Assembly (NCBI GenBank): GCA_900316245.1
Contig: ONCE01000001.1
Location: 120,123 to 184,122 of the forward strand
Length of the DNA stretch: 64,000 nt
DNA from: an uncultured Bacteroidales bacterium
Lineage (GTDB): Bacteria; Bacteroidota; Bacteroidia; Bacteroidales; UBA932
Direction of reading: 5' to 3'
The position numbers were made by a program, and so were the translations under genes. This document shows, one piece after another, positions 1-64,000 of this stretch. Every line of letters begins with the position of its first letter. The stretch's first letter is position 1. The notes beneath the pieces are model-generated. The model searched no databases, was not told where the DNA came from, and saw only the letters and a list, made by a program, of their open reading frames with translations.

Positions 1-320
1 TCATGTTCCTGAGCTACAGCGGAAAGTGGGACATCCTGCAGGCCACCAAGAAGGCCGCAGCCACCCTTACGCCGGAGCAGTTCCAGCAGATGGAAATCAA
101 GGATCTGGATAACTATCTGGTCACCGCCGGCATCCCGGATCCGGATCTGGTCATCCGTACTTCCGGAGAACTCCGCATCTCCAATTACCTGCTGTGGCAA
201 ACCGCATATTCCGAGTTCTATTTCACCGATGTCCTGTGGCCTGAATTCCGTGAGCCGCAGTTTATGGAGGCCCTGGAAGCCTATGCCGCCCGGGACCGCC
301 GTTATGGAAAAGTGAAATAA
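1..320 (+). CDS. uppS: Isoprenyl (undecaprenyl diphosphate) synthase, C-terminal part
   Basis: Cis-prenyltransferase that extends farnesyl diphosphate to the C55 lipid carrier used for peptidoglycan and surface glycans. Only the last 106 or so codons are in the window; the 5' part lies upstream and the frame is already open at base 3. The family signature RTSGELRISNYLLWQ is present, with the arginines and serine that hold the isopentenyl diphosphate phosphates, followed by the typical YTDVLWPEF-like block (here FTDVLWPEF) and a short basic tail. bamA follows 35 bp downstream, with a promoter in the gap. The identification is secure; it is partial only because of the window edge. Confidence 0.95.
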   Translation, partial: MFLSYSGKWDILQATKKAAATLTPEQFQQMEIKDLDNYLVTAGIPDPDLVIRTSGELRISNYLLWQTAYSEFYFTDVLWPEFREPQFMEALEAYAARDRRYGKVK

Positions 321-326
321 AATGCT

Positions 327-334
327 TACCTTTG
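327..334 (+). promoter_or_regulatory. Bacteroidota -7 box for bamA
   Basis: TACCTTTG matches TAnnTTTG and lies 21 nt before the bamA ATG, just after the uppS stop. It argues that bamA can be transcribed independently of uppS. Confidence 0.6.
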
Positions 335-355
335 CAAGATAACAATTTAGCTGGA

Positions 356-2941
356 ATGACAGGAAAAAAGATACTCTGCATCGCTGCCCTGCTGCTTGCG
401 GCCGTCTCTCTCAAGGCCCAGAGCGGGACTAGCGGCATAGAAGTAGACTATAACCGTCCCAAAAAGTATGTAGTGGGCGGCGTAGGTGTAGAAGGAAACC
501 AGTATTTCAACGAGCATCAGATTATTCAGCTGACGGGTATGCAGCCCGGTCAGGAAATCATAGTCCCCGGTGACGATGTAACCGGTATAGTCAAGCGCCT
601 GGTGGCCCAGCGTTACTTTGAAGACGTGGCCGTGGTCATCGACTCTCTCAGCGCATCGGCCGATACGGCCTGGTTCAAGGTGTGCATCCGCGAACGTCCC
701 CGTGTATCCCGCTGGACTTACAGCGGCGTCAAGTCCGGAGAAAAGAAAGACCTCCAGGAGCGTCTGAACCTCCGCCCGGGCCGTGAATACTCGGACTATG
801 TGAAGAACACTTCCATAGACATTATCAAGCGTTACTATAAGGAGAAGGGTTACCTCAAGGTAGACGTAGACGCCCAGGTGGTTCGTGACAGTATGATCCG
901 CAGCGCCATCCGCGTCAATTTCGCCGTAGACCGCGGTCCCAAGGTCCGTATCAAGAACATCAACTTCTACGGCAACGAGCACGTGAAGGAGCGCAAGTTG
1001 GCCAAGAACATGCACGAGACTCACTCCAACAAGTGGTACAACTTCTTCAAGAGCAAGAAATTCAAGGAAAAGGAATACGAGACAGACCGCAAGACCGTCC
1101 TGGACGCCTTCAATGAGGCCGGTTACCGGGATGCCCGTCTGATCCGGGATTCCGTCTATTATCTGCCGGACGGCAAACATCTGGCCATCGATATGTTCTT
1201 TGAAGAAGGCCCGCAGTACTATTTCCGCGATATCAAATGGACGGGTAACTCCGTTTATCCCACCGACGCCCTTAACGAGATTCTCCAGGTCAAGAAGGGA
1301 GACATCTACGATATGGTTACCCTCAACAAGCGTCTGCTGGGCGGCGGCAAGGAAAATGAGTACGATGTTTCCAAACTGTACCGCGACAACGGTTACCTCT
1401 TCCTGCAGCTCACTCCGGTGGAGGTCAATATCCAGAAGGACTCCGTAGACCTGGAAATCCGTATTTCCGAGGGTAAGCCCGCCACCATCAACGACGTCAT
1501 CATCAACGGTAACGATCTTACCAACGAGCGTGTAGTCCGCCGTCAGGTCATGACGCGCCCCGGCTACCTGTTCAGCCAGTCCGACTTTGAACGTTCCATC
1601 CGTGAAATTGCCTCTATGGGCCAGTTTGACCCCGAAGCCATCATGAAGCAGGGCGTAGGTTATTCCATCCTGCCCAACCAGATCAGCAACACGGTGGACG
1701 TTGTCTATAATGTAACGGAGAAACCCTCCTCGCAGCTGGAACTTTCCGGCGGTTGGGGCGGTAACACCTTCGTGCTCACGGCCGGTGTAAGCTTCAACAA
1801 CTTCTCTACCCGCCGTATGCTGGAGAAGGGCGCCTGGCGTCCGGTTCCTCTGGGAGACGCCCAGAACCTCGCCTTCCGCTTCCAGACCAACGGTAAGTAC
1901 TACACTTCCCTCAGCGCCAGCTTCTCCGAGCCCTGGCTCTTTGGCAAGAAGCCTACTTCCCTGAGCCTCTCCGCCTACTATTCCAGAATGACGGACTCCT
2001 ACCTGGCCATCGGTATCCTGTCCACGGACAAGATGTTTGAGGTATTCGGTTTCAACGCCGGTATCGGCACCCGCCTCAAGTGGCCGGACAACTACTTCGT
2101 CCTGTACAACGGTCTCAGCTGGCAGACTTATAAGCTCACCAACTGGACCAACAGCTACTTCGCCTTCAACGACGGTATTTCCCACAACCTGAGTTATACC
2201 ATCAACCTGTCCCGTAACTCCTCCGACCAGCAGATCTACCCTCGTACGGGTTCCGAGTTCACTGCTTCCCTGCAGTTCACTCCTCCGTACTCCCTGCTCA
2301 GAAAGTACACGTATGACGACGAGGGCAACAAGGTGCCGGTCAAGAGTTGGAGAGACGTCAATTATGACAAATGGACCTCTGCCCAGCGCTACAAGTGGAT
2401 CGAGTACCACAAGTGGAAGGTCAGCGGTACCGTATATACCAAACTGGTGGGAGACCTGGTCCTGATGACCCGCGCCCAGTTCGGTTACCTGGGTTACTAC
2501 AACCGCAACTGGGGTTATTCTCCCTTCGAGAACTTCCAGGTGGGCGGTGACGGTATGTCCGGTTACATGACCTATGGTGCAGAAATCATCTCCCTGCGTG
2601 GTTACGAGGACTATTCCCTCACGCCCAAGAAGCACACGCCTTACAGCCAGAATCTGGAGAGTTACGCCGGTAACGTATACGACAAGTTCACGGTAGAACT
2701 CCGTTACCCGGTGATCCTGCAGCCGCAGAGCACCATCTACGCCCTGGTCTTCCTGGAGGGCGGTAACTGCTGGAGCGATATCCGCGAGTTCAACCCGTTC
2801 CAGATCAAGCGAAGCGCCGGTGTGGGTGTGCGTGTGTTCCTCCCTATGATCGGCCTGCTGGGTGTTGACTGGGGCTACGGCTTCGACGACAAGACCAACG
2901 GCGGAAGCCAGTTCCACTTCGTGCTGGGTCAGCAGTTCTAA
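356..2941 (+). CDS. bamA: BamA/Omp85 outer membrane assembly protein
   Basis: Central pore of the beta-barrel assembly machinery in the outer membrane. The ATG at 356 is chosen because it begins a good Sec signal peptide (MTGKKILCIAALLLAAVSLKA) just after a promoter; the TTG at 332 overlaps that promoter. The 861-aa product has several POTRA-type repeats in roughly residues 40-430 (for example VKIKNINFYGN-like and PATINDVIINGN segments) and a C-terminal 16-strand barrel rich in aromatic residues. It ends in Phe (VLGQQF), as barrel substrates do. ompH/skp follows 66 bp downstream, the classic chaperone partner. A same-length antisense frame covers the gene and is a codon-bias shadow. Confidence 0.95.
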   Translation: MTGKKILCIAALLLAAVSLKAQSGTSGIEVDYNRPKKYVVGGVGVEGNQYFNEHQIIQLTGMQPGQEIIVPGDDVTGIVKRLVAQRYFEDVAVVIDSLSASADTAWFKVCIRERPRVSRWTYSGVKSGEKKDLQERLNLRPGREYSDYVKNTSIDIIKRYYKEKGYLKVDVDAQVVRDSMIRSAIRVNFAVDRGPKVRIKNINFYGNEHVKERKLAKNMHETHSNKWYNFFKSKKFKEKEYETDRKTVLDAFNEAGYRDARLIRDSVYYLPDGKHLAIDMFFEEGPQYYFRDIKWTGNSVYPTDALNEILQVKKGDIYDMVTLNKRLLGGGKENEYDVSKLYRDNGYLFLQLTPVEVNIQKDSVDLEIRISEGKPATINDVIINGNDLTNERVVRRQVMTRPGYLFSQSDFERSIREIASMGQFDPEAIMKQGVGYSILPNQISNTVDVVYNVTEKPSSQLELSGGWGGNTFVLTAGVSFNNFSTRRMLEKGAWRPVPLGDAQNLAFRFQTNGKYYTSLSASFSEPWLFGKKPTSLSLSAYYSRMTDSYLAIGILSTDKMFEVFGFNAGIGTRLKWPDNYFVLYNGLSWQTYKLTNWTNSYFAFNDGISHNLSYTINLSRNSSDQQIYPRTGSEFTASLQFTPPYSLLRKYTYDDEGNKVPVKSWRDVNYDKWTSAQRYKWIEYHKWKVSGTVYTKLVGDLVLMTRAQFGYLGYYNRNWGYSPFENFQVGGDGMSGYMTYGAEIISLRGYEDYSLTPKKHTPYSQNLESYAGNVYDKFTVELRYPVILQPQSTIYALVFLEGGNCWSDIREFNPFQIKRSAGVGVRVFLPMIGLLGVDWGYGFDDKTNGGSQFHFVLGQQF

Positions 2942-3007
2942 CAAGGCACAATATTTGAAAGATTTGTCCGGAACTCATTTAGAAGAAAACAAAAATTAAT
3001 TGAAGAT

Positions 3008-3580
3008 ATGAAAAAACTATTTGTTATTGCTCTCGCAGCACTTGCTACCATCACCGCCTCTGCCCAGCAGTTTGGTAAGGTGAACTTCAGCGAACTCGTG
3101 GCCCTCGCCCCCGAGATGGACGCAGCCCGTACCACCATCGCCGCTTCCCAGAAAGAGGCCGAAGAAACCTACGCCGCCATGGTGGAGGAATATCAGGGCA
3201 AGATGACCCAGTATCAGCAGAAGCAGTCCACCTGGACCGCCGCCATCCGCGAATCCAAGGAGCGTGAACTGATGGAGATCCAGAACCGCATTCAGGAATT
3301 CCAGCAGTCCATCTCCCAGGAACTCCAGCAGCAGCAGGACCAGCTCACCGCTCCCATCCAGGAGAAGGCCAGCAATGTAGTAAAGGAAATTGCCAAGGCC
3401 AAGGGTCTGGTAGCCCTCTTCGATGTTTCCCAGGCCATCTACTTCGATGAGTCCAAGGTTCTGGACATCACCGCCGAGGCCCGCAAGGCTATGGGTATCC
3501 CCGAAGGCCGCACCATCGAGTCCCTCCAGGCCGAACTTCAGGCCCAGGCCGAAGCCGCCCAGGCTGCCGCCACCAAGTAG
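3008..3580 (+). CDS. OmpH/Skp family periplasmic chaperone
   Basis: Periplasmic holdase that carries unfolded outer-membrane proteins to BamA. It has a signal peptide (MKKLFVIALAALATITASAQ), then a short beta segment with the family pattern KVNFSELVALAPEMDAA, then a long charged and Gln-rich coiled coil (about residues 45-125), then a return segment (VALFDVSQAIYFDESKVLDIT) that rebuilds the trimerisation core. The 190-aa length is usual. It follows bamA and ends before a strong terminator at 3602, so bamA-ompH probably form one transcript. The Ala/Gln-rich tail is low complexity. Confidence 0.9.
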   Translation: MKKLFVIALAALATITASAQQFGKVNFSELVALAPEMDAARTTIAASQKEAEETYAAMVEEYQGKMTQYQQKQSTWTAAIRESKERELMEIQNRIQEFQQSISQELQQQQDQLTAPIQEKASNVVKEIAKAKGLVALFDVSQAIYFDESKVLDITAEARKAMGIPEGRTIESLQAELQAQAEAAQAAATK

Positions 3581-3601
3581 TAATCATTAATCCAAAATAT
3601 G

Positions 3602-3637
3602 AAAAAGGTTAACTCAACTGCGGGTTAACCTTTTTTG
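3602..3637 (+). terminator. Intrinsic terminator after ompH
   Basis: Hairpin with arms GGTTAAC and GTTAACC, ten-base loop, preceded by A5 and followed by T6; ends the bamA-ompH unit. Confidence 0.85.
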
Positions 3638-3643
3638 TTTTGA

Positions 3644-3705
3644 TAGGCCGGAGTGGAGCGAAGCGGAACGGAGTCCCCCCGGTATACCATACCCTCCAGC
3701 CAGAA
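3644..3705. repeat. GC-rich folded intergenic stretch, possibly an eroded element
   Basis: Contains GGAGCGAAGCGGAACGG and GGTATACC, and imperfect outer arms GGCCGGAGTGG (3647-3657) against the complement of the CCCTCCAGCC block (about 3693-3702). It resembles in style the structured elements at 13238 and 42440 (GAAGC-type loops, GGTATACC) but is not alignable end to end. No gene is seen here. Confidence 0.3.
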
Positions 3706-3707
3706 AG

Positions 3708-3740
3708 AAAAAAAAGGCCGACGGTGAAGTCGGTCTTTTC
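3708..3740 (-). terminator. Terminator of gdhA
   Basis: Arms GGCCGAC and GTCGGTC around GGTGAA; on the minus strand the hairpin is followed by a long T run. It sits 21 bp beyond the gdhA stop and could also work on the plus strand. Confidence 0.8.
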
Positions 3741-3760
3741 TGTGAGTATTTAGGCTAATC

Positions 3761-5104
3761 CTAGATCGTGCCTTGTTCAAGCATTGCGGTTGCGACCTTC
3801 ATAAAGCCGGCGATGTTGGCGCCCTTTACGTAGTCGATGGTGCCGTCGGGCTGGGTGCCGTACTTGACGCACTGCTCGTGGATGGACTTCATGATGAAAT
3901 GGAGTTTGTCGTCCACTTCCTGGCCGCTCCAGGAGATGTGCTCTGCGTTCTGGGTCATTTCCAGACCGGAAGTAGCAACACCACCGGCGTTCACGGCCTT
4001 ACCGGGAGCGAAGAGGATACCGTTGTGCTGGAAGTAGTGGATGGCACCGGGCTGGCAACCCATATTGGAAACCTCGCAGCAGCACCAGCAACCGTTGGCT
4101 ACCAGTTCCTTGGCGTCCTCCTCGGAGAGTTCGTTCTGGAAGGCGCAGGGGAGAGCGATGTCTACGGGAATGCTCCAGGCCTTCTTGCCGGCAGTGAATA
4201 CAGCCTTGCCGGGGAACTTGTCGGCCATATCCTGGACCTTGTTGCGGTTGGAGGCGCGCATGACCAGCATATAGTCAATCATTTCCTTGGTGATGCCGTC
4301 AGGGATGTGGCAGACGCCGTCGGGGCCGGAGATGGCCACAACCTTGGCGCCCAGTTCGGTGGCCTTGATGCAGGCGCCCCAGGCAACGTTACCGAAACCG
4401 GAAACGGCTACCTTCTTGCCCTTGATGTCCTTGCCGGCTTTCTCCAGCAGGTGATGGGTGAAGTAGAGGGCACCGAAACCGGTGGCTTCCGGACGGAGGA
4501 TGGAACCGCCCCAGGTGCTGCCCTTACCGGTGAGAACGCCGGTGTTGTACTGGCGGGCCAGTTTCTTGTACATACCATAGAGGTAACCGATCTCGCGGCC
4601 GCCTACGCCTACGTCACCGGCAGGGATATCCTGGTCGGGTCCGATGCAGTTCCAGAGCTCCAGCATGAAGGCCTGGCAGAAGCGCATGATTTCGTCGTTG
4701 GACTTGCCCACGGGGTCGAAGTCACTACCGCCCTTGGCGCCGCCCATAGGAAGGGTGGTGAGGGCGTTCTTGAACGTCTGCTCGAAGCCCAGGAATTTGA
4801 GCATGGAAGGCGTCACGGCCTTGTGGAAGCGGAGACCGCCTTTATAGGGACCAATGGCACTGTTGAACTGGATACGGTAGCCGGTGTTGGTCTGGACTTC
4901 GCCCTTGTCGTCAATCCAGGTTACGCGGAAGGTGAAGATACGGTCCGGTTCTACCAGACGCTCCACGATCTTGGCTTTCTCGAATTCGGGATGCTGGTTG
5001 TACACATCCTCGATAGACTCCAGCACTTCCTGAACAGCCTGAAGGTACTCTTTCTCAAGCGGGTACTTGGCCTGAAGGCGTGCCATGATGTCAGTAGTTT
5101 TCAT
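3761..5104 (-). CDS. gdhA: NADP-type glutamate dehydrogenase
   Basis: Catalyses reductive amination of 2-oxoglutarate, the main ammonium assimilation route in gut Bacteroidales. The 447-aa length fits the hexameric class. Visible motifs: GPYKGGLRFH (substrate pocket), PMGGAKGGSDFDP with the catalytic lysine, the domain II dinucleotide-binding turn SGFGNVAWGA, and the carboxylate region NAGGVATSGLEMTQN. Start: ATG at 5104, with a TAAATTTG box about 60 nt upstream. It is monocistronic with its own terminator and is divergent from the M49-like lipoprotein gene. The large plus-strand open frame opposite is a shadow. Confidence 0.97.
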   Translation of the reverse strand: MKTTDIMARLQAKYPLEKEYLQAVQEVLESIEDVYNQHPEFEKAKIVERLVEPDRIFTFRVTWIDDKGEVQTNTGYRIQFNSAIGPYKGGLRFHKAVTPSMLKFLGFEQTFKNALTTLPMGGAKGGSDFDPVGKSNDEIMRFCQAFMLELWNCIGPDQDIPAGDVGVGGREIGYLYGMYKKLARQYNTGVLTGKGSTWGGSILRPEATGFGALYFTHHLLEKAGKDIKGKKVAVSGFGNVAWGACIKATELGAKVVAISGPDGVCHIPDGITKEMIDYMLVMRASNRNKVQDMADKFPGKAVFTAGKKAWSIPVDIALPCAFQNELSEEDAKELVANGCWCCCEVSNMGCQPGAIHYFQHNGILFAPGKAVNAGGVATSGLEMTQNAEHISWSGQEVDDKLHFIMKSIHEQCVKYGTQPDGTIDYVKGANIAGFMKVATAMLEQGTI

Positions 5105-5162
5105 GATAAATGAAATAGTTTTGGTTAATTAATATTGATAAGTAATAGTGTCAAAAGTGATA

Positions 5163-5170
5163 CAAATTTA
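5163..5170 (-). promoter_or_regulatory. -7 box for gdhA
   Basis: On the minus strand reads TAAATTTG, 58 nt upstream of the gdhA ATG; the leader in between is AT-rich with no clear structure. Confidence 0.5.
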
Positions 5171-5250
5171 AAGAGAAAAACGGGAATAAGCAAGCATTCT
5201 TTACGAAAGATTCTTTTGGCAAAAAAGCTGGTTATCTAATAAGAAATGAT

Positions 5251-5258
5251 TAACTTTG
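5251..5258 (+). promoter_or_regulatory. -7 box for the M49-like lipoprotein gene
   Basis: TAACTTTG, 41 nt before the ATG at 5300, in the divergent gap with gdhA. Confidence 0.6.
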
Positions 5259-5299
5259 CAAGATTGTTTGTAGAATAGTATAGTATCAATTCAATAGCA

Positions 5300-6898
5300 A
5301 TGAAAAAGCTCAGAATCGCACTGGTTCTCACCGTGGCTGCCGCAGGGCTCTGGTCCTGCCAGGAAGGCCGCACCAAGGCCGAGCGCCTGCTGGAGAACTA
5401 TGCAGAGGTGGTCATTCCCGCACCGGATCTCTCGGGGATCACCGACAATGGAAAAGAGGTTCTCAACCTGTACCGCTTTGCAGCAGACGAAGCCGATGCC
5501 ATCTATTGGCAGCAGGCTTTCGGGGACAAGGCTTTCTTCAGCGCCCTTCCCTATGCCGAGCGTGAATTCGCCTACGTGAACTACGGCCCCTGGGACCGCA
5601 TTGACGAGCAGCCCTTCCTGGATGGCTTCGGCCCCAGACCTGCCGGCGCCCGTTTCTACCCGGAGGATATGACCGTAGAGGAATTCGAGGCCTGGAACAA
5701 CCCCCTCAAGGACAGCCCCTACACGCTGGTGGAGCGCACCCCCGACGGCTCTCTGGAAGCCGTCTGGTACCACGACGCCTACTCCGCCTACGTGAAGAAG
5801 ATTTCCCACTATCTCAAGGCTGCCGCCGACATCACCATCAAGGCCAGCGTCCGCAACTACCTTCTCAAGAAGGCCGATGCCGTTCTCACCGATGATTATT
5901 ATGAGAGCGAACTTGCCTGGCTGGATATGACGGACAGCAAGATGGACCTGGTGATCGGCCCTCTGGAGACCATCGACGATGACCTCCTGGGCAAGAAGGC
6001 TTCCTATGGCGCCTATGTTCTGCTCAAGAACCTGGAGCGTACCGGCGAGTTGGAGGAAGTTTCCCGCCACCTGCCCGAACTGCAGGCCGCTCTCCCCGGA
6101 GACCCTGCCTATCACGATTTCGAGCCCGGTCTGGCTTCCAACATCTTCTCCTGCAACGTGCTTTACTACGGCGGTTACACCAATGCCGGTTACAAGACCA
6201 TCGCCATCAACTTCCCCTACGACGCCAAGCTCCAGGAGGAAGTGGGTACCCGTACCATCCTGTTCGACAACATCATCCGCGAGAAGTTCAACCGCACCGT
6301 CTTCCCGGTGGGTATGACCCTGCTCGAGGGTGACGACCGTCCCCACGTGGACGCCAACGCCTTCTACTGGGAAATCGTGTACCGTGAGGTGGCCAAGGGC
6401 CTGGGTGTGAAGGAGACCATTAACGGCAAGGGACCGGTATCCGCCGCCCTGGGCAACGAAGCCCTCACCATCGAGAAGCTCAAGTCCAACATCCTGGGTA
6501 CTTACCTCTGCCTGCACGAGGTAGGAGCCCATAACGTGGAGGCCCTCATCATGCAGCCCGACGTGGTGGCAACCTTCGTGGTGAACACCATCCGTTCTTC
6601 CCGCTTCGGTGATGCGGAAGCCACCGGCCGCGCCAACCTCATCGCTTACAACTACCTGTTGGAGCAGGGCGCCATTGCCCGCAACGCTTCCGGCAAGTAT
6701 TCCATCGACTATGTCAAGGCCGAGCAGGCCATCCACAACCTGGGCGCCCTCATCCTCAAGATCCAGGCAACCGGTGATTACAACGCCGCCGCCGATCTGG
6801 TAAACCGCTATGCCGTGGTGAGCTCCACCCTCAAGGCTGATATTGTGAACCTGGAACTCGAAAAGATTCCGGTAGATATCCGCGTATCCTACGAATAA
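5300..6898 (+). CDS. M49 (dipeptidyl peptidase III-like) lipoprotein with degenerate zinc site
   Basis: 532-aa lipoprotein (signal peptide ending LWSC at Cys20). The C-terminal half looks like the Bacteroidota branch of peptidase family M49: the block GLGVKETINGKG and the following ILGTYL helix are typical of it. In active members this region starts with HExxxH-type zinc ligands and has a Glu pair (EExxAD-like) as third ligand. Here the first motif reads Y-REVAK-GLG (R362, E363, K366) and the second reads TIEKLKSN (K393 at the expected ligand Glu). All three expected ligands are therefore replaced while the general-base Glu remains. It is probably a non-catalytic or altered homologue; a binding or scaffolding role is inference. 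It is followed after 15 bp by the transporter gene and is likely co-transcribed with it. Confidence 0.75.
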   Translation: MKKLRIALVLTVAAAGLWSCQEGRTKAERLLENYAEVVIPAPDLSGITDNGKEVLNLYRFAADEADAIYWQQAFGDKAFFSALPYAEREFAYVNYGPWDRIDEQPFLDGFGPRPAGARFYPEDMTVEEFEAWNNPLKDSPYTLVERTPDGSLEAVWYHDAYSAYVKKISHYLKAAADITIKASVRNYLLKKADAVLTDDYYESELAWLDMTDSKMDLVIGPLETIDDDLLGKKASYGAYVLLKNLERTGELEEVSRHLPELQAALPGDPAYHDFEPGLASNIFSCNVLYYGGYTNAGYKTIAINFPYDAKLQEEVGTRTILFDNIIREKFNRTVFPVGMTLLEGDDRPHVDANAFYWEIVYREVAKGLGVKETINGKGPVSAALGNEALTIEKLKSNILGTYLCLHEVGAHNVEALIMQPDVVATFVVNTIRSSRFGDAEATGRANLIAYNYLLEQGAIARNASGKYSIDYVKAEQAIHNLGALILKIQATGDYNAAADLVNRYAVVSSTLKADIVNLELEKIPVDIRVSYE

Positions 6899-6913
6899 TC
6901 AAAAATCAAGATA

Positions 6914-8359
6914 ATGGCTCAAAAATTCAACCTCAAGTATTGGGTGTTCCTGCCGCTTGTGCTCGCGATCACCATCTTCCTCTGGGCTGTGCCCGTGTCG
7001 TTCTACGGCATCGAGGCCCTCACCGTCGTGCAGCAGCGTGTTATCGCACTGTTTGTCTTTGCCGCCCTTATGTGGATTTTCGAAATCATCCCCAACTGGG
7101 CTACTTCGCTGCTGGTTATCCTGATTTCCCTGCTTACGGTTTCCAACAGGGGTATCGGCCTGTTCTGTGATCCTCAGTACGGTACGCTGGTCCCTTATGC
7201 CCGTATCATGAGCTCTATGGCAGACCCTGTGGTCATGCTCTTCCTGGGCGGCTTCGTGCTGGCCATCATGGCAGAGAAGTACGGCCTGGACGTCACTATG
7301 GCCCGTGCCCTCCTGAAACTCTTCGGTACCAAGCCGGAGATTGTGCTACTGGGCTTCCTCATCATGATCTCCATCTTCTCGATGTTTATGTCCAACACCG
7401 CCACCGCCGCTATGATGCTGGCCCTCCTCACCCCGGTGCTTTCCAAGCTTCCGGCCGATGACAAGGGTAAGATCGGCCTGGCCCTGTCCATCCCCGTTGC
7501 CGCCAACCTCGGTGGTATCGGCACCCCTATCGGCACCCCTCCCAACGCCACCGCCAAGGGCGCTCTGGAACAGGCCGGTATCGACGTGAGCTTCGGTGAG
7601 TGGTGCGCCCATATGATCCCTTACGTGATCATTATGATTGTGATTGCCTGGATCGTGCTGCGCGTGTTGTTCCCCTTCAAGACCAAGAAGCTTGTGCTTG
7701 AGATCCCCGAAAGCACCCAGAAGAAAGACTGGAAGCTCTATGTGGTATGGATTACCTTCATCGGTACCATCCTCCTGTGGGCAACCGAGCAGATTACCCA
7801 TATCAACTCCAACATCGTTGCCCTCATCCCGCTGGGTGTCTTCACCGCTACGGGCCTGTTCGGCAAGAACGAGATCAAGGAAATCAACTGGACCGTGCTG
7901 TGGCTGGTAGCCGGTGGCTTCTGCCTGGGTTACTGCCTGCAGGATACGGGTCTGGCCAAGGTGCTCATCCAGGCCATTCCGTTTGGCAGCATGAGCGTGG
8001 TGGTGGTGCTTATCATCGCCGGCCTTGTGTGCTACTTCCTGTCCAACTTCATCTCCAACTCCGCTACGGCTGCCCTGCTCATTCCTATCCTGATTGTGGT
8101 GGCCAACGGTATGGCCGATCCTGAGGCTGCCAACAACGCCCAGTTCCTGGCCATGGGTGGCACTTCGGCCATGATTATCTTCATCGCCGTCTGCGCCTCC
8201 ATCGCCATGCTGTTCCCCATCTCCACTCCTCCGAATGCCATTGCTTCCTCTACCGGTATGGTGGAGACCAAGGATATGACCAAGGTGGGTCTGATAATGG
8301 GTGTCATCGGCTTCTTGCTGGGTTACTTCTGGCTTACGAAATTATTCCCGTTCGCATAA
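6914..8359 (+). CDS. DASS/SLC13-family sodium:carboxylate symporter
   Basis: Inner-membrane divalent-anion symporter of the INDY type, predicted to import C4-dicarboxylates, citrate or similar anions with sodium. The 481-aa protein has about 11 hydrophobic segments and the two pseudo-symmetric SNT signatures that bind sodium and substrate: MSNTATAAMM (about residues 157-166) and ISNSATAALL (about 380-390). Each is paired with a GTPIGTPPN or PISTPPNA loop. The stop codon overlaps the start of the porin gene by one base (TAATG), so the two are translationally coupled. Substrate cannot be fixed from sequence. Confidence 0.9.
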   Translation: MAQKFNLKYWVFLPLVLAITIFLWAVPVSFYGIEALTVVQQRVIALFVFAALMWIFEIIPNWATSLLVILISLLTVSNRGIGLFCDPQYGTLVPYARIMSSMADPVVMLFLGGFVLAIMAEKYGLDVTMARALLKLFGTKPEIVLLGFLIMISIFSMFMSNTATAAMMLALLTPVLSKLPADDKGKIGLALSIPVAANLGGIGTPIGTPPNATAKGALEQAGIDVSFGEWCAHMIPYVIIMIVIAWIVLRVLFPFKTKKLVLEIPESTQKKDWKLYVVWITFIGTILLWATEQITHINSNIVALIPLGVFTATGLFGKNEIKEINWTVLWLVAGGFCLGYCLQDTGLAKVLIQAIPFGSMSVVVVLIIAGLVCYFLSNFISNSATAALLIPILIVVANGMADPEAANNAQFLAMGGTSAMIIFIAVCASIAMLFPISTPPNAIASSTGMVETKDMTKVGLIMGVIGFLLGYFWLTKLFPFA

Positions 8360-9615
8360 TGAAAAAAACAATACTGATTGCATTGGCAGCGCTGCTTTCC
8401 GGCAGCGCCGCTTTTGCGCAGGAAGAGAAGCCTGCGCACTTCAAGCTTTACGGCTTCATCCGTAACTATATAGTGGCCGATACCCGTGCCGTGAGTGCCG
8501 GTACCGAAGACCTCTATTTCTATATGCCCAAGGGCCGCGACATGCAGAATGGCATGGATATGAACGACGGTTTCAACTGGCGTTTTGTTTCCCTTACCAC
8601 CCGTCTGGGCCTGGATGTTTCCGGTTACAAGTGGGGAACCATGGGCGTTTCCGGTAAGGTGGAGGCAGACTTTTACTACCTCAGCGGTTCCGTTCCCACC
8701 CTGCGTCTGCGTCAGGCCTTTATGAAACTCAACTGGGACAACAGCCCCGTGGCTCTTACCATCGGCCAGTCCTGGCATCCCATGGCCGCCGATATGCCGC
8801 ATATGAACAATCTGGAGACCGGCGCTCCCTTCAACCCCTTCAACCGCAGCCCTCAGCTCACGGCCGATGTGAACCTGGGATCCGGCTTCAGCCTCACCGC
8901 CAGCATCCTGTACTTGAACCACTACCTGCCCACCGGTCCCGCCGGCAAGAGCAAGGACTACTACAAGTACGGCGCTCCCGAGTTCTTCCTGGGCTTCGCC
9001 TACAAGAATGCCAAGTTCACAGGTAAGCTGGGTGTAGATATGGTGAACATCCGTCCCTACCGCACCATCGCAGACTGGAGGGTCCAGGATGCCCAGGGTC
9101 CCACCATCAAGGTCAAGAGCCTTATGACCACCTTCTCTCCCTTCGTGTTCCTGCAGTACACCAGCGGCAAGTTCCAGCTGCGCGCCAAGAGCATCCTGGC
9201 TCAGGCCGGCGAGCATATGAACCTGCTTTCCGGTTACGGCGTCCATTCTTTCAACGACAACGGAACCATCGAGTATACTCCTATGCAGGACTGGGCCTCC
9301 TTCGTGAGCTTCCAGTACGGCAAGAAGTTCCAGGTGATGGGTATGCTGGGTTATATGAAGCAGCTGGGTACCACCAAGGCCCTCTGTGACAACAACGTAT
9401 GGATGAACACCTCCGCCGACGTGCGCATCCAGCAGGCTTTCCGCGCCACCCCTACCGTGGCCTGGAACCTGGGTAAGTTCACCGTGTCCCTGGAGTACAA
9501 CCTCACCGCCGCCCAGTTTGGCAGCGGCGCCCGCAACGAGCGCGGTATGTTCACCGGCGACAAGGAGTGGATCCTGAATCACCGTTTCATCTGCATGACC
9601 AAGTTCAACTTTTAG
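8359..9615 (+). CDS. Outer-membrane porin (DcaP-like) coupled to the DASS symporter
   Basis: 418-aa beta-barrel protein with signal peptide (MKKTILIALAALLSGSAAFAQ). The body is alternating hydrophobic/polar strands ending in aromatic residues and closes with MTKFNF, a typical barrel C terminus. The opening FKLYGFIRNYIVADTR and the loop GQSWHPM resemble DcaP-type porins. TAATG coupling to the symporter suggests a two-membrane uptake route for the same anion. The last codons and stop lie in a perfect 15-bp palindrome (9603-9634). The family assignment to DcaP is from memory of the pattern and is less sure than the porin call. Confidence 0.75.
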   Translation: MKKTILIALAALLSGSAAFAQEEKPAHFKLYGFIRNYIVADTRAVSAGTEDLYFYMPKGRDMQNGMDMNDGFNWRFVSLTTRLGLDVSGYKWGTMGVSGKVEADFYYLSGSVPTLRLRQAFMKLNWDNSPVALTIGQSWHPMAADMPHMNNLETGAPFNPFNRSPQLTADVNLGSGFSLTASILYLNHYLPTGPAGKSKDYYKYGAPEFFLGFAYKNAKFTGKLGVDMVNIRPYRTIADWRVQDAQGPTIKVKSLMTTFSPFVFLQYTSGKFQLRAKSILAQAGEHMNLLSGYGVHSFNDNGTIEYTPMQDWASFVSFQYGKKFQVMGMLGYMKQLGTTKALCDNNVWMNTSADVRIQQAFRATPTVAWNLGKFTVSLEYNLTAAQFGSGARNERGMFTGDKEWILNHRFICMTKFNF

Positions 9616-9634
9616 GGCACCCTAAAAGTTGAAC
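9603..9634. repeat. Perfect 15-bp palindrome over the porin stop codon
   Basis: Arms GTTCAACTTTTAGGG and CCCTAAAAGTTGAAC with a two-base centre (CA). The left arm is the coding end of the porin gene; the right arm is its exact inverted copy. It immediately precedes a separate terminator. Confidence 0.9.
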
Positions 9635-9635
9635 A

Positions 9636-9663
9636 AAGGCACCGGAAAACCGGTGCCTTTTTG
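9636..9663 (+). terminator. Terminator after the porin gene
   Basis: AAAGGCACCGG and CCGGTGCCTTT arms with a short A-rich loop, then T5G T4. Confidence 0.9.
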
Positions 9664-9667
9664 TTTT

Positions 9668-9748
9668 AACCCCTGTAGCCCCCTATAAGGGGGCATTTCG
9701 GCCTTTGGCCGGGCGGCAGAAGCCGCCTGGTCGCTTCGCTCTCGGGTT
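9668..9748. repeat. Folded GC-rich intergenic element with three hairpins in a short outer stem
   Basis: Outer arms AACCC (9668-9672) and GGGTT (9744-9748) enclose GCCCCC-tataa-GGGGGC (9678-9694), CGGCC-ttt-GGCCG (9699-9711) and GGCGGC-agaa-GCCGCC (9712-9727). The start CTGTAGCC and the ATAAGGGGG tract echo the core of the element at 42440. Together with the hairpin at 9782-9804 this fills the 214-bp gap between the porin and the C26 gene. Confidence 0.5.
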
Positions 9749-9829
9749 CTTCGTGGAAAGGTATGGAAAAAGAAATGGTTCAGGGCCCGATTTTTGCGGG
9801 CCTCGGTTGTTTATTTCACAGTCTTTCGT

Positions 9830-10792
9830 ATGAATATAAAGCTGATTGGGTCCCTGGCTGCTGTCCTGCTGATGTTGTCATGTGGTAAACATGAGGAAGG
9901 AAAGCAGGTTCGCATAGGAATTGCCTGGAGGGGAGACAGTACGTCGGTATCCTACACCTCCACTTTGAAGAGCGTCCGCGAGGCGGGGGCCATCCCCGTT
10001 CCGCTGCCCCTTGTCAAGTCTCCCGTTCTGGAATACAGCGGGGACGAGCTGTTGGGACAGTACAAAGACAGCCACGGCATCCTGCTTCAGGAATTCGCAG
10101 ACCAGATCAAGGCCCAGCCCCTTCAGGGACAGAACCTGAAGCAACTCCTGGAGGGATTGGATGCCCTCATTTTCACCGGCGGTTCGGACATCAGCCCCAC
10201 CCTCTACCGGGTGCCGGAGCCCTGGCACGGAATAGAAAGTGAAGGAATGTACGACGGCCGCCGGGACGTTTCGGACTATATCCTGATGTCCTGGTGCCTG
10301 GAACGGGAGGAAAAACTGCCCGTTCTGTGCCTCTGCCGCGGAATGCAGATGCTCTCCGTGGTTTCGGGTGCCACTATGATCCAGGACCTGAAAACTTTCT
10401 TTGCGGATAGGGGAGTGGTGTATCAGGACACCCACCGGGTAGAAGCGACAGCAGAACACGGGAAAAACTTTGCCCCCCATTCCGTGCAGGTGACGGATGC
10501 CTCTTCGCTGCTTAGGAAGATTACCGGGGCCAGTGTCATAGACAAGGTCCCGTCCTGGCATCACCAGGCCGTCCGCAGCGTAGAAGGGACGGCGCTTAAG
10601 GTGACGGCCGTGACGCCCACAAGCGGAGTAGAGATCATCGAAGCCGTGGAGCGCACGGACAAGCCCTTTTTCATCGGCGTGCAGTATCACCCCGAGGTGG
10701 CTGTAGCCAAGCACGCCAACAAAGAGGCCGACGCCAATGATTTTATGCCCTACGACCAGGCGCTTGTCTACTTCCGGGCGCTGGTAAAATAA
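9830..10792 (+). CDS. C26-family glutamine-amidotransferase-like lipoprotein
   Basis: 320-aa lipoprotein (MNIKLIGSLAAVLLMLSC, lipobox LMLSC) carrying a class I glutamine amidotransferase/gamma-glutamyl hydrolase domain like PuuD. Nucleophile Cys in LCLCRGMQ, partner His and Glu in VQYHPE, and the oxyanion turn TGGSDISP are all present, so it is probably active. Cleaving gamma-glutamyl bonds of peptides or gamma-Glu-GABA in the periplasm is inference. The ATG at 9830 is preferred over the TTG at 9794, which would place 12 residues before the signal peptide. A hairpin with GGCCCG/CGGGCC arms lies at 9782-9804, upstream of the start. Confidence 0.85.
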   Translation: MNIKLIGSLAAVLLMLSCGKHEEGKQVRIGIAWRGDSTSVSYTSTLKSVREAGAIPVPLPLVKSPVLEYSGDELLGQYKDSHGILLQEFADQIKAQPLQGQNLKQLLEGLDALIFTGGSDISPTLYRVPEPWHGIESEGMYDGRRDVSDYILMSWCLEREEKLPVLCLCRGMQMLSVVSGATMIQDLKTFFADRGVVYQDTHRVEATAEHGKNFAPHSVQVTDASSLLRKITGASVIDKVPSWHHQAVRSVEGTALKVTAVTPTSGVEIIEAVERTDKPFFIGVQYHPEVAVAKHANKEADANDFMPYDQALVYFRALVK

Positions 10793-10807
10793 TATCCTGA
10801 TTTTTTG

Positions 10808-10815
10808 TATCTTTG
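10808..10815 (+). promoter_or_regulatory. -7 box for the phosphohexomutase gene
   Basis: TATCTTTG, 23 nt before the ATG at 10839. Confidence 0.6.
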
Positions 10816-10838
10816 TAAGTTGACTAAAACCGAATGCT

Positions 10839-12203
10839 ATGGGCGCATTTCACGCATATGACATCCGCGGCGTCTGGGGGAAAGACTGGAACCTGGATAC
10901 TGCATATAAAGTGGGATATTTCATCCCTATCCTTCTGAAAACCAATAAAGTACTGCTGGGAAGAGACTGCCGTGTCTCTTCGGACGAGATTCGCGACGCC
11001 GTCATCCGCGGCATCAACGATGCCGGAGCGGACGTCTATGATATCGGCCTCAGTTCTACCCCTATGGTATACTTCGGCACGGCAAATTACGGCTTCGACG
11101 CCTCCGTGCAGATTACCGCCAGCCACAATCCGGCCGAATACAACGGAATGAAGGTGTCCACCACGGACGCCCAGGCTGTGGGTTACGATGCCGGTCTGGG
11201 CCAGATCAAGGCCTGGATTGACGAAGGAAAACCCACCCCGGTGGCCGCCCTCCGCGGCGGGCTGTTCCAGAAGGACATCATGGAAGACTATCTGGCTTTC
11301 ATGCGCAAGTTCGTGAAGGACTATAGCGGCCTCACCATCGCCATGGACCTGTCCAACGGTATGGCCAACCTCTTTGCCAAGGAGATCTTCGGCACGGGCA
11401 AGAACATCCATTATCTGTTCGACACCCTGGACGGCCGCTTCCCCAACCACGAACCCAACCCGCTCATCGAAAAGAACTGCTTCCCCCTGGAAGAGAAAGT
11501 AAAGGAAGTAAAGGCCGATGCCGGTGTCATCTACGACGGAGACGCAGACCGCGTGATGTTCATAGACGAGAAGGGCCAGTTCATCAGCCCGGACCTTATG
11601 ATTGCCCTTATGGGCCGCTATTTCGTGGGAGAAAGGGGCCTGAAGGGCATTGTCCTGCAGGATATCCGTTCCTCCAAGGCCGTGGGTGAGTACCTGACCC
11701 CTATGGGCTGCACTATGGAAACCTGGAAGGTGGGCCGCGCCTTTGCCGCCAAGAAACTCCGTGAGATTGACGGAGTCTGGGGCGGGGAACTGGCCGGTCA
11801 CTACTATTTCCGCGATTTCTTCTACAGCGACAGCGGCCTCCTGGCTTCCATCATCCTGCTCAACATTGTCAAGGACCTCAAGAGCGAGGGCAAGACCCTG
11901 AGCCAGGCCATCGCAGAGATTGTCCGCTACAAGAACTCCGGAGAAATCAACTTCCGCCTGGAAGACAAGCAGGGCGCCATGGACGCCCTCAAGGAGCACT
12001 TTATGCAGGCCGAAAAAGCCACGGCTTTCATGGACTTCGACGGCTATCGCATCGAGTTCCCGGACTGGTGGTTCAACATCCGTCCTTCCAATACGGAGCC
12101 TTACCTCCGCTTTATCTGCGAGGCCACGTCCGAAGCCCTTCTGCAGGAGAAGATTGCACAGACCGAGAAGATTCTTACCACCCGCTTTGGCGCCAAACGA
12201 TAG
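10839..12203 (+). CDS. Phosphomannomutase/phosphoglucomutase
   Basis: Alpha-D-phosphohexomutase interconverting hexose 6-phosphates and 1-phosphates for surface glycan precursors. The four family blocks are present in order: ITASHNPAEYNGMK with the phosphoserine, DGDADRV for the metal, GGELAGHYYF for sugar binding, and RPSNTEPYLR for phosphate binding. The 454-aa length is normal for ManB/PgmB-type enzymes. Which sugar is preferred cannot be told. The M23/LysM gene starts 3 bp after the stop, so the two form an operon. Confidence 0.92.
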   Translation: MGAFHAYDIRGVWGKDWNLDTAYKVGYFIPILLKTNKVLLGRDCRVSSDEIRDAVIRGINDAGADVYDIGLSSTPMVYFGTANYGFDASVQITASHNPAEYNGMKVSTTDAQAVGYDAGLGQIKAWIDEGKPTPVAALRGGLFQKDIMEDYLAFMRKFVKDYSGLTIAMDLSNGMANLFAKEIFGTGKNIHYLFDTLDGRFPNHEPNPLIEKNCFPLEEKVKEVKADAGVIYDGDADRVMFIDEKGQFISPDLMIALMGRYFVGERGLKGIVLQDIRSSKAVGEYLTPMGCTMETWKVGRAFAAKKLREIDGVWGGELAGHYYFRDFFYSDSGLLASIILLNIVKDLKSEGKTLSQAIAEIVRYKNSGEINFRLEDKQGAMDALKEHFMQAEKATAFMDFDGYRIEFPDWWFNIRPSNTEPYLRFICEATSEALLQEKIAQTEKILTTRFGAKR

Positions 12204-12206
12204 CGA

Positions 12207-13241
12207 ATGAAAAAAATCCTCCCCATCCTCCTGCTCCCGCTCCTGAGCCTCTCCCTGCACGCCCAGGACCGGGAAGCCGATTCCCTGCGCCACGTCTTTG
12301 GCCGTCAGACCGTAACCTCCGTTAAGAACCGTGCTACGCCCTATGCAGACACCCTGGATACCGGAAATTCTTCCGTCAAGGTGGTCCTGTATAACAACGG
12401 CACCTACCGCTATGTCAAGGACCCTAAACTGGTAGCGGCAGACAGCACCTTCACCGAGTATTGGTCCACCACTACCGTCAATCCCTACAAGGAAGAGCCC
12501 GACGCCCTGCCGGACCGCTTCTCCCTCTGGATTGTGGATACGCTGGATTCATACTGCTGCCCCAATGTGGTCAAGCCCCGTTCCCTGTACGGTTACCGTC
12601 ACGGCCGCCGGCACCAGGGCATAGACCTTCCGTATCCTACCGGTACGCCCGTACCCGCCACCTTCGACGGCCGGGTGCGCATCTCAGATTACGTGGGCGG
12701 ATACGGCAACCTGGTGGTCATCCGCCACGCCAACGGCCTGGAGACCTTCTACGGCCACCTTTCCAAGAGAAGTGTTCAGGCCGGGGACTGGGTGAACGCC
12801 GGAGACATCATCGGCCTGGGCGGCTCCACCGGCCGTTCCACCGGTCCGCACCTGCATTTCGAGACGCGCTACCGCGGTGCCGCCTTTGATCCCTCCTGGC
12901 TCATTGACTTTGAAACTGGCACCCTGCGCCACCGGCTCCTGAAAATCCGTTCCTGGTACTTCAATCCCAACCAGCGGTATGTCCAGAACGTAGACGACGA
13001 GGACGAGATTTTCCGCACCGACGAGGAAGACCGTCTGCTGGCCGAAGAACAGGCCAAGAAGGAAGCCGCCGCCCGTGCCGCCGCAGAGGCTGCCGCTATG
13101 CGTTACCATACGGTCCGCAGCGGCGATACCCTCTACAGCATCGCCCGCAAATACGGCACCACCGTCAAGCGCATCTGCCAGCTCAACGGCATCAAGGAAA
13201 CCACCGTCCTACAGGTCGGTAAACGTCTAAGAGTTCGATAA
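12207..13241 (+). CDS. Secreted M23 peptidase with C-terminal LysM domain
   Basis: 344-aa exported cell-wall hydrolase: signal peptide (MKKILPILLLPLLSLSLHAQ), M23 (LytM) domain at about residues 125-225, a charged Ala/Glu linker, and a LysM peptidoglycan-binding domain at the end (YHTVRSGDTLYSIARKYGTT). Zinc ligands are present (RHQGIDLP and GPHLHFE), so an active endopeptidase is expected. The stop codon is inside the left arm of the structured element 13238-13377, facing def. Confidence 0.9.
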   Translation: MKKILPILLLPLLSLSLHAQDREADSLRHVFGRQTVTSVKNRATPYADTLDTGNSSVKVVLYNNGTYRYVKDPKLVAADSTFTEYWSTTTVNPYKEEPDALPDRFSLWIVDTLDSYCCPNVVKPRSLYGYRHGRRHQGIDLPYPTGTPVPATFDGRVRISDYVGGYGNLVVIRHANGLETFYGHLSKRSVQAGDWVNAGDIIGLGGSTGRSTGPHLHFETRYRGAAFDPSWLIDFETGTLRHRLLKIRSWYFNPNQRYVQNVDDEDEIFRTDEEDRLLAEEQAKKEAAARAAAEAAAMRYHTVRSGDTLYSIARKYGTTVKRICQLNGIKETTVLQVGKRLRVR

Positions 13242-13377
13242 AAGAAGAGGCACAGCCTCCGGAAACCTTCGCCACCCTCGGCGATTAGAGGGAGGGACCC
13301 GCCCCGAAGGGGTGGGAGGGCCGGAGCTTCGCGCAGCGAAGCGTAGGGGTTTCCGGAGGCTGTGCCTCTTCTTTTAT
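13238..13377. repeat. Structured inverted-repeat element A between convergent genes
   Basis: Perfect 30-bp arms (13238-13267 and 13348-13377) that contain the stop codons of both flanking genes. The 80-bp core folds into three hairpins: H1 CCCTC/GAGGG (13275-13292), H2 CCCGCCCC-GAA-GGGGTGGG (13298-13316), H3 GCTTCGC-gca-GCGAAGC (13326-13342). The core is shared with the element at 42440 while the arms are not. The A/T-ended arms could also act as a bidirectional terminator. Confidence 0.85.
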
Positions 13378-13928
13378 TTAAGTTTCGAGTTATAGTGAGG
13401 GTGGACTTTGCCCTTGGAGATGTTTTGGAGCTTGCTGGCTAACATCTTTTTGCGGATGGGAGCGGCGTGGTCCGTGAAGAGGTCTCCGTCCAGGTGGGAC
13501 ATCTCGTGCTGGATCATACGGCAGGCAAAGTTGTCAAAGTCCTCGGTGACTTCCTGCAGGTCCTCGTTGTAATAACGCACTTTCATCTTTTTGGGCCGAA
13601 GGACATCGCAGTAGATGCCGGGAATGGAGAGGCAGCCCTCCGAGTAGGTCACCTGTTCCTCGCTTTCCTCCACAATCTCCGGGTTAATGAGGGTACGGCG
13701 GAAACCCTTGAGGTAGGGATAGGCATCGGATACCACGTCTCCGTCTACGATTACCACGCGCTGGCTCACGCCAATCTGCGGGGCGGCGAGGCCACAGCCA
13801 TCGGCCCTTACCAGGGTGTCCTTGAGGTCTTGCACCAGGGTGGCAATTCCTTCCTTGTCTTTTAAGTCGGCGGGGTCCGCCTTCCGGCGCAGCACTTCGG
13901 CGCCGTAAAGATAGATGGGCTTGATCAT
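13374..13928 (-). CDS. def: Peptide deformylase
   Basis: Removes the formyl group from the N-terminal methionine of nascent proteins. The three metal/active-site motifs are visible: GCGLAAPQIG, EGCLSIPG (ligand Cys) and QHEMSHLDG (two ligand His and catalytic Glu). The last motif has Ser where HExDH is usual; this position is not a ligand. 184 aa, normal length. It starts inside the ruvX stop (ATGA overlap), so it is translationally coupled to ruvX. The stop lies in element A. Confidence 0.95.
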   Translation of the reverse strand: MIKPIYLYGAEVLRRKADPADLKDKEGIATLVQDLKDTLVRADGCGLAAPQIGVSQRVVIVDGDVVSDAYPYLKGFRRTLINPEIVEESEEQVTYSEGCLSIPGIYCDVLRPKKMKVRYYNEDLQEVTEDFDNFACRMIQHEMSHLDGDLFTDHAAPIRKKMLASKLQNISKGKVHPHYNSKLK

Positions 13929-14416
13929 TTTCTTCTTCTCGTCTTGTTACGGGACAGGCTGTCCGGTACGTTGAGCGGGTCCATACCCGCCACTCCGCTG
14001 CTGCCGCTCTGGCGATCCAGAAAGCTCTGGAGGATGAGGGCGGCCGATATTTTGTCTACCGAGCCTTTCTCCCGGCGCTCGCTCTTCTTGGCTCCGCCGT
14101 CAATGAGGGCGCGCTGGGCCAGGACCGAGGTAAAGCGCTCGTCTTCCAGGTGAACCGGGGTTTCCGGAAAGGCTTTTTTCAGCTGTTTCAGGAACACATC
14201 TACATAGGCCTGGGCTTCAGAGGGTTGGCCATCCATATTGATGGGATACCCCACTACAAAGGCAAGGATTCTCTCGGAGCTAGCATAATTTTTGAGATAA
14301 TCTATTATCTTTGTAGAATCAATTGTATCCAGAGCAGAAGCAAAGATACCCAGAGGGTCGCTGGCGGCAACACCTGTGCGTTTGCGTCCGTAATCTATGC
14401 CAATGTATCTGTCCAT
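13925..14416 (-). CDS. ruvX: Putative pre-16S rRNA nuclease / Holliday junction resolvase-like protein YqgF
   Basis: RNase H-fold protein of the YqgF/RuvX family, implicated in 16S rRNA 5' maturation. It begins with the diagnostic MDRYIGIDYGRKRTGVAASD and has the EDERFTS segment and the C-terminal DKISAALILQSFLD block with the last acidic residue. The ATG at 14416 is preferred: the -7 box ends only 9 nt upstream, so an upstream TTG at 14428 would not be in the transcript. The tail (GMDPLNVPDSLSRNKTRRRK) is longer and more basic than usual. Coupled to def. Confidence 0.9.
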   Translation of the reverse strand: MDRYIGIDYGRKRTGVAASDPLGIFASALDTIDSTKIIDYLKNYASSERILAFVVGYPINMDGQPSEAQAYVDVFLKQLKKAFPETPVHLEDERFTSVLAQRALIDGGAKKSERREKGSVDKISAALILQSFLDRQSGSSGVAGMDPLNVPDSLSRNKTRRRK

Positions 14417-14425
14417 TACAAGTTG

Positions 14426-14433
14426 CAAAGGTA
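14426..14433 (-). promoter_or_regulatory. -7 box for ruvX-def
   Basis: TACCTTTG on the minus strand; only 9 nt separate it from the ruvX ATG, implying a very short leader. Confidence 0.6.
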
Positions 14434-14442
14434 AGCATTTTT

Positions 14443-15288
14443 ATGGAGAAATCAGATAAAAAGGAGTCACGCAACTACCGCTTGTCCCTTATCGACGCCG
14501 TGTCCCACGAGCGCCTGTGGAGCGTCCGGTTCACGCGCCCCATCTTCATCGGGGCCATGGCATCCGGAATAGTGGTATCGCTGGTAGCCTTTTATTGCCT
14601 TATAGCCTATACGCCCGTCCGCACGTTCATTCCCGGTTATCCGGACGCCCAGACGCGTCGTCAGGCGGTGCAGAACGCCCAGAAAATTGACTCGCTGGAA
14701 ATGCGGCTCATGCAGTGGGATCTGTATTCGCAGAATCTCCGCCGCATTGTGGCAGGGGAGGCCCCCCTCCGGCTGGACAGCGTCCTTTTGGGCGCCAGGG
14801 GCAGCCAGGACATCCCCGACGAGCGGTATTTCGCCCTTCGGGATTCCCTCTTGAGGGCCGATGTAATAGCCCAGGAGCAGTTCAATGTGGAAGACGCTTC
14901 CCGCCAGAACCTTCCCCTGGAAGCCATCTCCTTCTTCCCGCCGGTGAAGGGCGTGGTATCGGAAGGCTTTGACCGGGCCCTGCACCCGTATCTGGATATT
15001 ACCGCCCCCGCCGGCAGTATGGTTACCGCCGTGCTGGACGGCACCGTGGTCCACACCTCCTGGGATGCAGAAGACGGCTACCTGATGGTTATCCAGCATT
15101 CCGGAGATATCCTGTCCGTATACAAGCACAACCAGAAGCTCCTGCATCAGCAGGGAGACGTGGTCAAGGCAGGAACGCCTATCGGCCTGCTGTCCCAGTC
15201 CGAGTCCCTCACCAAGGGAGACCATCTCCATTTCGAACTCTGGTACGAAGGCCAGGCCCTGGATCCCGCCCTCTACATCAAGTTTTAG
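14443..15288 (+). CDS. Membrane-anchored M23 peptidase
   Basis: 281-aa type II membrane protein: short basic cytoplasmic N terminus, one transmembrane helix (about residues 35-58), a coiled segment, then an M23 domain (about residues 165-278). Zinc ligands HPYLDI and DHLHFEL are intact, so a wall endopeptidase is expected. The ATG at 14443 follows the divergent ruvX gene; an in-frame extension back to 14323 would overlap ruvX and has no signal. dxr starts 10 bp downstream, so the gene heads a dxr-rseP operon. Confidence 0.88.
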   Translation: MEKSDKKESRNYRLSLIDAVSHERLWSVRFTRPIFIGAMASGIVVSLVAFYCLIAYTPVRTFIPGYPDAQTRRQAVQNAQKIDSLEMRLMQWDLYSQNLRRIVAGEAPLRLDSVLLGARGSQDIPDERYFALRDSLLRADVIAQEQFNVEDASRQNLPLEAISFFPPVKGVVSEGFDRALHPYLDITAPAGSMVTAVLDGTVVHTSWDAEDGYLMVIQHSGDILSVYKHNQKLLHQQGDVVKAGTPIGLLSQSESLTKGDHLHFELWYEGQALDPALYIKF

Positions 15289-15298
15289 CCTTTAGCCT

Positions 15299-16453
15299 AT
15301 GGAGCAAAAGAGCATTGCCATTCTGGGTTCTACCGGTTCCATTGGCACTCAGACGCTGGACGTGGTGCGGCAGCACCCGGACCGCTTCTGCGTGTTTATG
15401 ATTTCGGCCAACAGCAGCGCAGACCTTCTGATTGAACAGGCCCGCACCTTCCACGTGCCTCACGTGGTCATCTGCAATCCGGACAAATTCCAGCAGGTGA
15501 AGGAGGCCCTTCCGGGCGTGGATGTCCGTCTGGGCATTGACGCCGCCTGCGAACTGGTCCAGGCTCCCGAGGTTCAGGTAGTCGTGGCCGCTATGGTGGG
15601 CTTCAGCGGACTTAAACCCACGCTGGCCGCTGTCCGCGCCAGCAAGACCATAGCCCTGGCCAACAAGGAAACCCTCGTGGCGGCAGGCTCCCTGGTAATG
15701 GGGGAGGCCGCCCGTTGCAACGCTCCCATCTATCCCGTAGACTCCGAACATTCGGCCATCTTCCAGTGCCTGCTGGGCGCCCACGGCAATCCGGTGGAAA
15801 AGATTCACCTGACGGCTTCCGGCGGCCCTTTCCGCACCTGGGAGAAGGATCAGATAGCCCAGGCCACCAAGGCCCAGGCCCTCAAGCATCCCAACTGGGA
15901 TATGGGTGCCAAGATTACCATCGATTCGGCCACTATGATGAACAAGGGCTTCGAGGTCATCGAGGCCAAGTGGCTCTTCAATGTGGAGGCCAATCAGATT
16001 CACGTGGTGGTGCATCCGGAGTCGGTGATCCACTCGATGGTGGAGTTCAAGGACGGCGCGGTGATGGCCCAGCTGGGCTGCCCCGATATGCGCCTGCCCA
16101 TTGCCCTGGCAATGGCTTATCCCACCCGCCTTCCGCTGGACGGAAAGCGCCTGGATTTCGGCTCGCTGGGCGCCCTCACATTCTTTGAGCCGGACCGCGT
16201 CAAGTTCCCCTGCCTGCAGCTGGCTTTTGATGCCATCGCCCGCGGCGGCAACATCCCCTGTGCGATGAATGCAGCCAACGAGGCGGCCGTGGCGGCTTAC
16301 CTGAAAGACCAAATCCGTTTCTACGATATCCCGGAGGTCATAGCGGAAGCTATGGACCGCACCGCCTTTGTGCAGCAGCCTTCCCTGGAAGACATCTTTG
16401 CCACGCACGAATCGGCCTTTGAACTGGCGCAGAAGAGAATTTCGGCCCTATGA
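15299..16453 (+). CDS. dxr: 1-deoxy-D-xylulose 5-phosphate reductoisomerase
   Basis: Second step of the MEP isoprenoid pathway. The N-terminal NADPH-binding turn GSTGSIGTQTLDVV, the ANKETLVAAG block, the metal/substrate loop PVDSEHSAIFQ and the flexible loop with SGGPFRTW are all clear. 384 aa, normal. It overlaps rseP by 4 bp (ATGA). Fits with uppS at the start of the window, which uses products of this pathway. Confidence 0.97.
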   Translation: MEQKSIAILGSTGSIGTQTLDVVRQHPDRFCVFMISANSSADLLIEQARTFHVPHVVICNPDKFQQVKEALPGVDVRLGIDAACELVQAPEVQVVVAAMVGFSGLKPTLAAVRASKTIALANKETLVAAGSLVMGEAARCNAPIYPVDSEHSAIFQCLLGAHGNPVEKIHLTASGGPFRTWEKDQIAQATKAQALKHPNWDMGAKITIDSATMMNKGFEVIEAKWLFNVEANQIHVVVHPESVIHSMVEFKDGAVMAQLGCPDMRLPIALAMAYPTRLPLDGKRLDFGSLGALTFFEPDRVKFPCLQLAFDAIARGGNIPCAMNAANEAAVAAYLKDQIRFYDIPEVIAEAMDRTAFVQQPSLEDIFATHESAFELAQKRISAL

Positions 16454-17748
16454 TTGTACTTTTGAAAACCCTCCAGGTGATCCTGGCTCTGTCGGTGCTC
16501 ATCCTCATCCACGAGGCGGGGCACTTCTTTTGGGCGCGCCTCTTCCATATCCGCGTAGACAAGTTCTTCCTTTTCTTCGATGCGGGAGGCGTCAAGCTCT
16601 TTTCCAAGAAGATAGGGGACACGGAATACGGCATTGGCTGGCTGCCCCTGGGCGGCTACTGCAAGATTGCCGGTATGGTGGACGAATCTATGGACACCGA
16701 CCAGCTCAAGAAGGACCCCCAGCCCTGGGAATTCCGTTCCAAGCCGGCCTGGCAGCGGCTGCTGGTGATGTCCGGCGGTGTAATCAACAACTTTATCCTG
16801 GCCATCGTGCTGTTCTGTGCCATCCTGGGCATCTGGGGAGACAATTACATCCCCAACAACAGCCCCGTCTACGTGAACGAACTGGGCGAGGAACTGGGCT
16901 TCCGCACGGGAGACCGCATCCTTAAGATGGACGACTACGTCCCGGATGATTTCTTGAATTTACAGGCCGATCTGGCCCGCCGTCAGGTGCAGCAGGTGCA
17001 GGTCCTCCGTGGCACCGACATCCTCACGCTTTATATGGACCAGTCCCTGATGGGGGCTGTGGTCAATACCCCCGGTATGTTTGACATAGCGCTGCCTTTT
17101 GTGATTGACAGCGTGATGCGCACGTCTCCCAACGTGGGCTCCGGACTGGTCAGGGGAGACCGCATCGTTGAGGTGGCAGGCGTTCCGTCCCCTTATCTGC
17201 AGGATGCCCAGAAGGTGCTGCGGGCCCATCCCGGCGAGCAGCTTCCCGTTACGGTGGTCCGTGCCGGAGACAGCCTTGCGATGACCCTTCAGGTGGATTC
17301 CCTGGGTATGCTGGGCGTGTATCCCCGCAACATTGCCGTAGAGCATCGCAGCTATACCGTGGCCTCCTGCATCCCCGCCGGATGCGCCCTGGCCTGGGAT
17401 ACCGTCACCGGTTATCTGCGGGATCTCCGGCTGGTGGCTACCCCTTCTACCGGCGCTTACAAGTCGGTGGGCAGTTTCGTTGCCATCGGCCAGGTGTTTC
17501 CTTCTACCTGGAACTGGCACCAGTTCCTCTATATTCTGGCTCTGCTGTCCATTATGCTGGGCGTGATGAACCTCCTGCCCATCCCCGCCCTGGACGGCGG
17601 ACACATCGTTTTCTGCCTGTACGAGATGATTACGGGCAAAAAGCCCAGCGACCGCTTCCTGATGGTGGCCCAGCTGATTGGAATGGCATTGTTATTGCTG
17701 CTTATGTTCCTGGCATTTGGAAATGATATTGCTAGATTAATTCGTTGA
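16450..17748 (+). CDS. rseP: Site-2 protease RseP
   Basis: Inner-membrane intramembrane zinc protease (M50) that cleaves anti-sigma factors or remnant signal peptides. HEAGH (in LILIHEAGHFFWA) near the N terminus and the LLPIPALDGGH motif near the C terminus give the zinc site; two PDZ-like regions lie between (about residues 115-300). 432 aa with four hydrophobic segments. Coupled to dxr by a 4-bp overlap and followed after 2 bp by the DUF4837 lipoprotein gene. Confidence 0.95.
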   Translation: MIVLLKTLQVILALSVLILIHEAGHFFWARLFHIRVDKFFLFFDAGGVKLFSKKIGDTEYGIGWLPLGGYCKIAGMVDESMDTDQLKKDPQPWEFRSKPAWQRLLVMSGGVINNFILAIVLFCAILGIWGDNYIPNNSPVYVNELGEELGFRTGDRILKMDDYVPDDFLNLQADLARRQVQQVQVLRGTDILTLYMDQSLMGAVVNTPGMFDIALPFVIDSVMRTSPNVGSGLVRGDRIVEVAGVPSPYLQDAQKVLRAHPGEQLPVTVVRAGDSLAMTLQVDSLGMLGVYPRNIAVEHRSYTVASCIPAGCALAWDTVTGYLRDLRLVATPSTGAYKSVGSFVAIGQVFPSTWNWHQFLYILALLSIMLGVMNLLPIPALDGGHIVFCLYEMITGKKPSDRFLMVAQLIGMALLLLLMFLAFGNDIARLIR

Positions 17749-17750
17749 TT

Positions 17751-18764
17751 ATGAAATACGTCAGCCGTCTGATGGTCCTCGTGGCCTGTGTCCTGTCCCT
17801 GATGGGTTGCAAGCAGGGCAACAAGAAGAATCTTCTCCCCAACGTGAGCGGCAAGGCCGGCGAGGTGCTGGTCATCATTGAGCGTGAGCAGTGGGAAGGC
17901 AATCTGGGTGTGGCCATCCGCGAGGAACTGGCCCAGGACACCCCTTACCTGGCCCAGAGAGAGCCCCTTTTCAGTCTCTCCAACGTCCCTCCGGGAAGCT
18001 TCAACACTATGTTCAAGATGCACCGGAACCTGCTTATGATCGATATCAATCCGCAGAACCAGACCAATGGCGTGCAGTACAAGAACAACCTGTGGGCCCA
18101 GCCCCAGGCCTGCGTGCAGATCCACGCCGTAGATGCAGACCAGGCCCTGGCTTTCTTCCTGGAATCGGCCCCTGTCATCTCCGAGTTCTTCGAGCAGAGC
18201 GAGCGTGACCGCATCATAGCCAACGCCAAACTCTATGAGGAGAGCGCCCTAAGGGAGCCTGTCTGCAAAGTGGCCGGCGGTTACATCCATTTCCCCAGCG
18301 GCTATCGCTGCCGCAAGATGACGGACGATTTCGTCTGGATTGCAGACGAGAAGCAGTATGTCCAGCAGTATGTGATGGTCTACCGTTATCCCGTTCCTGC
18401 AAACGGTGATGTCTTCTCCGTGGATAACATCATTGACACCCGCAACCGTGTTATGAGAGACAATGTTCCCGGTATGTTCGAAGGCTCTTATATGACCACT
18501 TCCGTTGCCGAGGAACCTACCACCCGTTCCCTGCGTTACAAGGGCCGCAATTTTATGGAGACCCGCGGCTTCTGGGAGGTGCACGGAGACTTCATGGGAG
18601 GCCCCTTCGTATCCCACTCTTTCTACAGCCCCGACGGCAAGGATATCATTGTGCTGGAAGCCTTTGTATTTGCCCCCAGATACGACAAGAGGCAGTACCT
18701 CCGCCAGGTGGAAGCATTGCTCTATTCTTTCGAGTGGGAAGGGGAAGAAAAAGATGAAAAATAA
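17751..18764 (+). CDS. DUF4837 family lipoprotein
   Basis: 337-aa lipoprotein (MKYVSRLMVLVACVLSLMGC, Cys20). The start of the mature part (NLLPNVSGKAGEVLVIIE) and the IDINPQNQ block are typical of the Bacteroidota-specific DUF4837 family, whose function I do not know. It follows rseP closely, which suggests an envelope role. ATG at 17751 is chosen over the upstream TTG because it directly starts the signal peptide. The tRNA-Glu promoter begins at its 3' end. Confidence 0.8.
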   Translation: MKYVSRLMVLVACVLSLMGCKQGNKKNLLPNVSGKAGEVLVIIEREQWEGNLGVAIREELAQDTPYLAQREPLFSLSNVPPGSFNTMFKMHRNLLMIDINPQNQTNGVQYKNNLWAQPQACVQIHAVDADQALAFFLESAPVISEFFEQSERDRIIANAKLYEESALREPVCKVAGGYIHFPSGYRCRKMTDDFVWIADEKQYVQQYVMVYRYPVPANGDVFSVDNIIDTRNRVMRDNVPGMFEGSYMTTSVAEEPTTRSLRYKGRNFMETRGFWEVHGDFMGGPFVSHSFYSPDGKDIIVLEAFVFAPRYDKRQYLRQVEALLYSFEWEGEEKDEK

Positions 18765-18765
18765 T

Positions 18766-18796
18766 TTTGCTTGGTAAGAAAATTTTCTTACCTTTG
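18766..18796 (+). promoter_or_regulatory. Full promoter for tRNA-Glu
   Basis: TTTG (18766-18769), 19-bp spacer, TACCTTTG (18789-18796): a textbook Bacteroidota -33/-7 pair, 13 nt before the tRNA. Confidence 0.85.
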
Positions 18797-18809
18797 CAGT
18801 CCCAAGTTT

Positions 18810-18884
18810 GGTGGGTTCGTATAACGGTTAGTACTCGGGATTTTCATTCCCGCAATAGGAGTTCGATTCTCCTACCCACTACCA
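18810..18884 (+). tRNA. tRNA-Glu (anticodon TTC)
   Basis: Complete cloverleaf: acceptor GGTGGGT with ACCCACT, D arm, anticodon stem CGGGA/TCCCG with loop TTTTCAT (anticodon TTC), T arm with GTTCGATTC, and an encoded CCA end. It runs directly into a coding remnant of rpsT two bases later. Confidence 0.95.
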
Positions 18885-18886
18885 AA

Positions 18887-19090
18887 TGCCTGCATAACAA
18901 GTATTATGCAAAAACTACCAGGAACGCAATCCGCGACCTGCGTAACACCACCGACAAGGCAGCAGCCCAGGAGAATGCTCCCAAGGTCTATGCAATGATT
19001 GACAAACTCGCCAAGATCGGGGTTATCCACAAAAACAAAGCGGCCAACCTCAAGAGCGGCCTTCAGGTTTATATTAACAAGCTCGCCTAA
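18887..19090 (+). pseudogene. rpsT: 30S ribosomal protein S20, 5'-truncated
   Basis: The frame reads LHNKYYAKTTRNAIRDLR, then NTTDKAAAQENAPKVYAMIDKLAKIG, then VIHKNKAANLKS and a short tail, clearly the last 65 or so residues of S20. The normal N terminus (about 15-20 residues, starting MANHKSS-like) is absent: the sequence joins the CCA end of tRNA-Glu to about codon 17 of S20. No ATG, GTG or TTG precedes the conserved part after the tRNA; the frame stays open only by reading through the tRNA. Either a real deletion or an assembly collapse between tRNA-Glu and rpsT. As written it should not make a normal S20. Confidence 0.8.
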
Positions 19091-19102
19091 GAGCTTGTTT
19101 TT
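19076..19102 (+). terminator. Terminator overlapping the rpsT stop codon
   Basis: AACAAGCTC-gcctaa-GAGCTTGTT followed by T-rich sequence; the stop codon is in the loop. Confidence 0.8.
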
Positions 19103-19132
19103 GTCTAGGGCTCACTTAGGCAACATAAAAGA

Positions 19133-19205
19133 CGGGATGTAGCGCAGTTGGTAGCGCACTACGTTCGGGACGTAGGGGTCGCTCGTTCGAGTCGAGTCAT
19201 CCCGA
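19133..19205 (+). tRNA. tRNA-Pro (anticodon CGG)
   Basis: Acceptor CGGGATG/CATCCCG, D arm GCGC/GCGC, anticodon stem CTACG/CGTAG with loop TTCGGGA (anticodon CGG), T arm with GTTCGAGTC. No encoded CCA. No TAnnTTTG box is seen just upstream, so it may be processed from read-through of the rpsT unit. Confidence 0.93.
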
Positions 19206-19253
19206 CACGAAAAAAGGAAGCTGTTCGGCTTCCTTTTTTCGTGCCGGGATGAC
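19196..19253 (+). terminator. Terminator extended into an inverted copy of the tRNA-Pro 3' end
   Basis: 26-bp arms (19196-19221 and 19228-19253) with one mismatch and a six-base loop. The inner part (CACGAAAAAAGGAAGC with GCTTCCTTTTTTCGTG) is a normal terminator; the outer part pairs the tRNA 3' acceptor strand (GTCATCCCG) with a downstream CGGGATGAC. Confidence 0.85.
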
Positions 19254-19320
19254 CAGAGAATCTTCGATTCATTGGGGGCCTAATCCCCCCTCCCTTTCCG
19301 CCGGCCCTTCATGCCCTACC
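19254..19320. other. Non-coding stretch before the 51-bp repeats
   Basis: GC-rich, with a small hairpin GGGGG-cctaat-CCCCC (about 19274-19289); nothing gene-like. Confidence 0.4.
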
Positions 19321-19522
19321 CTTCCCGAGCACGAAAATGGCCTTCCTGGTGCTCGGAACCCGGTTCTACCCCTTCCCGAGCACGAAAATGGCCTTCCTGG
19401 TGCTCGGAACCCGGTTCTACCCCTTCCCGAGCACGAAAATGACCCTCCTGGTGCTCGGAACCCGGTTCTACCCCTTCCCGAGCACGAAAATGACCTTCCT
19501 GGTGCGCGAGACCCCGAAATCC
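19321..19522. repeat. 51-bp tandem repeat of hairpins, about four units
   Basis: Units start at 19321, 19372, 19423 and 19474. The first two are identical, the third has two changes, and the fourth degenerates after about 32 bases. Each unit contains the inverted repeat CCGAGCAC...GTGCTCGG (16-base spacer) and the short palindrome GAACCcGGTTC. Because 51 is a multiple of three, open frames run through it (one gives 17-residue repeats starting Met-Ala-Phe-Leu), but the changes do not favour any frame. Confidence 0.9.
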
Positions 19523-19525
19523 GGA

Positions 19526-19566
19526 GGAAATTGGTTTTTCGGGTCCCGTCCCGAAAAATAATTTCC
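19526..19566. repeat. Inverted repeat after the 51-bp array
   Basis: GGAAATT-gg-TTTTTCGGG, loop TCCCGT, then CCCGAAAAA-t-AATTTCC: 16 paired bases with a small bulge. It closes the repeat array and may be a terminator. Confidence 0.7.
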
Positions 19567-19609
19567 GGAGGATGGTGGGCTATTAATATACCTATCCATT
19601 TGTCCGGAT

Positions 19610-19706
19610 GAACAAAAGTTTGTTCTGTCTGTCATAATTGGCCGGGCGGAGGGTAATCTTCTTGCACGGGGGGAAGATTATCGCTAATTTTACTACACAG
19701 AACAAA
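19610..19706. promoter_or_regulatory. Possible operator and leader hairpin upstream of the esterase pair
   Basis: GAACAAA-ag-TTTGTTC palindrome (19610-19625), a third GAACAAA half-site at 19700-19706, and between them a hairpin GGTAATCTTC/GAAGATTATC (19652-19682). A clear -7 box is not seen. A regulatory role is inference from position. Confidence 0.35.
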
Positions 19707-19732
19707 TTAACTAATAACTAGTTTTATCCATA

Positions 19733-21097
19733 ATGAAGAACTGTATTAAACTTATCCTGGCTGCAGGGGCTATGTCCTTTGCAGTGGCTGCGGGTGCCCA
19801 GACCCTGAAGATGACCCACCAGGTGGTGCGCATCACGGCTTATGAGGCTTCTACTTCCGTCAATCTGGTGGTAGTGAAGCCTGAAATCAAACTGGACGTG
19901 CTGGATCCTTCGGTGTTTACCGTAGAGACCAACGGCGTTGAACGCAACGTCAAGATTGTCTACCCTTGCGACGACCGCGGTGAGTGGACCGACGGCGGTG
20001 AGTACCTGGCCTTCGGCCTGGAAGTGAGCCGTGAGCGTGGGGCTTCTCCGCTGGTATCCAGAGGTATGGGTACCTGGAGCAAGGCCTATCCGGTCAAGGT
20101 GGCCCTCAAGCCCGGTAAGGTCCTCAAGGTGGGCAAGCAGAAGTTCACGGCCGTGGAATGCGCCACGGACCACGCCCTCCGCAACTTCCTGTCCGAGTCC
20201 GATTTCTTCCGTCGCGGTACCTTCACCGGTCCTTCCACCGGCCGTCCCGGAGACGAGACCCTCACCTTCGGCGCCTTTGAGCCCGAGGCCCTGAGAATCG
20301 ACGGCAAGAAGAACCCCCTCATCATCTGGCTCCACGGTATGGGCGAAGGCGGTACCGACGTTTCCATCGAACTGATGGGTAACGAGGTGGTGGCCCTCAT
20401 CCGCAGCGACATCCAGTCCCACTTTACCACGGAAGGCGGTGAGAGCGGCGCCTATGTGCTGGCCGTCCAGTGCCCCACTATGTGGATGGGCACTTCCAAG
20501 GGCTTCGGCCGGGGAGAATATCCTTCCCTCTACTCCGACGTCCTCAAGTCCTGCATTGACAACTACCTGTGCCAGAATCCCGACGTGGATCCCTACCGTG
20601 TATACATCGGCGGTTGCTCCAACGGCGGTTATATGACCATGAACATGGTTCTTCGCAATCCCGGCTTCTTTGCTGCCGCATATCCTACCTGCGAAGCTTA
20701 TATGGACCAGAACATCTCCGACGTTCAGATCCAGCAGCTGGCCAAGGAGAACATCTGGTTTGTCCAGTCCTTTGACGACACCACGGTGAACCCCAACGAG
20801 TACTGCATCCCCACCTTCAAGCGTCTGATGGCGGCCGGTGCCAAGAACGTCTGGATGTCTATGTTCGAGAGCGTGATTGGAACCGATACGCCCGGTCAGA
20901 GACTCTTCGGTCACTTCTCCTGGTGCTATGTGTTCAACGATCAGGTTACCGGTTCCCAGGAGCAGTCCACGGCCGACGTAAAGCCCACCAACAACGGTGG
21001 CGGTACCGTGGCTCCCCAGGGCTTCAACAACCTCTTCGAGTGGATGAACGCCCAGAAACGTACCGACCCCATTCCCGTACAGAATCCCAGATGGTAA
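19733..21097 (+). CDS. Secreted alpha/beta-hydrolase (esterase/depolymerase-like), copy 1
   Basis: 454-aa exported protein with signal peptide (ends GAQ). An N-terminal beta-rich domain (about residues 25-130) precedes an alpha/beta-hydrolase: HGMGEGG oxyanion loop, nucleophile elbow GGCSNGGYM, acid in DDTTVNP, His in FGHFSW. This layout resembles CE1/feruloyl-esterase and PHB-depolymerase-like proteins of Bacteroidota; the substrate is not identifiable. The next gene is a tandem paralogue of similar length, 20 bp downstream, suggesting duplication and joint expression. Its own promoter region is described at 19610-19706. Confidence 0.8.
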   Translation: MKNCIKLILAAGAMSFAVAAGAQTLKMTHQVVRITAYEASTSVNLVVVKPEIKLDVLDPSVFTVETNGVERNVKIVYPCDDRGEWTDGGEYLAFGLEVSRERGASPLVSRGMGTWSKAYPVKVALKPGKVLKVGKQKFTAVECATDHALRNFLSESDFFRRGTFTGPSTGRPGDETLTFGAFEPEALRIDGKKNPLIIWLHGMGEGGTDVSIELMGNEVVALIRSDIQSHFTTEGGESGAYVLAVQCPTMWMGTSKGFGRGEYPSLYSDVLKSCIDNYLCQNPDVDPYRVYIGGCSNGGYMTMNMVLRNPGFFAAAYPTCEAYMDQNISDVQIQQLAKENIWFVQSFDDTTVNPNEYCIPTFKRLMAAGAKNVWMSMFESVIGTDTPGQRLFGHFSWCYVFNDQVTGSQEQSTADVKPTNNGGGTVAPQGFNNLFEWMNAQKRTDPIPVQNPRW

Positions 21098-21117
21098 TTA
21101 AAAGAATATAGCCAACC

Positions 21118-22491
21118 ATGAATAAGATGAGACTTTTCGCAGCCCTGGCTGCCTGCGCGGCGGTTGTATCGGCCCAAGCGCAAACCCTTAAGATGGAACC
21201 CCAGGTAGTGGGTGTGACCACTTATGAGGCCTCCACCGCCGTGAACCTGGTGGTGGTAAAGCCGGAAGTCAAGATTGACCTCCCCGATCCCTCCGTGTTT
21301 GCTGTAAACACCAACGGAACCGACCGCAACGTGGTCTCCGTCTATCCTTCCGACGCCCGCGGCGCCTTCAACCCGGAAGGGGAGTACATCGCCCTGGGTC
21401 TGGAGAAGGCTACGGGCCGAGGTCTGGGCCTTTCCAAGGCAGGCAGCGTATGGAGACAGGAATACAAGGTCAAGGTGGACCTGAAGAAGGGCAAGGCCCT
21501 CAAGGCCGGCAAGCAGAAGTTCACCTCCATCGACTGCGAGACCGACAAGGCCCTCAAGGACTTCGTATCTGAGGCCGATTATTTCAACAAGGGCGCCTTC
21601 ACCGGCAAGGCTACCGGCAAGGTGGGAGACCTCACCCTCACTTATGCCGCTTACGAGCCCTGGTCCCTCAAGGGAGACGGCAAGGCCAATCCGCTGGTGA
21701 TCTGGCTGCACGGTGGCGGCGAAGGCGGTGTGGACGTATCCATCACCCTGCTGGGCAATGAGGTGGTTTCCCTCATCCGTCCCCAGATCCAGTCCCACTT
21801 CACTACCGAAGGCGGCGAAGGCGGAGCCTATGTCCTCTCCGTCCAGTGCCCTACGATGTGGATGGGTACCGCCGACGGCGGCTTCAACCACGGGGATTAT
21901 CCTTCCGTGTACGCCGACGTCCTCAAGTCCTGCATCGACTACTATGTGGGCCTGAATCCCGACGTAGACCGCAACCGCATCTACGTGGGCGGCTGCTCCA
22001 ACGGCGGCTATATGACTATGCTGATGCTGCTCCGTCATCCCCGTTTCTTCGCCGCCGCTTATCCCACCTGCGAGGCCTATATGGACCAGTACATCTCCGA
22101 CGTGCAGATCAAGCAGCTGGCCGAAGAAAACATCTGGATCGTCCAGTCCTACGACGACACCACCGTGGATCCCAAGGTCCACTGCATCCCCACTTTCCAG
22201 CGCCTGGTCAAGGCCGGTGCCAAGAATGTCTGGATGTCCATGTTCGAGTCTGTTGAAGGCATTGACAACCCGGGTCAGAAACTGTTTGGCCACTTCTCCT
22301 GGTGCTACGTCTTCAATGATGCAGTTACTATGTCCCAGGAGCAGAGCGAAGGCGACGTGAAACCCTCCAACAACGGCGGCGGTTCCGTAGCCCCTCAGGG
22401 CCACGCCAACCTCTTCGAGTGGATGAACGCCCAGGTACTCACCGCACCCGAGATGCCCCAGCAGCAGTTCGGTGGTGGAAGAAGAAGATAA
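21118..22491 (+). CDS. Secreted alpha/beta-hydrolase (esterase/depolymerase-like), copy 2
   Basis: 457-aa tandem paralogue of the preceding gene. The same parts are present: signal peptide, beta-rich N-terminal domain (TYEASTAVNLVVVKPEVK), HGGGEGG loop, nucleophile elbow GGCSNGGYM, DDTTVDP acid and FGHFSW His. The two proteins are collinear throughout and differ mainly in the middle of the N-terminal domain and at the C terminus (here QQQFGGGRRR). Catalytic residues are kept in both, so they may have different substrates. A bidirectional terminator follows. Confidence 0.8.
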   Translation: MNKMRLFAALAACAAVVSAQAQTLKMEPQVVGVTTYEASTAVNLVVVKPEVKIDLPDPSVFAVNTNGTDRNVVSVYPSDARGAFNPEGEYIALGLEKATGRGLGLSKAGSVWRQEYKVKVDLKKGKALKAGKQKFTSIDCETDKALKDFVSEADYFNKGAFTGKATGKVGDLTLTYAAYEPWSLKGDGKANPLVIWLHGGGEGGVDVSITLLGNEVVSLIRPQIQSHFTTEGGEGGAYVLSVQCPTMWMGTADGGFNHGDYPSVYADVLKSCIDYYVGLNPDVDRNRIYVGGCSNGGYMTMLMLLRHPRFFAAAYPTCEAYMDQYISDVQIKQLAEENIWIVQSYDDTTVDPKVHCIPTFQRLVKAGAKNVWMSMFESVEGIDNPGQKLFGHFSWCYVFNDAVTMSQEQSEGDVKPSNNGGGSVAPQGHANLFEWMNAQVLTAPEMPQQQFGGGRRR

Positions 22492-22509
22492 TCCGCTGAA
22501 AATGAATAC

Positions 22510-22545
22510 AAAAAAAGACATCCGCGAAAGCAGATGTCTTTTTTT
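22510..22545. terminator. Bidirectional terminator between esterase 2 and tRNA-Asn
   Basis: A7-GACATC ... GATGTC-T8; symmetrical A/T tails serve the plus-strand esterase operon and the minus-strand tRNA. Confidence 0.9.
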
Positions 22546-22547
22546 TG

Positions 22548-22621
22548 CTCCCCCTGTTGGACTTGAACCAACGACCCTCTGATTAACAGTCAGATGCTCT
22601 AACCAACTGAGCTAAGGAGGA
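22548..22621 (-). tRNA. tRNA-Asn (anticodon GTT)
   Basis: On the minus strand: acceptor TCCTCCT/AGGGGGA, D arm, anticodon loop CTGTTAA (anticodon GTT), T arm GGTTCAAGT; no encoded CCA. Its -7 box is at 22651-22658. Confidence 0.95.
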
Positions 22622-22650
22622 ATGATTTCCGCTCTCGTGGAACGGGATTG

Positions 22651-22658
22651 CAAAGGTA
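22651..22658 (-). promoter_or_regulatory. -7 box for tRNA-Asn
   Basis: TACCTTTG on the minus strand, 29 nt before the tRNA. Confidence 0.6.
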
Positions 22659-22727
22659 CAACCTTTTTTGAATTCTCCAAAGGTTTTTGATAAAAAATTT
22701 CATAAGAATACTTATCATTATTTTTAG

Positions 22728-22735
22728 TATCTTTG
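22728..22735 (+). promoter_or_regulatory. -7 box for the HU-like membrane protein gene
   Basis: TATCTTTG, 28 nt before the ATG at 22764. Confidence 0.6.
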
Positions 22736-22763
22736 TACGATAATCCGTAATCGCCTAACTAGT

Positions 22764-23636
22764 ATGGATATTGACCTCCTTTCCAAAATGGTGAAAGAAG
22801 TGGTAATGGACCACGACGTTGTCACCCTGCCCGGAGTGGGCAGCTTTGTAGCAGAATTGGTTCCGGCCAATTTCGCGGATCGCGGCTATACCATCCTGCC
22901 ACCCTACAGGAGACTCTCTTTCTCCCCCAAGCAAGGCGATGACACCCTTCTGGCTACCCTCTATGCCCAATCCAACGGGATTTCAGAGGCCGATGCCAAC
23001 CGCATCCTCACAGACTTCCTGGCCGAAATGAAGGAAGTGCTCAAGGTCAAGAAGACCATCATCTTCCCCGGCCTGGGCCGCCTCAGAGCCACTATGGAAA
23101 ATCACATCTTCTTTGTGGCCGATGAAGATCTGGAGATCTATCCCTCCGGATTCGGCCTGCAGCCCATCTCCCTCAAAACCCACGAGGAGACCAAGGAAGA
23201 GGTGGCCCAGGCCGTATCCAGCCTCGCCACCCTGCTGGAGAAGCAAAATGCGCCGGAACCCGTCAAGGAACCAGAACCGGTTGTGGAACCGGAACCTGTA
23301 AAAGAACCGGAACCTGTAAAAGAACCGGAGCCTGAACCTGAACCCGAGCCGGTAAAAGAGCCCGAACCTGTTAAGGAACCCGAGCCTGTCAAGGAACCGG
23401 AGCCCGAGCCGGAAAAAGAACCCGAGAAAGAGCCGGAGAAGGAACCCGAAGAGGAGTACGTATACAACTACCAGAAGAGAAAGAAGGGCTGGAAAGGTTT
23501 CTGGGTATTCATCCTGGTACTGGTTATCATTGCCCTGACGCTGGCCATTGCGCTGGTGGCCGTGGGCTATTTCTTCCCCGAGTGGCTCGATTCCTTCCTG
23601 TACACGCCCGAGGAGTATCAGATTATTCATAATTAG
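22764..23636 (+). CDS. HU-CCDC81-like protein with Pro-Glu repeat and C-terminal membrane helix
   Basis: 290 aa. Residues 1-135 form two HU-like folds ([14 protein letters not shown] and [13 protein letters not shown] are the paired signatures), as in the Bacteroidota HU-CCDC81/SPOR proteins. Residues about 165-230 are a low-complexity (E)PxPVKEP repeat, followed by a basic patch, one membrane helix (about 247-272) and a short tail. In relatives the C terminus is a periplasmic SPOR domain that binds denuded peptidoglycan; none is visible here. A spacer-like rod linking a cytoplasmic HU domain to the membrane is inference. It is the first gene of a likely four-gene unit (6-bp gap to the thioesterase). 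Confidence 0.75.
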
Positions 23637-23642
23637 TTGATC

Positions 23643-24386
23643 ATGACGCCCGTCAGAAGAGAAGGATACAAGTTTTGCCAAGACCTCAGGGTTCCCTGCT
23701 ATCAGACCAACCGTCAGACCCTCCTGAAACCGGCCGCCTTTATGGATTTGGCCCAGGAGATTGCGTACTGGGCGGCCAGTGAGCTGGGATTCGGTTACGA
23801 TACGCTGCATCTGCACCACACCGCGTGGGTGCTCAGCCGCCTGCACATTCATTTCGAAGACTTCCCCAAATGGAGGGAAGACGTTTCGCTCTATACCTGG
23901 CACAAAGGGGCCGAAGGCCTCTTCTACCTCAGAGACTACGATCTCCGGAACAAGGACGGAAAGTCCGTCATCCAGGGCACCAGTTCCTGGGTAGTGATTG
24001 ACGAGCGTACCCGCCGCTTCGTGCGTCCGGAAGACCTCCAGAACCTCCTGAACACGGAAGGCGTAGACCACGCCATAGCCACTCCCGCCCCCAAGATCCA
24101 GCTGCCCCGCGAGGCCCAGCCGGAAAAAGTAGGGGAGCACACGGTAGCCTATTCGGACCTGGACCTGGTGGGCCATACCAACAACGTCCGTTACGTGGTA
24201 TGGGCCATGGACTGCCTCCCTTTGGAAGAGGCAGAAAAACCCGTCCGGGACCTTTACATCAACTTTAATAAAGAGACCACCCACGGAGAGAATGTAGAAC
24301 TCTACCGCCTCCGGGAGGGCAATGCCTGGTACGTGGAAGGCCGGGTTGAAGGTAAGCCCTGCTTTGTGGTCAAACTGGAATACTAG
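23643..24386 (+). CDS. Acyl-ACP thioesterase
   Basis: 247-aa double-hotdog thioesterase (FatA/FatB-like) that releases fatty acids from acyl carrier protein. N-terminal block YQTNRQTLLKPAAFMDLAQE and the second hotdog with DLDLVGHTNNVRYVVW (active-site Asn/His region) are typical. Start: ATG at 23643, directly after the upstream stop; the TTG six bases earlier is less likely. The transporter gene begins 3 bp downstream, so they are co-transcribed. Confidence 0.9.
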   Translation: MTPVRREGYKFCQDLRVPCYQTNRQTLLKPAAFMDLAQEIAYWAASELGFGYDTLHLHHTAWVLSRLHIHFEDFPKWREDVSLYTWHKGAEGLFYLRDYDLRNKDGKSVIQGTSSWVVIDERTRRFVRPEDLQNLLNTEGVDHAIATPAPKIQLPREAQPEKVGEHTVAYSDLDLVGHTNNVRYVVWAMDCLPLEEAEKPVRDLYINFNKETTHGENVELYRLREGNAWYVEGRVEGKPCFVVKLEY

Positions 24387-24389
24387 ACT

Positions 24390-26075
24390 ATGCGAGACTT
24401 ATTTTTTGGATACGGAGTTGCCCACACCATTTTGCTGCTGGCTTTTGTCATCGGCATCGGCCTGTATCTGGGCCGATTCAAAGTAAAGGGCATCTCCCTG
24501 GGCTCCACCTGGATCCTGTTTATGGGCATCCTGATGGGCCATCTGGGTTTTAACGGAGACCTTACCATCCTCCATTTCGTGAAGGAGTTCGGCCTCATCC
24601 TGTTTGTTTTCTCCATCGGCCTTCAGGTGGGCCCCGGTTTCTTCCACTCCTTCCGCAGCGGTGGCGTCAAGATGAACCTTCTGGCCGTGCTCAACATCCT
24701 GCTGGCCGTGGCCGTCACCTACGCCATTTCCGTTGTCTCCGGAGAGAAACTCACCACTATGGTGGGCGTTATGTCCGGTGCCGTTACCAATACGCCTGGC
24801 CTGGGTGCCGCCCAGCAGACCTTCACGGACCTGTCGGTGGCCGAGGGCAGCAGCGTTCTTGCAGCGGGACAGGCCTCCGAGAGCCTGGCATCGGCCTATG
24901 CCGTTGCCTATCCTATGGGTGTCATTGGCGTCATCATCGTCCTTATCCTTTTCAAGGCCCTCTTCAAGATTGACCACAAGAAGGAACTGCAGGTCCTGGA
25001 AGACCAGGACAAGGGGGCCGAGCACGCCCGCCGTATGCACGTGGCCGTGGAAAACCCCGCCATCTTTGGCAAGAGACTGTACGACGTCCTTCACGATTTC
25101 GAAGGAGACTATGTGGTGTCCCGCGTGATGAAGGGAGACCAGGTTCTCTTCCCGTCGGCCGATATGATTCTCCAGGAAGGAGACAAGCTGCTGCTGGTAA
25201 CCTCTCCCAGTGAGGTGGACCGCCTGCGCATCCTCTTTGGCCAGGAAGTGCCGCTGCACGTGCAGGACTGGCAGGAAAAAGACCATACCCTGGTTACCCG
25301 CCGCGTTACCGTGACCAACTCCAAACTCACCGGCAAGACCATCAAGGACCTGCGTCTTCGCAGCGCCTACGGCGTCAGCGTGACCCGCGTCATCCGTGCC
25401 GGCGTGGAACTGGTGGCCCGTCCCACCCTCTATCTCCAGTTGGGTGACGGTCTCATCTGCGTGGGTACGCAGGAGAACATCGACCAGGTGGCCGGCGTGG
25501 TGGGCAATTCCAGCGCCGCCCTTAACAAGCCCTACCTGGTGCCCATTTTCCTCGGTATCGTAGTGGGTGTCATCTTCGGCTCCATTCCCTTCCGCTTCCC
25601 CGGCATTCCCCAGGCCATCAAACTGGGACTGGCCGGAGGACCGCTCATCATTGCCATTCTGCTGGGCCACTTTGGTCCCAAGTACAAGATAACCACCTAC
25701 ACCACCCCCAGCGCCAACCTGATGATCCGCGAAATCGGTATCTCCCTGTTCCTTGCCGCCGTGGGTATCGGCGCCGGCGGACAGTTCTGGAGTTCCATCG
25801 TGAACGGCGGTTACTGGTGGATCCTTTACGGCACCCTCATTACTATGGTGCCGCTCTGCATCACCTTCATCCTGGCCCGGGCTGTGTTCAAGCTCAACTT
25901 CTACCAGATCTGCGGCCTCATCAGCGGCTCCTGCACCAATCCTCCGGTGCTGGCCTTCGCCCAGGGTATGTACGGAAGCGATTACGCATCCGTGAACTAT
26001 GCCACGGTGTATCCGCTGTCTATGTTCATGCGCGTGCTGGTAGCCCAGCTGCTCATAGTCTTTGCTTTGGGTTAG
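24390..26075 (+). CDS. AspT/YidE/YbjL-type putative antiporter with RCK_C domains
   Basis: 561-aa inner-membrane protein with the duplicated AspT/YidE/YbjL membrane domain at each end (about residues 5-190 and 385-560) and two cytoplasmic RCK_C (TrkA-C) domains between (about 210-370). The repeated GxxxGAVTNTPGLGAAQQ and SGSCTNPPVLAFAQ motifs sit in equivalent places of the two halves. Known members include aspartate:alanine exchangers, but the substrate here is open. A Nudix gene starts 3 bp after the stop. Confidence 0.88.
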   Translation: MRDLFFGYGVAHTILLLAFVIGIGLYLGRFKVKGISLGSTWILFMGILMGHLGFNGDLTILHFVKEFGLILFVFSIGLQVGPGFFHSFRSGGVKMNLLAVLNILLAVAVTYAISVVSGEKLTTMVGVMSGAVTNTPGLGAAQQTFTDLSVAEGSSVLAAGQASESLASAYAVAYPMGVIGVIIVLILFKALFKIDHKKELQVLEDQDKGAEHARRMHVAVENPAIFGKRLYDVLHDFEGDYVVSRVMKGDQVLFPSADMILQEGDKLLLVTSPSEVDRLRILFGQEVPLHVQDWQEKDHTLVTRRVTVTNSKLTGKTIKDLRLRSAYGVSVTRVIRAGVELVARPTLYLQLGDGLICVGTQENIDQVAGVVGNSSAALNKPYLVPIFLGIVVGVIFGSIPFRFPGIPQAIKLGLAGGPLIIAILLGHFGPKYKITTYTTPSANLMIREIGISLFLAAVGIGAGGQFWSSIVNGGYWWILYGTLITMVPLCITFILARAVFKLNFYQICGLISGSCTNPPVLAFAQGMYGSDYASVNYATVYPLSMFMRVLVAQLLIVFALG

Positions 26076-26078
26076 CCT

Positions 26079-26669
26079 ATGTTGGACCTGGTTTATCCCG
26101 CATCCCCTGCGCCCATCTATCCGCGTCCGTCCATCGACCACCCCGGGAAACCGGTGATTCCGGCCGAGGAAATGCTCCCGCTCATAGAGCCCAACGGTCT
26201 GGTCTACGGTCAGGCCGGCCGCTCCTGGGTGCACAGTGGCGTGCTGGTGCTGCATCCGGTGGTGCATCTGCACATCCTGGACCGGTACGGAAAGCTGTAC
26301 CTGCAGAAGCGGGCTATGAACAAGGACCTCCTTCCCGGTTACTGGGATACCGCCGTGGGCGGCCATATCTCCTACGGTGAGACGGTGCCCGAAGCCCTCT
26401 TCCGCGAAACCGCCGAAGAACTGGGCTTGACGGCCTTCAATCCCGTTTTCCTGGAAGCCTACGAGTACAAGACCCAGCGGGACCGCGAGTTCGTTTTTGT
26501 GCACGCTATGATAGGCCATCCCACGCTGCATCCCAATGTGGCGGAGGTCTCAGAGGGCCGATGGTGGAGCATCCCCGAGCTGGAAGAAGCAATGGGCAAG
26601 GACATCCTCACCCCCAACTTCCAGAGCGAGTTTGCCCGCATCAAGGACAAGTTGCTGGCTATGCTATAG
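26079..26669 (+). CDS. Nudix hydrolase
   Basis: 196 aa. The Nudix box is complete: GGHISYGETVPEALFRETAEELGL (GX5EX7REUXEEXGU). The N-terminal part has about 60 residues before the fold, as in YfcD-type enzymes. The substrate, probably a nucleoside diphosphate derivative, is not predictable. The stop overlaps the stop of the convergent DUF4922 gene in the palindrome CTATAG. Confidence 0.88.
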   Translation: MLDLVYPASPAPIYPRPSIDHPGKPVIPAEEMLPLIEPNGLVYGQAGRSWVHSGVLVLHPVVHLHILDRYGKLYLQKRAMNKDLLPGYWDTAVGGHISYGETVPEALFRETAEELGLTAFNPVFLEAYEYKTQRDREFVFVHAMIGHPTLHPNVAEVSEGRWWSIPELEEAMGKDILTPNFQSEFARIKDKLLAML

Positions 26670-28064
26670 GATTTGCCCCCAGGTTTCGTCTATGACGGCA
26701 CGGGTGGCGGAATCGGCCTTCTCAGTTAGGCCGATGTAAGGATCCAGAATCTTTTCCCCCTTATGGAGGGCCTTCCGCAAAGCGAGGGCCTTTTCTTTTT
26801 GCTCTTCGTGCGGGAACAGGGAGACTACGCTCAGGAGGTAGTCTTCGGCCCCTAGGATGTTGACGGCCTGCACCTTGCCGTCCTTAACCAGGAACTTGAG
26901 GGTGCCGGCGTAGCGGCGTTCTCCTTTCGTGTAGATGATGAACGAAGGCTCTGCAAACAGGGTGGAAATGGTGACGGCTTCAAAGACCAGTTCGTCGTAC
27001 AATACGCCGTTGTAGTCTATGCGGCCGTCCTGGAAGCGGACCTTCTGCGGGCCGGCGCCGTCCGATATGATCTCGAAGGAAATCTCCTCACCGGACTCAA
27101 TCTCCACCTCGATGCGGGGCTGGGTGCGCACCAGGCGCCACAGGAGGCGTTCTTCCTGGTCTGCCGGCAGCGTGACATCTTCAAAGATATCCTGCACCAC
27201 CTGGGCGTTGAGGCGGTCAAAGTCCTCTTCCTGGGGCACCACCACGAAGCCGGCCATATCGGCCGCACCCGGGGTGATGGTAAAGTGGGCGTCCCCCTCT
27301 GCGTAGAAGCATTGCGGGCGGGAAGCGCCGCGCAGGGCCACGATGGCTCGGAATTCACCCTCGCTGCAGTAGGCGTACGCGTTGAAGCGGGGTTCGGTTT
27401 CTTCGGCCACCAGGTTCATACAGTCCAGGAGCCGGTAAAAGATCTTGGCCATGGATTTGGCCGTCTGGGCGCGGAGCAGGAAGATACCGCGGTTGAAGCG
27501 CTTGTAGTGGTACAGTTCTGCATCCAGCACGGAGGCAATGAAATCCATCTCTTCCGTGGACTGCCCGGCCTTGGCGCCGCGGAGCAGCCTTTCGGCGGCC
27601 CTTTCCAGCGGCATATAGCCCTTGGGGCAGGCCTGGAAATGGGCGTGCTGGGGAACGGTGGTACCGCTGTTGGGGCTATTGTAAAAGACTATGTAGTTCT
27701 CCAGGCTGGCGGCCAGGTCCAGCATATCCGGGAAGCGGTGCCAGATGGTCTGCGGGGCGTGGATGTCCCGCGTAATCACCAGGTGGTTGGGGAAGATGGG
27801 CGCGCGGTTCACCAGGATGCTGTATTTGCGCCCTTTCCGGCCCTCGAAGGGGAGGGTGTGCTGGTGCTCCATATAGTTTTCTTCGCACAGGGGACAGCCG
27901 TGGTCAAAGATGGGAACCCGGCCCGGATTGGACTGCAGCGTAATGAGCATCCCGCTCAGCGGAAGGGTGCGGGTGCGCGTGCTCTTGAGGTTCCGGTATT
28001 TGGCGGCCACCGCCGGCCACACCGACAGTTGGTCGTGTACGAATTTGTCTATATCTGTTGCCAT
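26664..28064 (-). CDS. DUF4922 protein with HIT-like nucleotidyl-transferase core
   Basis: 466 aa. The N-terminal half has a zinc-type CPLCEEN and the motif TTVPQHAHFQACP, a HxHxQ active site like that of GDP-galactose phosphorylase and Ap4A phosphorylase (HIT/GalT superfamily). Before it is the LVNRAPIFPNHLVI block typical of the same fold. The C-terminal 180 residues form a second domain with a SpoIID-like appearance; I do not recognise its function. The ATG at 28064 is preferred over an in-frame upstream start at 28106 that overlaps the murI promoter. A nucleotide-sugar phosphorylase role is inference. Confidence 0.7.
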   Translation of the reverse strand: MATDIDKFVHDQLSVWPAVAAKYRNLKSTRTRTLPLSGMLITLQSNPGRVPIFDHGCPLCEENYMEHQHTLPFEGRKGRKYSILVNRAPIFPNHLVITRDIHAPQTIWHRFPDMLDLAASLENYIVFYNSPNSGTTVPQHAHFQACPKGYMPLERAAERLLRGAKAGQSTEEMDFIASVLDAELYHYKRFNRGIFLLRAQTAKSMAKIFYRLLDCMNLVAEETEPRFNAYAYCSEGEFRAIVALRGASRPQCFYAEGDAHFTITPGAADMAGFVVVPQEEDFDRLNAQVVQDIFEDVTLPADQEERLLWRLVRTQPRIEVEIESGEEISFEIISDGAGPQKVRFQDGRIDYNGVLYDELVFEAVTISTLFAEPSFIIYTKGERRYAGTLKFLVKDGKVQAVNILGAEDYLLSVVSLFPHEEQKEKALALRKALHKGEKILDPYIGLTEKADSATRAVIDETWGQIL

Positions 28065-28093
28065 ACTTTCGTAAAGGTACGACTTTTTTTTCG

Positions 28094-28101
28094 TACATTT
28101 G
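28094..28101 (+). promoter_or_regulatory. -7 box for murI
   Basis: TACATTTG ends 7 nt before the murI ATG, so the transcript is probably leaderless or nearly so. Confidence 0.65.
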
Positions 28102-28108
28102 TGCACTT

Positions 28109-28861
28109 ATGGCAAGTATTGGTATCTTCGATTCCGGAAGCGGAGGACTGTCCGTCTACAGGGAGCTCAAAAAAATACTCCCGCAGGAGCGATATCTCTA
28201 TTTCTCGGACAACGCCCACTGCCCCTACGGAGAAAAAACCGCTGAATACATTCAAGACCGCGCCCGCACCATCACAGACTTTCTGCTGGAAAAGGGGGCC
28301 GATATCATAGTAGTAGCCTGCAACACCGCCACTGCCGCCGCCATCGCCACATTGAGGGAGGAGTACCCCCAGGTACCCTTCATAGGGATGGAACCGGCCG
28401 TGAAGCCCGCAGCGCTGGGAACCAGGAGCGGCGTCATCGGCGTCCTGGCCACCGCCGGCACCCTTAAAGGCTCCAAATACCTCCATACCCGCGGCCGCTT
28501 TGAAGACAACGTAAGCATCGTGGAGCACGTGGGAGAAGGCTTTGTGGAACTGGTAGAAAACGGCATCCTGGAAGGGGAGAAGGCCCTGGACACCGTCCGC
28601 GCCTCGCTCCAGCCGCTGCTGGACAAAGGGGCCGATATCATCGTCCTCGGCTGCACCCACTATCCCTTCCTGCAACCCCTCATCCAGCGCCTGGCCGGCC
28701 CTTCGGTGCAGGTGATTGACCCTGCACCCGCGGTGGCCCGCCAAACCCTCCACGTCTTGCAGGAAAAGGGCATTCCCACCGGGAAAGGCCCCTTCTCCAT
28801 AGAACTGTACCACTCCGGAGACCCGGAGTCCCTCCACCGCATCTATCAACTGGTTCAATGA
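28109..28861 (+). CDS. murI: Glutamate racemase
   Basis: Makes D-glutamate for peptidoglycan. FDSGSGGLSVYRELK with the catalytic Asp, DNAHCPYGEK, the first catalytic Cys in VVACNTATAAAI and the second in LGCTHYPFL are all present. 250 aa. The ATG at 28109 is fixed by the -7 box just upstream; an open extension back to 28058 is not transcribed from it. It overlaps namZ by 4 bp (ATGA). Confidence 0.95.
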   Translation: MASIGIFDSGSGGLSVYRELKKILPQERYLYFSDNAHCPYGEKTAEYIQDRARTITDFLLEKGADIIVVACNTATAAAIATLREEYPQVPFIGMEPAVKPAALGTRSGVIGVLATAGTLKGSKYLHTRGRFEDNVSIVEHVGEGFVELVENGILEGEKALDTVRASLQPLLDKGADIIVLGCTHYPFLQPLIQRLAGPSVQVIDPAPAVARQTLHVLQEKGIPTGKGPFSIELYHSGDPESLHRIYQLVQ

Positions 28862-30096
28862 AACGTTTCCTCCTTCTGCTGACGGGCCTGGCCGTGGCCC
28901 TGAGTGTCCGTGCCCAAGTTACCACCGGCCTGGAAGTGCTGGTAGAAAACGGCTTCGAACCCCTTCTGGGCAAGCGCGTGGGACTGGTCACCAACCCCAG
29001 TGGGGTAGACCGCCACTTCCGCAGCACCATCGACATCCTCTTCCAGGCCCCGGAAGTGAATCTGGTGGCTCTCTTCGGCCCGGAGCACGGCGTGCGCGGA
29101 GATGTCTATGCCGGAGACCACGTGGACAGTTCCAAGGATGCCCGCACCGGCCTTCCCGTCCATTCCCTTTACGGTGCCACGCGGGAACCTACGCAGGAGA
29201 TGCTCAAGGGCATCGACGTGATGGTCTACGATATCCAGGACGTGGGAACGCGCTGCTATACCTTCATCTCCACCCTGGGCCTTGTGATGCGCGCCTGCGC
29301 CGCTGCCGGCATCGAGGTGGTGGTGCTGGACCGCCCCAACCCGCTGGGCGGCAACAAGGTGGAAGGCTGCGTGGTGGAAGACGGCTTCTACTCCTTCGTG
29401 AGCCAGTACAAGATTCCTTTCCTCTACGGCCTTACCGTGGGCGAACTGGCCCAGCTCATCAACCAGGAAGAACTCAACCGCGGCCAGCGCGGCCGGCTGA
29501 GGCCCGTGCAGTGCAAACTCACCGTGGTCCCTATGCGCGGCTGGCACCGCAATATGCTTTACAAGGATACCGGCCTGCCCTGGATCCTGCCCTCTCCCAA
29601 CATTCCTTCGATGCAGTCGGCCCTCTGCTATGGGGCTTCGGGCATAGGCGGAGAATTCGGCCTGCTCAACAGCGGCGTGGGGTATACCATTCCCTTTGAG
29701 ACCTTTGCGGCCGAGTGGGTAGACGCAGACGCCCTGCTGGACCGGCTCAACAGTTACAACATCCCCGGCGTGGCTTTCCGCACCATCCATTACAAGCCCA
29801 TCTCCGGCAGCAAGAGCGGCGTCCTCCTGCACGGCGTGCAGTTCACTTTCACGGATTACGAGGCCTGCCCCGTGAGCCTGATCCAATTCTATGTACTGCA
29901 GGCCGTTAACGAACTTTATCCCGACAAAAACCCCTATCCGCTCTCCAGCACGGATATGCTGGACAAGGTCTGTGGCACGGATTATGTGAGAATGGCTTTT
30001 GGAATGCAGATGAAAGTTGCGGACATTGTTGAATATTGGAACAAGGATGTTGAGGCTTTCAAGAAGCTTTCCCAAGTGTATTATTTATACCGTTAA
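28858..30096 (+). CDS. Exo-beta-N-acetylmuramidase NamZ family (DUF1343)
   Basis: 412 aa with signal peptide (MKRFLLLLTGLAVALSVRAQ). The opening TGLEVLVENGFEPLLGKRVGLVTNPSGVD-like block, LFGPEHGVRG and VYDIQDVGTRCYTF are diagnostic of DUF1343/GH171, characterised as an exo-muramidase that frees MurNAc from peptidoglycan fragments. It is translationally coupled to murI, linking wall recycling to D-glutamate supply. Location is periplasmic by the signal peptide. Confidence 0.88.
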   Translation: MKRFLLLLTGLAVALSVRAQVTTGLEVLVENGFEPLLGKRVGLVTNPSGVDRHFRSTIDILFQAPEVNLVALFGPEHGVRGDVYAGDHVDSSKDARTGLPVHSLYGATREPTQEMLKGIDVMVYDIQDVGTRCYTFISTLGLVMRACAAAGIEVVVLDRPNPLGGNKVEGCVVEDGFYSFVSQYKIPFLYGLTVGELAQLINQEELNRGQRGRLRPVQCKLTVVPMRGWHRNMLYKDTGLPWILPSPNIPSMQSALCYGASGIGGEFGLLNSGVGYTIPFETFAAEWVDADALLDRLNSYNIPGVAFRTIHYKPISGSKSGVLLHGVQFTFTDYEACPVSLIQFYVLQAVNELYPDKNPYPLSSTDMLDKVCGTDYVRMAFGMQMKVADIVEYWNKDVEAFKKLSQVYYLYR

Positions 30097-30116
30097 CTTT
30101 TAAAACTATTTGTGCT

Positions 30117-31529
30117 ATGAGAAGGTTTATGACATTTGCAGCTTCCCTGATGCTGGCCCTGGCCATGCTCATCGCACCTGATATGCGGGCCCAGTCCCGC
30201 CGTTCCGGTGGCGGAAGCACCACCACCCAGCAGCAAAGCGGCAGCCGAAGAAACGGCAGCAGCAGCGGAACTGCTACTACCAATTCTTCCGGCAGCAGCT
30301 CCACCCGCTCCAGCGGCACCAGCACCCGCTCCAGCGGTTCCAGCACTCGCTCCAGCAGTTCTTCCAGCACCCGCTCCAGCGGAACCGTGCAGCAGAGCAA
30401 CAATACCAGCCGCAGAAACGGAAACGGCAGCAGCGGAACCGCTACTACCAGTTCTTCCAGCAGCAGCTCCACCCGCTCCAGCGGAACCAGCACCCGCTCC
30501 AGCAGCAGCTCTTCCAGCACCCGCTCCGGCAACTCCACCCGCCGCTCTTCCAGTGGCGCCACCACCACCCGTTCCTCCGCCAGCGAGGGCACCAAGGTGG
30601 TCCGGGAGGGAACCCAGCAGGAGCCTCAGAGGCAGAGCAGCAGCACCCGCAGCAGCAGTACCGTCCGGTCCTCCAATGTGACCAGCAGCGGCCTCACCGG
30701 CACCGCCGTTGAGAGACCCGAGCATCACGGCCAGGAGGTATACCGTGACAACGGCTACAACTACCGCTATAACGATGGCATCCGTGTGGACGACCGCCAC
30801 AATATGTACCGCGTGGCTCCCCGTCAGAGAGATCCTCTGGCCTGGGACCGTCCCGGTCACTTCTATGGAGACGCTCCTCACTACTACGGATACCGCATCC
30901 ACAGCATCCCGCCTTCCTGGCGCCGCATCAGCCACTGGGGTATAGACTACTATTATCACAATGGCATTTACTACCGGCCTTACGGCGGTTCGTATGTGAT
31001 TTGCCGTCCTCCTTTCGGCACTCCTCTGGAGAGAGCCATTGACAGGGCCATCCTGCGGGCCATCCGCTTCGCCTACTACTACGACACGTACCGTACCTAC
31101 GACAGCGTGTTCGACTACTACAACGTCATTGCCCGGCAGAACCTCATCATTGCGCAGCAGAACGCCCGCATCATTGCCCGCAACGCCAACTACGCCATCA
31201 ACTCCAACCGGGCCCTTTCGGCCTATGAGCTGGCCAACAAGATGGGTCTGGTGCAGAGCTACGCCTACGCAAACTCCGAGTACTTCTATCAGGACGGCGT
31301 ATTCTATACCGTATCTCCTTCCGGAGTGTACACCACCATCGTTCCTCCCGCAGGCGCGCTGGTTACCTCCCTCCCGGACGACTACGAGGTCATCGTGATG
31401 AACGGTATCGAGTACTATCTGGTGGACAACACCGTTTTCCGGACCACCGTCTTTGAAGGAGAGCCCTACCTGGAGGTCCTGGGCCAAATGTACGGAACCC
31501 TATACAGTCAATACAACATTTACCGTTAA
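30117..31529 (+). CDS. Exported Ser/Thr/Arg-rich protein with DUF6515-like C-terminal half
   Basis: 470 aa. Signal peptide (ends MRAQ), then about 180 residues of low-complexity Ser-Ser-Thr-Arg-Ser-Gly repeats, highly basic and disordered. The C-terminal half is rich in Tyr, with SHWGIDYYYHNGIYYRPYGG typical of DUF6515-like envelope proteins, a helical segment of Asn/Ala/Ile (residues about 330-380), and FYQDGVFYTVSPSG. The nucleotide repeats (AGC AGC / CGC TCC) create false open frames in other phases. The basic disordered part might bind peptidoglycan or LPS; that is a guess. It is followed by a terminator. Confidence 0.7.
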   Translation: MRRFMTFAASLMLALAMLIAPDMRAQSRRSGGGSTTTQQQSGSRRNGSSSGTATTNSSGSSSTRSSGTSTRSSGSSTRSSSSSSTRSSGTVQQSNNTSRRNGNGSSGTATTSSSSSSSTRSSGTSTRSSSSSSSTRSGNSTRRSSSGATTTRSSASEGTKVVREGTQQEPQRQSSSTRSSSTVRSSNVTSSGLTGTAVERPEHHGQEVYRDNGYNYRYNDGIRVDDRHNMYRVAPRQRDPLAWDRPGHFYGDAPHYYGYRIHSIPPSWRRISHWGIDYYYHNGIYYRPYGGSYVICRPPFGTPLERAIDRAILRAIRFAYYYDTYRTYDSVFDYYNVIARQNLIIAQQNARIIARNANYAINSNRALSAYELANKMGLVQSYAYANSEYFYQDGVFYTVSPSGVYTTIVPPAGALVTSLPDDYEVIVMNGIEYYLVDNTVFRTTVFEGEPYLEVLGQMYGTLYSQYNIYR

Positions 31530-31537
31530 GACTCTTT

Positions 31538-31567
31538 ACCCCTGGCCCTCGGGCCAGGGTTTTTTTG
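31538..31567 (+). terminator. Terminator after the Ser-rich protein gene
   Basis: CCCTGGCC-ctcg-GGCCAGGG followed by T7. Confidence 0.9.
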
Positions 31568-31569
31568 TC

Positions 31570-31591
31570 ATTCCCGGCTTGTCCGGGAATC
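31570..31591. repeat. Small inverted repeat ATTCCCGG/CCGGGAAT
   Basis: ATTCCCGG-cttgt-CCGGGAAT preceded by GTC. A sequence of this style is a common dispersed intergenic repeat in many bacteria; only one copy is seen here. Confidence 0.5.
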
Positions 31592-31601
31592 TCTTTTTTT
31601 C

Positions 31602-31609
31602 TAACTTTG
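31602..31609 (+). promoter_or_regulatory. -7 box for pncA
   Basis: TAACTTTG with only 4 nt to the ATG; a leaderless mRNA is expected. Confidence 0.65.
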
Positions 31610-31613
31610 TGTT

Positions 31614-32168
31614 ATGATTAAAGACTCTGCACTCATTGTCGTGGATATGATCTACGACTTCATAGACGGCTCCATGGCTTGCCTGGAGGCCGATAAAGCC
31701 GTGGCCAATACCGTGGCCTATATCAAGGAAAACCATCCCTATCCCATCCTCTTCGTGCGGGACCATCATCCGGCCAACCACTGCTCGTTTGCAGCCCAGG
31801 GCGGTCCCTGGCCGCCGCATTGCGTGCAGGGCACACGCGGGGCGGAGATTCATAAGGACCTCCTTCCCTTCGTGGAGGATGAGCTTTGCTTCTTCAAGGG
31901 AGAGAATCCGGCCGAAGAACAGTACAGCGGCTTCCAGGGCATCAATACCGCCGGCCAGAGCCTGCAGGAAGTGCTGGAGTTGATGGAAGTCAAGAACCCC
32001 ATTGTCTGCGGCATTGCCACGGAGTACTGCGTACGCAACACGGCCGAAGACCTGCTCAAGGCCGGCTTCAAGGTAACGGTTCTCAAGGATTGCCTTGCCT
32101 ACGTAGAGGCCGAAGGGCACAAAAAAGCCCTCGAAGCCATGCAGGCCGAGGGCATCCGTCTAGTCTAA
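31614..32168 (+). CDS. pncA: Nicotinamidase
   Basis: Converts nicotinamide to nicotinate for NAD salvage. 184 aa. Catalytic triad Asp in IVVDMIYDF, Lys in FFKGENP and Cys in GIATEYCVRNTAEDL; metal ligands in DHHPANH. The product feeds the nicotinate phosphoribosyltransferase encoded 1.2 kb downstream (33361). The end overlaps the end of convergent prfB by 9 bp. Confidence 0.93.
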   Translation: MIKDSALIVVDMIYDFIDGSMACLEADKAVANTVAYIKENHPYPILFVRDHHPANHCSFAAQGGPWPPHCVQGTRGAEIHKDLLPFVEDELCFFKGENPAEEQYSGFQGINTAGQSLQEVLELMEVKNPIVCGIATEYCVRNTAEDLLKAGFKVTVLKDCLAYVEAEGHKKALEAMQAEGIRLV

Positions 32169-33305
32169 ATCGTCCGGGTCCGTCACCGCGGTTCCGGTAC
32201 CCATCAGATAGGTTTTCATAAACTCGTTCAGGTCTCCGTCCAGGACGGCCTGGGTGTCGGCTGTGTTGTATCCGGTGCGGAGGTCCTTGACCAGTTTGTA
32301 CGGGTGCAGGACGTAGTTCCGGATCTGCGAGCCCCACTCGATGCGCTTTTTCTGGCCTTCCAGTTCGGCCTGCTTTTCCTGGCGCTTTTTTAGCTCTATG
32401 TCGTAGAGGCGGGACTTGAGGATGAGCAGAGCCCTCTGGCGGTTGTCCTGCTGGCTGCGGGTTTCCGTGTTTTCTACCATAATACCGGAAGGCAGGTGCC
32501 TTACGCGCACGCCGGTTTCTACCTTGTTCACGTTCTGGCCGCCGTGGCCGCCGCTGCGGAAGGTGTCCCACTCCAAGTCGGAGGGGTTGATCTCAATGTT
32601 GATGGAATCGTCTACCAGGGGATAGACGAAGACGCTGGAGAAAGTGGTCTGGCGCTTGCCCTGGGCATTGAAAGGGGAGATGCGCACCAGGCGGTGCACT
32701 CCGTTTTCGGCCTTTAAATAGCCGTAGGCGTAATCTCCTTCCACTTCTATGGTGCAGCTCTTGATGCCGGCTTCTTCTCCTTCCAGCAGGGAAGTGATGG
32801 TGTATTTGTAGCCGTTTCGCTCGCACCAGCGGGTGTACATACGCATCAGCATCGCGCTCCAGTCGTTGGCTTCGGTTCCGCCGGCGCCGGAGTTGATGGT
32901 GAGCACGGCACCCAGGTTGTCTCCCTCGTTGCCCAGCATATTGCGGAGCTCCAGGGCCTCCACGGCTTCCACCGCCTGGGCATAGGCGGCTTCCAGTTCT
33001 TTGGTTTCCGGGGTTTCCAGGGCTTCGTCCTCAGATCCGGAGAGGCTGTCCTTGGCAAAGTCGTAGAGCACTTCCAGATCATCGGCCTGTACGCGGGCCT
33101 TGTCGTAGGACGTTACCCAGGACTTGATGCCGGCCAGTTTCTTGAGAAAGGCCTCGGCGGTTTTGGGGTCTTCCCAAAAGTCGGGCGCCAGGCTTTCCTG
33201 CGTCTTTTTCTCCACCTCTTTCCGTTTGCCGGGTATGTCCAGGCAGCCTTCCAGATTGGAAAGCCGCTCCTGCAGGTCTTTGATCTGTTCAAGCGTAATG
33301 TTCAT
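32160..33305 (-). CDS. prfB: Peptide chain release factor 2
   Basis: Recognises UGA and UAA stop codons. 381 aa from the ATG at 33305. Contains the anticodon-like SPF tripeptide (VRISPFNAQGK) and the catalytic GGQ (SGGHGGQNVNKVETGVRVRH). The N-terminal region around codons 18-25 reads NLEGCLDIPGKRK in one open frame: the programmed +1 frameshift (in-frame UGA after a CUU) used by many bacteria is absent. The -7 box lies 6 nt before the ATG. Confidence 0.95.
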   Translation of the reverse strand: MNITLEQIKDLQERLSNLEGCLDIPGKRKEVEKKTQESLAPDFWEDPKTAEAFLKKLAGIKSWVTSYDKARVQADDLEVLYDFAKDSLSGSEDEALETPETKELEAAYAQAVEAVEALELRNMLGNEGDNLGAVLTINSGAGGTEANDWSAMLMRMYTRWCERNGYKYTITSLLEGEEAGIKSCTIEVEGDYAYGYLKAENGVHRLVRISPFNAQGKRQTTFSSVFVYPLVDDSINIEINPSDLEWDTFRSGGHGGQNVNKVETGVRVRHLPSGIMVENTETRSQQDNRQRALLILKSRLYDIELKKRQEKQAELEGQKKRIEWGSQIRNYVLHPYKLVKDLRTGYNTADTQAVLDGDLNEFMKTYLMGTGTAVTDPDDLD

Positions 33306-33311
33306 AGGCTG

Positions 33312-33319
33312 CAAAGATA
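33312..33319 (-). promoter_or_regulatory. -7 box for prfB
   Basis: TATCTTTG on the minus strand, 6 nt from the ATG; leaderless mRNA likely. Confidence 0.65.
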
Positions 33320-33332
33320 CTCAAAAAATACT

Positions 33333-33340
33333 TATCTTTG
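33333..33340 (+). promoter_or_regulatory. -7 box for pncB
   Basis: TATCTTTG, 20 nt before the ATG at 33361; back-to-back with the prfB promoter. Confidence 0.6.
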
Positions 33341-33360
33341 TATAAATATAACATAGTGTA

Positions 33361-34866
33361 ATGAACCCGATCAACAACGCGTACGTGTCGGACAAGTACC
33401 AGTACACCATGGGAAAGTCCTACCTGGACTGTGGCAAGCACAAGCAGATTGCCGTCTTTAACCTCTTTTACCGTCAGGCCCCCGAGAACAACAACTGGGC
33501 GGTGGTGAGCGGCACCGAGGAAGTGATAGAAATGGTCAAGACCCTGGGCACGGAGCCCGAGGAGTTCTATGAGAAGTTCCTCCCCGGAGACGCCTACAAG
33601 GAGTTCCGCCACTACCTCAGCACAATGAAGTTCACCGGAGACCTGTATACTATGCGGGAAGGGGAGATCGTGTTCCCCAACCAGCCCATCGTAACGGTGG
33701 TGGCTCCGCTGGTGGAGGCCCAGGTGCTGGAGACCCCCATGCTGTGCATCCTGAACCACCAGATGGCCGTGGCCACCAAGGCCTCCCGCGTGTGCCGGTC
33801 CACGGACAAGCCCGTTTCCGAGTTCGGTTCCCGCCGCGCCCACGGTCCCTGGGCTGCCGTGTACGGAGGCAAGGCCGCTCAGATTGCCGGTTGTGCCAGC
33901 TCCTCCAACATCCTTACCGGTGCCTTCAACAATGTGCCCTCCAGCGGCACCATGGCCCACAGCTACATCACATCTTACGGCAGCACCGTGGAAGGGGAGC
34001 ACAAGGCCTTCTGCGATTATATCAAGACCCACAGGGGAGAGAACCTGATTCTCCTCATCGATACTTACGACACCCTCCGGTGCGGCATCAAGAACGCCAT
34101 CCGTTCCTTCAAGGAGAACGGCATTGACGATTCCTACGGTCCCGGTTACGGCATCCGTCTGGACAGCGGAGACCTCGCTTACCTCTCGCAGGAAGTGCGC
34201 CGCATCCTGGACCAGCACGGCTGCAAAAAGTGCAAGATCTTTGCCACCAACGGCCTGGACGAGTACCTCATCACGGACCTGGAGCGCCAGGGCGCCTGCA
34301 TAGACAGTTACGGCGTGGGAGATGCCATTGCTACCTCCAAGGCAGCCCCCTGCTTCGGCAATGTCTACAAGCTGGTGCAGATAGACGGAGAACCCGTTCT
34401 CAAGCGCTCCGAAGACAAGATCAAGCTCATCAACCCCGGCTTCCAGATTACCTGGCGCATCAGTGCCCAGGACAAGGAAAAGGGCAATTCCCTGGACGGC
34501 TATGTCTTCAAGGCCGATGTTACCTGCCTCCGCGGAGACGCGATGGACCTGGCTATCCAGCAGGGCAAGACCATCACCATTCGGGACGAGTACGATTCCT
34601 TCAAGACCAAGACCTTTGAGGAAGGCCAGTACGATGCCCGCCCGCTTCAGCTGCAGTCTGTCAAGGCCGGGGAGCGCATTGCCCCGTACTACGACCTCCA
34701 GACCAAGAAGGCCTTCTACAAGGATAATCTCCAGCACTTCTCTCCGGCCGAGCGCCGTCTGATCAACCCCCACTATTACAAAGTGGACATCTCCGACGAT
34801 TTATACAACGTGAAGATGTCCATTATAGGGAAGCTGGTGAAAGAAATCGAGTCTTTCGAGCTTTAG
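33361..34866 (+). CDS. pncB: Nicotinate phosphoribosyltransferase
   Basis: Forms nicotinate mononucleotide from nicotinate and PRPP. 501 aa of the long NAPRT type: NAYVSDKYQYTMGKSYLD at the N terminus, EFGSRRAHGPWAA substrate region (residues about 150-165), the IRLDSGDLAYLS block and the ATNGLDEYLITDLE strand. Partner of pncA nearby. Its stop shares TTAG with the stop of the convergent S46 peptidase gene. Confidence 0.93.
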   Translation: MNPINNAYVSDKYQYTMGKSYLDCGKHKQIAVFNLFYRQAPENNNWAVVSGTEEVIEMVKTLGTEPEEFYEKFLPGDAYKEFRHYLSTMKFTGDLYTMREGEIVFPNQPIVTVVAPLVEAQVLETPMLCILNHQMAVATKASRVCRSTDKPVSEFGSRRAHGPWAAVYGGKAAQIAGCASSSNILTGAFNNVPSSGTMAHSYITSYGSTVEGEHKAFCDYIKTHRGENLILLIDTYDTLRCGIKNAIRSFKENGIDDSYGPGYGIRLDSGDLAYLSQEVRRILDQHGCKKCKIFATNGLDEYLITDLERQGACIDSYGVGDAIATSKAAPCFGNVYKLVQIDGEPVLKRSEDKIKLINPGFQITWRISAQDKEKGNSLDGYVFKADVTCLRGDAMDLAIQQGKTITIRDEYDSFKTKTFEEGQYDARPLQLQSVKAGERIAPYYDLQTKKAFYKDNLQHFSPAERRLINPHYYKVDISDDLYNVKMSIIGKLVKEIESFEL

Positions 34867-36827
34867 TCGGCAAAATTCATTTCGTCGAAGAGGTAGTCCG
34901 CGTGGCCTACCTCTTTTATTATGAAGAGGAGGTAACGCACATCCAGGGAGATGTTGCGGCAAATCTCGGGATCGAAGGCGAGGTCGCTCATCGTGCCTTC
35001 CCATACGCGGTCGAAGTTGATGCCGATGAGCTGGCCCTCTGCATTGAGGACCGGGCTGCCGGAGTTGCCGCCGGTGGTGTGGTTGGTGGCCAGGAAGCAG
35101 ACGGGCTGGTTCTCGAAGCCGCCGCGGGCGTAGATATCTCTCAGAACCTGGGGGATGTTGTAGTCAAAAATCTCAGGATTGTCCTTCTCGATGATGCCGC
35201 GTAAGGTGGAAACAGGGGTGTAGTACACAGCATCTACGGGCCGATAGCCTTCCACATGGCCGTAAGCCACACGGAGGGTGAGGTTGGCATCCGGGAAGAA
35301 GGTCTTCTCGTTTTCGAATTCCATCTGTCCCTGCATGTAGTCGCGGTAGCGGAGGTTGATGGCCTTGTTGAACTCGGTAACCTGGGGGGCCAGCTGGGTA
35401 GCAAAGAAATCGCTGAAGGCCTGGTTCAATTCCTTGGCCAGTTCCTCATTGGCGAACAGGGCGTCCTTCCAGGCTTCCATGCTGCCATATTCGGCCCTCT
35501 TTTGGAGGAAGTATTCGGGCTTGTAACTGTCGTCCAGGGCTTTGTCGAAGGCTGTCATCATAGCTACGAAGGTTTCCTCGTCAATGGGCTGGTAATAATC
35601 CTTCATGTTAAAGCGGCCGTTTCGGACCATCTGGAGTTTTTCGATAGTAAGGACGGACTCCAGATAGTATTCGTAGGCACGGTAGATGGGGTTGCGCTGA
35701 ACGTAGAGGTTGTACAGCATTTCCGTAAGCCACTCGTAGCGGGTGCCGCGGGCCCATTCCTCAAAGCGCTTTTCGTATTCCTGCTTGGCCTCCACCACTT
35801 TGTTCTTGCGGAGACCCTTTTCCTCTCCCTGCCATTTCTTCCAGGCATTGGCCACGGAAGCGAACTTGGAAGAGTACTGGATGCGGACGGCCTGGCTGCG
35901 GTCCATATACTTTTTCATAATGTTGAGGCGGGTGGTGCGCAGGGCAATCTTCTCAGGGTCGGAAACGTCCTGGATGTAGCGCACGGCCTCGGAATGCACG
36001 TACTCCTGCGTGGAGCCGGGGCAGCCATAGACAAAGGTAAAGTCTCCCTCCTTGACACCGGCGCGGGAAATGGTGAGGGATTTTTTGGGCCGATAGGGAA
36101 CATTGGCCTCGCTGTAGTCGGCCGGGAGGTTGTCGGGACCGGCATAGATGCGGAAGATGGAGAAGTCTCCGGTGTGGCGGGGCCACATCCAGTTGTCCGT
36201 CTCGCCGCCAAACTTACCGATGGAGGACGGCGGAGCGCCCACCAGACGGACATCCCGGTATTCCCGGAAGACGAAGAGGAAGTACTGGTTGCCGTAGTAG
36301 AGGGCCTCTACGCTGGCCTTGATGCCGTTGCCTTCCTTTTCGGCCTGCTCCCTGAGCTTCTTGGCGTTCTTCTGCACCAGGGCCTGACGCTGCTCCTCGG
36401 TCATCTTTTCCTTGTATCCCTTGAGGACGATGGCGGTGACATCCTCCATCCTTTCCAGGAAGCGGACGGTGAGGCCGGGGTTGGGGAGCTCATCGGCCCG
36501 GGAAAGGGCCCAGAAGCCATCTTTCAAGTAGTCGTGCTCCACGGAGGAATGCCGCTGGATGTAGCTGTATCCGCAGTGGTGGTTGGTGAACAGCAAACCC
36601 TGGTCGCTTACCAGTTCTCCGGTGCAGCCGCTGCCAAACAGCACCACGGCGTCCTTGAGGCTGGCCTGGTTCACGCTGTAGATGTCTTCAGCGGTGAGGC
36701 GTAAGCCCTTGGCCTGCATATCAGTAATTCTTTGGGAAATGAGGGCGGGCAGCCACATGCCTTCATCGGCCTTGACGGGCTGCACCAGGAGCGCGAGTAG
36801 CGCTGTAAGGAGGATGGATCGTTTCAT
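34863..36827 (-). CDS. S46 family dipeptidyl peptidase, DPP11-like
   Basis: 654-aa exported serine peptidase that removes dipeptides from oligopeptides in the periplasm. Signal peptide MKRSILLTALLALLVQPVKA, then DEGMWLP as in the family; the catalytic His region is TNHHCGYSYIQRHSS and the Ser region TGGNSGSPVLNAEG. Eighteen residues after the catalytic Ser is Arg (FDRVWEGTMSD), which in characterised S46 enzymes marks DPP11 (cleavage after Asp or Glu); DPP7 has Gly there. It would supply acidic dipeptides for a Glu-fermenting life style. It is slightly shorter than the usual 700 or so residues. Confidence 0.88.
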   Translation of the reverse strand: MKRSILLTALLALLVQPVKADEGMWLPALISQRITDMQAKGLRLTAEDIYSVNQASLKDAVVLFGSGCTGELVSDQGLLFTNHHCGYSYIQRHSSVEHDYLKDGFWALSRADELPNPGLTVRFLERMEDVTAIVLKGYKEKMTEEQRQALVQKNAKKLREQAEKEGNGIKASVEALYYGNQYFLFVFREYRDVRLVGAPPSSIGKFGGETDNWMWPRHTGDFSIFRIYAGPDNLPADYSEANVPYRPKKSLTISRAGVKEGDFTFVYGCPGSTQEYVHSEAVRYIQDVSDPEKIALRTTRLNIMKKYMDRSQAVRIQYSSKFASVANAWKKWQGEEKGLRKNKVVEAKQEYEKRFEEWARGTRYEWLTEMLYNLYVQRNPIYRAYEYYLESVLTIEKLQMVRNGRFNMKDYYQPIDEETFVAMMTAFDKALDDSYKPEYFLQKRAEYGSMEAWKDALFANEELAKELNQAFSDFFATQLAPQVTEFNKAINLRYRDYMQGQMEFENEKTFFPDANLTLRVAYGHVEGYRPVDAVYYTPVSTLRGIIEKDNPEIFDYNIPQVLRDIYARGGFENQPVCFLATNHTTGGNSGSPVLNAEGQLIGINFDRVWEGTMSDLAFDPEICRNISLDVRYLLFIIKEVGHADYLFDEMNFAD

Positions 36828-36844
36828 CAGAATCTAGGTTTGTA

Positions 36845-36852
36845 CAAAAGTA
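36845..36852 (-). promoter_or_regulatory. -7 box for the S46 peptidase gene
   Basis: TACTTTTG on the minus strand, 17 nt from the ATG. Confidence 0.5.
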
Positions 36853-36864
36853 GTAAATAATTCT

Positions 36865-36872
36865 TATCTTTG
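36865..36872 (+). promoter_or_regulatory. -7 box for the nucleoside phosphorylase gene
   Basis: TATCTTTG, 19 nt before the ATG at 36892. Confidence 0.6.
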
Positions 36873-36891
36873 CCATACTAAACCTACTGTT

Positions 36892-37776
36892 ATGAGAATA
36901 CCTGAATCTGAACTCATCATCAATAGTGACGGCTCTGCTTTCCATATCCATATGAAGCCGGAGCAGCTGGCGGATAATGTGATTATGATGGGAGACCCGG
37001 GCCGAATTGATATTCTGGCCGATTATCTCTCGGACATCGAATGCCGCAATGCCTCCCGTGAGTTTGTCTCCATTACCGGCAAGTACAAGGGAAAGCGCAT
37101 CACTGCGCTGTCCCACGGTATCGGCCCGGACAATATTGACATCGTGATGACGGAGCTGGATGCCCTGGCCAACGTGGACTTCGAAACCCGCGAGGTAAAG
37201 CCGGAGCACCGCGCCCTCAATATCCTGCGAATCGGAACTTCCGGTGCTCTGCACGCAGACATTCCGCTGGGCAGTTATGTCCTGTCCCACATCAGCGTGG
37301 GCTTCGACGGCGTGATGAACTGGTACGGAAACCGGGAGAAGGTGACCATCCCCGAGGTGGAGGAAGCCTTCAAGAAACATATGAACTGGCCGGCGGTGCT
37401 TCCGTCCCCCTATTTTGTCAAGGCTTCTCCCAAGATCATTGACCTGATGCGGGATATCACCGTCAAGGGCGTTACCATATCGGCCCCCGGCTTCTACGGC
37501 CCCCAGGGCCGCGTGGTCCGCGTACCGTTGGCTATGCCGCATATGCTGGAAGACATTGAGAGCTTCCGTTTCTCTACGGATGGGGAAGACTACCGCATCA
37601 CCAATTTCGAGATGGAAAGTTCCCCGCTGGCCGGCCTGGCCGCCCACCTGGGACACAATGCCTGCACCGTGTGCTGCATCATAGCCAACCGCTATCTGAA
37701 GAGCAGCAACACGGACTACAAGCCCATTATGCGCCAACTGGTAGAGACCTGCCTGGACCGGATGGCCCAGCTGTAG
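36892..37776 (+). CDS. Nucleoside phosphorylase (uridine phosphorylase-like)
   Basis: 294 aa, PNP/UDP superfamily. GDPGRIDILADYL (phosphate site), LSHGIGPDNIDIV, the RIGTSGAL motif and the base/ribose region FEMESSPLAGLAAHLGHNACTVCCIIANR are clear. It splits nucleosides with phosphate; uridine or a purine nucleoside is likely but not certain. Convergent with thrA with a 3-bp gap. Confidence 0.88.
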   Translation: MRIPESELIINSDGSAFHIHMKPEQLADNVIMMGDPGRIDILADYLSDIECRNASREFVSITGKYKGKRITALSHGIGPDNIDIVMTELDALANVDFETREVKPEHRALNILRIGTSGALHADIPLGSYVLSHISVGFDGVMNWYGNREKVTIPEVEEAFKKHMNWPAVLPSPYFVKASPKIIDLMRDITVKGVTISAPGFYGPQGRVVRVPLAMPHMLEDIESFRFSTDGEDYRITNFEMESSPLAGLAAHLGHNACTVCCIIANRYLKSSNTDYKPIMRQLVETCLDRMAQL

Positions 37777-37779
37777 GTC

Positions 37780-40140
37780 TTACACACTCAGCATTATATC
37801 GTTCAGGAGCCCACCCGCCGTCTGGCGCGTGCCGGCTCCTGCTCCTTGTATGAGCATAGGGGAAGGATAGTCGCCGGTGGTGATGAGAACGGCATTGTCC
37901 GTTCCGCGGAGGCCGTACAGCGGGCTGTCGGGACCTACTTCCTGCAGGCCCACGGTGGCGTGCCCCTCGGCATCCACGGAAGCCACATAGCTGAGTTTGC
38001 GGCCCGCGGCGGCAGCCTTTTCGTAGCGCTGGGCTATGTCGGCCGGAATGGGCTCCAGTTTCACCTGGGGCTCTTCCAGCGGAATGCCGGCCTGGCGGCT
38101 GAGGATGAGAATCTTCCGGAGGACATCCATACCGCTGAGGTCAATGTTGGGATCCGGTTCGGTGTATCCTTTCTGACGGGCATCCTCCACCAGTTCTTCC
38201 CAGCCGCTGCCTTTGTAGTTGTCCAGCAGATAGTTGAGGGTGCCGGAGAGGACGGCTTCCATCCGCACCAGGCGGTCACCGCTCTGGACCACGCGGTCCA
38301 GGGTAACCAGTACAGGCAGGGCGGCACCGGCGGTGGTTTCGTAGCGGAGGGCTACGCCGGCGCGCTGGGCATCGGCCTGAAGATTCCGGAACTGGGCGTA
38401 GGTGCCGGAGAAGGGAATCTTGTTGCAGGCCACCACGCCGTACCCGCACTGGAACAGGTCCGGATACCGGTAGCCGATTTCCTCGTTGGCGGTGCAGTCT
38501 ATGAAGAGGGGATTCTCCACCGACAGGCTGCAGAGGGCGTCGATGTAAGAGCCGGGCTGGCCTTTTTCCAGCAGCTGACCTGCCTTGGAAAGGTCCAGAC
38601 CTTCCGTGTTGATCACGTATTTGGTGCTGCGGGCGATGCCGCAGACGCGCAGTTCCTTGCCCGAGCGCTTGGCAATGGCGTCGGCATTTTCGTGGATCAT
38701 CTGCACCAGGGCCTTTCCCACGCGGCCGTAGCCGGCAATGAAGACCGGAATCATCTGGCGCTCGTCCTTGTCAAAGAAGACGTGGTGGATGGCGCGGATG
38801 GCCTCTTCGGCCCGGGCCGAAGGCACAATCACGGAGATATTCCTCTCGGAAGAGCCCTGTGCTGTGGCGCGGACGGGGATGCCGTGGCGGCCCAGAGCGG
38901 CCAGCATCTGGCCTGTGGCGCCGCTGTGGCCCAGGATATCGTCTCCAATCACGCACACGATGGAGTAGCCGGTCTCCACCTTGAGGGGATTGAGTTTGCC
39001 CAGCGAAATCTCGTAGGCAAAGCAGTTGTCGGCCGCCTGGCGGGCCTTTTCGGCATCGGCGGCGGAGATGGCAATGCACATCGAGTGCACGGACGAAGCC
39101 TGCGTGATGAGGATGATGTTGATGCCCTTGCGGTAGAGGGCGTCAAACAGGCGGGCGCTGAAGCCCGGAACGCCCACCATACCGCTGCCTTCCAGCGAAA
39201 TGAGGGCAATGCCTTCCGAGTGTGCCAGGCCGATGACGCCGCCCTCGGTCTGCGGCGGATTCTTCTCCACCAGCGTGCCGGGGTTCTCGGGATGGAAGGT
39301 GTCCTTCACATAGATGGGAATGCCCTCGGCCACCACCGGCTGGATGGTAGGCGGGTAAATGACCTTGGCCCCGAAGTGGGACAGTTCCTGCGCAGCCCTG
39401 TAAGAGATATTGGGAATAGTACGGGCCGATGGAGCCACCTTCGGGTTGGCGGTCATAATGCCGGGGACGTCGGTCCAGATCTCCTCCCGGCGGGCGTGGA
39501 CGCCCACGGCGAAGAGGGAGGCGGTATAGTCCGAACCGCCGCGGCCCAGGGTGGTGGGGCGGCCTTCCTCGTCCCGGGCAATGAAGCCCGGGACAATGAA
39601 GAGCTGCGTGTGCAGATGGTGGCTGACGCATTCCTGGATGCGCTTGTAAGTGATGGAAGCATCCACGGTGCCACCTCGCACAACAACCAGTTCACGGGCA
39701 TCGAGCCATTGGCAGGCCAGGCCCAGCGACTGGCACTTATCGGTAAGAATACGGGTAGAAAACAGTTCTCCAAAGCTCTCCACGGCACTCAGGCTGGTGG
39801 GGGAGAGTTCACCCAGCAGGAACACGCCCTGCAGGATGCTGGCCAGTTGGTCAAACAGGCTGTTCACCGTCTCGAGGGTCTTCCCCTGCGAGCTCTTGGG
39901 CAGCAGTTCGCGGATAATCCCGTGGTGCCGTTCCCGGAGGGCCTGCAGCCGCTCTTCGAAACTCTTGTCGCGGGCACCGGCCAGGCGGCCGATGGCGATG
40001 AGTTCGTCGGTGCAGCCGCTGATGGCCGAACTCACCAGGATGGTGCGGTCGGTCTCCAGGGCCTTTTTAACGATATTGATAACCTGGAGCATGGCTCCGG
40101 CGTTGGCAACGGAACTGCCTCCGAATTTAAGTACTTGCAT
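37780..40140 (-). CDS. thrA: Bifunctional aspartokinase / homoserine dehydrogenase
   Basis: 786 aa. N-terminal aspartokinase begins VLKFGGSSVANAG and includes TLGRGGSDYTASL; two ACT regions follow (about residues 310-460); the homoserine dehydrogenase part starts FIAGYGRVGKALVQ (NAD(P) fold, about residue 467) with SGTLNYLLD and NIDLSGMDVLRKILILSRQAG near the end. Makes homoserine for Met and Thr. Last gene of the metY-metX-thrA unit, 7 bp after metX. Confidence 0.96.
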   Translation of the reverse strand: MQVLKFGGSSVANAGAMLQVINIVKKALETDRTILVSSAISGCTDELIAIGRLAGARDKSFEERLQALRERHHGIIRELLPKSSQGKTLETVNSLFDQLASILQGVFLLGELSPTSLSAVESFGELFSTRILTDKCQSLGLACQWLDARELVVVRGGTVDASITYKRIQECVSHHLHTQLFIVPGFIARDEEGRPTTLGRGGSDYTASLFAVGVHARREEIWTDVPGIMTANPKVAPSARTIPNISYRAAQELSHFGAKVIYPPTIQPVVAEGIPIYVKDTFHPENPGTLVEKNPPQTEGGVIGLAHSEGIALISLEGSGMVGVPGFSARLFDALYRKGINIILITQASSVHSMCIAISAADAEKARQAADNCFAYEISLGKLNPLKVETGYSIVCVIGDDILGHSGATGQMLAALGRHGIPVRATAQGSSERNISVIVPSARAEEAIRAIHHVFFDKDERQMIPVFIAGYGRVGKALVQMIHENADAIAKRSGKELRVCGIARSTKYVINTEGLDLSKAGQLLEKGQPGSYIDALCSLSVENPLFIDCTANEEIGYRYPDLFQCGYGVVACNKIPFSGTYAQFRNLQADAQRAGVALRYETTAGAALPVLVTLDRVVQSGDRLVRMEAVLSGTLNYLLDNYKGSGWEELVEDARQKGYTEPDPNIDLSGMDVLRKILILSRQAGIPLEEPQVKLEPIPADIAQRYEKAAAAGRKLSYVASVDAEGHATVGLQEVGPDSPLYGLRGTDNAVLITTGDYPSPMLIQGAGAGTRQTAGGLLNDIMLSV

Positions 40141-40147
40141 AGGTTCG

Positions 40148-41140
40148 CTATAAAATTAAGGCCGACAGTTTGGCGGTCTCCAGCAGGAAGCCGTCGTGGC
40201 CAAAAAGGGAACTGATTTCTATAAGACGGGCATTGGGAATCCAGGAAACCCATTCGCGGCCTTCGTCAGGAGGGAAAATGAGGTCGGAATCCACGGCCAC
40301 CGCCGTGCAGGCGGCCTTGATGCGCTGGAGGGCCTGCTTGACCCCGCCGCGTCCGCGCCCGGCATTGTGGCTGTCCAGGGCGTTGCAGAGGGTAAAGTAG
40401 GAGTAGGCGTCGAAGCCGCGGCGCACCAGCTTCTCGCCCTGGTAGCGCTCGTACGAGGCCACCCGGCCGGCGAAGAGGGTGTCGGGGTCTGCTTCGGCCT
40501 GGGTAAGGCCATAGCCCTTGAAACTTCTGTAACTGATGAGGGCCTGGGCGCGGGCGCACTTGAGGCCGGCGGCTCCGCCCTGCAGGTCCTTGGCTTCGCG
40601 GAAGGTGGGGTCGGCCTCCAGGGCCATTCTCTGGGCTTCTACGGTGGCTCCCAGGAAGGGAGAGATGCGCGGGGCGGTGCAAAGGAAGAGGCAGCGGCCG
40701 AAGAGATCCGGCTCCATAATGGCCCACTCGATGGCATTGAAACCGCCGTTGGACGCGCCAATGAGAAGGTCAATCTTCTCGATGCCCAGATGCTTTCTGA
40801 CCGCTATGAAGGCGCTCACGGTGTCCCGGATGGTGATCATAGGGAAGTCCAGCAGCCAGGGCTGGCCGGTCTCCGGACGGGTGCGCGCCGGCCCTTCCGA
40901 GCCGTAAGCGCTGCCCAGCATATTCACGCAGACCACGTGGTCCCGGAGCGTATCCACGGCCTTTCCGGGGCCCACCAACTCCGGCCACCAGTCTTCCGGA
41001 TTGCTGTTGGCCGTGAGGGCGTGGCAGATCCAGATGGTGCGGCCTTCGCGGCCCTCGCTCTCGTGGTACACGATGCGGGCTCCGGTAAGGACGCCTCCGT
41101 TTTCCAGAGGGAGGTCTGCAGTTATCTCGTAACGGTTCAT
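40148..41140 (-). CDS. metX: Homoserine O-acetyltransferase
   Basis: 330-aa alpha/beta-hydrolase-fold acyltransferase. VYHESEGREG, CHALTANSNPEDWW (oxyanion), nucleophile elbow GASNGGFNAIEWA, and the acid/His pair DSDLIFPP and FGHDGFLLE are present. Most MetX enzymes have GGSMGGMQ at the elbow; the form here is a variant but the Ser is kept. Overlaps metY by 4 bp. Acetyl rather than succinyl donor is inferred from the family and from metY. Confidence 0.9.
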   Translation of the reverse strand: MNRYEITADLPLENGGVLTGARIVYHESEGREGRTIWICHALTANSNPEDWWPELVGPGKAVDTLRDHVVCVNMLGSAYGSEGPARTRPETGQPWLLDFPMITIRDTVSAFIAVRKHLGIEKIDLLIGASNGGFNAIEWAIMEPDLFGRCLFLCTAPRISPFLGATVEAQRMALEADPTFREAKDLQGGAAGLKCARAQALISYRSFKGYGLTQAEADPDTLFAGRVASYERYQGEKLVRRGFDAYSYFTLCNALDSHNAGRGRGGVKQALQRIKAACTAVAVDSDLIFPPDEGREWVSWIPNARLIEISSLFGHDGFLLETAKLSALIL

Positions 41141-42417
41141 TTAGAGGCGGTTTGAAGGGCCTGTTCCAGGTCTCCGATAATGTCTTCCACGTCTTCCAGG
41201 CCAATGCTCAGGCGAATCAGGTCCGGAGCGATTCCGGCGGCGCGCAGCTGTTCGTCGCTCAGCTGGCGGTGCGTATGGGAGGCCGGGTGCAGGACGCAGG
41301 TGTGGCAGTCGGCCACGTGAGTCTCGATGGTCACCAGCCTGAGGGCATCCAGGAAGCGGTTGTCAAAGGCGCGGCCGCCCTTGAGGCCGAAGCACATCAC
41401 ACCGCTGCAGCCGTTGGGCAGGTACTTCTGGGCCAGGCTGTGGTGAGGATCGCTCTCCAGGCCGGGATAGTGGACCCAGGCCACCTCCGGGCGCTGCTCC
41501 AGCCACTGGGCCACCTTGAGGGCGCTCTCGCTGTGGCGCTTCATCCTCAGGTGCAGGGTCTGCAGGCCCAGGTGCAGGTAGAAGGCGTTCTGGGGGCTCT
41601 GGATGCTGCCCAGGTCGCGCATCAGGTGCGTGGTGGCCTTCACGATGAAGGCCGCTTTGCCAAACTTCTTGGTATAGGTGAGGCCGTGGTAGGACTCGTC
41701 GGGGGTGGTGAGGCCCGGGAAGCGCTCGGAGTACTGGTCCCAGGGGAAGTTGCCGCTGTCAATCAGGGCTCCGCCCACGCTGACGCCGTGGCCGTCGATG
41801 TATTTGGTGGTGGAGTGGGTCACAATGTCCGCTCCCCATTCGAAGGGACGGCAGAGGTACGGGGTGGGGAAGGTGTTGTCCACCACCAGGGGCAGGCCGT
41901 TCCTGTGGGCTACCTTGGCCCAGCGCTCGATGTCAAAGACCTCCACGCCCGGGTTGGAGAGGGTCTCTCCGAACACCAGCTTGGTGTTGGGCCGGATGGC
42001 GGCCTCTATCTCCTCGTCGGTGGCATCGGCCTTGAGGAAGGTCACTTCGATGCCCATCTGCTGCAGGGTTACACCCAGCAGGTTGAAGGTTCCGCCGTAG
42101 ATGTTGTTGGCGGCCACGATGTGGTCTCCACTGCGGGCGATGTTGAGGCAGGCAAACAGGTTGGCAGCCTGTCCGGAAGAGGTGAGGATGGCTCCCACGC
42201 CGCCTTCCAGATCGTTGAGCTGGGCGGCGGTAATGTCCAGGGTGGGGTTCTGGAGCCGGGTGTAGAAATAACCGGCCTCTTCCAGGTCAAACAGTTTACC
42301 CATCTGGTCAGAGGTCTCATATTTAAAGGTAGTGCTCTGGATGATGGGAATCTGGCGGGGTTCTCCCTTGCCAGGGTTGTATCCTGCGTGCACGCAGCGG
42401 GTGTCAATCTTTGCCAT
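41137..42417 (-). CDS. metY: O-acetylhomoserine sulfhydrylase (PLP enzyme)
   Basis: 426-aa Cys/Met-metabolism PLP enzyme making homocysteine (or cysteine) from O-acetylhomoserine and sulfide. Starts MAKIDTRCVHAGYNPGKG; YTRLQNPT, the SSGQAAN loop, and the PLP-lysine motif HSTTKYIDGHG are present. The ATG at 42417 is chosen; an open extension to 42489 runs into element B and would add Arg/Ala-rich residues with no homology. The gene's leader carries element B. Head of the metY-metX-thrA operon. Confidence 0.95.
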   Translation of the reverse strand: MAKIDTRCVHAGYNPGKGEPRQIPIIQSTTFKYETSDQMGKLFDLEEAGYFYTRLQNPTLDITAAQLNDLEGGVGAILTSSGQAANLFACLNIARSGDHIVAANNIYGGTFNLLGVTLQQMGIEVTFLKADATDEEIEAAIRPNTKLVFGETLSNPGVEVFDIERWAKVAHRNGLPLVVDNTFPTPYLCRPFEWGADIVTHSTTKYIDGHGVSVGGALIDSGNFPWDQYSERFPGLTTPDESYHGLTYTKKFGKAAFIVKATTHLMRDLGSIQSPQNAFYLHLGLQTLHLRMKRHSESALKVAQWLEQRPEVAWVHYPGLESDPHHSLAQKYLPNGCSGVMCFGLKGGRAFDNRFLDALRLVTIETHVADCHTCVLHPASHTHRQLSDEQLRAAGIAPDLIRLSIGLEDVEDIIGDLEQALQTASK

Positions 42418-42439
42418 ATTGTTCTCTAACTTATTATCT

Positions 42440-42566
42440 GTTTCCGCTCTGGTATACCTCCCGGAACCTGTAGCCACCCTCGGCTTCATAAGAGGGAGGG
42501 GCCCGCCGCGAAGCGGTGGGAGGGGTCGCGAAGCGACGGTTCAGGGAGGTATACCAGAGCGGAAAC
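42440..42566. repeat. Structured inverted-repeat element B in the metY leader
   Basis: Arms 42440-42468 and 42538-42566: 23 paired bases, one mismatch, then 5 more. The core has H1 CCCTC/GAGGG (42477-42496), H2 CCCGCCGC-GAA-GCGGTGGG (42502-42520) and H3 GTCGC-gaa-GCGAC (42525-42537). Its core aligns with element A, including a compensatory C-G to G-C change in H2, while the arms are unrelated in sequence. It lies between the metY -7 box and the metY start codon. Confidence 0.85.
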
Positions 42567-42573
42567 AAAGGTA
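42566..42573 (-). promoter_or_regulatory. -7 box for metY-metX-thrA
   Basis: TACCTTTG on the minus strand with a TTG 20 bp upstream; the transcript would begin in the right arm of element B and carry nearly the whole element. Confidence 0.6.
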
Positions 42574-42698
42574 CTGCAAGAAGAAAAAATATACAATAGT
42601 ATATATAATATTGGAAAATATTTCTATATTTGCTGAAAATTGTAGAAAATATAGAAATAATCGGCCCTCTTTTGGGTTCCAAATAGAAAAATCTTCTT
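42574..42698. promoter_or_regulatory. AT-rich divergent control region, metY / Lrp-type gene
   Basis: Contains TATATTTG (42625-42632) for the regulator gene, enclosed by a perfect 10-bp inverted repeat TTTCTATATT (42621-42630) and AATATAGAAA (42648-42657), and a weaker CAATA/TATTG pair at about 42589-42612. It is by far the most AT-rich part of the neighbourhood and is a plausible Lrp binding region. Confidence 0.5.
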
Positions 42699-43166
42699 AT
42701 GGCAGATCTTGTACTGGACTCTACCGACCTCCAAATCCTGCGGGCTTTGCAGGACAATGCGCGGCTCACCACCAAGGAACTGGCGGCGCGGGTGAACCTT
42801 TCCACCACCCCCGTCTTCGAGCGTATGAAACGCCTGGAGAAAGAGGGCTTCATCAAAAAGTACGTGGCCGTGCTGGACGCAGAAAAACTGGGCCGCGGCT
42901 TTACGGTCTTCTGCTCGGTGAAACTGAAGCAGATGACCCAGAGCGTAGCCCGGGATTTCATCTCCGTGATCCGGGACGTTCCCCAGGTGGCGGAGTGTTA
43001 TAACATATCGGGAGAATACGACTACCTGCTCAAGATCCAGGCGCCGGATATGAAATACTACAACGAGTTCATCATCAATGTGCTGGGCAACATTGACGCC
43101 ATAGGTTCCACTCTTTCATCCTTTGTGATGAATGAGATCAAGAACACGCACGGACTGTACGTCTAG
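42699..43166 (+). CDS. Lrp/AsnC family transcriptional regulator
   Basis: 155 aa: N-terminal helix-turn-helix (LDSTDLQILRALQDNARLTTKELAARVNLSTTPVFERMKRLE) and a C-terminal RAM (ligand-binding) domain. Divergent from the methionine operon, with palindromes in between, so control of metY-metX-thrA and of itself is a reasonable inference. The stop shares CTAG with the stop of the convergent LolA-like gene. Confidence 0.92.
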   Translation: MADLVLDSTDLQILRALQDNARLTTKELAARVNLSTTPVFERMKRLEKEGFIKKYVAVLDAEKLGRGFTVFCSVKLKQMTQSVARDFISVIRDVPQVAECYNISGEYDYLLKIQAPDMKYYNEFIINVLGNIDAIGSTLSSFVMNEIKNTHGLYV

Positions 43167-43684
43167 TAGTTGATGATGTATTCGGTGGAGATGCCGCCGG
43201 CCTCTTCCAGCACCATGCGGGTAAGGCGGCCGCTCTTGTCGTAGTCCAGCTCCATGCCCGTGTAAGCCTTGGGAAGGGCCTTGCGCATCTTGAGCACAAC
43301 GTGCTTGCCGCCGCCCTTGCCGGCGCTTTCCTGGCAGTCTGCGTCCATCTCCGTGGCAATGTCCTTGTACTTGCCGGCAATGGAGTAGAGGATGGCATTG
43401 CGCTGGGGCTTCACGGCCTTGTTGGTTTCTGTGTTCACATCGGCGGCAATACCGCGGAGGTCCATGCGTACGAAGGGACCGTCAATGATGAAGTAGTCTC
43501 CTTCGGGATTGGTATAAATCATGGCCAGCTGGTCCGGGGCGGTGTAGGTGATTTCGCCTTCGCTCTTGATGACCTTTCCGGTGATCTTGAGGGTCTTGGC
43601 CTGTTTGAACGTTCCTTCGAAGTTCTGGGCGCCGGCGCTCAGGGCCAGTGCCATCAGGGTGATGCTAATAAGTAGTTTCTTCAT
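43163..43684 (-). CDS. LolA-like periplasmic lipoprotein carrier
   Basis: 173 aa with signal peptide (MKKLLISITLMALALSAGAQ). The mature part has the open-barrel pattern of LolA relatives: GTFKQAKTLKITGKVIKSEGEITY, LAMIYTNPEGDYFIIDG, and late strands KAYTGMELDYDKSGRLTRMVL. LolA shuttles lipoproteins to the outer membrane. Some Bacteroidota have several such proteins, so whether this is the main carrier is open. ATG at 43684 is chosen over a start at 43711. Confidence 0.75.
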   Translation of the reverse strand: MKKLLISITLMALALSAGAQNFEGTFKQAKTLKITGKVIKSEGEITYTAPDQLAMIYTNPEGDYFIIDGPFVRMDLRGIAADVNTETNKAVKPQRNAILYSIAGKYKDIATEMDADCQESAGKGGGKHVVLKMRKALPKAYTGMELDYDKSGRLTRMVLEEAGGISTEYIINY

Positions 43685-43696
43685 AACGTGACACTC

Positions 43697-43747
43697 ATTT
43701 GCAAATAGCATGCAAAATTAGCGACAATTTGTCAGTTTGGCAAACTG
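43697..43747. promoter_or_regulatory. Palindrome cluster upstream of the Clp ATPase gene
   Basis: ATTTGCAAAT (43697-43706), GACAA-t-TTGTC (43723-43733) and CAGTTTG-g-CAAACTG (43733-43747). The last covers the -33 region of the Clp promoter. A repressor site is plausible; the repressor is unknown. Confidence 0.45.
43713..43720 (-). promoter_or_regulatory. -7 box for the LolA-like gene
   Basis: TAATTTTG on the minus strand, 28 nt from the ATG. Confidence 0.45.
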
Positions 43748-43759
43748 GCTTGAATATTG

Positions 43760-43767
43760 TAAATTTG
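43760..43767 (+). promoter_or_regulatory. -7 box for the Clp ATPase gene
   Basis: TAAATTTG, 18 nt before the ATG at 43786, with TTTG about 20 bp upstream. Confidence 0.6.
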
Positions 43768-43785
43768 AGGGCACAAAATAATCCT

Positions 43786-46107
43786 ATGCAATTACAAGTT
43801 TCCGAGGATCTTAACCTCGTTATCAAATACGCTCGCGAAGAGGCCATGCGCACCGGTAGTTACGGCATTGGCCCGGACCATCTTTTCCTGGGAATCATCC
43901 GCCAGGAGGAGAACGCCGCCTTCCGTACCCTCCAGAGCCTGGGGATAGAACCGGCCGACCTCAAGACGTTCATCGACCAGCGCATCTTCACCGGCGAAAC
44001 CCTGCCCTACGAGCAGTTGGACCACATTGCCTTCTCCCGCCAGGCGCAGAACGTGCTCAGCATCACCGTGATGGAGGCCTCCCGCCTCAAGAGCTCCGTG
44101 GCGCAGCCCCAGCACCTGCTGCTGGCCCTGTGCCGCACCACCGAGAGCTATGGCCAGATGTATCTGCGCACGCACGGCATCGACTACGGCCGCCTGCTGG
44201 CCTTTATGGAAGACGAGGGCCTGCTGAGACCCAAGCAGGAGTCCCAGGAGCAGCAGCCGTCCCAGGGCCCGGATGAAGAACCCGAAGAGAAGAAACTGGA
44301 CATCGAAGAGTTCGCCTATGACCTCACCCAGGCCGCCCGAGACGGCAAACTGGATCCGGTAGTAGGCAGAGACGGAGAGATTTCCCGCGTGATAGAGATT
44401 TTGGGCCGAAGGAAAAAGAACAACCCTATGCTCATCGGAGAACCCGGCGTGGGTAAATCGGCCATCGTGGAAGGTATTGCGCAGAAGATAGCGCACGGGG
44501 ACATATCGGCCGCCCTGGCCAAGAAGCGCATCCTGTCGCTGGACATTGCTTCCGTGGTGGCCGGCACCAAGTACCGCGGAGATTTTGAAAAGCGCCTCAA
44601 GACCATCATCAAGGAGGCCAGCGAGAACCCCGACATCATCCTGTTCATCGACGAGTTCCATACCATCGTGGGTGCCGGCGGTGCATCCGGAAGCCTGGAT
44701 GCCGCCAATATGCTCAAGCCCGCCCTGGCCCGCGGAGAGTTCCAGTGCATCGGCGCCACCACCCTGGACGAATTCACCAAGATCGTGGAGAAGGACGGCG
44801 CCCTGGACCGCCGCTTCCAGAAGATTGTGGTGGAACCCACGGGCGTGGCCCAGTCCATCGAGATTCTGCACCAGCTTCGCCCCAAATACGAAGAATTCCA
44901 CGGCCTCAAGTATTCCGACGAGGCTGTAGACGCCGCCGTGCGCCTGACGGACCGCTATATCACGGACAAGTCCTTGCCGGACAAGGCCATCGACGCCTTT
45001 GACGAGGCCGGCTCTATGGTGCGCCTCTCCGTGGCCCGCAAGAAGGGGAGTGAGAAGGTAGTTTCGGCCGAAGACATAGCCACGGTGGTTTCCAAGATGA
45101 CGGGCATTCCCGTGAACAAGGTGGCCGAGAGCGAGGGCAACCGCATCGTGAAGATGCGCGCCCGCCTCAAGGGCCGTGTCATCGGCCAGGACGAAGCCAT
45201 TGAAACGGTGGTACGCGCCATCCAGCGCAACCGGGCGGGCCTCAAGGATCCGCATCGGCCCATTGGAACCTTCCTTTTCTTTGGCCCTACCGGCGTTGGC
45301 AAAACCCAGTTGGCACGTTCCCTGGCGGAGTATCTGTTCGACAGCGAGGAAAACCTCATCCGCATAGATATGAGCGAATATATGGAGAAGTTCAGCGTGT
45401 CCCGCCTCATTGGCGCGCCTCCCGGCTATGTGGGTTATGAAGAGGGCGGCCAGCTGAGCGAGCGCGTGCGCCGCAAGCCTTACGCCGTGGTACTCCTGGA
45501 CGAGATTGAAAAAGCCCATCCGGACATCTTCAACCTGCTGCTGCAGGTGATGGACGAGGGCCGGCTCACGGACAGCAACGGCCGCACGGTGGACTTCAAG
45601 AATACCATTGTGATTATGACTTCCAACGTGGGAAGCCGCGAGGTGCAGGACTATGGCACCGGAATTGGCTTTGACACGGCCAGCCGCAATGTGGAGGTGG
45701 ACCGCCGCAGCGTGGTGGAAAAGGCCGTCAAGAAGGCCTTCCCGCCGGAGTTCATCAACCGCGTGGACGAGCAGGTGTACTTCAAGTCCCTGAGCAAGGA
45801 GACCATTGAGGACATCATTGACATTGAACTCAAGGACCTTCGCGAGCGGGCTCTGGAGGCAGGGTACAAACTCATCATTACCCCTGCTGCCAAGCGCCTG
45901 GTGGCCGATGCCGGCTACGATCCCGCCTATGGCGCCCGTCCGCTGCGCCGCGCCGTGACGCGCTACGTGGAGGACCCGGTGTCCGAGTTCATCATCAGCG
46001 ACCGCATCCTGGTTTCCAGGAAGAAGGCCGATGCCGCCCCGCGCACCCTCCGCGTGGCCCTGTCTCCTGACAAGGAATCCACGGTGGTGGAACTGAAGGC
46101 GGATTAG
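43786..46107 (+). CDS. ClpA/ClpC-type Clp ATPase
   Basis: 773-aa AAA+ unfoldase partner of ClpP. Clp_N repeat domain (residues 1-145), first ATPase with GEPGVGKSAIVEG and DEFHTIVGAG, second ATPase with GPTGVGKTQLARS and LLDEIEKAHPD, and an IGF tripeptide (GTGIGFDT) of the kind that docks ClpP. No coiled middle domain with UVR motif is visible between the two ATPases, so it looks more like ClpA than a full ClpC. The start at 43786 follows the promoter; the open extension to 43699 precedes it. Shares TTAG with the stop of the small convergent gene. Confidence 0.92.
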   Translation: MQLQVSEDLNLVIKYAREEAMRTGSYGIGPDHLFLGIIRQEENAAFRTLQSLGIEPADLKTFIDQRIFTGETLPYEQLDHIAFSRQAQNVLSITVMEASRLKSSVAQPQHLLLALCRTTESYGQMYLRTHGIDYGRLLAFMEDEGLLRPKQESQEQQPSQGPDEEPEEKKLDIEEFAYDLTQAARDGKLDPVVGRDGEISRVIEILGRRKKNNPMLIGEPGVGKSAIVEGIAQKIAHGDISAALAKKRILSLDIASVVAGTKYRGDFEKRLKTIIKEASENPDIILFIDEFHTIVGAGGASGSLDAANMLKPALARGEFQCIGATTLDEFTKIVEKDGALDRRFQKIVVEPTGVAQSIEILHQLRPKYEEFHGLKYSDEAVDAAVRLTDRYITDKSLPDKAIDAFDEAGSMVRLSVARKKGSEKVVSAEDIATVVSKMTGIPVNKVAESEGNRIVKMRARLKGRVIGQDEAIETVVRAIQRNRAGLKDPHRPIGTFLFFGPTGVGKTQLARSLAEYLFDSEENLIRIDMSEYMEKFSVSRLIGAPPGYVGYEEGGQLSERVRRKPYAVVLLDEIEKAHPDIFNLLLQVMDEGRLTDSNGRTVDFKNTIVIMTSNVGSREVQDYGTGIGFDTASRNVEVDRRSVVEKAVKKAFPPEFINRVDEQVYFKSLSKETIEDIIDIELKDLRERALEAGYKLIITPAAKRLVADAGYDPAYGARPLRRAVTRYVEDPVSEFIISDRILVSRKKADAAPRTLRVALSPDKESTVVELKAD

Positions 46108-46229
46108 AGGGCGAGGGCGTCTTCGAGCTCCAGATCCAGATCTTTGATCATGTCCTGGAGGGCCTTGAAGGAAGTATCGGAGGAAATCAGGTTTCCCAGG
46201 GTCTCGAGGTTGTAATCCGTGTTTCTCAT
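46104..46229 (-). CDS. Small acidic protein, 41 aa
   Basis: Unrecognised small gene. Reads MRNTDYNLETLGNLISSD, then TSFKALQDMIKDLDLELE, then DALAL and stop. It is acidic, predicted mostly helical, and without a signal peptide. Support: a TATCTTTG box (46255-46262) lies 25 nt upstream on the same strand; the stop overlaps the Clp ATPase stop in the TTAG arrangement used by other convergent pairs here. The size and helical N-terminal character would also suit a regulatory peptide or peptide precursor; no evidence decides. Confidence 0.6.
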   Translation of the reverse strand: MRNTDYNLETLGNLISSDTSFKALQDMIKDLDLELEDALAL

Positions 46230-46254
46230 AACGCTTTCGTTTTAAATTCTGCTG

Positions 46255-46262
46255 CAAAGATA
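46255..46262 (-). promoter_or_regulatory. -7 box for the 41-aa gene
   Basis: TATCTTTG on the minus strand, 25 nt before the ATG. Confidence 0.55.
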
Positions 46263-46267
46263 GACCG

Positions 46268-46302
46268 AGCTTGTGCCAGACCGCTGCACAAGCTCATTTT
46301 TT
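46268..46302 (+). terminator. Hairpin with T run upstream of gyrA
   Basis: GAGCTTGTG-ccagaccgctg-CACAAGCTC then AT7. It can end plus-strand transcripts coming from the Clp gene before gyrA. Confidence 0.75.
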
Positions 46303-46332
46303 TCGACACTTGTTCAATCCGAAAAAAATACT

Positions 46333-46340
46333 TATCTTTG
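46333..46340 (+). promoter_or_regulatory. -7 box for gyrA
   Basis: TATCTTTG, 25 nt before the ATG. Confidence 0.65.
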
Positions 46341-46365
46341 TATGTTTATAAGGAACAGTTAAAAA

Positions 46366-48903
46366 ATGGATAAAAACGAAGAGAAGAATCCGCTCGAGGA
46401 GCCCCAGGAAACTGGGTATATCGAGCAGGTAGAGATAGACCACGAGATGCGTTCGGCCTATATCGACTATTCTATGTCGGTAATTGTGTCCCGTGCCCTT
46501 CCGGATGCCCGTGACGGCCTCAAGCCCGTTCAGCGCCGCGTTCTGTTCGGTATGGACAATATGGGCCTGAGCTATTCCAGCCAGACTAAGAAGAGCGCCC
46601 GTATCGTGGGTGAAGTTATGGGTAAGTTCCACCCGCACGGAGACTCCAGCGTATACGACGCCATGGTCCGCCTGGGTCAGGAATGGAACCAGCGTTATCC
46701 TATGGTCAAGGGCCAGGGTAACTTCGGTTCCGTAGACGGTGACTCTCCGGCCGCCATGCGTTACACGGAAGCCAAGCTCCAGAAGATGGCAGAGGACGTG
46801 CTGGGAGATATGGACAAGGACACCGTGGATATGGTCAACAACTTTGACGACACCCTCCAGGAACCCACCGTCCTTCCCACCAAGGCTCCGCTGCTGCTCC
46901 TTAACGGTGCATCCGGCATTGCCGTAGGTATGGCCACCAATATGGCTCCCCACAACCTGGGAGAGTGCTGCGACGCCATCTGCGCCTACATTGACAATCC
47001 GGAGATTACCACGGACGAGCTGATGCAGCACATCAAAGGTCCCGATTTCCCCACCGGCGGCATCGTTATGGGCAAAGCCGGCATCAAGGAAGCCTACGAG
47101 ACCGGCCGCGGCCGTGTGGTCATCCGTTCCAAGACAGAAATCGAGGTAGACGAAAAGGGCCGTGAAACCATCGTGGTCACGGAGATTCCCTATATGGTCA
47201 ACAAGAGGGAGATGATCGAGAAGATAGCCCAGTTGGCAGACGAAAAGAAAGTGGAGGGCATCTCCTACATCAACGATGAAAGCTCCCGCGGAGAAACCCG
47301 CGTGGTCATCCGCCTCAAGCAGGGCACCAACTCCGGTGTGGTCCTCAATATGCTGTTCAAGTACAGCCCCCTGCAGAGCAGTTTCTCCTTTAACAACGTG
47401 GCCCTGGTCAAGGGACGTCCCCGCACCCTCAGCCTCAAGGAAATCATAGGCCAGTTTGTGGAATTCCGCCACGAGGTAGTGGTCCGCCGCACCAAGTTCG
47501 AGCTGGACAAGGCCCAGAAGCGCGCCCACATCCTGGAAGGCCTCCTCAAGGCTATGGACATCATCGACGAGATTGTCCACATCATCCGTTACGAGACCAA
47601 GAGCATCGAAGAAGCCAAGGCTATGCTTATGGAGCGTTACCAGTTCACGGAGCCGCAGGCTTCCGCCATCGTGGAAATGCGCCTGCGCCAGCTGGTAGGC
47701 TTGGAGCGTGAAAAGCTGCAGAACGAGTACGACGAACTGATGAAGTTCATCGCCCGCTGCAACCAGATCCTGGGCTCCGTGGAAGAGCAGTTCAAGGTGG
47801 TCAAGGAAGAAACGATGGACCTCAAGGAGCGCTATGGAGACCCCCGTCGTACAGAGATCACCCTGGCCGACGACGAGTTCAACCCGGAAGACTTCTACGC
47901 AGACGAAGACCAGGTCATCACCATTTCCCACCTGGGTTACATCAAGCGCACGCCTCTCACCGAGTTCCGCACCCAGAACCGCGGCGGCGTGGGTATGAAG
48001 GGTTCCGCCACCCGTGACGAAGACTTCATTGAACATATCTATATTGCCAATACCCACAGCACGATGCTTCTGTTCACCCAGAAGGGTCGCTGCTACTGGC
48101 TCAAGGTATACGAGATTCCGGAAGGCAACCGCACCTCCAAGGGCCGCGCCATCCAGAACATCCTGATGATAGAACCGGACGACGCCGTCCGCGCCTATCT
48201 CAACGTGAAGACCCTCAAGGACGAAGAATTCATCAACAACAACTACATTATGATGGTTACCCGTCAGGGTGTTGTGAAGAAGACTTCCCTCGAGGCCTAT
48301 TCCCGTCCCCGCACCAACGGCGTCAACGCCATCAACATCCGGGAAGACGATGAACTCCTCGAAGCCATCCTCACCAACGGCCGCTGCACCATTATGATTG
48401 CGGCCCACGGCGGACGCTGCGTAAAGTTCGATGAATCAGAGGCCAGGCCGCTTGGCAGAACCTCCACGGGCGTGCGTGGCATCAATCTTGATGAAGGAGA
48501 CTACGTAGTGGGTGTCGTCTGCCAGGACCCCGAGGCAGAAGACGCAGCGAAGCACCAGGTGCTGGCCGTCTCCGAGAACGGTTTCGGCAAACGCTCAGAC
48601 CCCGCAGACTACCGCCAGACCTCCCGCGGCGCCAAGGGTGTAAGAACCCTCAACATCACGGAAAAGACGGGTATGCTGGTAGCCATCAAGAACGTGACCG
48701 ACGAAGACGACCTTATGATCATCTGCCGCTCGGGAATGACCATCCGAATGCCTGTTGACACCATTCGTGTCGCCGGACGTGCTACTCAGGGCGTGAAGCT
48801 CATCAACATCAAGGAAGGGGACTCCATCGCCGCCATTTCCGTAGTCGCCCACAGCGAGGAAGAGGAAAGCCAGGCAGCAGAGGGTTCCGCAGTAGAAGAA
48901 TAA
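46366..48903 (+). CDS. gyrA: DNA gyrase subunit A
   Basis: 845 aa. Breakage-reunion domain with catalytic Tyr in AAMRYTEA, the quinolone-determining region [20 protein letters not shown] (Ser and Asp at the usual resistance positions, so no classic resistance change), and the C-terminal six-bladed wrapping domain, with the GyrA-box-like stretch RGAKGVRT. It has an acidic C-terminal tail ([11 protein letters not shown]). Start follows a strong -7 box. Confidence 0.97.
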
Positions 48904-48923
48904 TTAATCAGTAAACTATAGTT

Positions 48924-50228
48924 ATGAAAAAGTTATTTGTAGTTCTCGCGCTGGCCGGCTCCCTGCAGGTCGCGCTTGCTCAGAAGCCCGCTGCAGAGAT
49001 GCAGAAAAACGTAGACAAGGCTCTTGAAGCCACCAAGGATGCCAAGAAGGGTGCCAAGCCCGCCACTTGGACCAAGCTGGCCGAAGCCTATATGGCTGCC
49101 TACAACAACCCCACCGCCAATGTGACCCTGGGTATTGACAAGGCTACCTTCACTATGATGAACAAGGAGAAGCCCATTTCTACCGGTACCGTTCAGGTGG
49201 AAGGTCAGACCTATGAGAAGATGCAGTACGCCAACTACGACGTTTACTTCAACGCCGCCGGCATGCTGGTCATCGCAGACGTTACCCATCCTTCCGTGGA
49301 GGGTGACCTCCTGGGAGAAGCCGCCAAGGCTTATGCCAAGGCTTACGAGCTGGGTGAGAAGGCCGAAAAGGTAGATCCCAAGCTCCAGGAGATTGTGAAC
49401 AAGTACTACGAAGAGGCTTATTCCGCCTACCAGCTGGGCGAAATGAAGAAGGCTTCCCAGCTCTTCAAGGGCGCTGCCGACGTGTCCATGACCCCTCCTT
49501 GCACCGCTCCCAACTTCGATGCCGCTTATAATGCCGCCTTCGTAGCCAGCGCCGCCAAGGATTACGACACCGCTGAAGAGTACTTCAACCTCTGCCTGAA
49601 GAACGACTATACCTCCGACGGCAACATCTACGCCAACCTGTCCCAGTGCAGCCTGGCCAAGGCCGATACCCTGGCCGCCAAGAACTACCTGGCCACCGGT
49701 CTCACCAAGTACCCTGACAACGAGAGCATCCTCACCAGCCTCATCAACCTCTACCTCCAGACCAACGAAGATCCCGAGAAGATCGTCGAACTCCTGGACG
49801 AGGCCAAGAAGGTAATGCCCGACAACCCCTCCCTCTTCTATGTGGAAGGTAACATCTACGTTGGTGTGAAGAACTACGAGAAGGCCATCGCCGCTTACGA
49901 CAAGGCCCTCGCCATCGATCCCAACTACGATTTCGCTTACTATGGCAAGGGTAACGTAGCCCTGAAGCAGGCCGAAGACCTCATCACCGAGCGTGACGCC
50001 CTGGATGTCCGTGAGTGGAAGAAGTACGACGAGCTCAACGAAAAGGTCATCGAAACCTACAAGGCCGCTGTGGAACCCTTCGAGAAGTGCTATGAAGTCA
50101 GCAAGAACGACGCCGTGAAGGCTTCCGCCGCCGACTTCCTCAAGCGCCTCTGCTTCACCCTTCGTAACGTAGATCCCAAGTACCAGGAAGGTTACGACAA
50201 GTGGAAAGTGATTGTTGACGGAGAGTAA
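48924..50228 (+). CDS. Exported TPR protein
   Basis: 434 aa with signal peptide (MKKLFVVLALAGSLQVALAQ). Repeats of about 34 residues (for example YEEAYSAYQLGEMKKASQLFKGA, and NYEKAIAAYDKALAIDPNYD) show tetratricopeptide structure through most of the protein. No catalytic motif. Such proteins act as scaffolds in the periplasm of Bacteroidota; a specific role is not known. It lies 20 bp after gyrA and may be read from it. A shared terminator separates it from phoH. Confidence 0.8.
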   Translation: MKKLFVVLALAGSLQVALAQKPAAEMQKNVDKALEATKDAKKGAKPATWTKLAEAYMAAYNNPTANVTLGIDKATFTMMNKEKPISTGTVQVEGQTYEKMQYANYDVYFNAAGMLVIADVTHPSVEGDLLGEAAKAYAKAYELGEKAEKVDPKLQEIVNKYYEEAYSAYQLGEMKKASQLFKGAADVSMTPPCTAPNFDAAYNAAFVASAAKDYDTAEEYFNLCLKNDYTSDGNIYANLSQCSLAKADTLAAKNYLATGLTKYPDNESILTSLINLYLQTNEDPEKIVELLDEAKKVMPDNPSLFYVEGNIYVGVKNYEKAIAAYDKALAIDPNYDFAYYGKGNVALKQAEDLITERDALDVREWKKYDELNEKVIETYKAAVEPFEKCYEVSKNDAVKASAADFLKRLCFTLRNVDPKYQEGYDKWKVIVDGE

Positions 50229-50246
50229 TCTCTAACAGCATACAAA

Positions 50247-50281
50247 CAAAAAAGACGGCTCATTCTGAGTCGTCTTTTTTG
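50247..50281. terminator. Bidirectional terminator overlapping the end of phoH
   Basis: A6-GACGGCTCA-ttc-TGAGTCGTC-T6. The right arm encodes the last residues (KKDDSE) and stop of phoH on the minus strand. Confidence 0.85.
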
Positions 50282-51198
50282 TCGAATGCCTTCACGATTT
50301 TGGTGACCAAAGGGTGCCTTACTATATCCTGGTTGGTGAACCGGATGGTGGCAATGCCCTTGATGCCTTCCAGCAGTTGGATGCCCCTGAGAAGGCCGCT
50401 GTCCTCGCGGCGGGGGAGGTCTATCTGGGTGGCGTCACCCGTTACGATGAACTTGGCGCTGGCGCCCATACGGGTAAGGAACATCTTGAGCTGGCCCAGG
50501 TTGGTGTTCTGGGCCTCGTCCAGAATCACGCAGGCCTTGTCCAGCGTGCGGCCACGCATATAAGCCAGCGGGGCAATCTGGATGGTGCCGTCGGCCATAA
50601 ATTCCTGCAGGCGCCTGGAGGGAATCATATCCGAGAGGGCGTCGTACAGGGGCTGGAGATACGGGTCCAGTTTGTCCTTGAGGTCTCCGGGCAGGAAGCC
50701 CAGGCGCTCGCCGGCTTCTACGGCGGGGCGGGTGAGGATGATGCGCTTGATCTCGCGGTTCTTGAGGGCGCGCACGGCCAGGGCTATGGCCATATAGGTT
50801 TTGCCGGTACCGGCAGGGCCGATGGCAAAGATAAGGTCGTTCTCGAAGTAAGCCTGAATGAGATCCTGCTGGGTTTTGTTGCGGGCCCGGATGGGCTTGC
50901 CGTCCGTTCCGTGGACAATCACGGCGTCGGCCGTGGGACGGGAAGTCTCCCCGCCGGCGAAGATGTCCTCCACGTCGTAGGCGGTGAGGTTCATCTTGTG
51001 GTGACGGCGGTCAATGAGTTCTGCAAAGCGGATGTTGAACTCGGCAATGTCGCTTTCCCGGCCTTCCAGAATGAGTTCGTTACCCCGTGCAACTACCTTC
51101 AGATGAGGGAAGTACGAGCAGAACTCGGTGAGTATTTTGTTGCCCACGCCATAGATTTCTATGGGGTCGATGGCTTCCAGCGTGATGGTTTTCTTCAT
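50260..51198 (-). CDS. PhoH-like ATPase
   Basis: 312 aa. P-loop GPAGTGKTYMAIALAV, Walker B VILDEAQNTN and the GRTLDKA block identify the PhoH (PhoL) family, linked to ribosome/RNA metabolism with YbeY. An N-terminal about 110 residues (KH-like, FNIRFAELIDRR) precede the ATPase. The -7 box is 8 nt before the ATG. Its C terminus is encoded by the terminator hairpin. Confidence 0.92.
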   Translation of the reverse strand: MKKTITLEAIDPIEIYGVGNKILTEFCSYFPHLKVVARGNELILEGRESDIAEFNIRFAELIDRRHHKMNLTAYDVEDIFAGGETSRPTADAVIVHGTDGKPIRARNKTQQDLIQAYFENDLIFAIGPAGTGKTYMAIALAVRALKNREIKRIILTRPAVEAGERLGFLPGDLKDKLDPYLQPLYDALSDMIPSRRLQEFMADGTIQIAPLAYMRGRTLDKACVILDEAQNTNLGQLKMFLTRMGASAKFIVTGDATQIDLPRREDSGLLRGIQLLEGIKGIATIRFTNQDIVRHPLVTKIVKAFDKKDDSE

Positions 51199-51206
51199 AC
51201 GAAGGG

Positions 51207-51214
51207 CAAATATA
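51207..51214 (-). promoter_or_regulatory. -7 box for phoH
   Basis: TATATTTG on the minus strand, 8 nt from the ATG. Confidence 0.55.
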
Positions 51215-51248
51215 CTACATATATTTGGCTTTTTTTTGGAAAAAAGCT

Positions 51249-51256
51249 TAAATTTG
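51249..51256 (+). promoter_or_regulatory. -7 box for the SPOR lipoprotein gene
   Basis: TAAATTTG, 21 nt before the ATG at 51278; a second possible box TATATTTG is at 51220-51227. Confidence 0.55.
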
Positions 51257-51277
51257 TGGATTATGGAGGATTAGATT

Positions 51278-51805
51278 ATGAAAAGGAACCTCATTATACT
51301 TTTGGCGCTGATTACGTTCGTAAGCAGCTGTGATTTCATTCGTTCCCTGGCGGGACGTCCCACGTCGGCCCAATTGGAGCAGATGCGCCTGGAGCGCATG
51401 GCCAAGGAGGAAGCCCGGCACCAGGCTACCCTGGATTCGATGGCCAAGGTGCAGCAGCATATGGCAGATTCCCTGGCCGCCCAGGAGAAGTACCTGCTGG
51501 ACTCCCTGGTCCAGGCCAAGGGTACGGTCCTCAACCCCTCCAAACTGGGCGGTCTGTACACCACCAAGCTGGAAACCAAGTACTGCATCGTAGTGGGCGC
51601 CTTCCGCAACCGTTCCAACGCGGAGCGTAAGCTCAAGGAGTGCAACAAAGCCGGCTTCACGGCCACCATCATCAGCTTCCGCAACGGACTGCTGGCCGTG
51701 GCGGTCTGCCCCTCCGACAGCCTGGCAGAAACCCTCAAGACCCTCAAGGAGCTGCGCGGAAAAGGCGTTTGCCCGCCGGATACCTGGATTCTGGTGAACG
51801 AATGA
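51278..51805 (+). CDS. SPOR-domain lipoprotein
   Basis: 175-aa lipoprotein (MKRNLIILLALITFVSSC). A coiled, charged stalk (about residues 28-90) leads to a C-terminal SPOR domain (YCIVVGAFRNRSNAERKLKECNKAGFTATII) that should bind denuded glycan at division sites. Its stop overlaps the start of the M28-TonB_C gene (ATGA), indicating coupling and a possible functional link in the envelope. Confidence 0.88.
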   Translation: MKRNLIILLALITFVSSCDFIRSLAGRPTSAQLEQMRLERMAKEEARHQATLDSMAKVQQHMADSLAAQEKYLLDSLVQAKGTVLNPSKLGGLYTTKLETKYCIVVGAFRNRSNAERKLKECNKAGFTATIISFRNGLLAVAVCPSDSLAETLKTLKELRGKGVCPPDTWILVNE

Positions 51806-53157
51806 TGAAGCGCCTCCACTGTGTCCTCGCTGCCCTGCTCGTGGCGGGGTCGGGGCTCCTGAATGCCCAATACAGAACCACCTTGCAAGACCTGGACGAT
51901 TCCGAAACCGTCCGGGCCTTGAAGGAACACGTAGCCACCCTTTCCGCCGCCCAGATGGAAGGCCGAAAAGCCGGCAGCGAAGGGGAAAAGATGGCCGCGG
52001 AATACCTGGAAGCCAAACTCCGGGAGTATGGAATTGACATCCTCACCAGCGGCAACGAGTTTGGAGTATCCAAAGGGGCCGATACGCTGCATTCCCGCAA
52101 CGTCACCGGTCTCCTGCAGGGCTGGGACAAGTCCCTGAACCAGCGATACATAGTAGTGGGAGCCCGGATGGACAACCTGGGTATGGATACCCTCGTGGTC
52201 AACGGAGAGCCCACCCGCCGCATCTATTACGGGGCCAACGGCAATGCTTCCGGTATGGCTATGCTCCTGGAACTGGCCCAGAAACTTTCCTACGCCCGCA
52301 CCCTTCTCCGCCGCAGCGTCATCTTCGTGGGCTTCGGCGCATCGGAAGAAACTTTCGCAGGTGCCTGGTACTTCCTCAACCGCACCTTCAAGGAAGACAT
52401 AGCCAATGTGGACGCTATGGTGAACCTGGATATGCTGGGCACATCGGCCGGCGGTTTCTATGCCTTTACCTCCTCCAACGAGGATCTGAATACCATCGTA
52501 TCGGCCCTTCAGGGAGAACTGCTGCCCGTTCAGGCCCAGCTCACCACCCAGCAGCCCTATTCCGGAGACCACATCGTCTTCTACGACAAGGAGATTCCCT
52601 CCGTCCTCTTCACTACGGGCCGATACCCGGAGCACAACACCGGAAGGGACACCTTCGACATCATTGACTTCGAAGGTATGGAAGGGGAGTTGGAGTACAT
52701 CTACAGCTATGTGCAGCGCCTGTGCAATGGCGCCCGTCCGCTCTTCAGGAACGATTCCATAGCCCCGCAGGTGCAGACGGAGGCCGACGTAGTGGCCTAC
52801 AGTGACGTAGACGTCAAGCCTATGTTCCTCAACTCGCCGGATCCCCGCACCTTTATGGAGAAGTGGGTGTACCAGTACCTCAAGTACCCCAGATATGCCC
52901 AGGAGAACGGAATCCAGGGCCGCGTGCTGGTCACGTTCGTGATCAACGAGAAGGGAGAGGTGAAGGATGTCAGAGTAACCCGCGGCGTGCACGAGACCTT
53001 GGACGAGGAAGCCGTGCGCGTGGTGGCCGCATCGCCCAAGTGGCGTCCCGGCCGGCACAGGGGCAAGAAAGTCAAGACCGCCCTTACGGTGGCCGTAGAG
53101 TTCAAGCTGGACAAGAACAAAGGAAAATTCGGAATTAACGGAGTAACTATCAAATAA
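51802..53157 (+). CDS. M28 peptidase-like domain fused to a TonB C-terminal domain, metal site degraded
   Basis: 451 aa with signal peptide (ends LLNA). Residues about 30-310 have the M28 aminopeptidase layout: [18 protein letters not shown], then [42 protein letters not shown] and [11 protein letters not shown]. Of the five usual zinc ligands, the first His is Arg122 and the bridging Asp is Gly147; the Glu pair (182-183), Asp and last His appear kept. Residues about 355-451 are a TonB C-terminal domain ([26 protein letters not shown], then [14 protein letters not shown]). No transmembrane anchor other than the signal peptide. Probably a non-peptidase envelope protein. Coupled to the SPOR gene and followed after 4 bp by leuS. 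Confidence 0.78.
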
Positions 53158-53161
53158 CTGT

Positions 53162-55921
53162 ATGGATTACAATTTCGCAGAGATTGAGCGCAAGTGGCAG
53201 GCCGAGTGGGCCAAGAACAAGACCTACAAGGCCGATGTAGATACTGCAAAACCCAAATACTATGTGTTGGATATGTTCCCGTACCCCAGTGGGGCGGGCC
53301 TTCACGTAGGACACCCGCTGGGATACATCGCCAGCGACATCTTCTCCCGTTACAAGCGCCTCAAGGGCTTTAACGTGCTGCACCCTATGGGCTACGATGC
53401 CTTCGGCCTTCCCGCCGAGCAGTACGCCATCCAGACCGGCCAGCATCCGGAGAAGACCACCCACGACAACGTGGCCCGTTACCGCAGCCAGCTGGACCGC
53501 ATCGGTTTCTCCTTCGACTGGGACCGTGAATTCCGCACCTCTGACCCTGACTATTACAAATGGACCCAGTGGGCCTTCCTCAAGATGTTCGGCTCCTGGT
53601 ACGACAATACCCTCCAGAAAGCCCGTCCCATCGAGGACCTGGTAGCCGCCTTCGAGCAGGGCGGTTCGGCCGCCGTCAACGCTGCCTGCAGCGAGGGCCC
53701 GGCCTTCACCGCCGCCGGTTGGAAAGCCTTCTCCGAGAAGGAGAAGTCCGACGTTCTTATGCGTTATCGCATTGCCTATCAGGGAGAAAGCACCGTGAAC
53801 TGGTGCCCCGCCCTGGGTACCGTGCTGGCCAACGATGAGGTTAAGGACGGCTACTCCGAGCGTGGCGGTTTCCCCGTGTTCCAGAAGAAGATGACCCAGT
53901 GGCAACTCCGCGTGAGCGCCTATGCCGGCCGCCTGCTGGATGGCCTGGACCAACTGGACTGGACGGATTCCCTCAAGGAAATGCAGCGTAACTGGATTGG
54001 CCGCAGCCAGGGAGCCGAAATGGTGTTCAAGGTAGACTGCGACGGCGCCCAGTACGACGTGACCATCTTCACCACCCGGGCCGACACCATTTACGGTGTC
54101 ACCTTTATGGTCCTGGCCCCGGAAAGCGAATGGGTGGAGAAACTCACCTCCAAGAGCCAGAAGGCAGAGGTAGATGCCTACCTGGAGCAGGTAAAGAAGA
54201 AGACCGAGCGTGAAAGAATAGCCGGCAAGGCCGTCACGGGCGTGTTCTCCGGCTCCTACGGCATCAACCCCGTCACCGGCGAGAAGGTGCCCGTCTGGAT
54301 TTCCGAATACGTACTGGCCGGTTATGGTACCGGCGCCATTATGGCCGTTCCTGCCCACGACAGCCGAGACTACGCCTTTGCCAAGAAATTCGGCCTTCCC
54401 ATCGTGCCCGTCATTGAAGGGGCCGATGTCTCCGAAGAAAGCGTGGATGCCAAGGAAGGCATTATGTGCAACAGCGGCTTCCTCAACGGACTCACCGTGA
54501 AGGAGGCCATTCCCGCCGCCATCGACTATGTGGAGAAAAACGGAATCGGCCAGAGAAAGATCAACTACCGCATCCGCGACGCCATCTTCTCCCGCCAGCG
54601 TTACTGGGGAGAGCCTTTCCCCATCTACTACAAGGACGGCATCGCCACGCCGGTATCCTTCGAGGACCTGCCGCTCACGCTGCCGGAGATTGACCAGTAC
54701 AAGCCCACCGAGGACGGTCAGCCGCCGCTGGCCCGCGCCAAGGACTGGACGTACAAGGGCTACCCGCTGGAAACCAGCACGATGCCCGGTTTCGCCGGCT
54801 CCAGCGCCTATTACCTGCGCTATATGGATCCGCACAACGGAGAAGCCCTCGTCTCCAAGAAGGCCGATGAATACTGGCGCAACGTAGACCTCTACGTGGG
54901 CGGCACCGAGCACGCCACCGGCCACCTCATCTACAGCCGTTTTTGGAACAAGTTCCTCTATGACCTGGGTTATGTCTGCGAGGCAGAGCCTTTCTGCAAG
55001 CTCATCAACCAGGGTATGATTCAGGGCCGTTCCAACTTCGTATATATGATTCCCGGCACCAACAAGTTCGTTTCGGCCGGCCTCAAGGACCAGTACGAGA
55101 CCATCCCGGTGCACGTGGACGTGAATATCGTGTACAACGACCGCCTGGACCTCGATGCCTTCCGCGCCTGGCGTCCGGACTACAAGGACGCCGAGTTCAT
55201 CCTGGAAGACGGCGAGTACGTCTGCGGCTGGGCCATCGAGAAGATGTCCAAGAGTATGTACAACGTGGTGAACCCGGACAAGATCTGCGATACCTACGGG
55301 GCCGATACGCTCCGCCTGTACGAGATGTTCCTGGGCCCCATCGAGCAGGCCAAGCCCTGGGATACCAAGGGCATCGACGGTGTCAACCGCTTCCTCAAGA
55401 AGTTCTGGCGCCTGTTCTGGGACCGCGAGAACTGGCTGGTGACGGACGAAGAGCCCACCAGGGACGAGCTCAAGGCCCTGCATAAGCTCATCGGCAAGGA
55501 GCAGGAGGATATTGAACATTTCTCCTACAACACCACCATATCGGCCTTTATGATTGCCCTCAATGAACTGGGTAACTGCTCCAAGCGGGCCATTCTGGAG
55601 CCCCTCACCGTGCTGCTGAGCCCCTTCGCTCCGCACATCGCCGAGGAACTCTGGCACCAGCTGGGCCACAAGGATTCGGTGGTTTACGCTTCCTTCCCTG
55701 AATATAAGGAGGAACTGGCGGCCGACAATTCCGTCAAGTACCCCGTGTCCTTCAACGGCAAGACCCGCTTCTTCGTGGATGCCCCTGCATCGGCCTCCCC
55801 GGCAGAAGTGGAAGCCATGGTCCGCGCTCACGAGAAGACGCCCCAGTACGTGGGAGAGCTGTCTATCGCCAAGGTGATCGTGGTTCCCGGACGTATTGTA
55901 AACGTAGTGCTCAAGAAATAG
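53162..55921 (+). CDS. leuS: Leucyl-tRNA synthetase
   Basis: Class I synthetase, 919 aa. HIGH-type motif in [16 protein letters not shown] (residues about 40-55), an editing CP1 domain (about 225-420) with [12 protein letters not shown], and KMSKS at about residues 694-698. Anticodon-binding C-terminal part complete. Lies 4 bp after the M28-TonB_C gene and 3 bp before the first YitT gene, so it sits inside an envelope-type operon. The 1106-aa antisense frame across this gene is a shadow. Confidence 0.97.
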
Positions 55922-55924
55922 ATT

Positions 55925-56854
55925 ATGGTCCCCAAGCGCGTACTCATAACCGTTTTTGACTACATCGTCATCACATTGGGAACCCTTCTCTTTGTGATGG
56001 CCTGGACCTCCTTCCTGCTGCCCAACAATATGATTGACGGTGGTATGACGGGTGTATCGGCCCTGTTGTCTATGGTAACGGGCGTTTCGGTAGACATCTG
56101 GTACTTCGGAATCAATGTGGGCCTCCTGATCCTGGCCTGGTTTGTCCTGGGCCGGGGTTTCGGAATCAAGACCATTTATTCCATCCTGCTTTCCACCCTG
56201 CTGTTCCGCGTCCTCGGAAGCGAGAGTATGCGTTTCCTCTGGTCCGTGGAAGGGGAAGTCCTGTACGTGGGTGACGGCATTCTGGTGCCCATCATCGGCG
56301 GTCTGCTGGAGGCCATAGGCCTGTCCCTCATCATCCTCCGGGGCGGCTCCACCGGCGGAACGGACATCCTGGCCCTCATCGTGAACAAGTTCTGGCCCAT
56401 TACCATCGGCCGCTTCTACGTGATGGCCGACTTCGTGGTCATTACGCTCCTGATCTTCGTGCCCGGCCACTGCTTTACGGACGTGGTGTACGGTTACATT
56501 ACTATGGGTGTCTGCGCCTATGTGCTGGATCTGATTACGCTGGGCAAGGAGTCTTCCGTGCAGGTGCTCATCTTCTCCAATCAGCTGCAGCTCATCGGAG
56601 ACTACATCACCCGCATTATGGGCCGAGGCGTCACCGCCCTCAAGGCCATCGGCTGGTTCACCCAGGAAGACCGTCAGGTGCTGATGGTGATGCTCCGCAA
56701 GATTGAACTGACAGACCTGGTGAAAGCCGTCAAGGAAATTGACCCCAAGGCCTTCGTGACCATCGTGCCCGCCAACAGCGTGTACGGCGAGGGCTTTGAC
56801 GAGATGAAGACCGGCCTGGCCCGCAAGAAAAAGAAAAAACTGAACAACAAATAG
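55925..56854 (+). CDS. YitT family membrane protein, copy 1
   Basis: 309 aa: five or six hydrophobic helices in the first 190 residues (DUF161/YitT_membrane, with GGSTGGTDILALIVNKF), then a soluble DUF2179 domain with GRGVTALKAIGWFTQEDRQVLMVM. Function of the family is unknown. Tandem with a paralogue 2 bp downstream, which suggests a heteromeric membrane complex. Confidence 0.88.
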   Translation: MVPKRVLITVFDYIVITLGTLLFVMAWTSFLLPNNMIDGGMTGVSALLSMVTGVSVDIWYFGINVGLLILAWFVLGRGFGIKTIYSILLSTLLFRVLGSESMRFLWSVEGEVLYVGDGILVPIIGGLLEAIGLSLIILRGGSTGGTDILALIVNKFWPITIGRFYVMADFVVITLLIFVPGHCFTDVVYGYITMGVCAYVLDLITLGKESSVQVLIFSNQLQLIGDYITRIMGRGVTALKAIGWFTQEDRQVLMVMLRKIELTDLVKAVKEIDPKAFVTIVPANSVYGEGFDEMKTGLARKKKKKLNNK

Positions 56855-56856
56855 CT

Positions 56857-57831
56857 ATGCCTGTTCTCAAAAAAAACATTTTTACCCATATCAAGGAATG
56901 GCTGCTGGTCACCTTGGGAATCCTCATCTATGTCACGGCCTGGTCCGTGTTCCTCATTCCCAATAACCTCATCGGTGGCGGCGTATCCGGTATCAGCTCC
57001 ATGATTCAGTACGCTACGGGCGGTACCATCCAGATGGGTTACAGCTATTTCGTGCTCAATGCCATCCTGGTGGCGGCGGCTGTCGTCATCCTGGGTATGG
57101 GCTTCGGCGCCAAGACCATCTACGCCATCATCCTGGCTTCCATCGCCCTGCGTTTCCTGCCCGATATGGTGCCCACCACCATCATCAAGACGCTGGCCAT
57201 CGACAACGGCAAGCTCCTGAGCGTGCTGATGGGCGGCCTGCTGGCCGGTATAGGCATCGGTATGAGCATCTCCAACGGCGGTTCCACCGGCGGTACGGAC
57301 ATCATAGCCCTCATCTATACCAAGTACCACAACGTGTCGCCCGGTAAGGTGATTCTGGTGCTGGACTTCATCATCATCGGCTCCTCCCTGCTTATCCCTT
57401 CCTATGTGAATGAGCTGGATGCCAACGGTATGCCGGTGCTGGATGCGGCCGGTAACCCGGTGATGTTCAAGATGCCTTTTGCCGAGAAAGTGACCACGGT
57501 CCTGTACGGTCTCATCCTGGTTACGGTGAACAGTTATGTGCTGGATATGTACATTTCCGGTTCGCAGCAGAGCGTGCAGCTGTTCATCCTCTCCAAGGAG
57601 TATGAGAAGATTGCCGATGCCATCTCCAAGGAGATGCACCGCGGCGTCACCGTGCTGGACGGCAAGGGCTGGTACACCAAACAGGATACCAAGGTGCTGA
57701 TGGTCCTGACCCGCAAGACGGACCTCAACCTGATGTTGAGGTACATCAAGCAGCTGGACCCCAACGCGTTCCTCTCCGTAAGTTCCGTGAACGGCGTATA
57801 CGGAAAGGGATTCGAAACCATCAAGAAATAG
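56857..57831 (+). CDS. YitT family membrane protein, copy 2
   Basis: 324-aa paralogue of the previous gene: same helices and signature (GGSTGGTDIIALIYTKYHN) and DUF2179 domain (HRGVTVLDGKGWYTKQDTKVLMVL). It has an extra periplasmic-type loop (about residues 185-205, NELDANGMPVLDAAGNPV) missing in copy 1. Co-transcribed with copy 1. Confidence 0.88.
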   Translation: MPVLKKNIFTHIKEWLLVTLGILIYVTAWSVFLIPNNLIGGGVSGISSMIQYATGGTIQMGYSYFVLNAILVAAAVVILGMGFGAKTIYAIILASIALRFLPDMVPTTIIKTLAIDNGKLLSVLMGGLLAGIGIGMSISNGGSTGGTDIIALIYTKYHNVSPGKVILVLDFIIIGSSLLIPSYVNELDANGMPVLDAAGNPVMFKMPFAEKVTTVLYGLILVTVNSYVLDMYISGSQQSVQLFILSKEYEKIADAISKEMHRGVTVLDGKGWYTKQDTKVLMVLTRKTDLNLMLRYIKQLDPNAFLSVSSVNGVYGKGFETIKK

Positions 57832-57847
57832 AGTTCTTTTACATATA

Positions 57848-57869
57848 GGATACACGTGTCCCCGCGGCC
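57848..57869. repeat. Left inverted repeat flanking the AraC-like gene
   Basis: GGATACACGTGTCCCCGCGG (plus CC) is repeated in inverse orientation at 58411-58438, with a 7-base insertion (AGAATAA) and one C fewer there. The pair brackets the AraC-type gene. Confidence 0.8.
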
Positions 57870-57883
57870 ACTGAGAACTGATT

Positions 57884-58405
57884 ATGGACCTGGCATTGCT
57901 TGTCCTGGCTCTTCTCTGTTCGTTGGCGGTGGCGCTTTGCCTGGTTCTGTATCTGCGCCTGCGTAAGAATGAAGCCCGGATTAAGGCTGTCCTTGAACAG
58001 CCTTCCAAGTCGGACGATGCGTCCGAACCCTATGAACTGGCGGCGATCGATCAATACCTGTACGACAGGTGCTGCAGGTACATGACGGAGTTTCGGCCCT
58101 TCCTGGTGAAAACCTTCACCTTACAGGATTTGGCCAACGCCGTCTTTACCAACAAGTACTATCTGAGCAAAGCTATCAACCGTTTCTCCGGCAAGAATTT
58201 CCGGCAATACGTAAATTATTACCGGATAATGTATTCGATGGACTTGTTCCGGAAGAATATGAGCCTGCGCGTAACGGAAATGGCCGAACTCAGCGGATTC
58301 CATTCCACCACTTCCTTCAACCAAAGTTTCAAGGTGGTGATGGGGGAGTCACCCAGCATCTGGTGCTCCCGGGTCCGCAAAAAACAAATGGAAAGACTAA
58401 AGTAA
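57884..58405 (+). CDS. Membrane-anchored AraC-type DNA-binding protein
   Basis: 173 aa. One N-terminal transmembrane helix (DLALLVLALLCSLAVALCLVLYL), a short linker, then an AraC double helix-turn-helix domain (FTLQDLANAVFTNKYYLSKAINRFSG and VTEMAELSGFHSTTSFNQSFKVVMGESP). No periplasmic sensor domain is visible, unlike the large hybrid two-component AraC proteins of Bacteroides; it may be their C-terminal remnant or a minimal membrane-bound regulator. It is enclosed by a 22-bp inverted repeat pair. Targets unknown. Confidence 0.8.
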   Translation: MDLALLVLALLCSLAVALCLVLYLRLRKNEARIKAVLEQPSKSDDASEPYELAAIDQYLYDRCCRYMTEFRPFLVKTFTLQDLANAVFTNKYYLSKAINRFSGKNFRQYVNYYRIMYSMDLFRKNMSLRVTEMAELSGFHSTTSFNQSFKVVMGESPSIWCSRVRKKQMERLK

Positions 58406-58410
58406 AACCC

Positions 58411-58438
58411 GGCCGCGGGACACGTTATTCTTGTATCC
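58411..58438. repeat. Right inverted repeat flanking the AraC-like gene
   Basis: Inverse match of 57848-57869. It overlaps the last codons and stop of the RluA gene (minus strand, WKGIQE-stop). Confidence 0.8.
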
Positions 58439-59123
58439 CTTTCCAACTTTCCGGAACAGGGGCGGTTACATCCACTTCGGTTTTCTTGACGGGGTGGATG
58501 AATTGTATCCGGCGGGCCAGGAGGCTGATGCCGCCGTCCGGATTGGAGCGCTTGGCGCCGTACTTGAGGTCTCCCTTGATGGGGCAGCCCATATGGGCCA
58601 GCTGGCAGCGGATCTGGTGATGGCGCCCGGTGAAGAGCTGGATTTCCAGCAGGAAGTACCGGTCCGTGGTCTGGATGAGGGTGTATTTCAACTTGGCTTC
58701 CTTTCCGTTCTTGGCCACGTACGACTTGTTCTGGGCCTCATTCCTTACAAGATTGTCTATGAGGGTATCAGACGCTTTGTCAGGTTTGTTGCCTGTCAGG
58801 GCCCAGTAGGTTTTGTGAATCTCTCCCTTGCGGAGCATCTCGTTGAGGCGTTCCAGGGCCTTGGAGGTCTTGGCAAAGAGGACCACGCCGCTCACCGGCC
58901 GGTCCAGCCGGTGGGGGACACCCATAAACACCTGTCCGGGTTTGCCGTCCCGTTGGGCAATGAAGGCCTTGAGGGTCTCGCTGAGGGGTTCGTCGCCGGT
59001 TTTGTCTCCCTGCACAATCTCTCCCGTCCGCTTGTTGAAAATGAGCAGATGGTTGTCTTCCAGCAGGATTCTTCCGGCGATATCCTGAAACTCCGATTCG
59101 GGTAAAGTTCTGTATACACTCAT
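58425..59123 (-). CDS. RluA-family pseudouridine synthase
   Basis: 232 aa. HRLDRPVSGVVLFAKT carries the catalytic Asp; GRHHQIRCQLAHMGCPIKGDLKYG is the second family block. No S4 RNA-binding domain, so RluA/TruC-like rather than RluC/D; the target RNA is not predictable. The ATG at 59123 is chosen because the -7 box ends 8 nt upstream; an in-frame start at 59156 would lie before the promoter. Confidence 0.9.
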   Translation of the reverse strand: MSVYRTLPESEFQDIAGRILLEDNHLLIFNKRTGEIVQGDKTGDEPLSETLKAFIAQRDGKPGQVFMGVPHRLDRPVSGVVLFAKTSKALERLNEMLRKGEIHKTYWALTGNKPDKASDTLIDNLVRNEAQNKSYVAKNGKEAKLKYTLIQTTDRYFLLEIQLFTGRHHQIRCQLAHMGCPIKGDLKYGAKRSNPDGGISLLARRIQFIHPVKKTEVDVTAPVPESWKGIQE

Positions 59124-59131
59124 ATTGCCTG

Positions 59132-59139
59132 CAAAGATA
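59132..59139 (-). promoter_or_regulatory. -7 box for the RluA gene
   Basis: TATCTTTG on the minus strand, 8 nt from the ATG. Confidence 0.6.
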
Positions 59140-59197
59140 CCGATTTTTTCTGGCATATGATTTGTTAGGGCTATAGAAACGCTAAAACGAATTGATT

Positions 59198-59632
59198 ATG
59201 AAAAAGATTGCTTTCATATCCCTGCTTTTGATCCTCGCCGCCTGCGGTTCTTCCGTCCAGTCGGCCAAGAGCGAGTTGGAAGATCCCGTGAACGTAGGTT
59301 TTGGCAGAACGGTGGAGAGAAAGAATGTCACCACTTCCATTTCTACTATTGATTCCGATGCTACCACCCAGTATTACCGCGACATCTATGATATGATTGA
59401 AGGCAAGTGCGCCGGTGTAGAAGTGGAAGGCCACCGGGTCCGTATCCGCGGCGCCGGCAAGAACGGCGGCAAGGGTGACCCCCTGTTTGTAGTGAACAAT
59501 GTGCCCACTTCGGACGTGTCTTCCATCTCCCCGTACGACGTAAAAAGCATCACCGTTCTCAAGGATGCGGCCTCCTGCGCCATATATGGAATTGAGGGCG
59601 CCAACGGCGTTATTTTGATAGACCTAAAATAG
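59198..59632 (+). CDS. Plug-domain-only lipoprotein (SusC/TonB-receptor plug homologue), copy 1
   Basis: 144-aa lipoprotein (MKKIAFISLLLILAACGSS). After a short linker it consists only of a plug domain like that of SusC: IYDMIEGKCAGVEVEGHRVRIRG, DPLFVVNNVPTSDVSSISPYDVKSITVLKD, CAIYGIEGANGVILIDLK. There is no beta-barrel downstream, so it cannot be a transporter alone. A paralogue is at 62698. Role unknown; periplasmic plug mimic or signalling partner is inference. The ATG at 59198 is preferred over a TTG two codons upstream. Confidence 0.85.
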   Translation: MKKIAFISLLLILAACGSSVQSAKSELEDPVNVGFGRTVERKNVTTSISTIDSDATTQYYRDIYDMIEGKCAGVEVEGHRVRIRGAGKNGGKGDPLFVVNNVPTSDVSSISPYDVKSITVLKDAASCAIYGIEGANGVILIDLK

Positions 59633-59677
59633 TCGAAAAAAAGGCCGAATATTTTTGGTAGTTTATAAAAAAAGCCG

Positions 59678-59685
59678 TACATTTG
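59678..59685 (+). promoter_or_regulatory. -7 box for tRNA-Pro(AGG)
   Basis: TACATTTG, 12 nt before the tRNA. Confidence 0.65.
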
Positions 59686-59697
59686 CGGTCCCAACTT

Positions 59698-59770
59698 CTG
59701 GATGTAGCGCAGTTGGTAGCGCACCTGGTTAGGGACCAGGAGGTCGCTGGTTCAAGTCCAGTCATCCAGA
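59698..59770 (+). tRNA. tRNA-Pro (anticodon AGG)
   Basis: Acceptor CTGGATG/CATCCAG, D arm GCGC/GCGC, anticodon stem CCTGG/CCAGG with loop TTAGGGA, giving AGG. T arm GGTTCAAGT. No encoded CCA. Otherwise very similar to tRNA-Pro(CGG) at 19133. A34 is uncommon in bacterial tRNA-Pro. Confidence 0.9.
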
Positions 59771-59815
59771 CTAAAAAGCAGAGCGAAGCGCTCTGCTTTT
59801 TTGCGTCTGGATGAC
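59761..59815 (+). terminator. Terminator extended into an inverted copy of the tRNA-Pro(AGG) 3' end
   Basis: Inner hairpin AAAAAGCAGAGCG-aag-CGCTCTGCTTTTTT; outer arms GTCATCCAGAC (59761-59771, tRNA 3' end) and GTCTGGATGAC (59805-59815). Same arrangement as at 19196-19253. Confidence 0.85.
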
Positions 59816-59837
59816 TTCGTTGAACCTCTTTTTACCT

Positions 59838-59858
59838 CCCGCCGCTTCGCGGCTGCCT
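59838..59858. repeat. Possible fragment of the element A/B core
   Basis: CCTCCCGCCGCTTCGCGGC resembles the complement of H2 and its flank in element B (CCTCCCACCGCTTCGCGGC). Outer arms are not seen. Confidence 0.35.
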
Positions 59859-59900
59859 AAAAATAATGGGATCGGGATGTGATTTGTGTAGTTTTTTTGT

Positions 59901-59927
59901 TATATTTGTTCCATTATCCACGGATAA
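59901..59927 (+). promoter_or_regulatory. Promoter and palindrome for the bactofilin genes
   Basis: TATATTTG (59901-59908) followed by TTATCC-ac-GGATAA (59914-59927) at the expected transcript start; 18 nt before the ATG. Confidence 0.5.
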
Positions 59928-59945
59928 ACACAAAAAACAACTGAT

Positions 59946-60398
59946 ATGGAAACCAATACCAACTTGAATGATGTGAGCCGTCTGTCGGAGGGCACTGTAT
60001 TCAAAGGTGAAATTGTCACTCCCAATGATATCCGCATTGACGGTCAAGTAGAGGGCAGCATCAAGTCCAAAGGCCGCATTGTGGTAGGAGAAAACGCCAA
60101 GGTGAACGGAGACATCATCTGCACCAATGCAGATTTCAGCGGCACCATGAGCAAGGGTACCTTCTATGTGCAGGATACCCTGTCCCTCAAGCCCGGCAGC
60201 TCCGTAGACGGAGACCTTCGCTACAAGCGCCTTCAGGTGGACCTGGATGCCAAGTTCAACGGCAACTGCCGCGTTCTCTCCGAGAAAGAGTTCGAGCAGG
60301 TAGCCAAGACGGACGCTGTCAAGGCTCCCGTTCAGCCCAAGCCCGCTCCCAAGGCTGAAGAAGACGCCCCTGCCCAGGCCCCCGGGAATAACGAATAA
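59946..60398 (+). CDS. Bactofilin, copy 1
   Basis: 150-aa polymer-forming cytoskeletal protein: short N-terminal tail, right-handed beta-helix core (FKGEIVTPNDIRIDGQVEGSIKSKGRIVVGENAKVNGDI) and a Pro/Ala-rich C-terminal tail. Bactofilins assemble into filaments that scaffold wall enzymes, often M23 peptidases, which the window also encodes elsewhere. Tandem with a second bactofilin 11 bp downstream. Confidence 0.92.
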   Translation: METNTNLNDVSRLSEGTVFKGEIVTPNDIRIDGQVEGSIKSKGRIVVGENAKVNGDIICTNADFSGTMSKGTFYVQDTLSLKPGSSVDGDLRYKRLQVDLDAKFNGNCRVLSEKEFEQVAKTDAVKAPVQPKPAPKAEEDAPAQAPGNNE

Positions 60399-60409
60399 TA
60401 TTCAATGCT

Positions 60410-60793
60410 ATGGCTAACATAAATATAAACGAGGTAAACCGCATTGCCGCCGGTGCTATCTTTAAGGGAGATATCGCAACCACCAATGACATTCGCATTG
60501 ACGGTACTTTTGAAGGCCGCCTCTACTCCGAGGCCCGCGTGGTGGTAGGAGAGAAGGCGGTGGTGAAGGGAGACATCTTCTGCACCTTCGTCGACTTCAA
60601 CGGTACCATGACGGAAGGTCGCTTCTATGTAAAGGACACGCTGACCCTCAAGGCCGGCTGTTCCGTGCATGGAGACCTCTTCTTCGAGCGTCTGCAGGTA
60701 GAACTGGACGCTAAGTTTATAGGAAAGTGCCAGGTTATCGGAGATGCAGAATACGACAAAGTCTCCGACCCCATGCGCGCCCTGCTTAAGTAA
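60410..60793 (+). CDS. Bactofilin, copy 2
   Basis: 127-aa paralogue: core FKGDIATTNDIRIDGTFEGRLYSEARVVVGEKAVVKGDIFC, short tails at both ends and no Pro-rich extension. Co-transcribed with copy 1; copolymer formation is inference. Followed by a bidirectional terminator. Confidence 0.92.
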   Translation: MANININEVNRIAAGAIFKGDIATTNDIRIDGTFEGRLYSEARVVVGEKAVVKGDIFCTFVDFNGTMTEGRFYVKDTLTLKAGCSVHGDLFFERLQVELDAKFIGKCQVIGDAEYDKVSDPMRALLK

Positions 60794-60796
60794 ATA

Positions 60797-60830
60797 ATAA
60801 TCCCCGAGATTAACTCTCGGGGATTATTGT
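60797..60830. terminator. Bidirectional terminator, bactofilin 2 / acid phosphatase
   Basis: AATAATCCCCGAGA-ttaac-TCTCGGGGATTATT, a perfect 14-bp stem between convergent genes. Confidence 0.85.
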
Positions 60831-60834
60831 ATCA

Positions 60835-61557
60835 TCAGTCTTCTTGCTTCTCCCAGAGCTCTTTCAGCTCTTCCCGGGCTTCTTCAATATCTTCCAGATA
60901 TTCCTTACAGGCCTGCAGCCTGGCAAAACAGGCCGAAGCCAAAAGCCGCGAAGCGTTCACATCACTCTGCCAATGGTAACCGGCAATCACACGGCTCTGT
61001 CCCCATTCGTAACCCGCGAGGAGCAGCTCGTCCTGCTTCTCGGGATTGAGTTGGGCCAATACCAGAGCCATACCCCAGCCGCGTACGGTGTGGCCGGAAG
61101 GGTAGGAACCCGTGACGCGCTCGTGTTCTTCGTATTCGGGAATCAGCGTACTTTCCCTATGGAAGACAAAGGGCCGAAGCCTCATATAATGGGCCTTGGG
61201 CTTGGTGGCACCCAGACGGAAAGTACGGATGCTGCGTTTGAGCAGATGGAGGGTCTTGGGAGTGGATTCCTGGCACAGCTTGAGGCCGAAAGCCTTGCTG
61301 AACATCAGGGCCATGGTATCCACGTCGGTGGTACCTTCGGCTCTGGCCCGGAGGCCTCTTTCTCCTTCCCGCTGGGTCTTGCCCCACTCGTACATTGCCT
61401 GGTCCAGTTCAAAATGGGCCGATCCCTCCTCCGGCGGCGGGGGAAGGAAGATAACGGCGTCCGGAAGTTCTTCGGCCTTCAGGTAGGCAGGGACATTCTG
61501 GCCGAAGGCACTCCATACCGTCAAAAAACTCAGAAGCAGGAGTAAGATTCTTTTCAT
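60835..61557 (-). CDS. Class A acid phosphatase (PAP2 superfamily)
   Basis: 240 aa with signal peptide (MKRILLLLLSFLTVWSAFGQ). The three-part phosphatase motif is present: KAHYMRLRPF, GSYPSGHTVRG and SRVIAGYHWQSDV. This fits PhoN-like periplasmic non-specific acid phosphatases. The C-terminal 30 residues are a charged helix (EEAREELKELWEKQ). Divergent from the GH18 gene. Confidence 0.9.
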   Translation of the reverse strand: MKRILLLLLSFLTVWSAFGQNVPAYLKAEELPDAVIFLPPPPEEGSAHFELDQAMYEWGKTQREGERGLRARAEGTTDVDTMALMFSKAFGLKLCQESTPKTLHLLKRSIRTFRLGATKPKAHYMRLRPFVFHRESTLIPEYEEHERVTGSYPSGHTVRGWGMALVLAQLNPEKQDELLLAGYEWGQSRVIAGYHWQSDVNASRLLASACFARLQACKEYLEDIEEAREELKELWEKQED

Positions 61558-61578
61558 AGTTGCACTTCAAAAACCGAA

Positions 61579-61586
61579 CAAAGATA
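61579..61586 (-). promoter_or_regulatory. -7 box for the acid phosphatase gene
   Basis: TATCTTTG on the minus strand, 21 nt from the ATG. Confidence 0.55.
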
Positions 61587-61619
61587 GGCATTTCCATCGG
61601 CCTTGCAAAATTTCATAAA

Positions 61620-62696
61620 ATGAGACCTTTCTATTTATCCCTTCTCTGCGTTTTGACCCTTCTCCTTTCCTGTGAGAAGAAAGGCAACAGTTATCCGGGC
61701 GGTGGCCAGGATGAGCCCGCTCCGGAACCCGAAATCCCTACGGTGTCCGCCCCCAAAGGCAACGTCGTAGTGGGATACGCCACGTATTGGGACACAACTA
61801 TTCCCAATCCGAAGTACCTCACCCATATCTGCTATGCCTTCGCCCACATCAAGAACGACTTCGAGACCTTGGATATCAAAACCCCGTCCCGTCTTACCGC
61901 CATTACCGCCCTCAAGAAACAGAAGCCGGAACTCAAGATCCTGCTGTCCGTAGGCGGATGGGGCGCCGGCAACTTCAGCGAGATGGCCGCCAGCAAAACG
62001 CACCGCAAGAACTTTGCCCAGAACTGCCTCAAGGCCGTTACCCAGTACGGCCTGGACGGGATAGACCTGGACTGGGAGTATCCCACCAGCAATGCGGCCG
62101 GCATCTCCTCCTCGCCCAGCGACACCTATAACTTCACCCTGCTGGTGAAGGAACTCCGCAGCGTCCTGGGGGCCGATAAGCTCCTCACGATGGCCTCCGC
62201 CGACAACGGCAAGTATGTGGACTTCAAGGCCGTGACACCCTATTTCAACTTCATCAACCTGATGACCTACGATATGGGCAACCCGCCCAAGCACAATGCC
62301 GGCCTGTATCCCTCCTCCAGAACGTATATCAGCTGCGACGAGTCCGTCTCCATCCATAATAATAAAGGCGTCCCGTACGAGAAGATAGTGATGGGCATAC
62401 CCTTCTATGGCCACGGAGACGGAAAGGCCTATCCGGTCGACGGCGTAGACTACCGGGACATCAAGACCGGCAGCTTCAAGGAAATGTGGGACGAAACCTC
62501 CCAGGTGCCCTATCTGGCCGATGAAAAAGGGAATATGGTCCTGAGCTATGACAACGCCCGCTCCGTGGACCTCAAGGCCCAGTACATCCTGAAGAAAGGC
62601 CTCAAGGGAGCGATGTACTGGAATATAGAAGCAGATGACGATGACTGGACCCTGTCCAAAGTCATCGCCACCCGTCTGTTAAATGTTGTAGAGTAA
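61620..62696 (+). CDS. GH18 chitinase-like lipoprotein
   Basis: 358-aa lipoprotein (MRPFYLSLLCVLTLLLSC) with a Pro/Glu linker and a GH18 barrel: SVGGWGAG and DGIDLDWEYP (DxxDxDxE with the catalytic Glu), LMTYDMGNPP and YWNIEADDD. Probably an endo-glycosidase on chitin-like or GlcNAc-containing glycans, displayed at the outer membrane. ATG at 61620 is preferred over 61560, which has no signal peptide directly after it. Ends one base from the plug lipoprotein on the other strand. Confidence 0.88.
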   Translation: MRPFYLSLLCVLTLLLSCEKKGNSYPGGGQDEPAPEPEIPTVSAPKGNVVVGYATYWDTTIPNPKYLTHICYAFAHIKNDFETLDIKTPSRLTAITALKKQKPELKILLSVGGWGAGNFSEMAASKTHRKNFAQNCLKAVTQYGLDGIDLDWEYPTSNAAGISSSPSDTYNFTLLVKELRSVLGADKLLTMASADNGKYVDFKAVTPYFNFINLMTYDMGNPPKHNAGLYPSSRTYISCDESVSIHNNKGVPYEKIVMGIPFYGHGDGKAYPVDGVDYRDIKTGSFKEMWDETSQVPYLADEKGNMVLSYDNARSVDLKAQYILKKGLKGAMYWNIEADDDDWTLSKVIATRLLNVVE

Positions 62697-62697
62697 A

Positions 62698-63123
62698 CTA
62701 CTTGAGATCGATCAGAATGACTCCGTTGGCGCCGCGGCTGCCGTAGATGGCGCAGGAACCGGCGTCCTTGAGCACGGAGATGGACTTGACATCGTTGGGG
62801 TTGATGAAGGAGATGTCGTCGGAGGGAACGCCGTTCACCACAAAGAGCGGATCGCTGGAGCCGTTGACGGTGCCCATACCCCGGATGACAACCTTGTCTC
62901 CCCTCACATCCACTCCGGCGCATCGGCCTTCAATCATTTCATAGATGGTCTTGTACTGTGCAGCGTTGTGGGTGTCTACCTTGGAAACTGCGGTGGACAG
63001 GTCCTTGGAGTCGGAAGAGCCGTAACCAATGTTGACGGCGTTTGCCTGCTCCTTGGGAGCCTGTACGGAAGAACCGCAGGCCGTGAGCAGCAGAAGAAGG
63101 GGGAGTAAGATCGTTTTTTTCAT
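62698..63123 (-). CDS. Plug-domain-only lipoprotein, copy 2
   Basis: 141-aa lipoprotein (MKKTILLPLLLLLTACGSS) and paralogue of the gene at 59198: IYEMIEGRCAGVDVRGDKVVIRG, DPLFVVNGVPSDDISFINPNDVKSISVLKD, CAIYGSRGANGVILIDLK. It is closer to the SusC plug consensus than copy 1. No barrel. Convergent with the GH18 gene. Confidence 0.85.
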   Translation of the reverse strand: MKKTILLPLLLLLTACGSSVQAPKEQANAVNIGYGSSDSKDLSTAVSKVDTHNAAQYKTIYEMIEGRCAGVDVRGDKVVIRGMGTVNGSSDPLFVVNGVPSDDISFINPNDVKSISVLKDAGSCAIYGSRGANGVILIDLK

Positions 63124-63276
63124 GGTAGAAATATTATATGGTTAGTATTCTTCCTCATTCCAAAAACATTACAGTGGCTTCCAGACTTCACAGAGTGCCA
63201 TTTTTGCTCAGTTGTGTTAAGTATTGTGTTAACTTTCAAGGAGTTTGCAAAAAAAACTTGAATGTAGTATCATAGA
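63124..63276. other. AT-rich intergenic stretch
   Basis: No gene seen. A direct repeat TTGTGTTAA occurs twice (about 63212-63233), just before TAACTTTC, one base off a plus-strand -7 box. Confidence 0.4.
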
Positions 63277-63426
63277 ATGGCGTTTTTTATCATTGAAAAT
63301 GCCGATAATTATTCTTTGGTACACTCATTATTTTGGCATGACTACGGGACTGTGGAGGACTTCGTTTCGGCGAAGGAAGAGTATTATTCTTATAGAAAAC
63401 TTCATGCAAAACCGGTCGTTGGATAG
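63277..63426 (+). CDS. Possible 49-aa protein
   Basis: AT-rich open frame starting MAFFIIENADNYSLVHSLFW and ending KLHAKPVVG. Not recognised. Acidic-aromatic composition looks more protein-like than the overlapping 70-aa frame at 63245. A weak -7 box lies about 40 nt upstream. It could be a remnant of a foreign gene. Confidence 0.3.
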   Translation: MAFFIIENADNYSLVHSLFWHDYGTVEDFVSAKEEYYSYRKLHAKPVVG

Positions 63427-63458
63427 TCCTGATCAAGAATTAAATCCTTCTGCATAAT

Positions 63459-63494
63459 AGAACTGCCGCCACCTCAACGTGACGGCAGTTCTGT
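63459..63494. terminator. Hairpin between the 49-aa frame and the small lipoprotein gene
   Basis: AGAACTGCCG...CGGCAGTTCT with an inner CAC/GTG pair; no long T run. Confidence 0.6.
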
Positions 63495-63533
63495 CATTCT
63501 AAGGAATGTCACCCTGAAGCGAAGCCGAAGGAT
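63495..63533. repeat. Dispersed-type intergenic sequence
   Basis: GTCACCCTGAAGCGAAGCCG and AAGGATCTAC resemble a widespread intergenic repeat family (TGTCAccCTGAgCGAAG...GGATCT). One copy here. Confidence 0.35.
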
Positions 63534-63947
63534 CTACTTCCCCCTCACAAAATGCCGGTAATCAGAGCCCCAGGTCCCGACAGAATAGGTCGTACCCTCT
63601 TTCTGCCATTCCATCTCCTTTGACGTCAGCTTTACAAGCTTGTATGTGACATTGCTGAAGTCCGACATCGCAGGGTTGATGGTAATAGTGCCCTTGTTAA
63701 TCAGGTCGATGGCATAGTGGCCGCTGTAGTCGTGCGATTCACCACTAAAGGCATCATATACGTGAAGCTGATAACCATTGTTCCCGTCAATGGTGTACTC
63801 CACGGAACCATCCATCGCGAACACCGTGGGGTCGTATTGCTCGGACCAGGTACCTTCCAGCTTGTTCACATCGATCTTCTCACAACCGCTCAGCCCTGCC
63901 GCCAGCAGCGCCGCGCAAAAAGCAAAGTTCAATATGCGTTTCATCAT
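63534..63947 (-). CDS. Small lipoprotein, lipocalin-like
   Basis: 137 aa. Signal peptide with lipobox LSGC (MMKRILNFAFCAALLAAGLSGC). The mature part begins EKIDVNKLEGTWSEQYDP, like the first strand of lipocalin-type DUF lipoproteins of Bacteroidota, followed by short beta strands. Function unknown. Met1 or Met2 may start. Confidence 0.65.
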   Translation of the reverse strand: MMKRILNFAFCAALLAAGLSGCEKIDVNKLEGTWSEQYDPTVFAMDGSVEYTIDGNNGYQLHVYDAFSGESHDYSGHYAIDLINKGTITINPAMSDFSNVTYKLVKLTSKEMEWQKEGTTYSVGTWGSDYRHFVRGK

Positions 63948-64000
63948 ACATCGTTTTTACATATTAAGTTAAAAATCCCTGTTTCTTGTTCCTCCAAAGC

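Follow-up and report, generated by a model that had tools for sequence, protein, structure and literature searches.

A dispersed, probably mobile palindromic element with a predicted pseudoknotted core in uncultured Bacteroidales

Two long palindromes in a 64-kb stretch of DNA from an uncultured Bacteroidales bacterium (the whole stretch analysed, hereafter the window) appear, from comparison of their sequences, to belong to one family of dispersed palindromic elements that is probably mobile. The element is about 100–195 bp long, and its core of about 57–130 nt holds three hairpins and is enclosed by two arms that pair with each other. Alignments across genomes and loci indicate that the cores resemble each other by genome, and that the arms lean to the locus.

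Two copies in the window and the fold of their core

The original prediction had described two structures here, and both proved to be real and correctly placed. Their arms are complementary at 30/30 and 29/30 positions, both copies rank top among the inverted repeats of the window, and none of 200 dinucleotide shuffles per strand folded as well as the native sequence (z −10.9 for copy 1 and −10.4 for copy 2). The spacer between the arms is 80 nt in copy 1 and 69 nt in copy 2. The given strand folds somewhat better than the opposite one in copy 1 (−99.4 vs −93.0 kcal/mol) and in copy 2 (−87.0 vs −81.4 kcal/mol). A covariance model made from 60 copies, both window copies included, matched the window at E <= 1 only at copies 1 and 2 (2e-16 and 9.9e-13), in agreement with the core that they had been said to share. 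The features are as follows.

13238 to 13267, + strand: left palindromic arm of copy 1, 30/30 complementary to the right arm
13269 to 13284, + strand: P1 hairpin of copy 1, TCGCC-ACCCTC-GGCGA, from sequence and from P1 covariation over 60 copies
13275 to 13292, + strand: predicted pseudoknot helix of copy 1, loop CCCTC (13275–13279) with GAGGG (13288–13292); H1 of the original prediction
13298 to 13316, + strand: H2 hairpin of copy 1, CCCGCCCC-GAA-GGGGTGGG, from sequence, fold and covariation
13326 to 13342, + strand: H3 hairpin of copy 1, GCTTCGC-GCA-GCGAAGC, from sequence and fold
13348 to 13377, + strand: right palindromic arm of copy 1, 30/30 complementary to the left arm
42439 to 42468, + strand: left palindromic arm of copy 2, 29/30 complementary to the right arm
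42472 to 42485, + strand: P1 hairpin of copy 2, AGCC-ACCCTC-GGCT, from sequence and covariance-model match
42477 to 42496, + strand: predicted pseudoknot helix of copy 2, loop CCCTC (42477–42481) with GAGGG (42492–42496)
42502 to 42520, + strand: H2 hairpin of copy 2, CCCGCCGC-GAA-GCGGTGGG, with G-C at one pair that reads C-G in copy 1
42525 to 42537, + strand: H3 hairpin of copy 2, GTCGC-GAA-GCGAC, from sequence and fold
42538 to 42567, + strand: right palindromic arm of copy 2, 29/30 complementary to the left arm

Copy 1 is located between two convergent genes, 12207–13241 and 13374–13928 (minus strand). As had been claimed, its arms include the stop codons of both: TAA (13239–13241) of the first gene lies in the left arm, and TTA (13374–13376), the stop of the minus-strand gene, lies in the right arm. 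Copy 2 is located upstream of an lrp-like gene, with an oppositely running frame to its left. The gene names used in this work (def-, LysM-, lrp-, MtaB-, YgiQ-, YggS- and RlmB-like) are presumptive and come from our own recognition of the sequences.

P1 is a short hairpin with the six-base loop RCCCNN, and the last five bases of this loop pair with the pentamer immediately 3' of the hairpin, which gives an H-type pseudoknot; 3' of the pseudoknot the core continues as RGGGRCCC, H2 and GGGAGGG, and then H3. The pairing CCCTC/GAGGG had been drawn as a simple hairpin. The pairing stands, and the topology is corrected to a helix from the P1 loop to the downstream pentamer; the minimum-free-energy fold of copy 1 draws it as a hairpin because the program cannot draw pseudoknots. 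The exchange of a C-G pair for G-C in H2 with the pairing kept can be read directly from CCCGCCCC/GGGGTGGG and CCCGCCGC/GCGGTGGG.

A descriptor requiring the perfect pseudoknot matched 238 times in 367 loci and 0 times when the sequence was reversed. Seven pair types occurred: CCCTC/GAGGG (192), CCCCC/GGGGG (19), CCCAT/ATGGG (11), CCCGT/ACGGG (10), CCCAC/GTGGG (4) and two others (1 each). Because this requirement biases the pair count, we ran a second descriptor that does not demand the pseudoknot. The results showed that both variable pairs were Watson-Crick in 203 of 207 matches, with G-U in 2 and a mismatch in 2, compared to 149 of 207 expected if the pairs were independent; the reversed sequence again gave 0 matches. 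When the loop was other than CCCTC, both variable pairs were Watson-Crick in 28/32.

Covariation was analyzed over 60 aligned cores, which had been selected by means of the pseudoknot-requiring descriptor. Paired cells amounted to 96% vs 38–57% in slid controls, and 94 cells were changed on both sides vs 19.4 in shuffles (0/500 shuffles as high). Changes on both sides were found in 5/6 pairs of P1 and 2/5 pairs of the pseudoknot, whose remaining three pairs are invariant. Two of the five covariation measures were weak, with 112/500 shuffles as high for further pair types and 8/500 for pairs changed on both sides. The fourth pair of H2 was G-U in 29 cores, A-U in 28 and G-C in 2, and the core strand therefore forms the better structure. 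These results suggest that the helix first named H1 is the pseudoknot helix, and that its predicted pairing is kept as the sequence changes.

Distribution of the family and its insertion sites

Covariance-model searches (E <= 0.001) found 17 copies in the genome that contains the window and at least one copy in 50 of 61 genomes of the genus, with up to 48 copies in one of them (G027). The core thus recurs widely and is not limited to two loci, which supports the original idea of a mobile-looking element built around a conserved core. DNA searches found several more copies in the own genome (35 contigs) and matches in 22 of 61 relatives' genomes, confined to the genus. Five genomes of an order-wide sample of 295 matched the model at E <= 1e-4: the own genome, another genome of its family (G186), and three genomes that belong to three other families (G088, G238 and G268). 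Only one of ten loci viewed in G238 (L404) fits the descriptor. On contigs C58 and C56 of G238 (L412/L415, L422/L426) the model matches stand in close inverted pairs about 50–115 bp apart.

An exact pattern scan of named genomes gave at least 119 stretches; the 80 matches listed are all Bacteroidales/Bacteroidia records, including one Candidatus Coprenecus, and many of them are, judging by their titles, from ruminant or horse gut. We suspect the host genus to be Candidatus Cryptobacteroides. The exact core pattern had 0 matches in viral contigs, and carriage of the element by phage was rejected on this ground. A search against Rfam reached the gathering score in the window at tRNAs only, and gave no match at E <= 1 for loci L001–L006. 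A literature search, mostly of open-access papers, found no publications on this element family. Longer variants occur at L006 (1484–1680) and L011 (1381–1570), sited in the YggS-like gene and another frame; their left part is the same, and the different inner section has a hairpin GGCGCTC-TGAT-GAGCGCC.

Copies sit intergenically and, open in frame in both orientations, within genes. Of 159 elements, 78 (36 sense, 42 antisense) were located inside an open frame 600 nt or longer that leaves 150 nt to either side, and the same held for 966 of 1500 stretches drawn at random from these loci; the in-gene share is not unbiased, because some loci were fetched through their gene, and the samples for the arm, consensus and flip counts include such loci as well. 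The in-frame copies read were L004, L006, L017, L023, L036, L051 and L053. Translational bypass or splicing of in-gene copies was rejected, since copies in MtaB-, YgiQ-, YggS- and RlmB-like genes are open in frame; some YgiQ-like genes of other genomes have one stop within the match. At the MtaB-like gene, 29 of 30 loci were read; they include empty sites, sites with remnants or with another kind of repeat, and elements in either orientation.

A host-functional structured RNA (a regulator or terminator family), duplicated and kept by selection, would explain the strong covariation with its pseudoknot, and would fit the location of both window copies at gene borders. We consider it quite improbable, given the copies within long frames in both senses (a sample biased by the gene-fetched loci), the patchy occupancy at orthologous sites and the lack of a matching Rfam family.

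The site of copy 1 is empty in loci L131–L133, where the two stops abut (AAATAG/CTAGCG, AAATAA/CTAACG), and L130 has an element-free spacer between the stops; the neighbour differs in the other relatives viewed. The whole sequence between the two stops is inserted in the own genome. The copy 2 site is also occupied in G005 and G061, lacks the element in G028, G003, G064, G033 and the more distant G004, and carries a different palindromic repeat in G062. No long hairpin was seen at the empty copy 1 (def-like/LysM-like) junction or lrp-like site, and the slight symmetry at these two sites (TAG/CTA; TTTG..CAAA), of 3–5 bp by eye at the lrp-like site, is short enough for chance. Insertion of L005 into an old hairpin was rejected as well: in 13 of 15 relatives the best hairpin in 140 nt scores 4–7 vs the 10-bp outer stem at L005 (L431 and L435 were unreadable, a few rows were false gene ends, and the same next gene was recognised by eye only in G016 and G075). 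In the best-matching flank pair, L324/L077 (93, 91%), a short palindrome, AGGATAATATCC, stands where the element would be, and the junctions do not align; no transposition event was seen directly.

The comparison of occupied and empty sites that had been proposed gave patchy occupancy, and showed no long palindrome predating insertion at the empty sites read; targeting of hairpin tips, as originally suggested, finds no support in the empty sites read at copy 1, the lrp-like gene and L005. A related explanation treats the core as a homing module that enters the tips of pre-existing hairpins, for example bidirectional terminators, with the old hairpin remaining as the arms. Coreless local hairpins are present in the window (I3, I8, I12, I14, I17), the arms of copy 1, with their A-run, GC stem and T-run, resemble a bidirectional terminator, an outer 10-bp stem is seen by eye outside a direct repeat at L005, and in G268 three near-identical cores lie inside unrelated paired arms. 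The empty sites just described, the arms within coding genes, which are hardly old terminators, and the existence of an arm consensus (see below) make this explanation unlikely.

Other palindromic repeats share the sites or protein loops of the element at L163 (lrp-like, G062), L190–L192 (RlmB-like) and L075 (MtaB-like), including repeats with the translations HAERSEAS or HSERSEES. Two inverted copies about 1 kb apart at L114 (G016) had the look of transposon ends, but an autonomous partner between them was rejected, as only overlapping frames of 82–148 aa were found there and none was recognised by eye. No mobilising gene turned up in the sequences read.

Arms of the element and their relation to the core

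The near-perfect inverted repeats reported around the two cores (30/30 and 29/30) are typical of the family. An arm repeat score of at least 10 was obtained in 188 of 210 rows (median 27 nt, mean identity 92.8%, 45 perfect) and good arms were absent in 22; at least three rows (L346 5993; L366 2729 and 3856) are second registers of elements already listed. In 300 random draws the median score was 6.0 and the 95th percentile 8.7, with one draw of 26.7 that perhaps landed on an element. Anchoring 160 arms on P1 revealed a weak consensus with a sharp end at position −31 (31 nt before the P1 loop): the inner part is CTCCGGAAACC-like, the middle is almost free and the outer block is G-rich. Its information is about 8.5 of 48 bits over 24 nt (summed by hand). 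Past this end the information is about zero, while inverted pairing continues for about 5 bp (76, 74, 66, 61 and 48% at positions 1–5) and then falls to 31–42% at positions 6–16, vs 24–27% expected. The degenerate consensus together with the paired non-consensus flank therefore indicates that the arms belong partly to the element and partly to the locus. Accordingly, the arms, described before as without similarity between loci, are largely locus-specific and yet not wholly unlike; and the idea that the flanks are local sequence copied in inverse orientation holds for the paired non-consensus flank, and fails as a purely local origin because a fixed-length consensus exists. The paired flank may come from inverted copying at insertion or from later template-switch extension.

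Direct repeats at the ends were in weak excess. At none of the shifts tested did a repeat of a given length of at least 4 nt occur in more than 6 of the 158 elements; repeats of 4 nt at the consensus end occurred in 6 vs 1.1 expected, and flanks with a common stretch of at least 6 nt in 7/158 vs 2.4 expected. A uniform target duplication, suggested by repeats seen by eye at L005, L006 and L023/L189, was not supported, as only this weak excess remained over the 158 elements.

To compare cores and arms, 75 of 79 labelled elements were usable. The H2 score was 0.50 within genomes vs 0.23 between genomes, and the arm score 0.41 vs 0.34 (0/1000 label shuffles as high); the left and right arms of one element scored 0.88. 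In a two-way table of 17 elements from 4 loci (MtaB-, YgiQ-, lrp- and RlmB-like) and 8 genomes, the H2 score was 0.67 for the same genome, 0.33 for the same locus and 0.31 for neither; the corresponding arm scores were 0.42, 0.48 and 0.38. Cores, including the variable H2, are nearly identical within copy groups of G014, G016 and G011, with most arms different; arms are partly alike within G011, and the copies of a G016 subfamily (L114, L118–L120) have arms and flanks in common. The slight likeness of same-genome arms and the shared arms of this subfamily therefore suggest that the arms are partly element-borne. The genome-specific H2 could reflect independent insertions at hot spots and not conversion, except where the arms are orthologous.

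Orthologous arms were found in a YgiQ-like trio, L220 (G061), L221 (G062) and L224 (G005), in which the arms are kept save single differences. Each H2 of the trio is distinct, and that of L224 resembles the H2 of L161, another G005 copy. L220 and L224 compared with L221 have an arm score of 0.91 and the opposite core orientation. Of 35 orthologous pairs whose flanks match at 80% or more, 19 were flipped, mostly at the YgiQ-like gene and hence not independent; the pairs come mostly from few genes and share members, and one H2 (L033) was unparsed and scored 0. Arm differences were counted in 12 of 57 pairs (flanks of at least 78%, 17-nt arms, at least 12/17 equal on one side), with two trios that share members. 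The results showed 19 mirrored differences vs 1.64 expected under arm independence, 15 in one arm only and 1 in both arms but unlike.

Proposed explanation and known systems

The explanation that we favour, and regard as probable with some reserve, is an element that resembles those known from Rickettsia. Its core would spread, or be converted, from one locus to another, and its palindrome would be homogenised, extended and perhaps flipped by template switching. A putative trans-acting enzyme would recognise the core in its folded form, either RNA or single-stranded DNA, a step proposed because mainly the core structure is kept. Cores would be exchanged or re-copied between resident loci faster than arms, through conversion or through new insertion within arms already present. 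Template switching during replication, a host process and not part of the transposition chemistry, would act at the hairpin and produce the mirror symmetry of the arms and its spread into the locus flank, and perhaps also the core flips. Cores common across loci are not explained by template switching, and therefore transposition, conversion or core replacement is needed in addition.

When replication switches template at inverted repeats, arms can be homogenised and spacers inverted, coding DNA included (PMC8604942), and hairpins can be created and perfected (PMC8794818). Quasipalindrome mutagenesis of this kind, as far as these texts describe it, would explain the mirrored change, the perfection and extension of the palindrome and the inversion of the spacer; it is a mutation mechanism and not an element. 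One reservation concerns the flips: the spacers inverted in the cases given in PMC8604942 are 2–5 bp, and those here are 60–130 nt, which weakens the template-switch account of them.

A rather unlikely variant is a mobile module without fixed ends, with the pseudoknotted core as its sole strictly conserved part, in which each copy would gain fresh mirror-symmetric arms from or at the target and cores would later replace one another in resident arms.

An ordinary MITE, moved by a transposase through its own terminal inverted repeats, which in old copies drifted with the pairing kept, is less than probable, although we take it seriously. Bacterial MITEs, as portrayed in the portions available of PMC10969869 and PMC2229807, are like the present family small and multi-copy, with inverted repeats and no coding gene of their own. 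The fixed-length arm consensus with its sharp outer end, the partly alike arms of one genome such as G011, the arms and flanks common to the G016 subfamily and the weak excess of short direct repeats agree with a MITE, and old copies may have lost their target-site duplications. In contrast, the family shows no uniform target-site duplication over 158 elements, and its arms are nearly free in sequence and fixed in pairing. Shared terminal repeats amount to the consensus of about 8.5 bits over 24 nt and one subfamily with shared arms, which leaves little for recognition of the ends by sequence. Moreover, the arms of 46 same-genome pairs with like H2 score only 0.47 on average and 0.74 at most.

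Of the known kinds, Rickettsia palindromic elements would be, by analogy, the nearest to the element with a spreading or converted core; the present family would work like them, a likeness by description and not by sequence relation. In the available text of PMC2229807 and PMC10969869 these are dispersed palindromic elements of 105–146 bp that lie intergenically and in frame in conserved protein genes. Both families are dispersed palindromic units of roughly 100–150 bp, with some here of up to about 195 bp, and both form in-frame stop-free insertions in conserved protein genes. The hosts differ, Rickettsia on one side and another phylum on the other (the 80 listed matches are Bacteroidales/Bacteroidia), and the covarying pseudoknotted core, the locus-leaning arms, the core flips and the genome-alike cores are features described here for the present family. 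REP elements are likewise dispersed palindromes, with a length of 20–40 bp in the part of PMC3733652 available, compared to about 100–195 bp with a three-hairpin core in this family.

The family, abundant within a large genus of uncultured Bacteroidales (by named records) and without an Rfam match, would add to the palindromes with in-frame insertions in protein genes. Its division into a core tied to the genome and arms that lean to the locus offers a natural test of the making, perfection and flipping of palindromes in bacteria, and the predicted pseudoknot points to a putative structure-reading factor.

Because coreless palindromes and hairpins that mirror the end of a tRNA (I3, I9) occur in the window, it may be the genome as a whole, and not just the element, that tends to extend palindromes. 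Inverted copies of tRNA 3' ends were rejected as a general feature, since 1 of 15 distinct flanked tRNAs passed and 0 in the upstream control.

At 19196–19253 and 59760–59816, terminator-like hairpins behind two tRNA genes run into an inverted copy of the last 10–11 nt of the tRNA; both inverted copies extend a few bases beyond it, and the tRNA end could pair with the downstream sequence. Perfect coreless palindromes of 15 and 14 bp lie near gene ends at 9603–9634 and 60796–60828, and the former includes the last codons and the stop of the frame 8359–9615.
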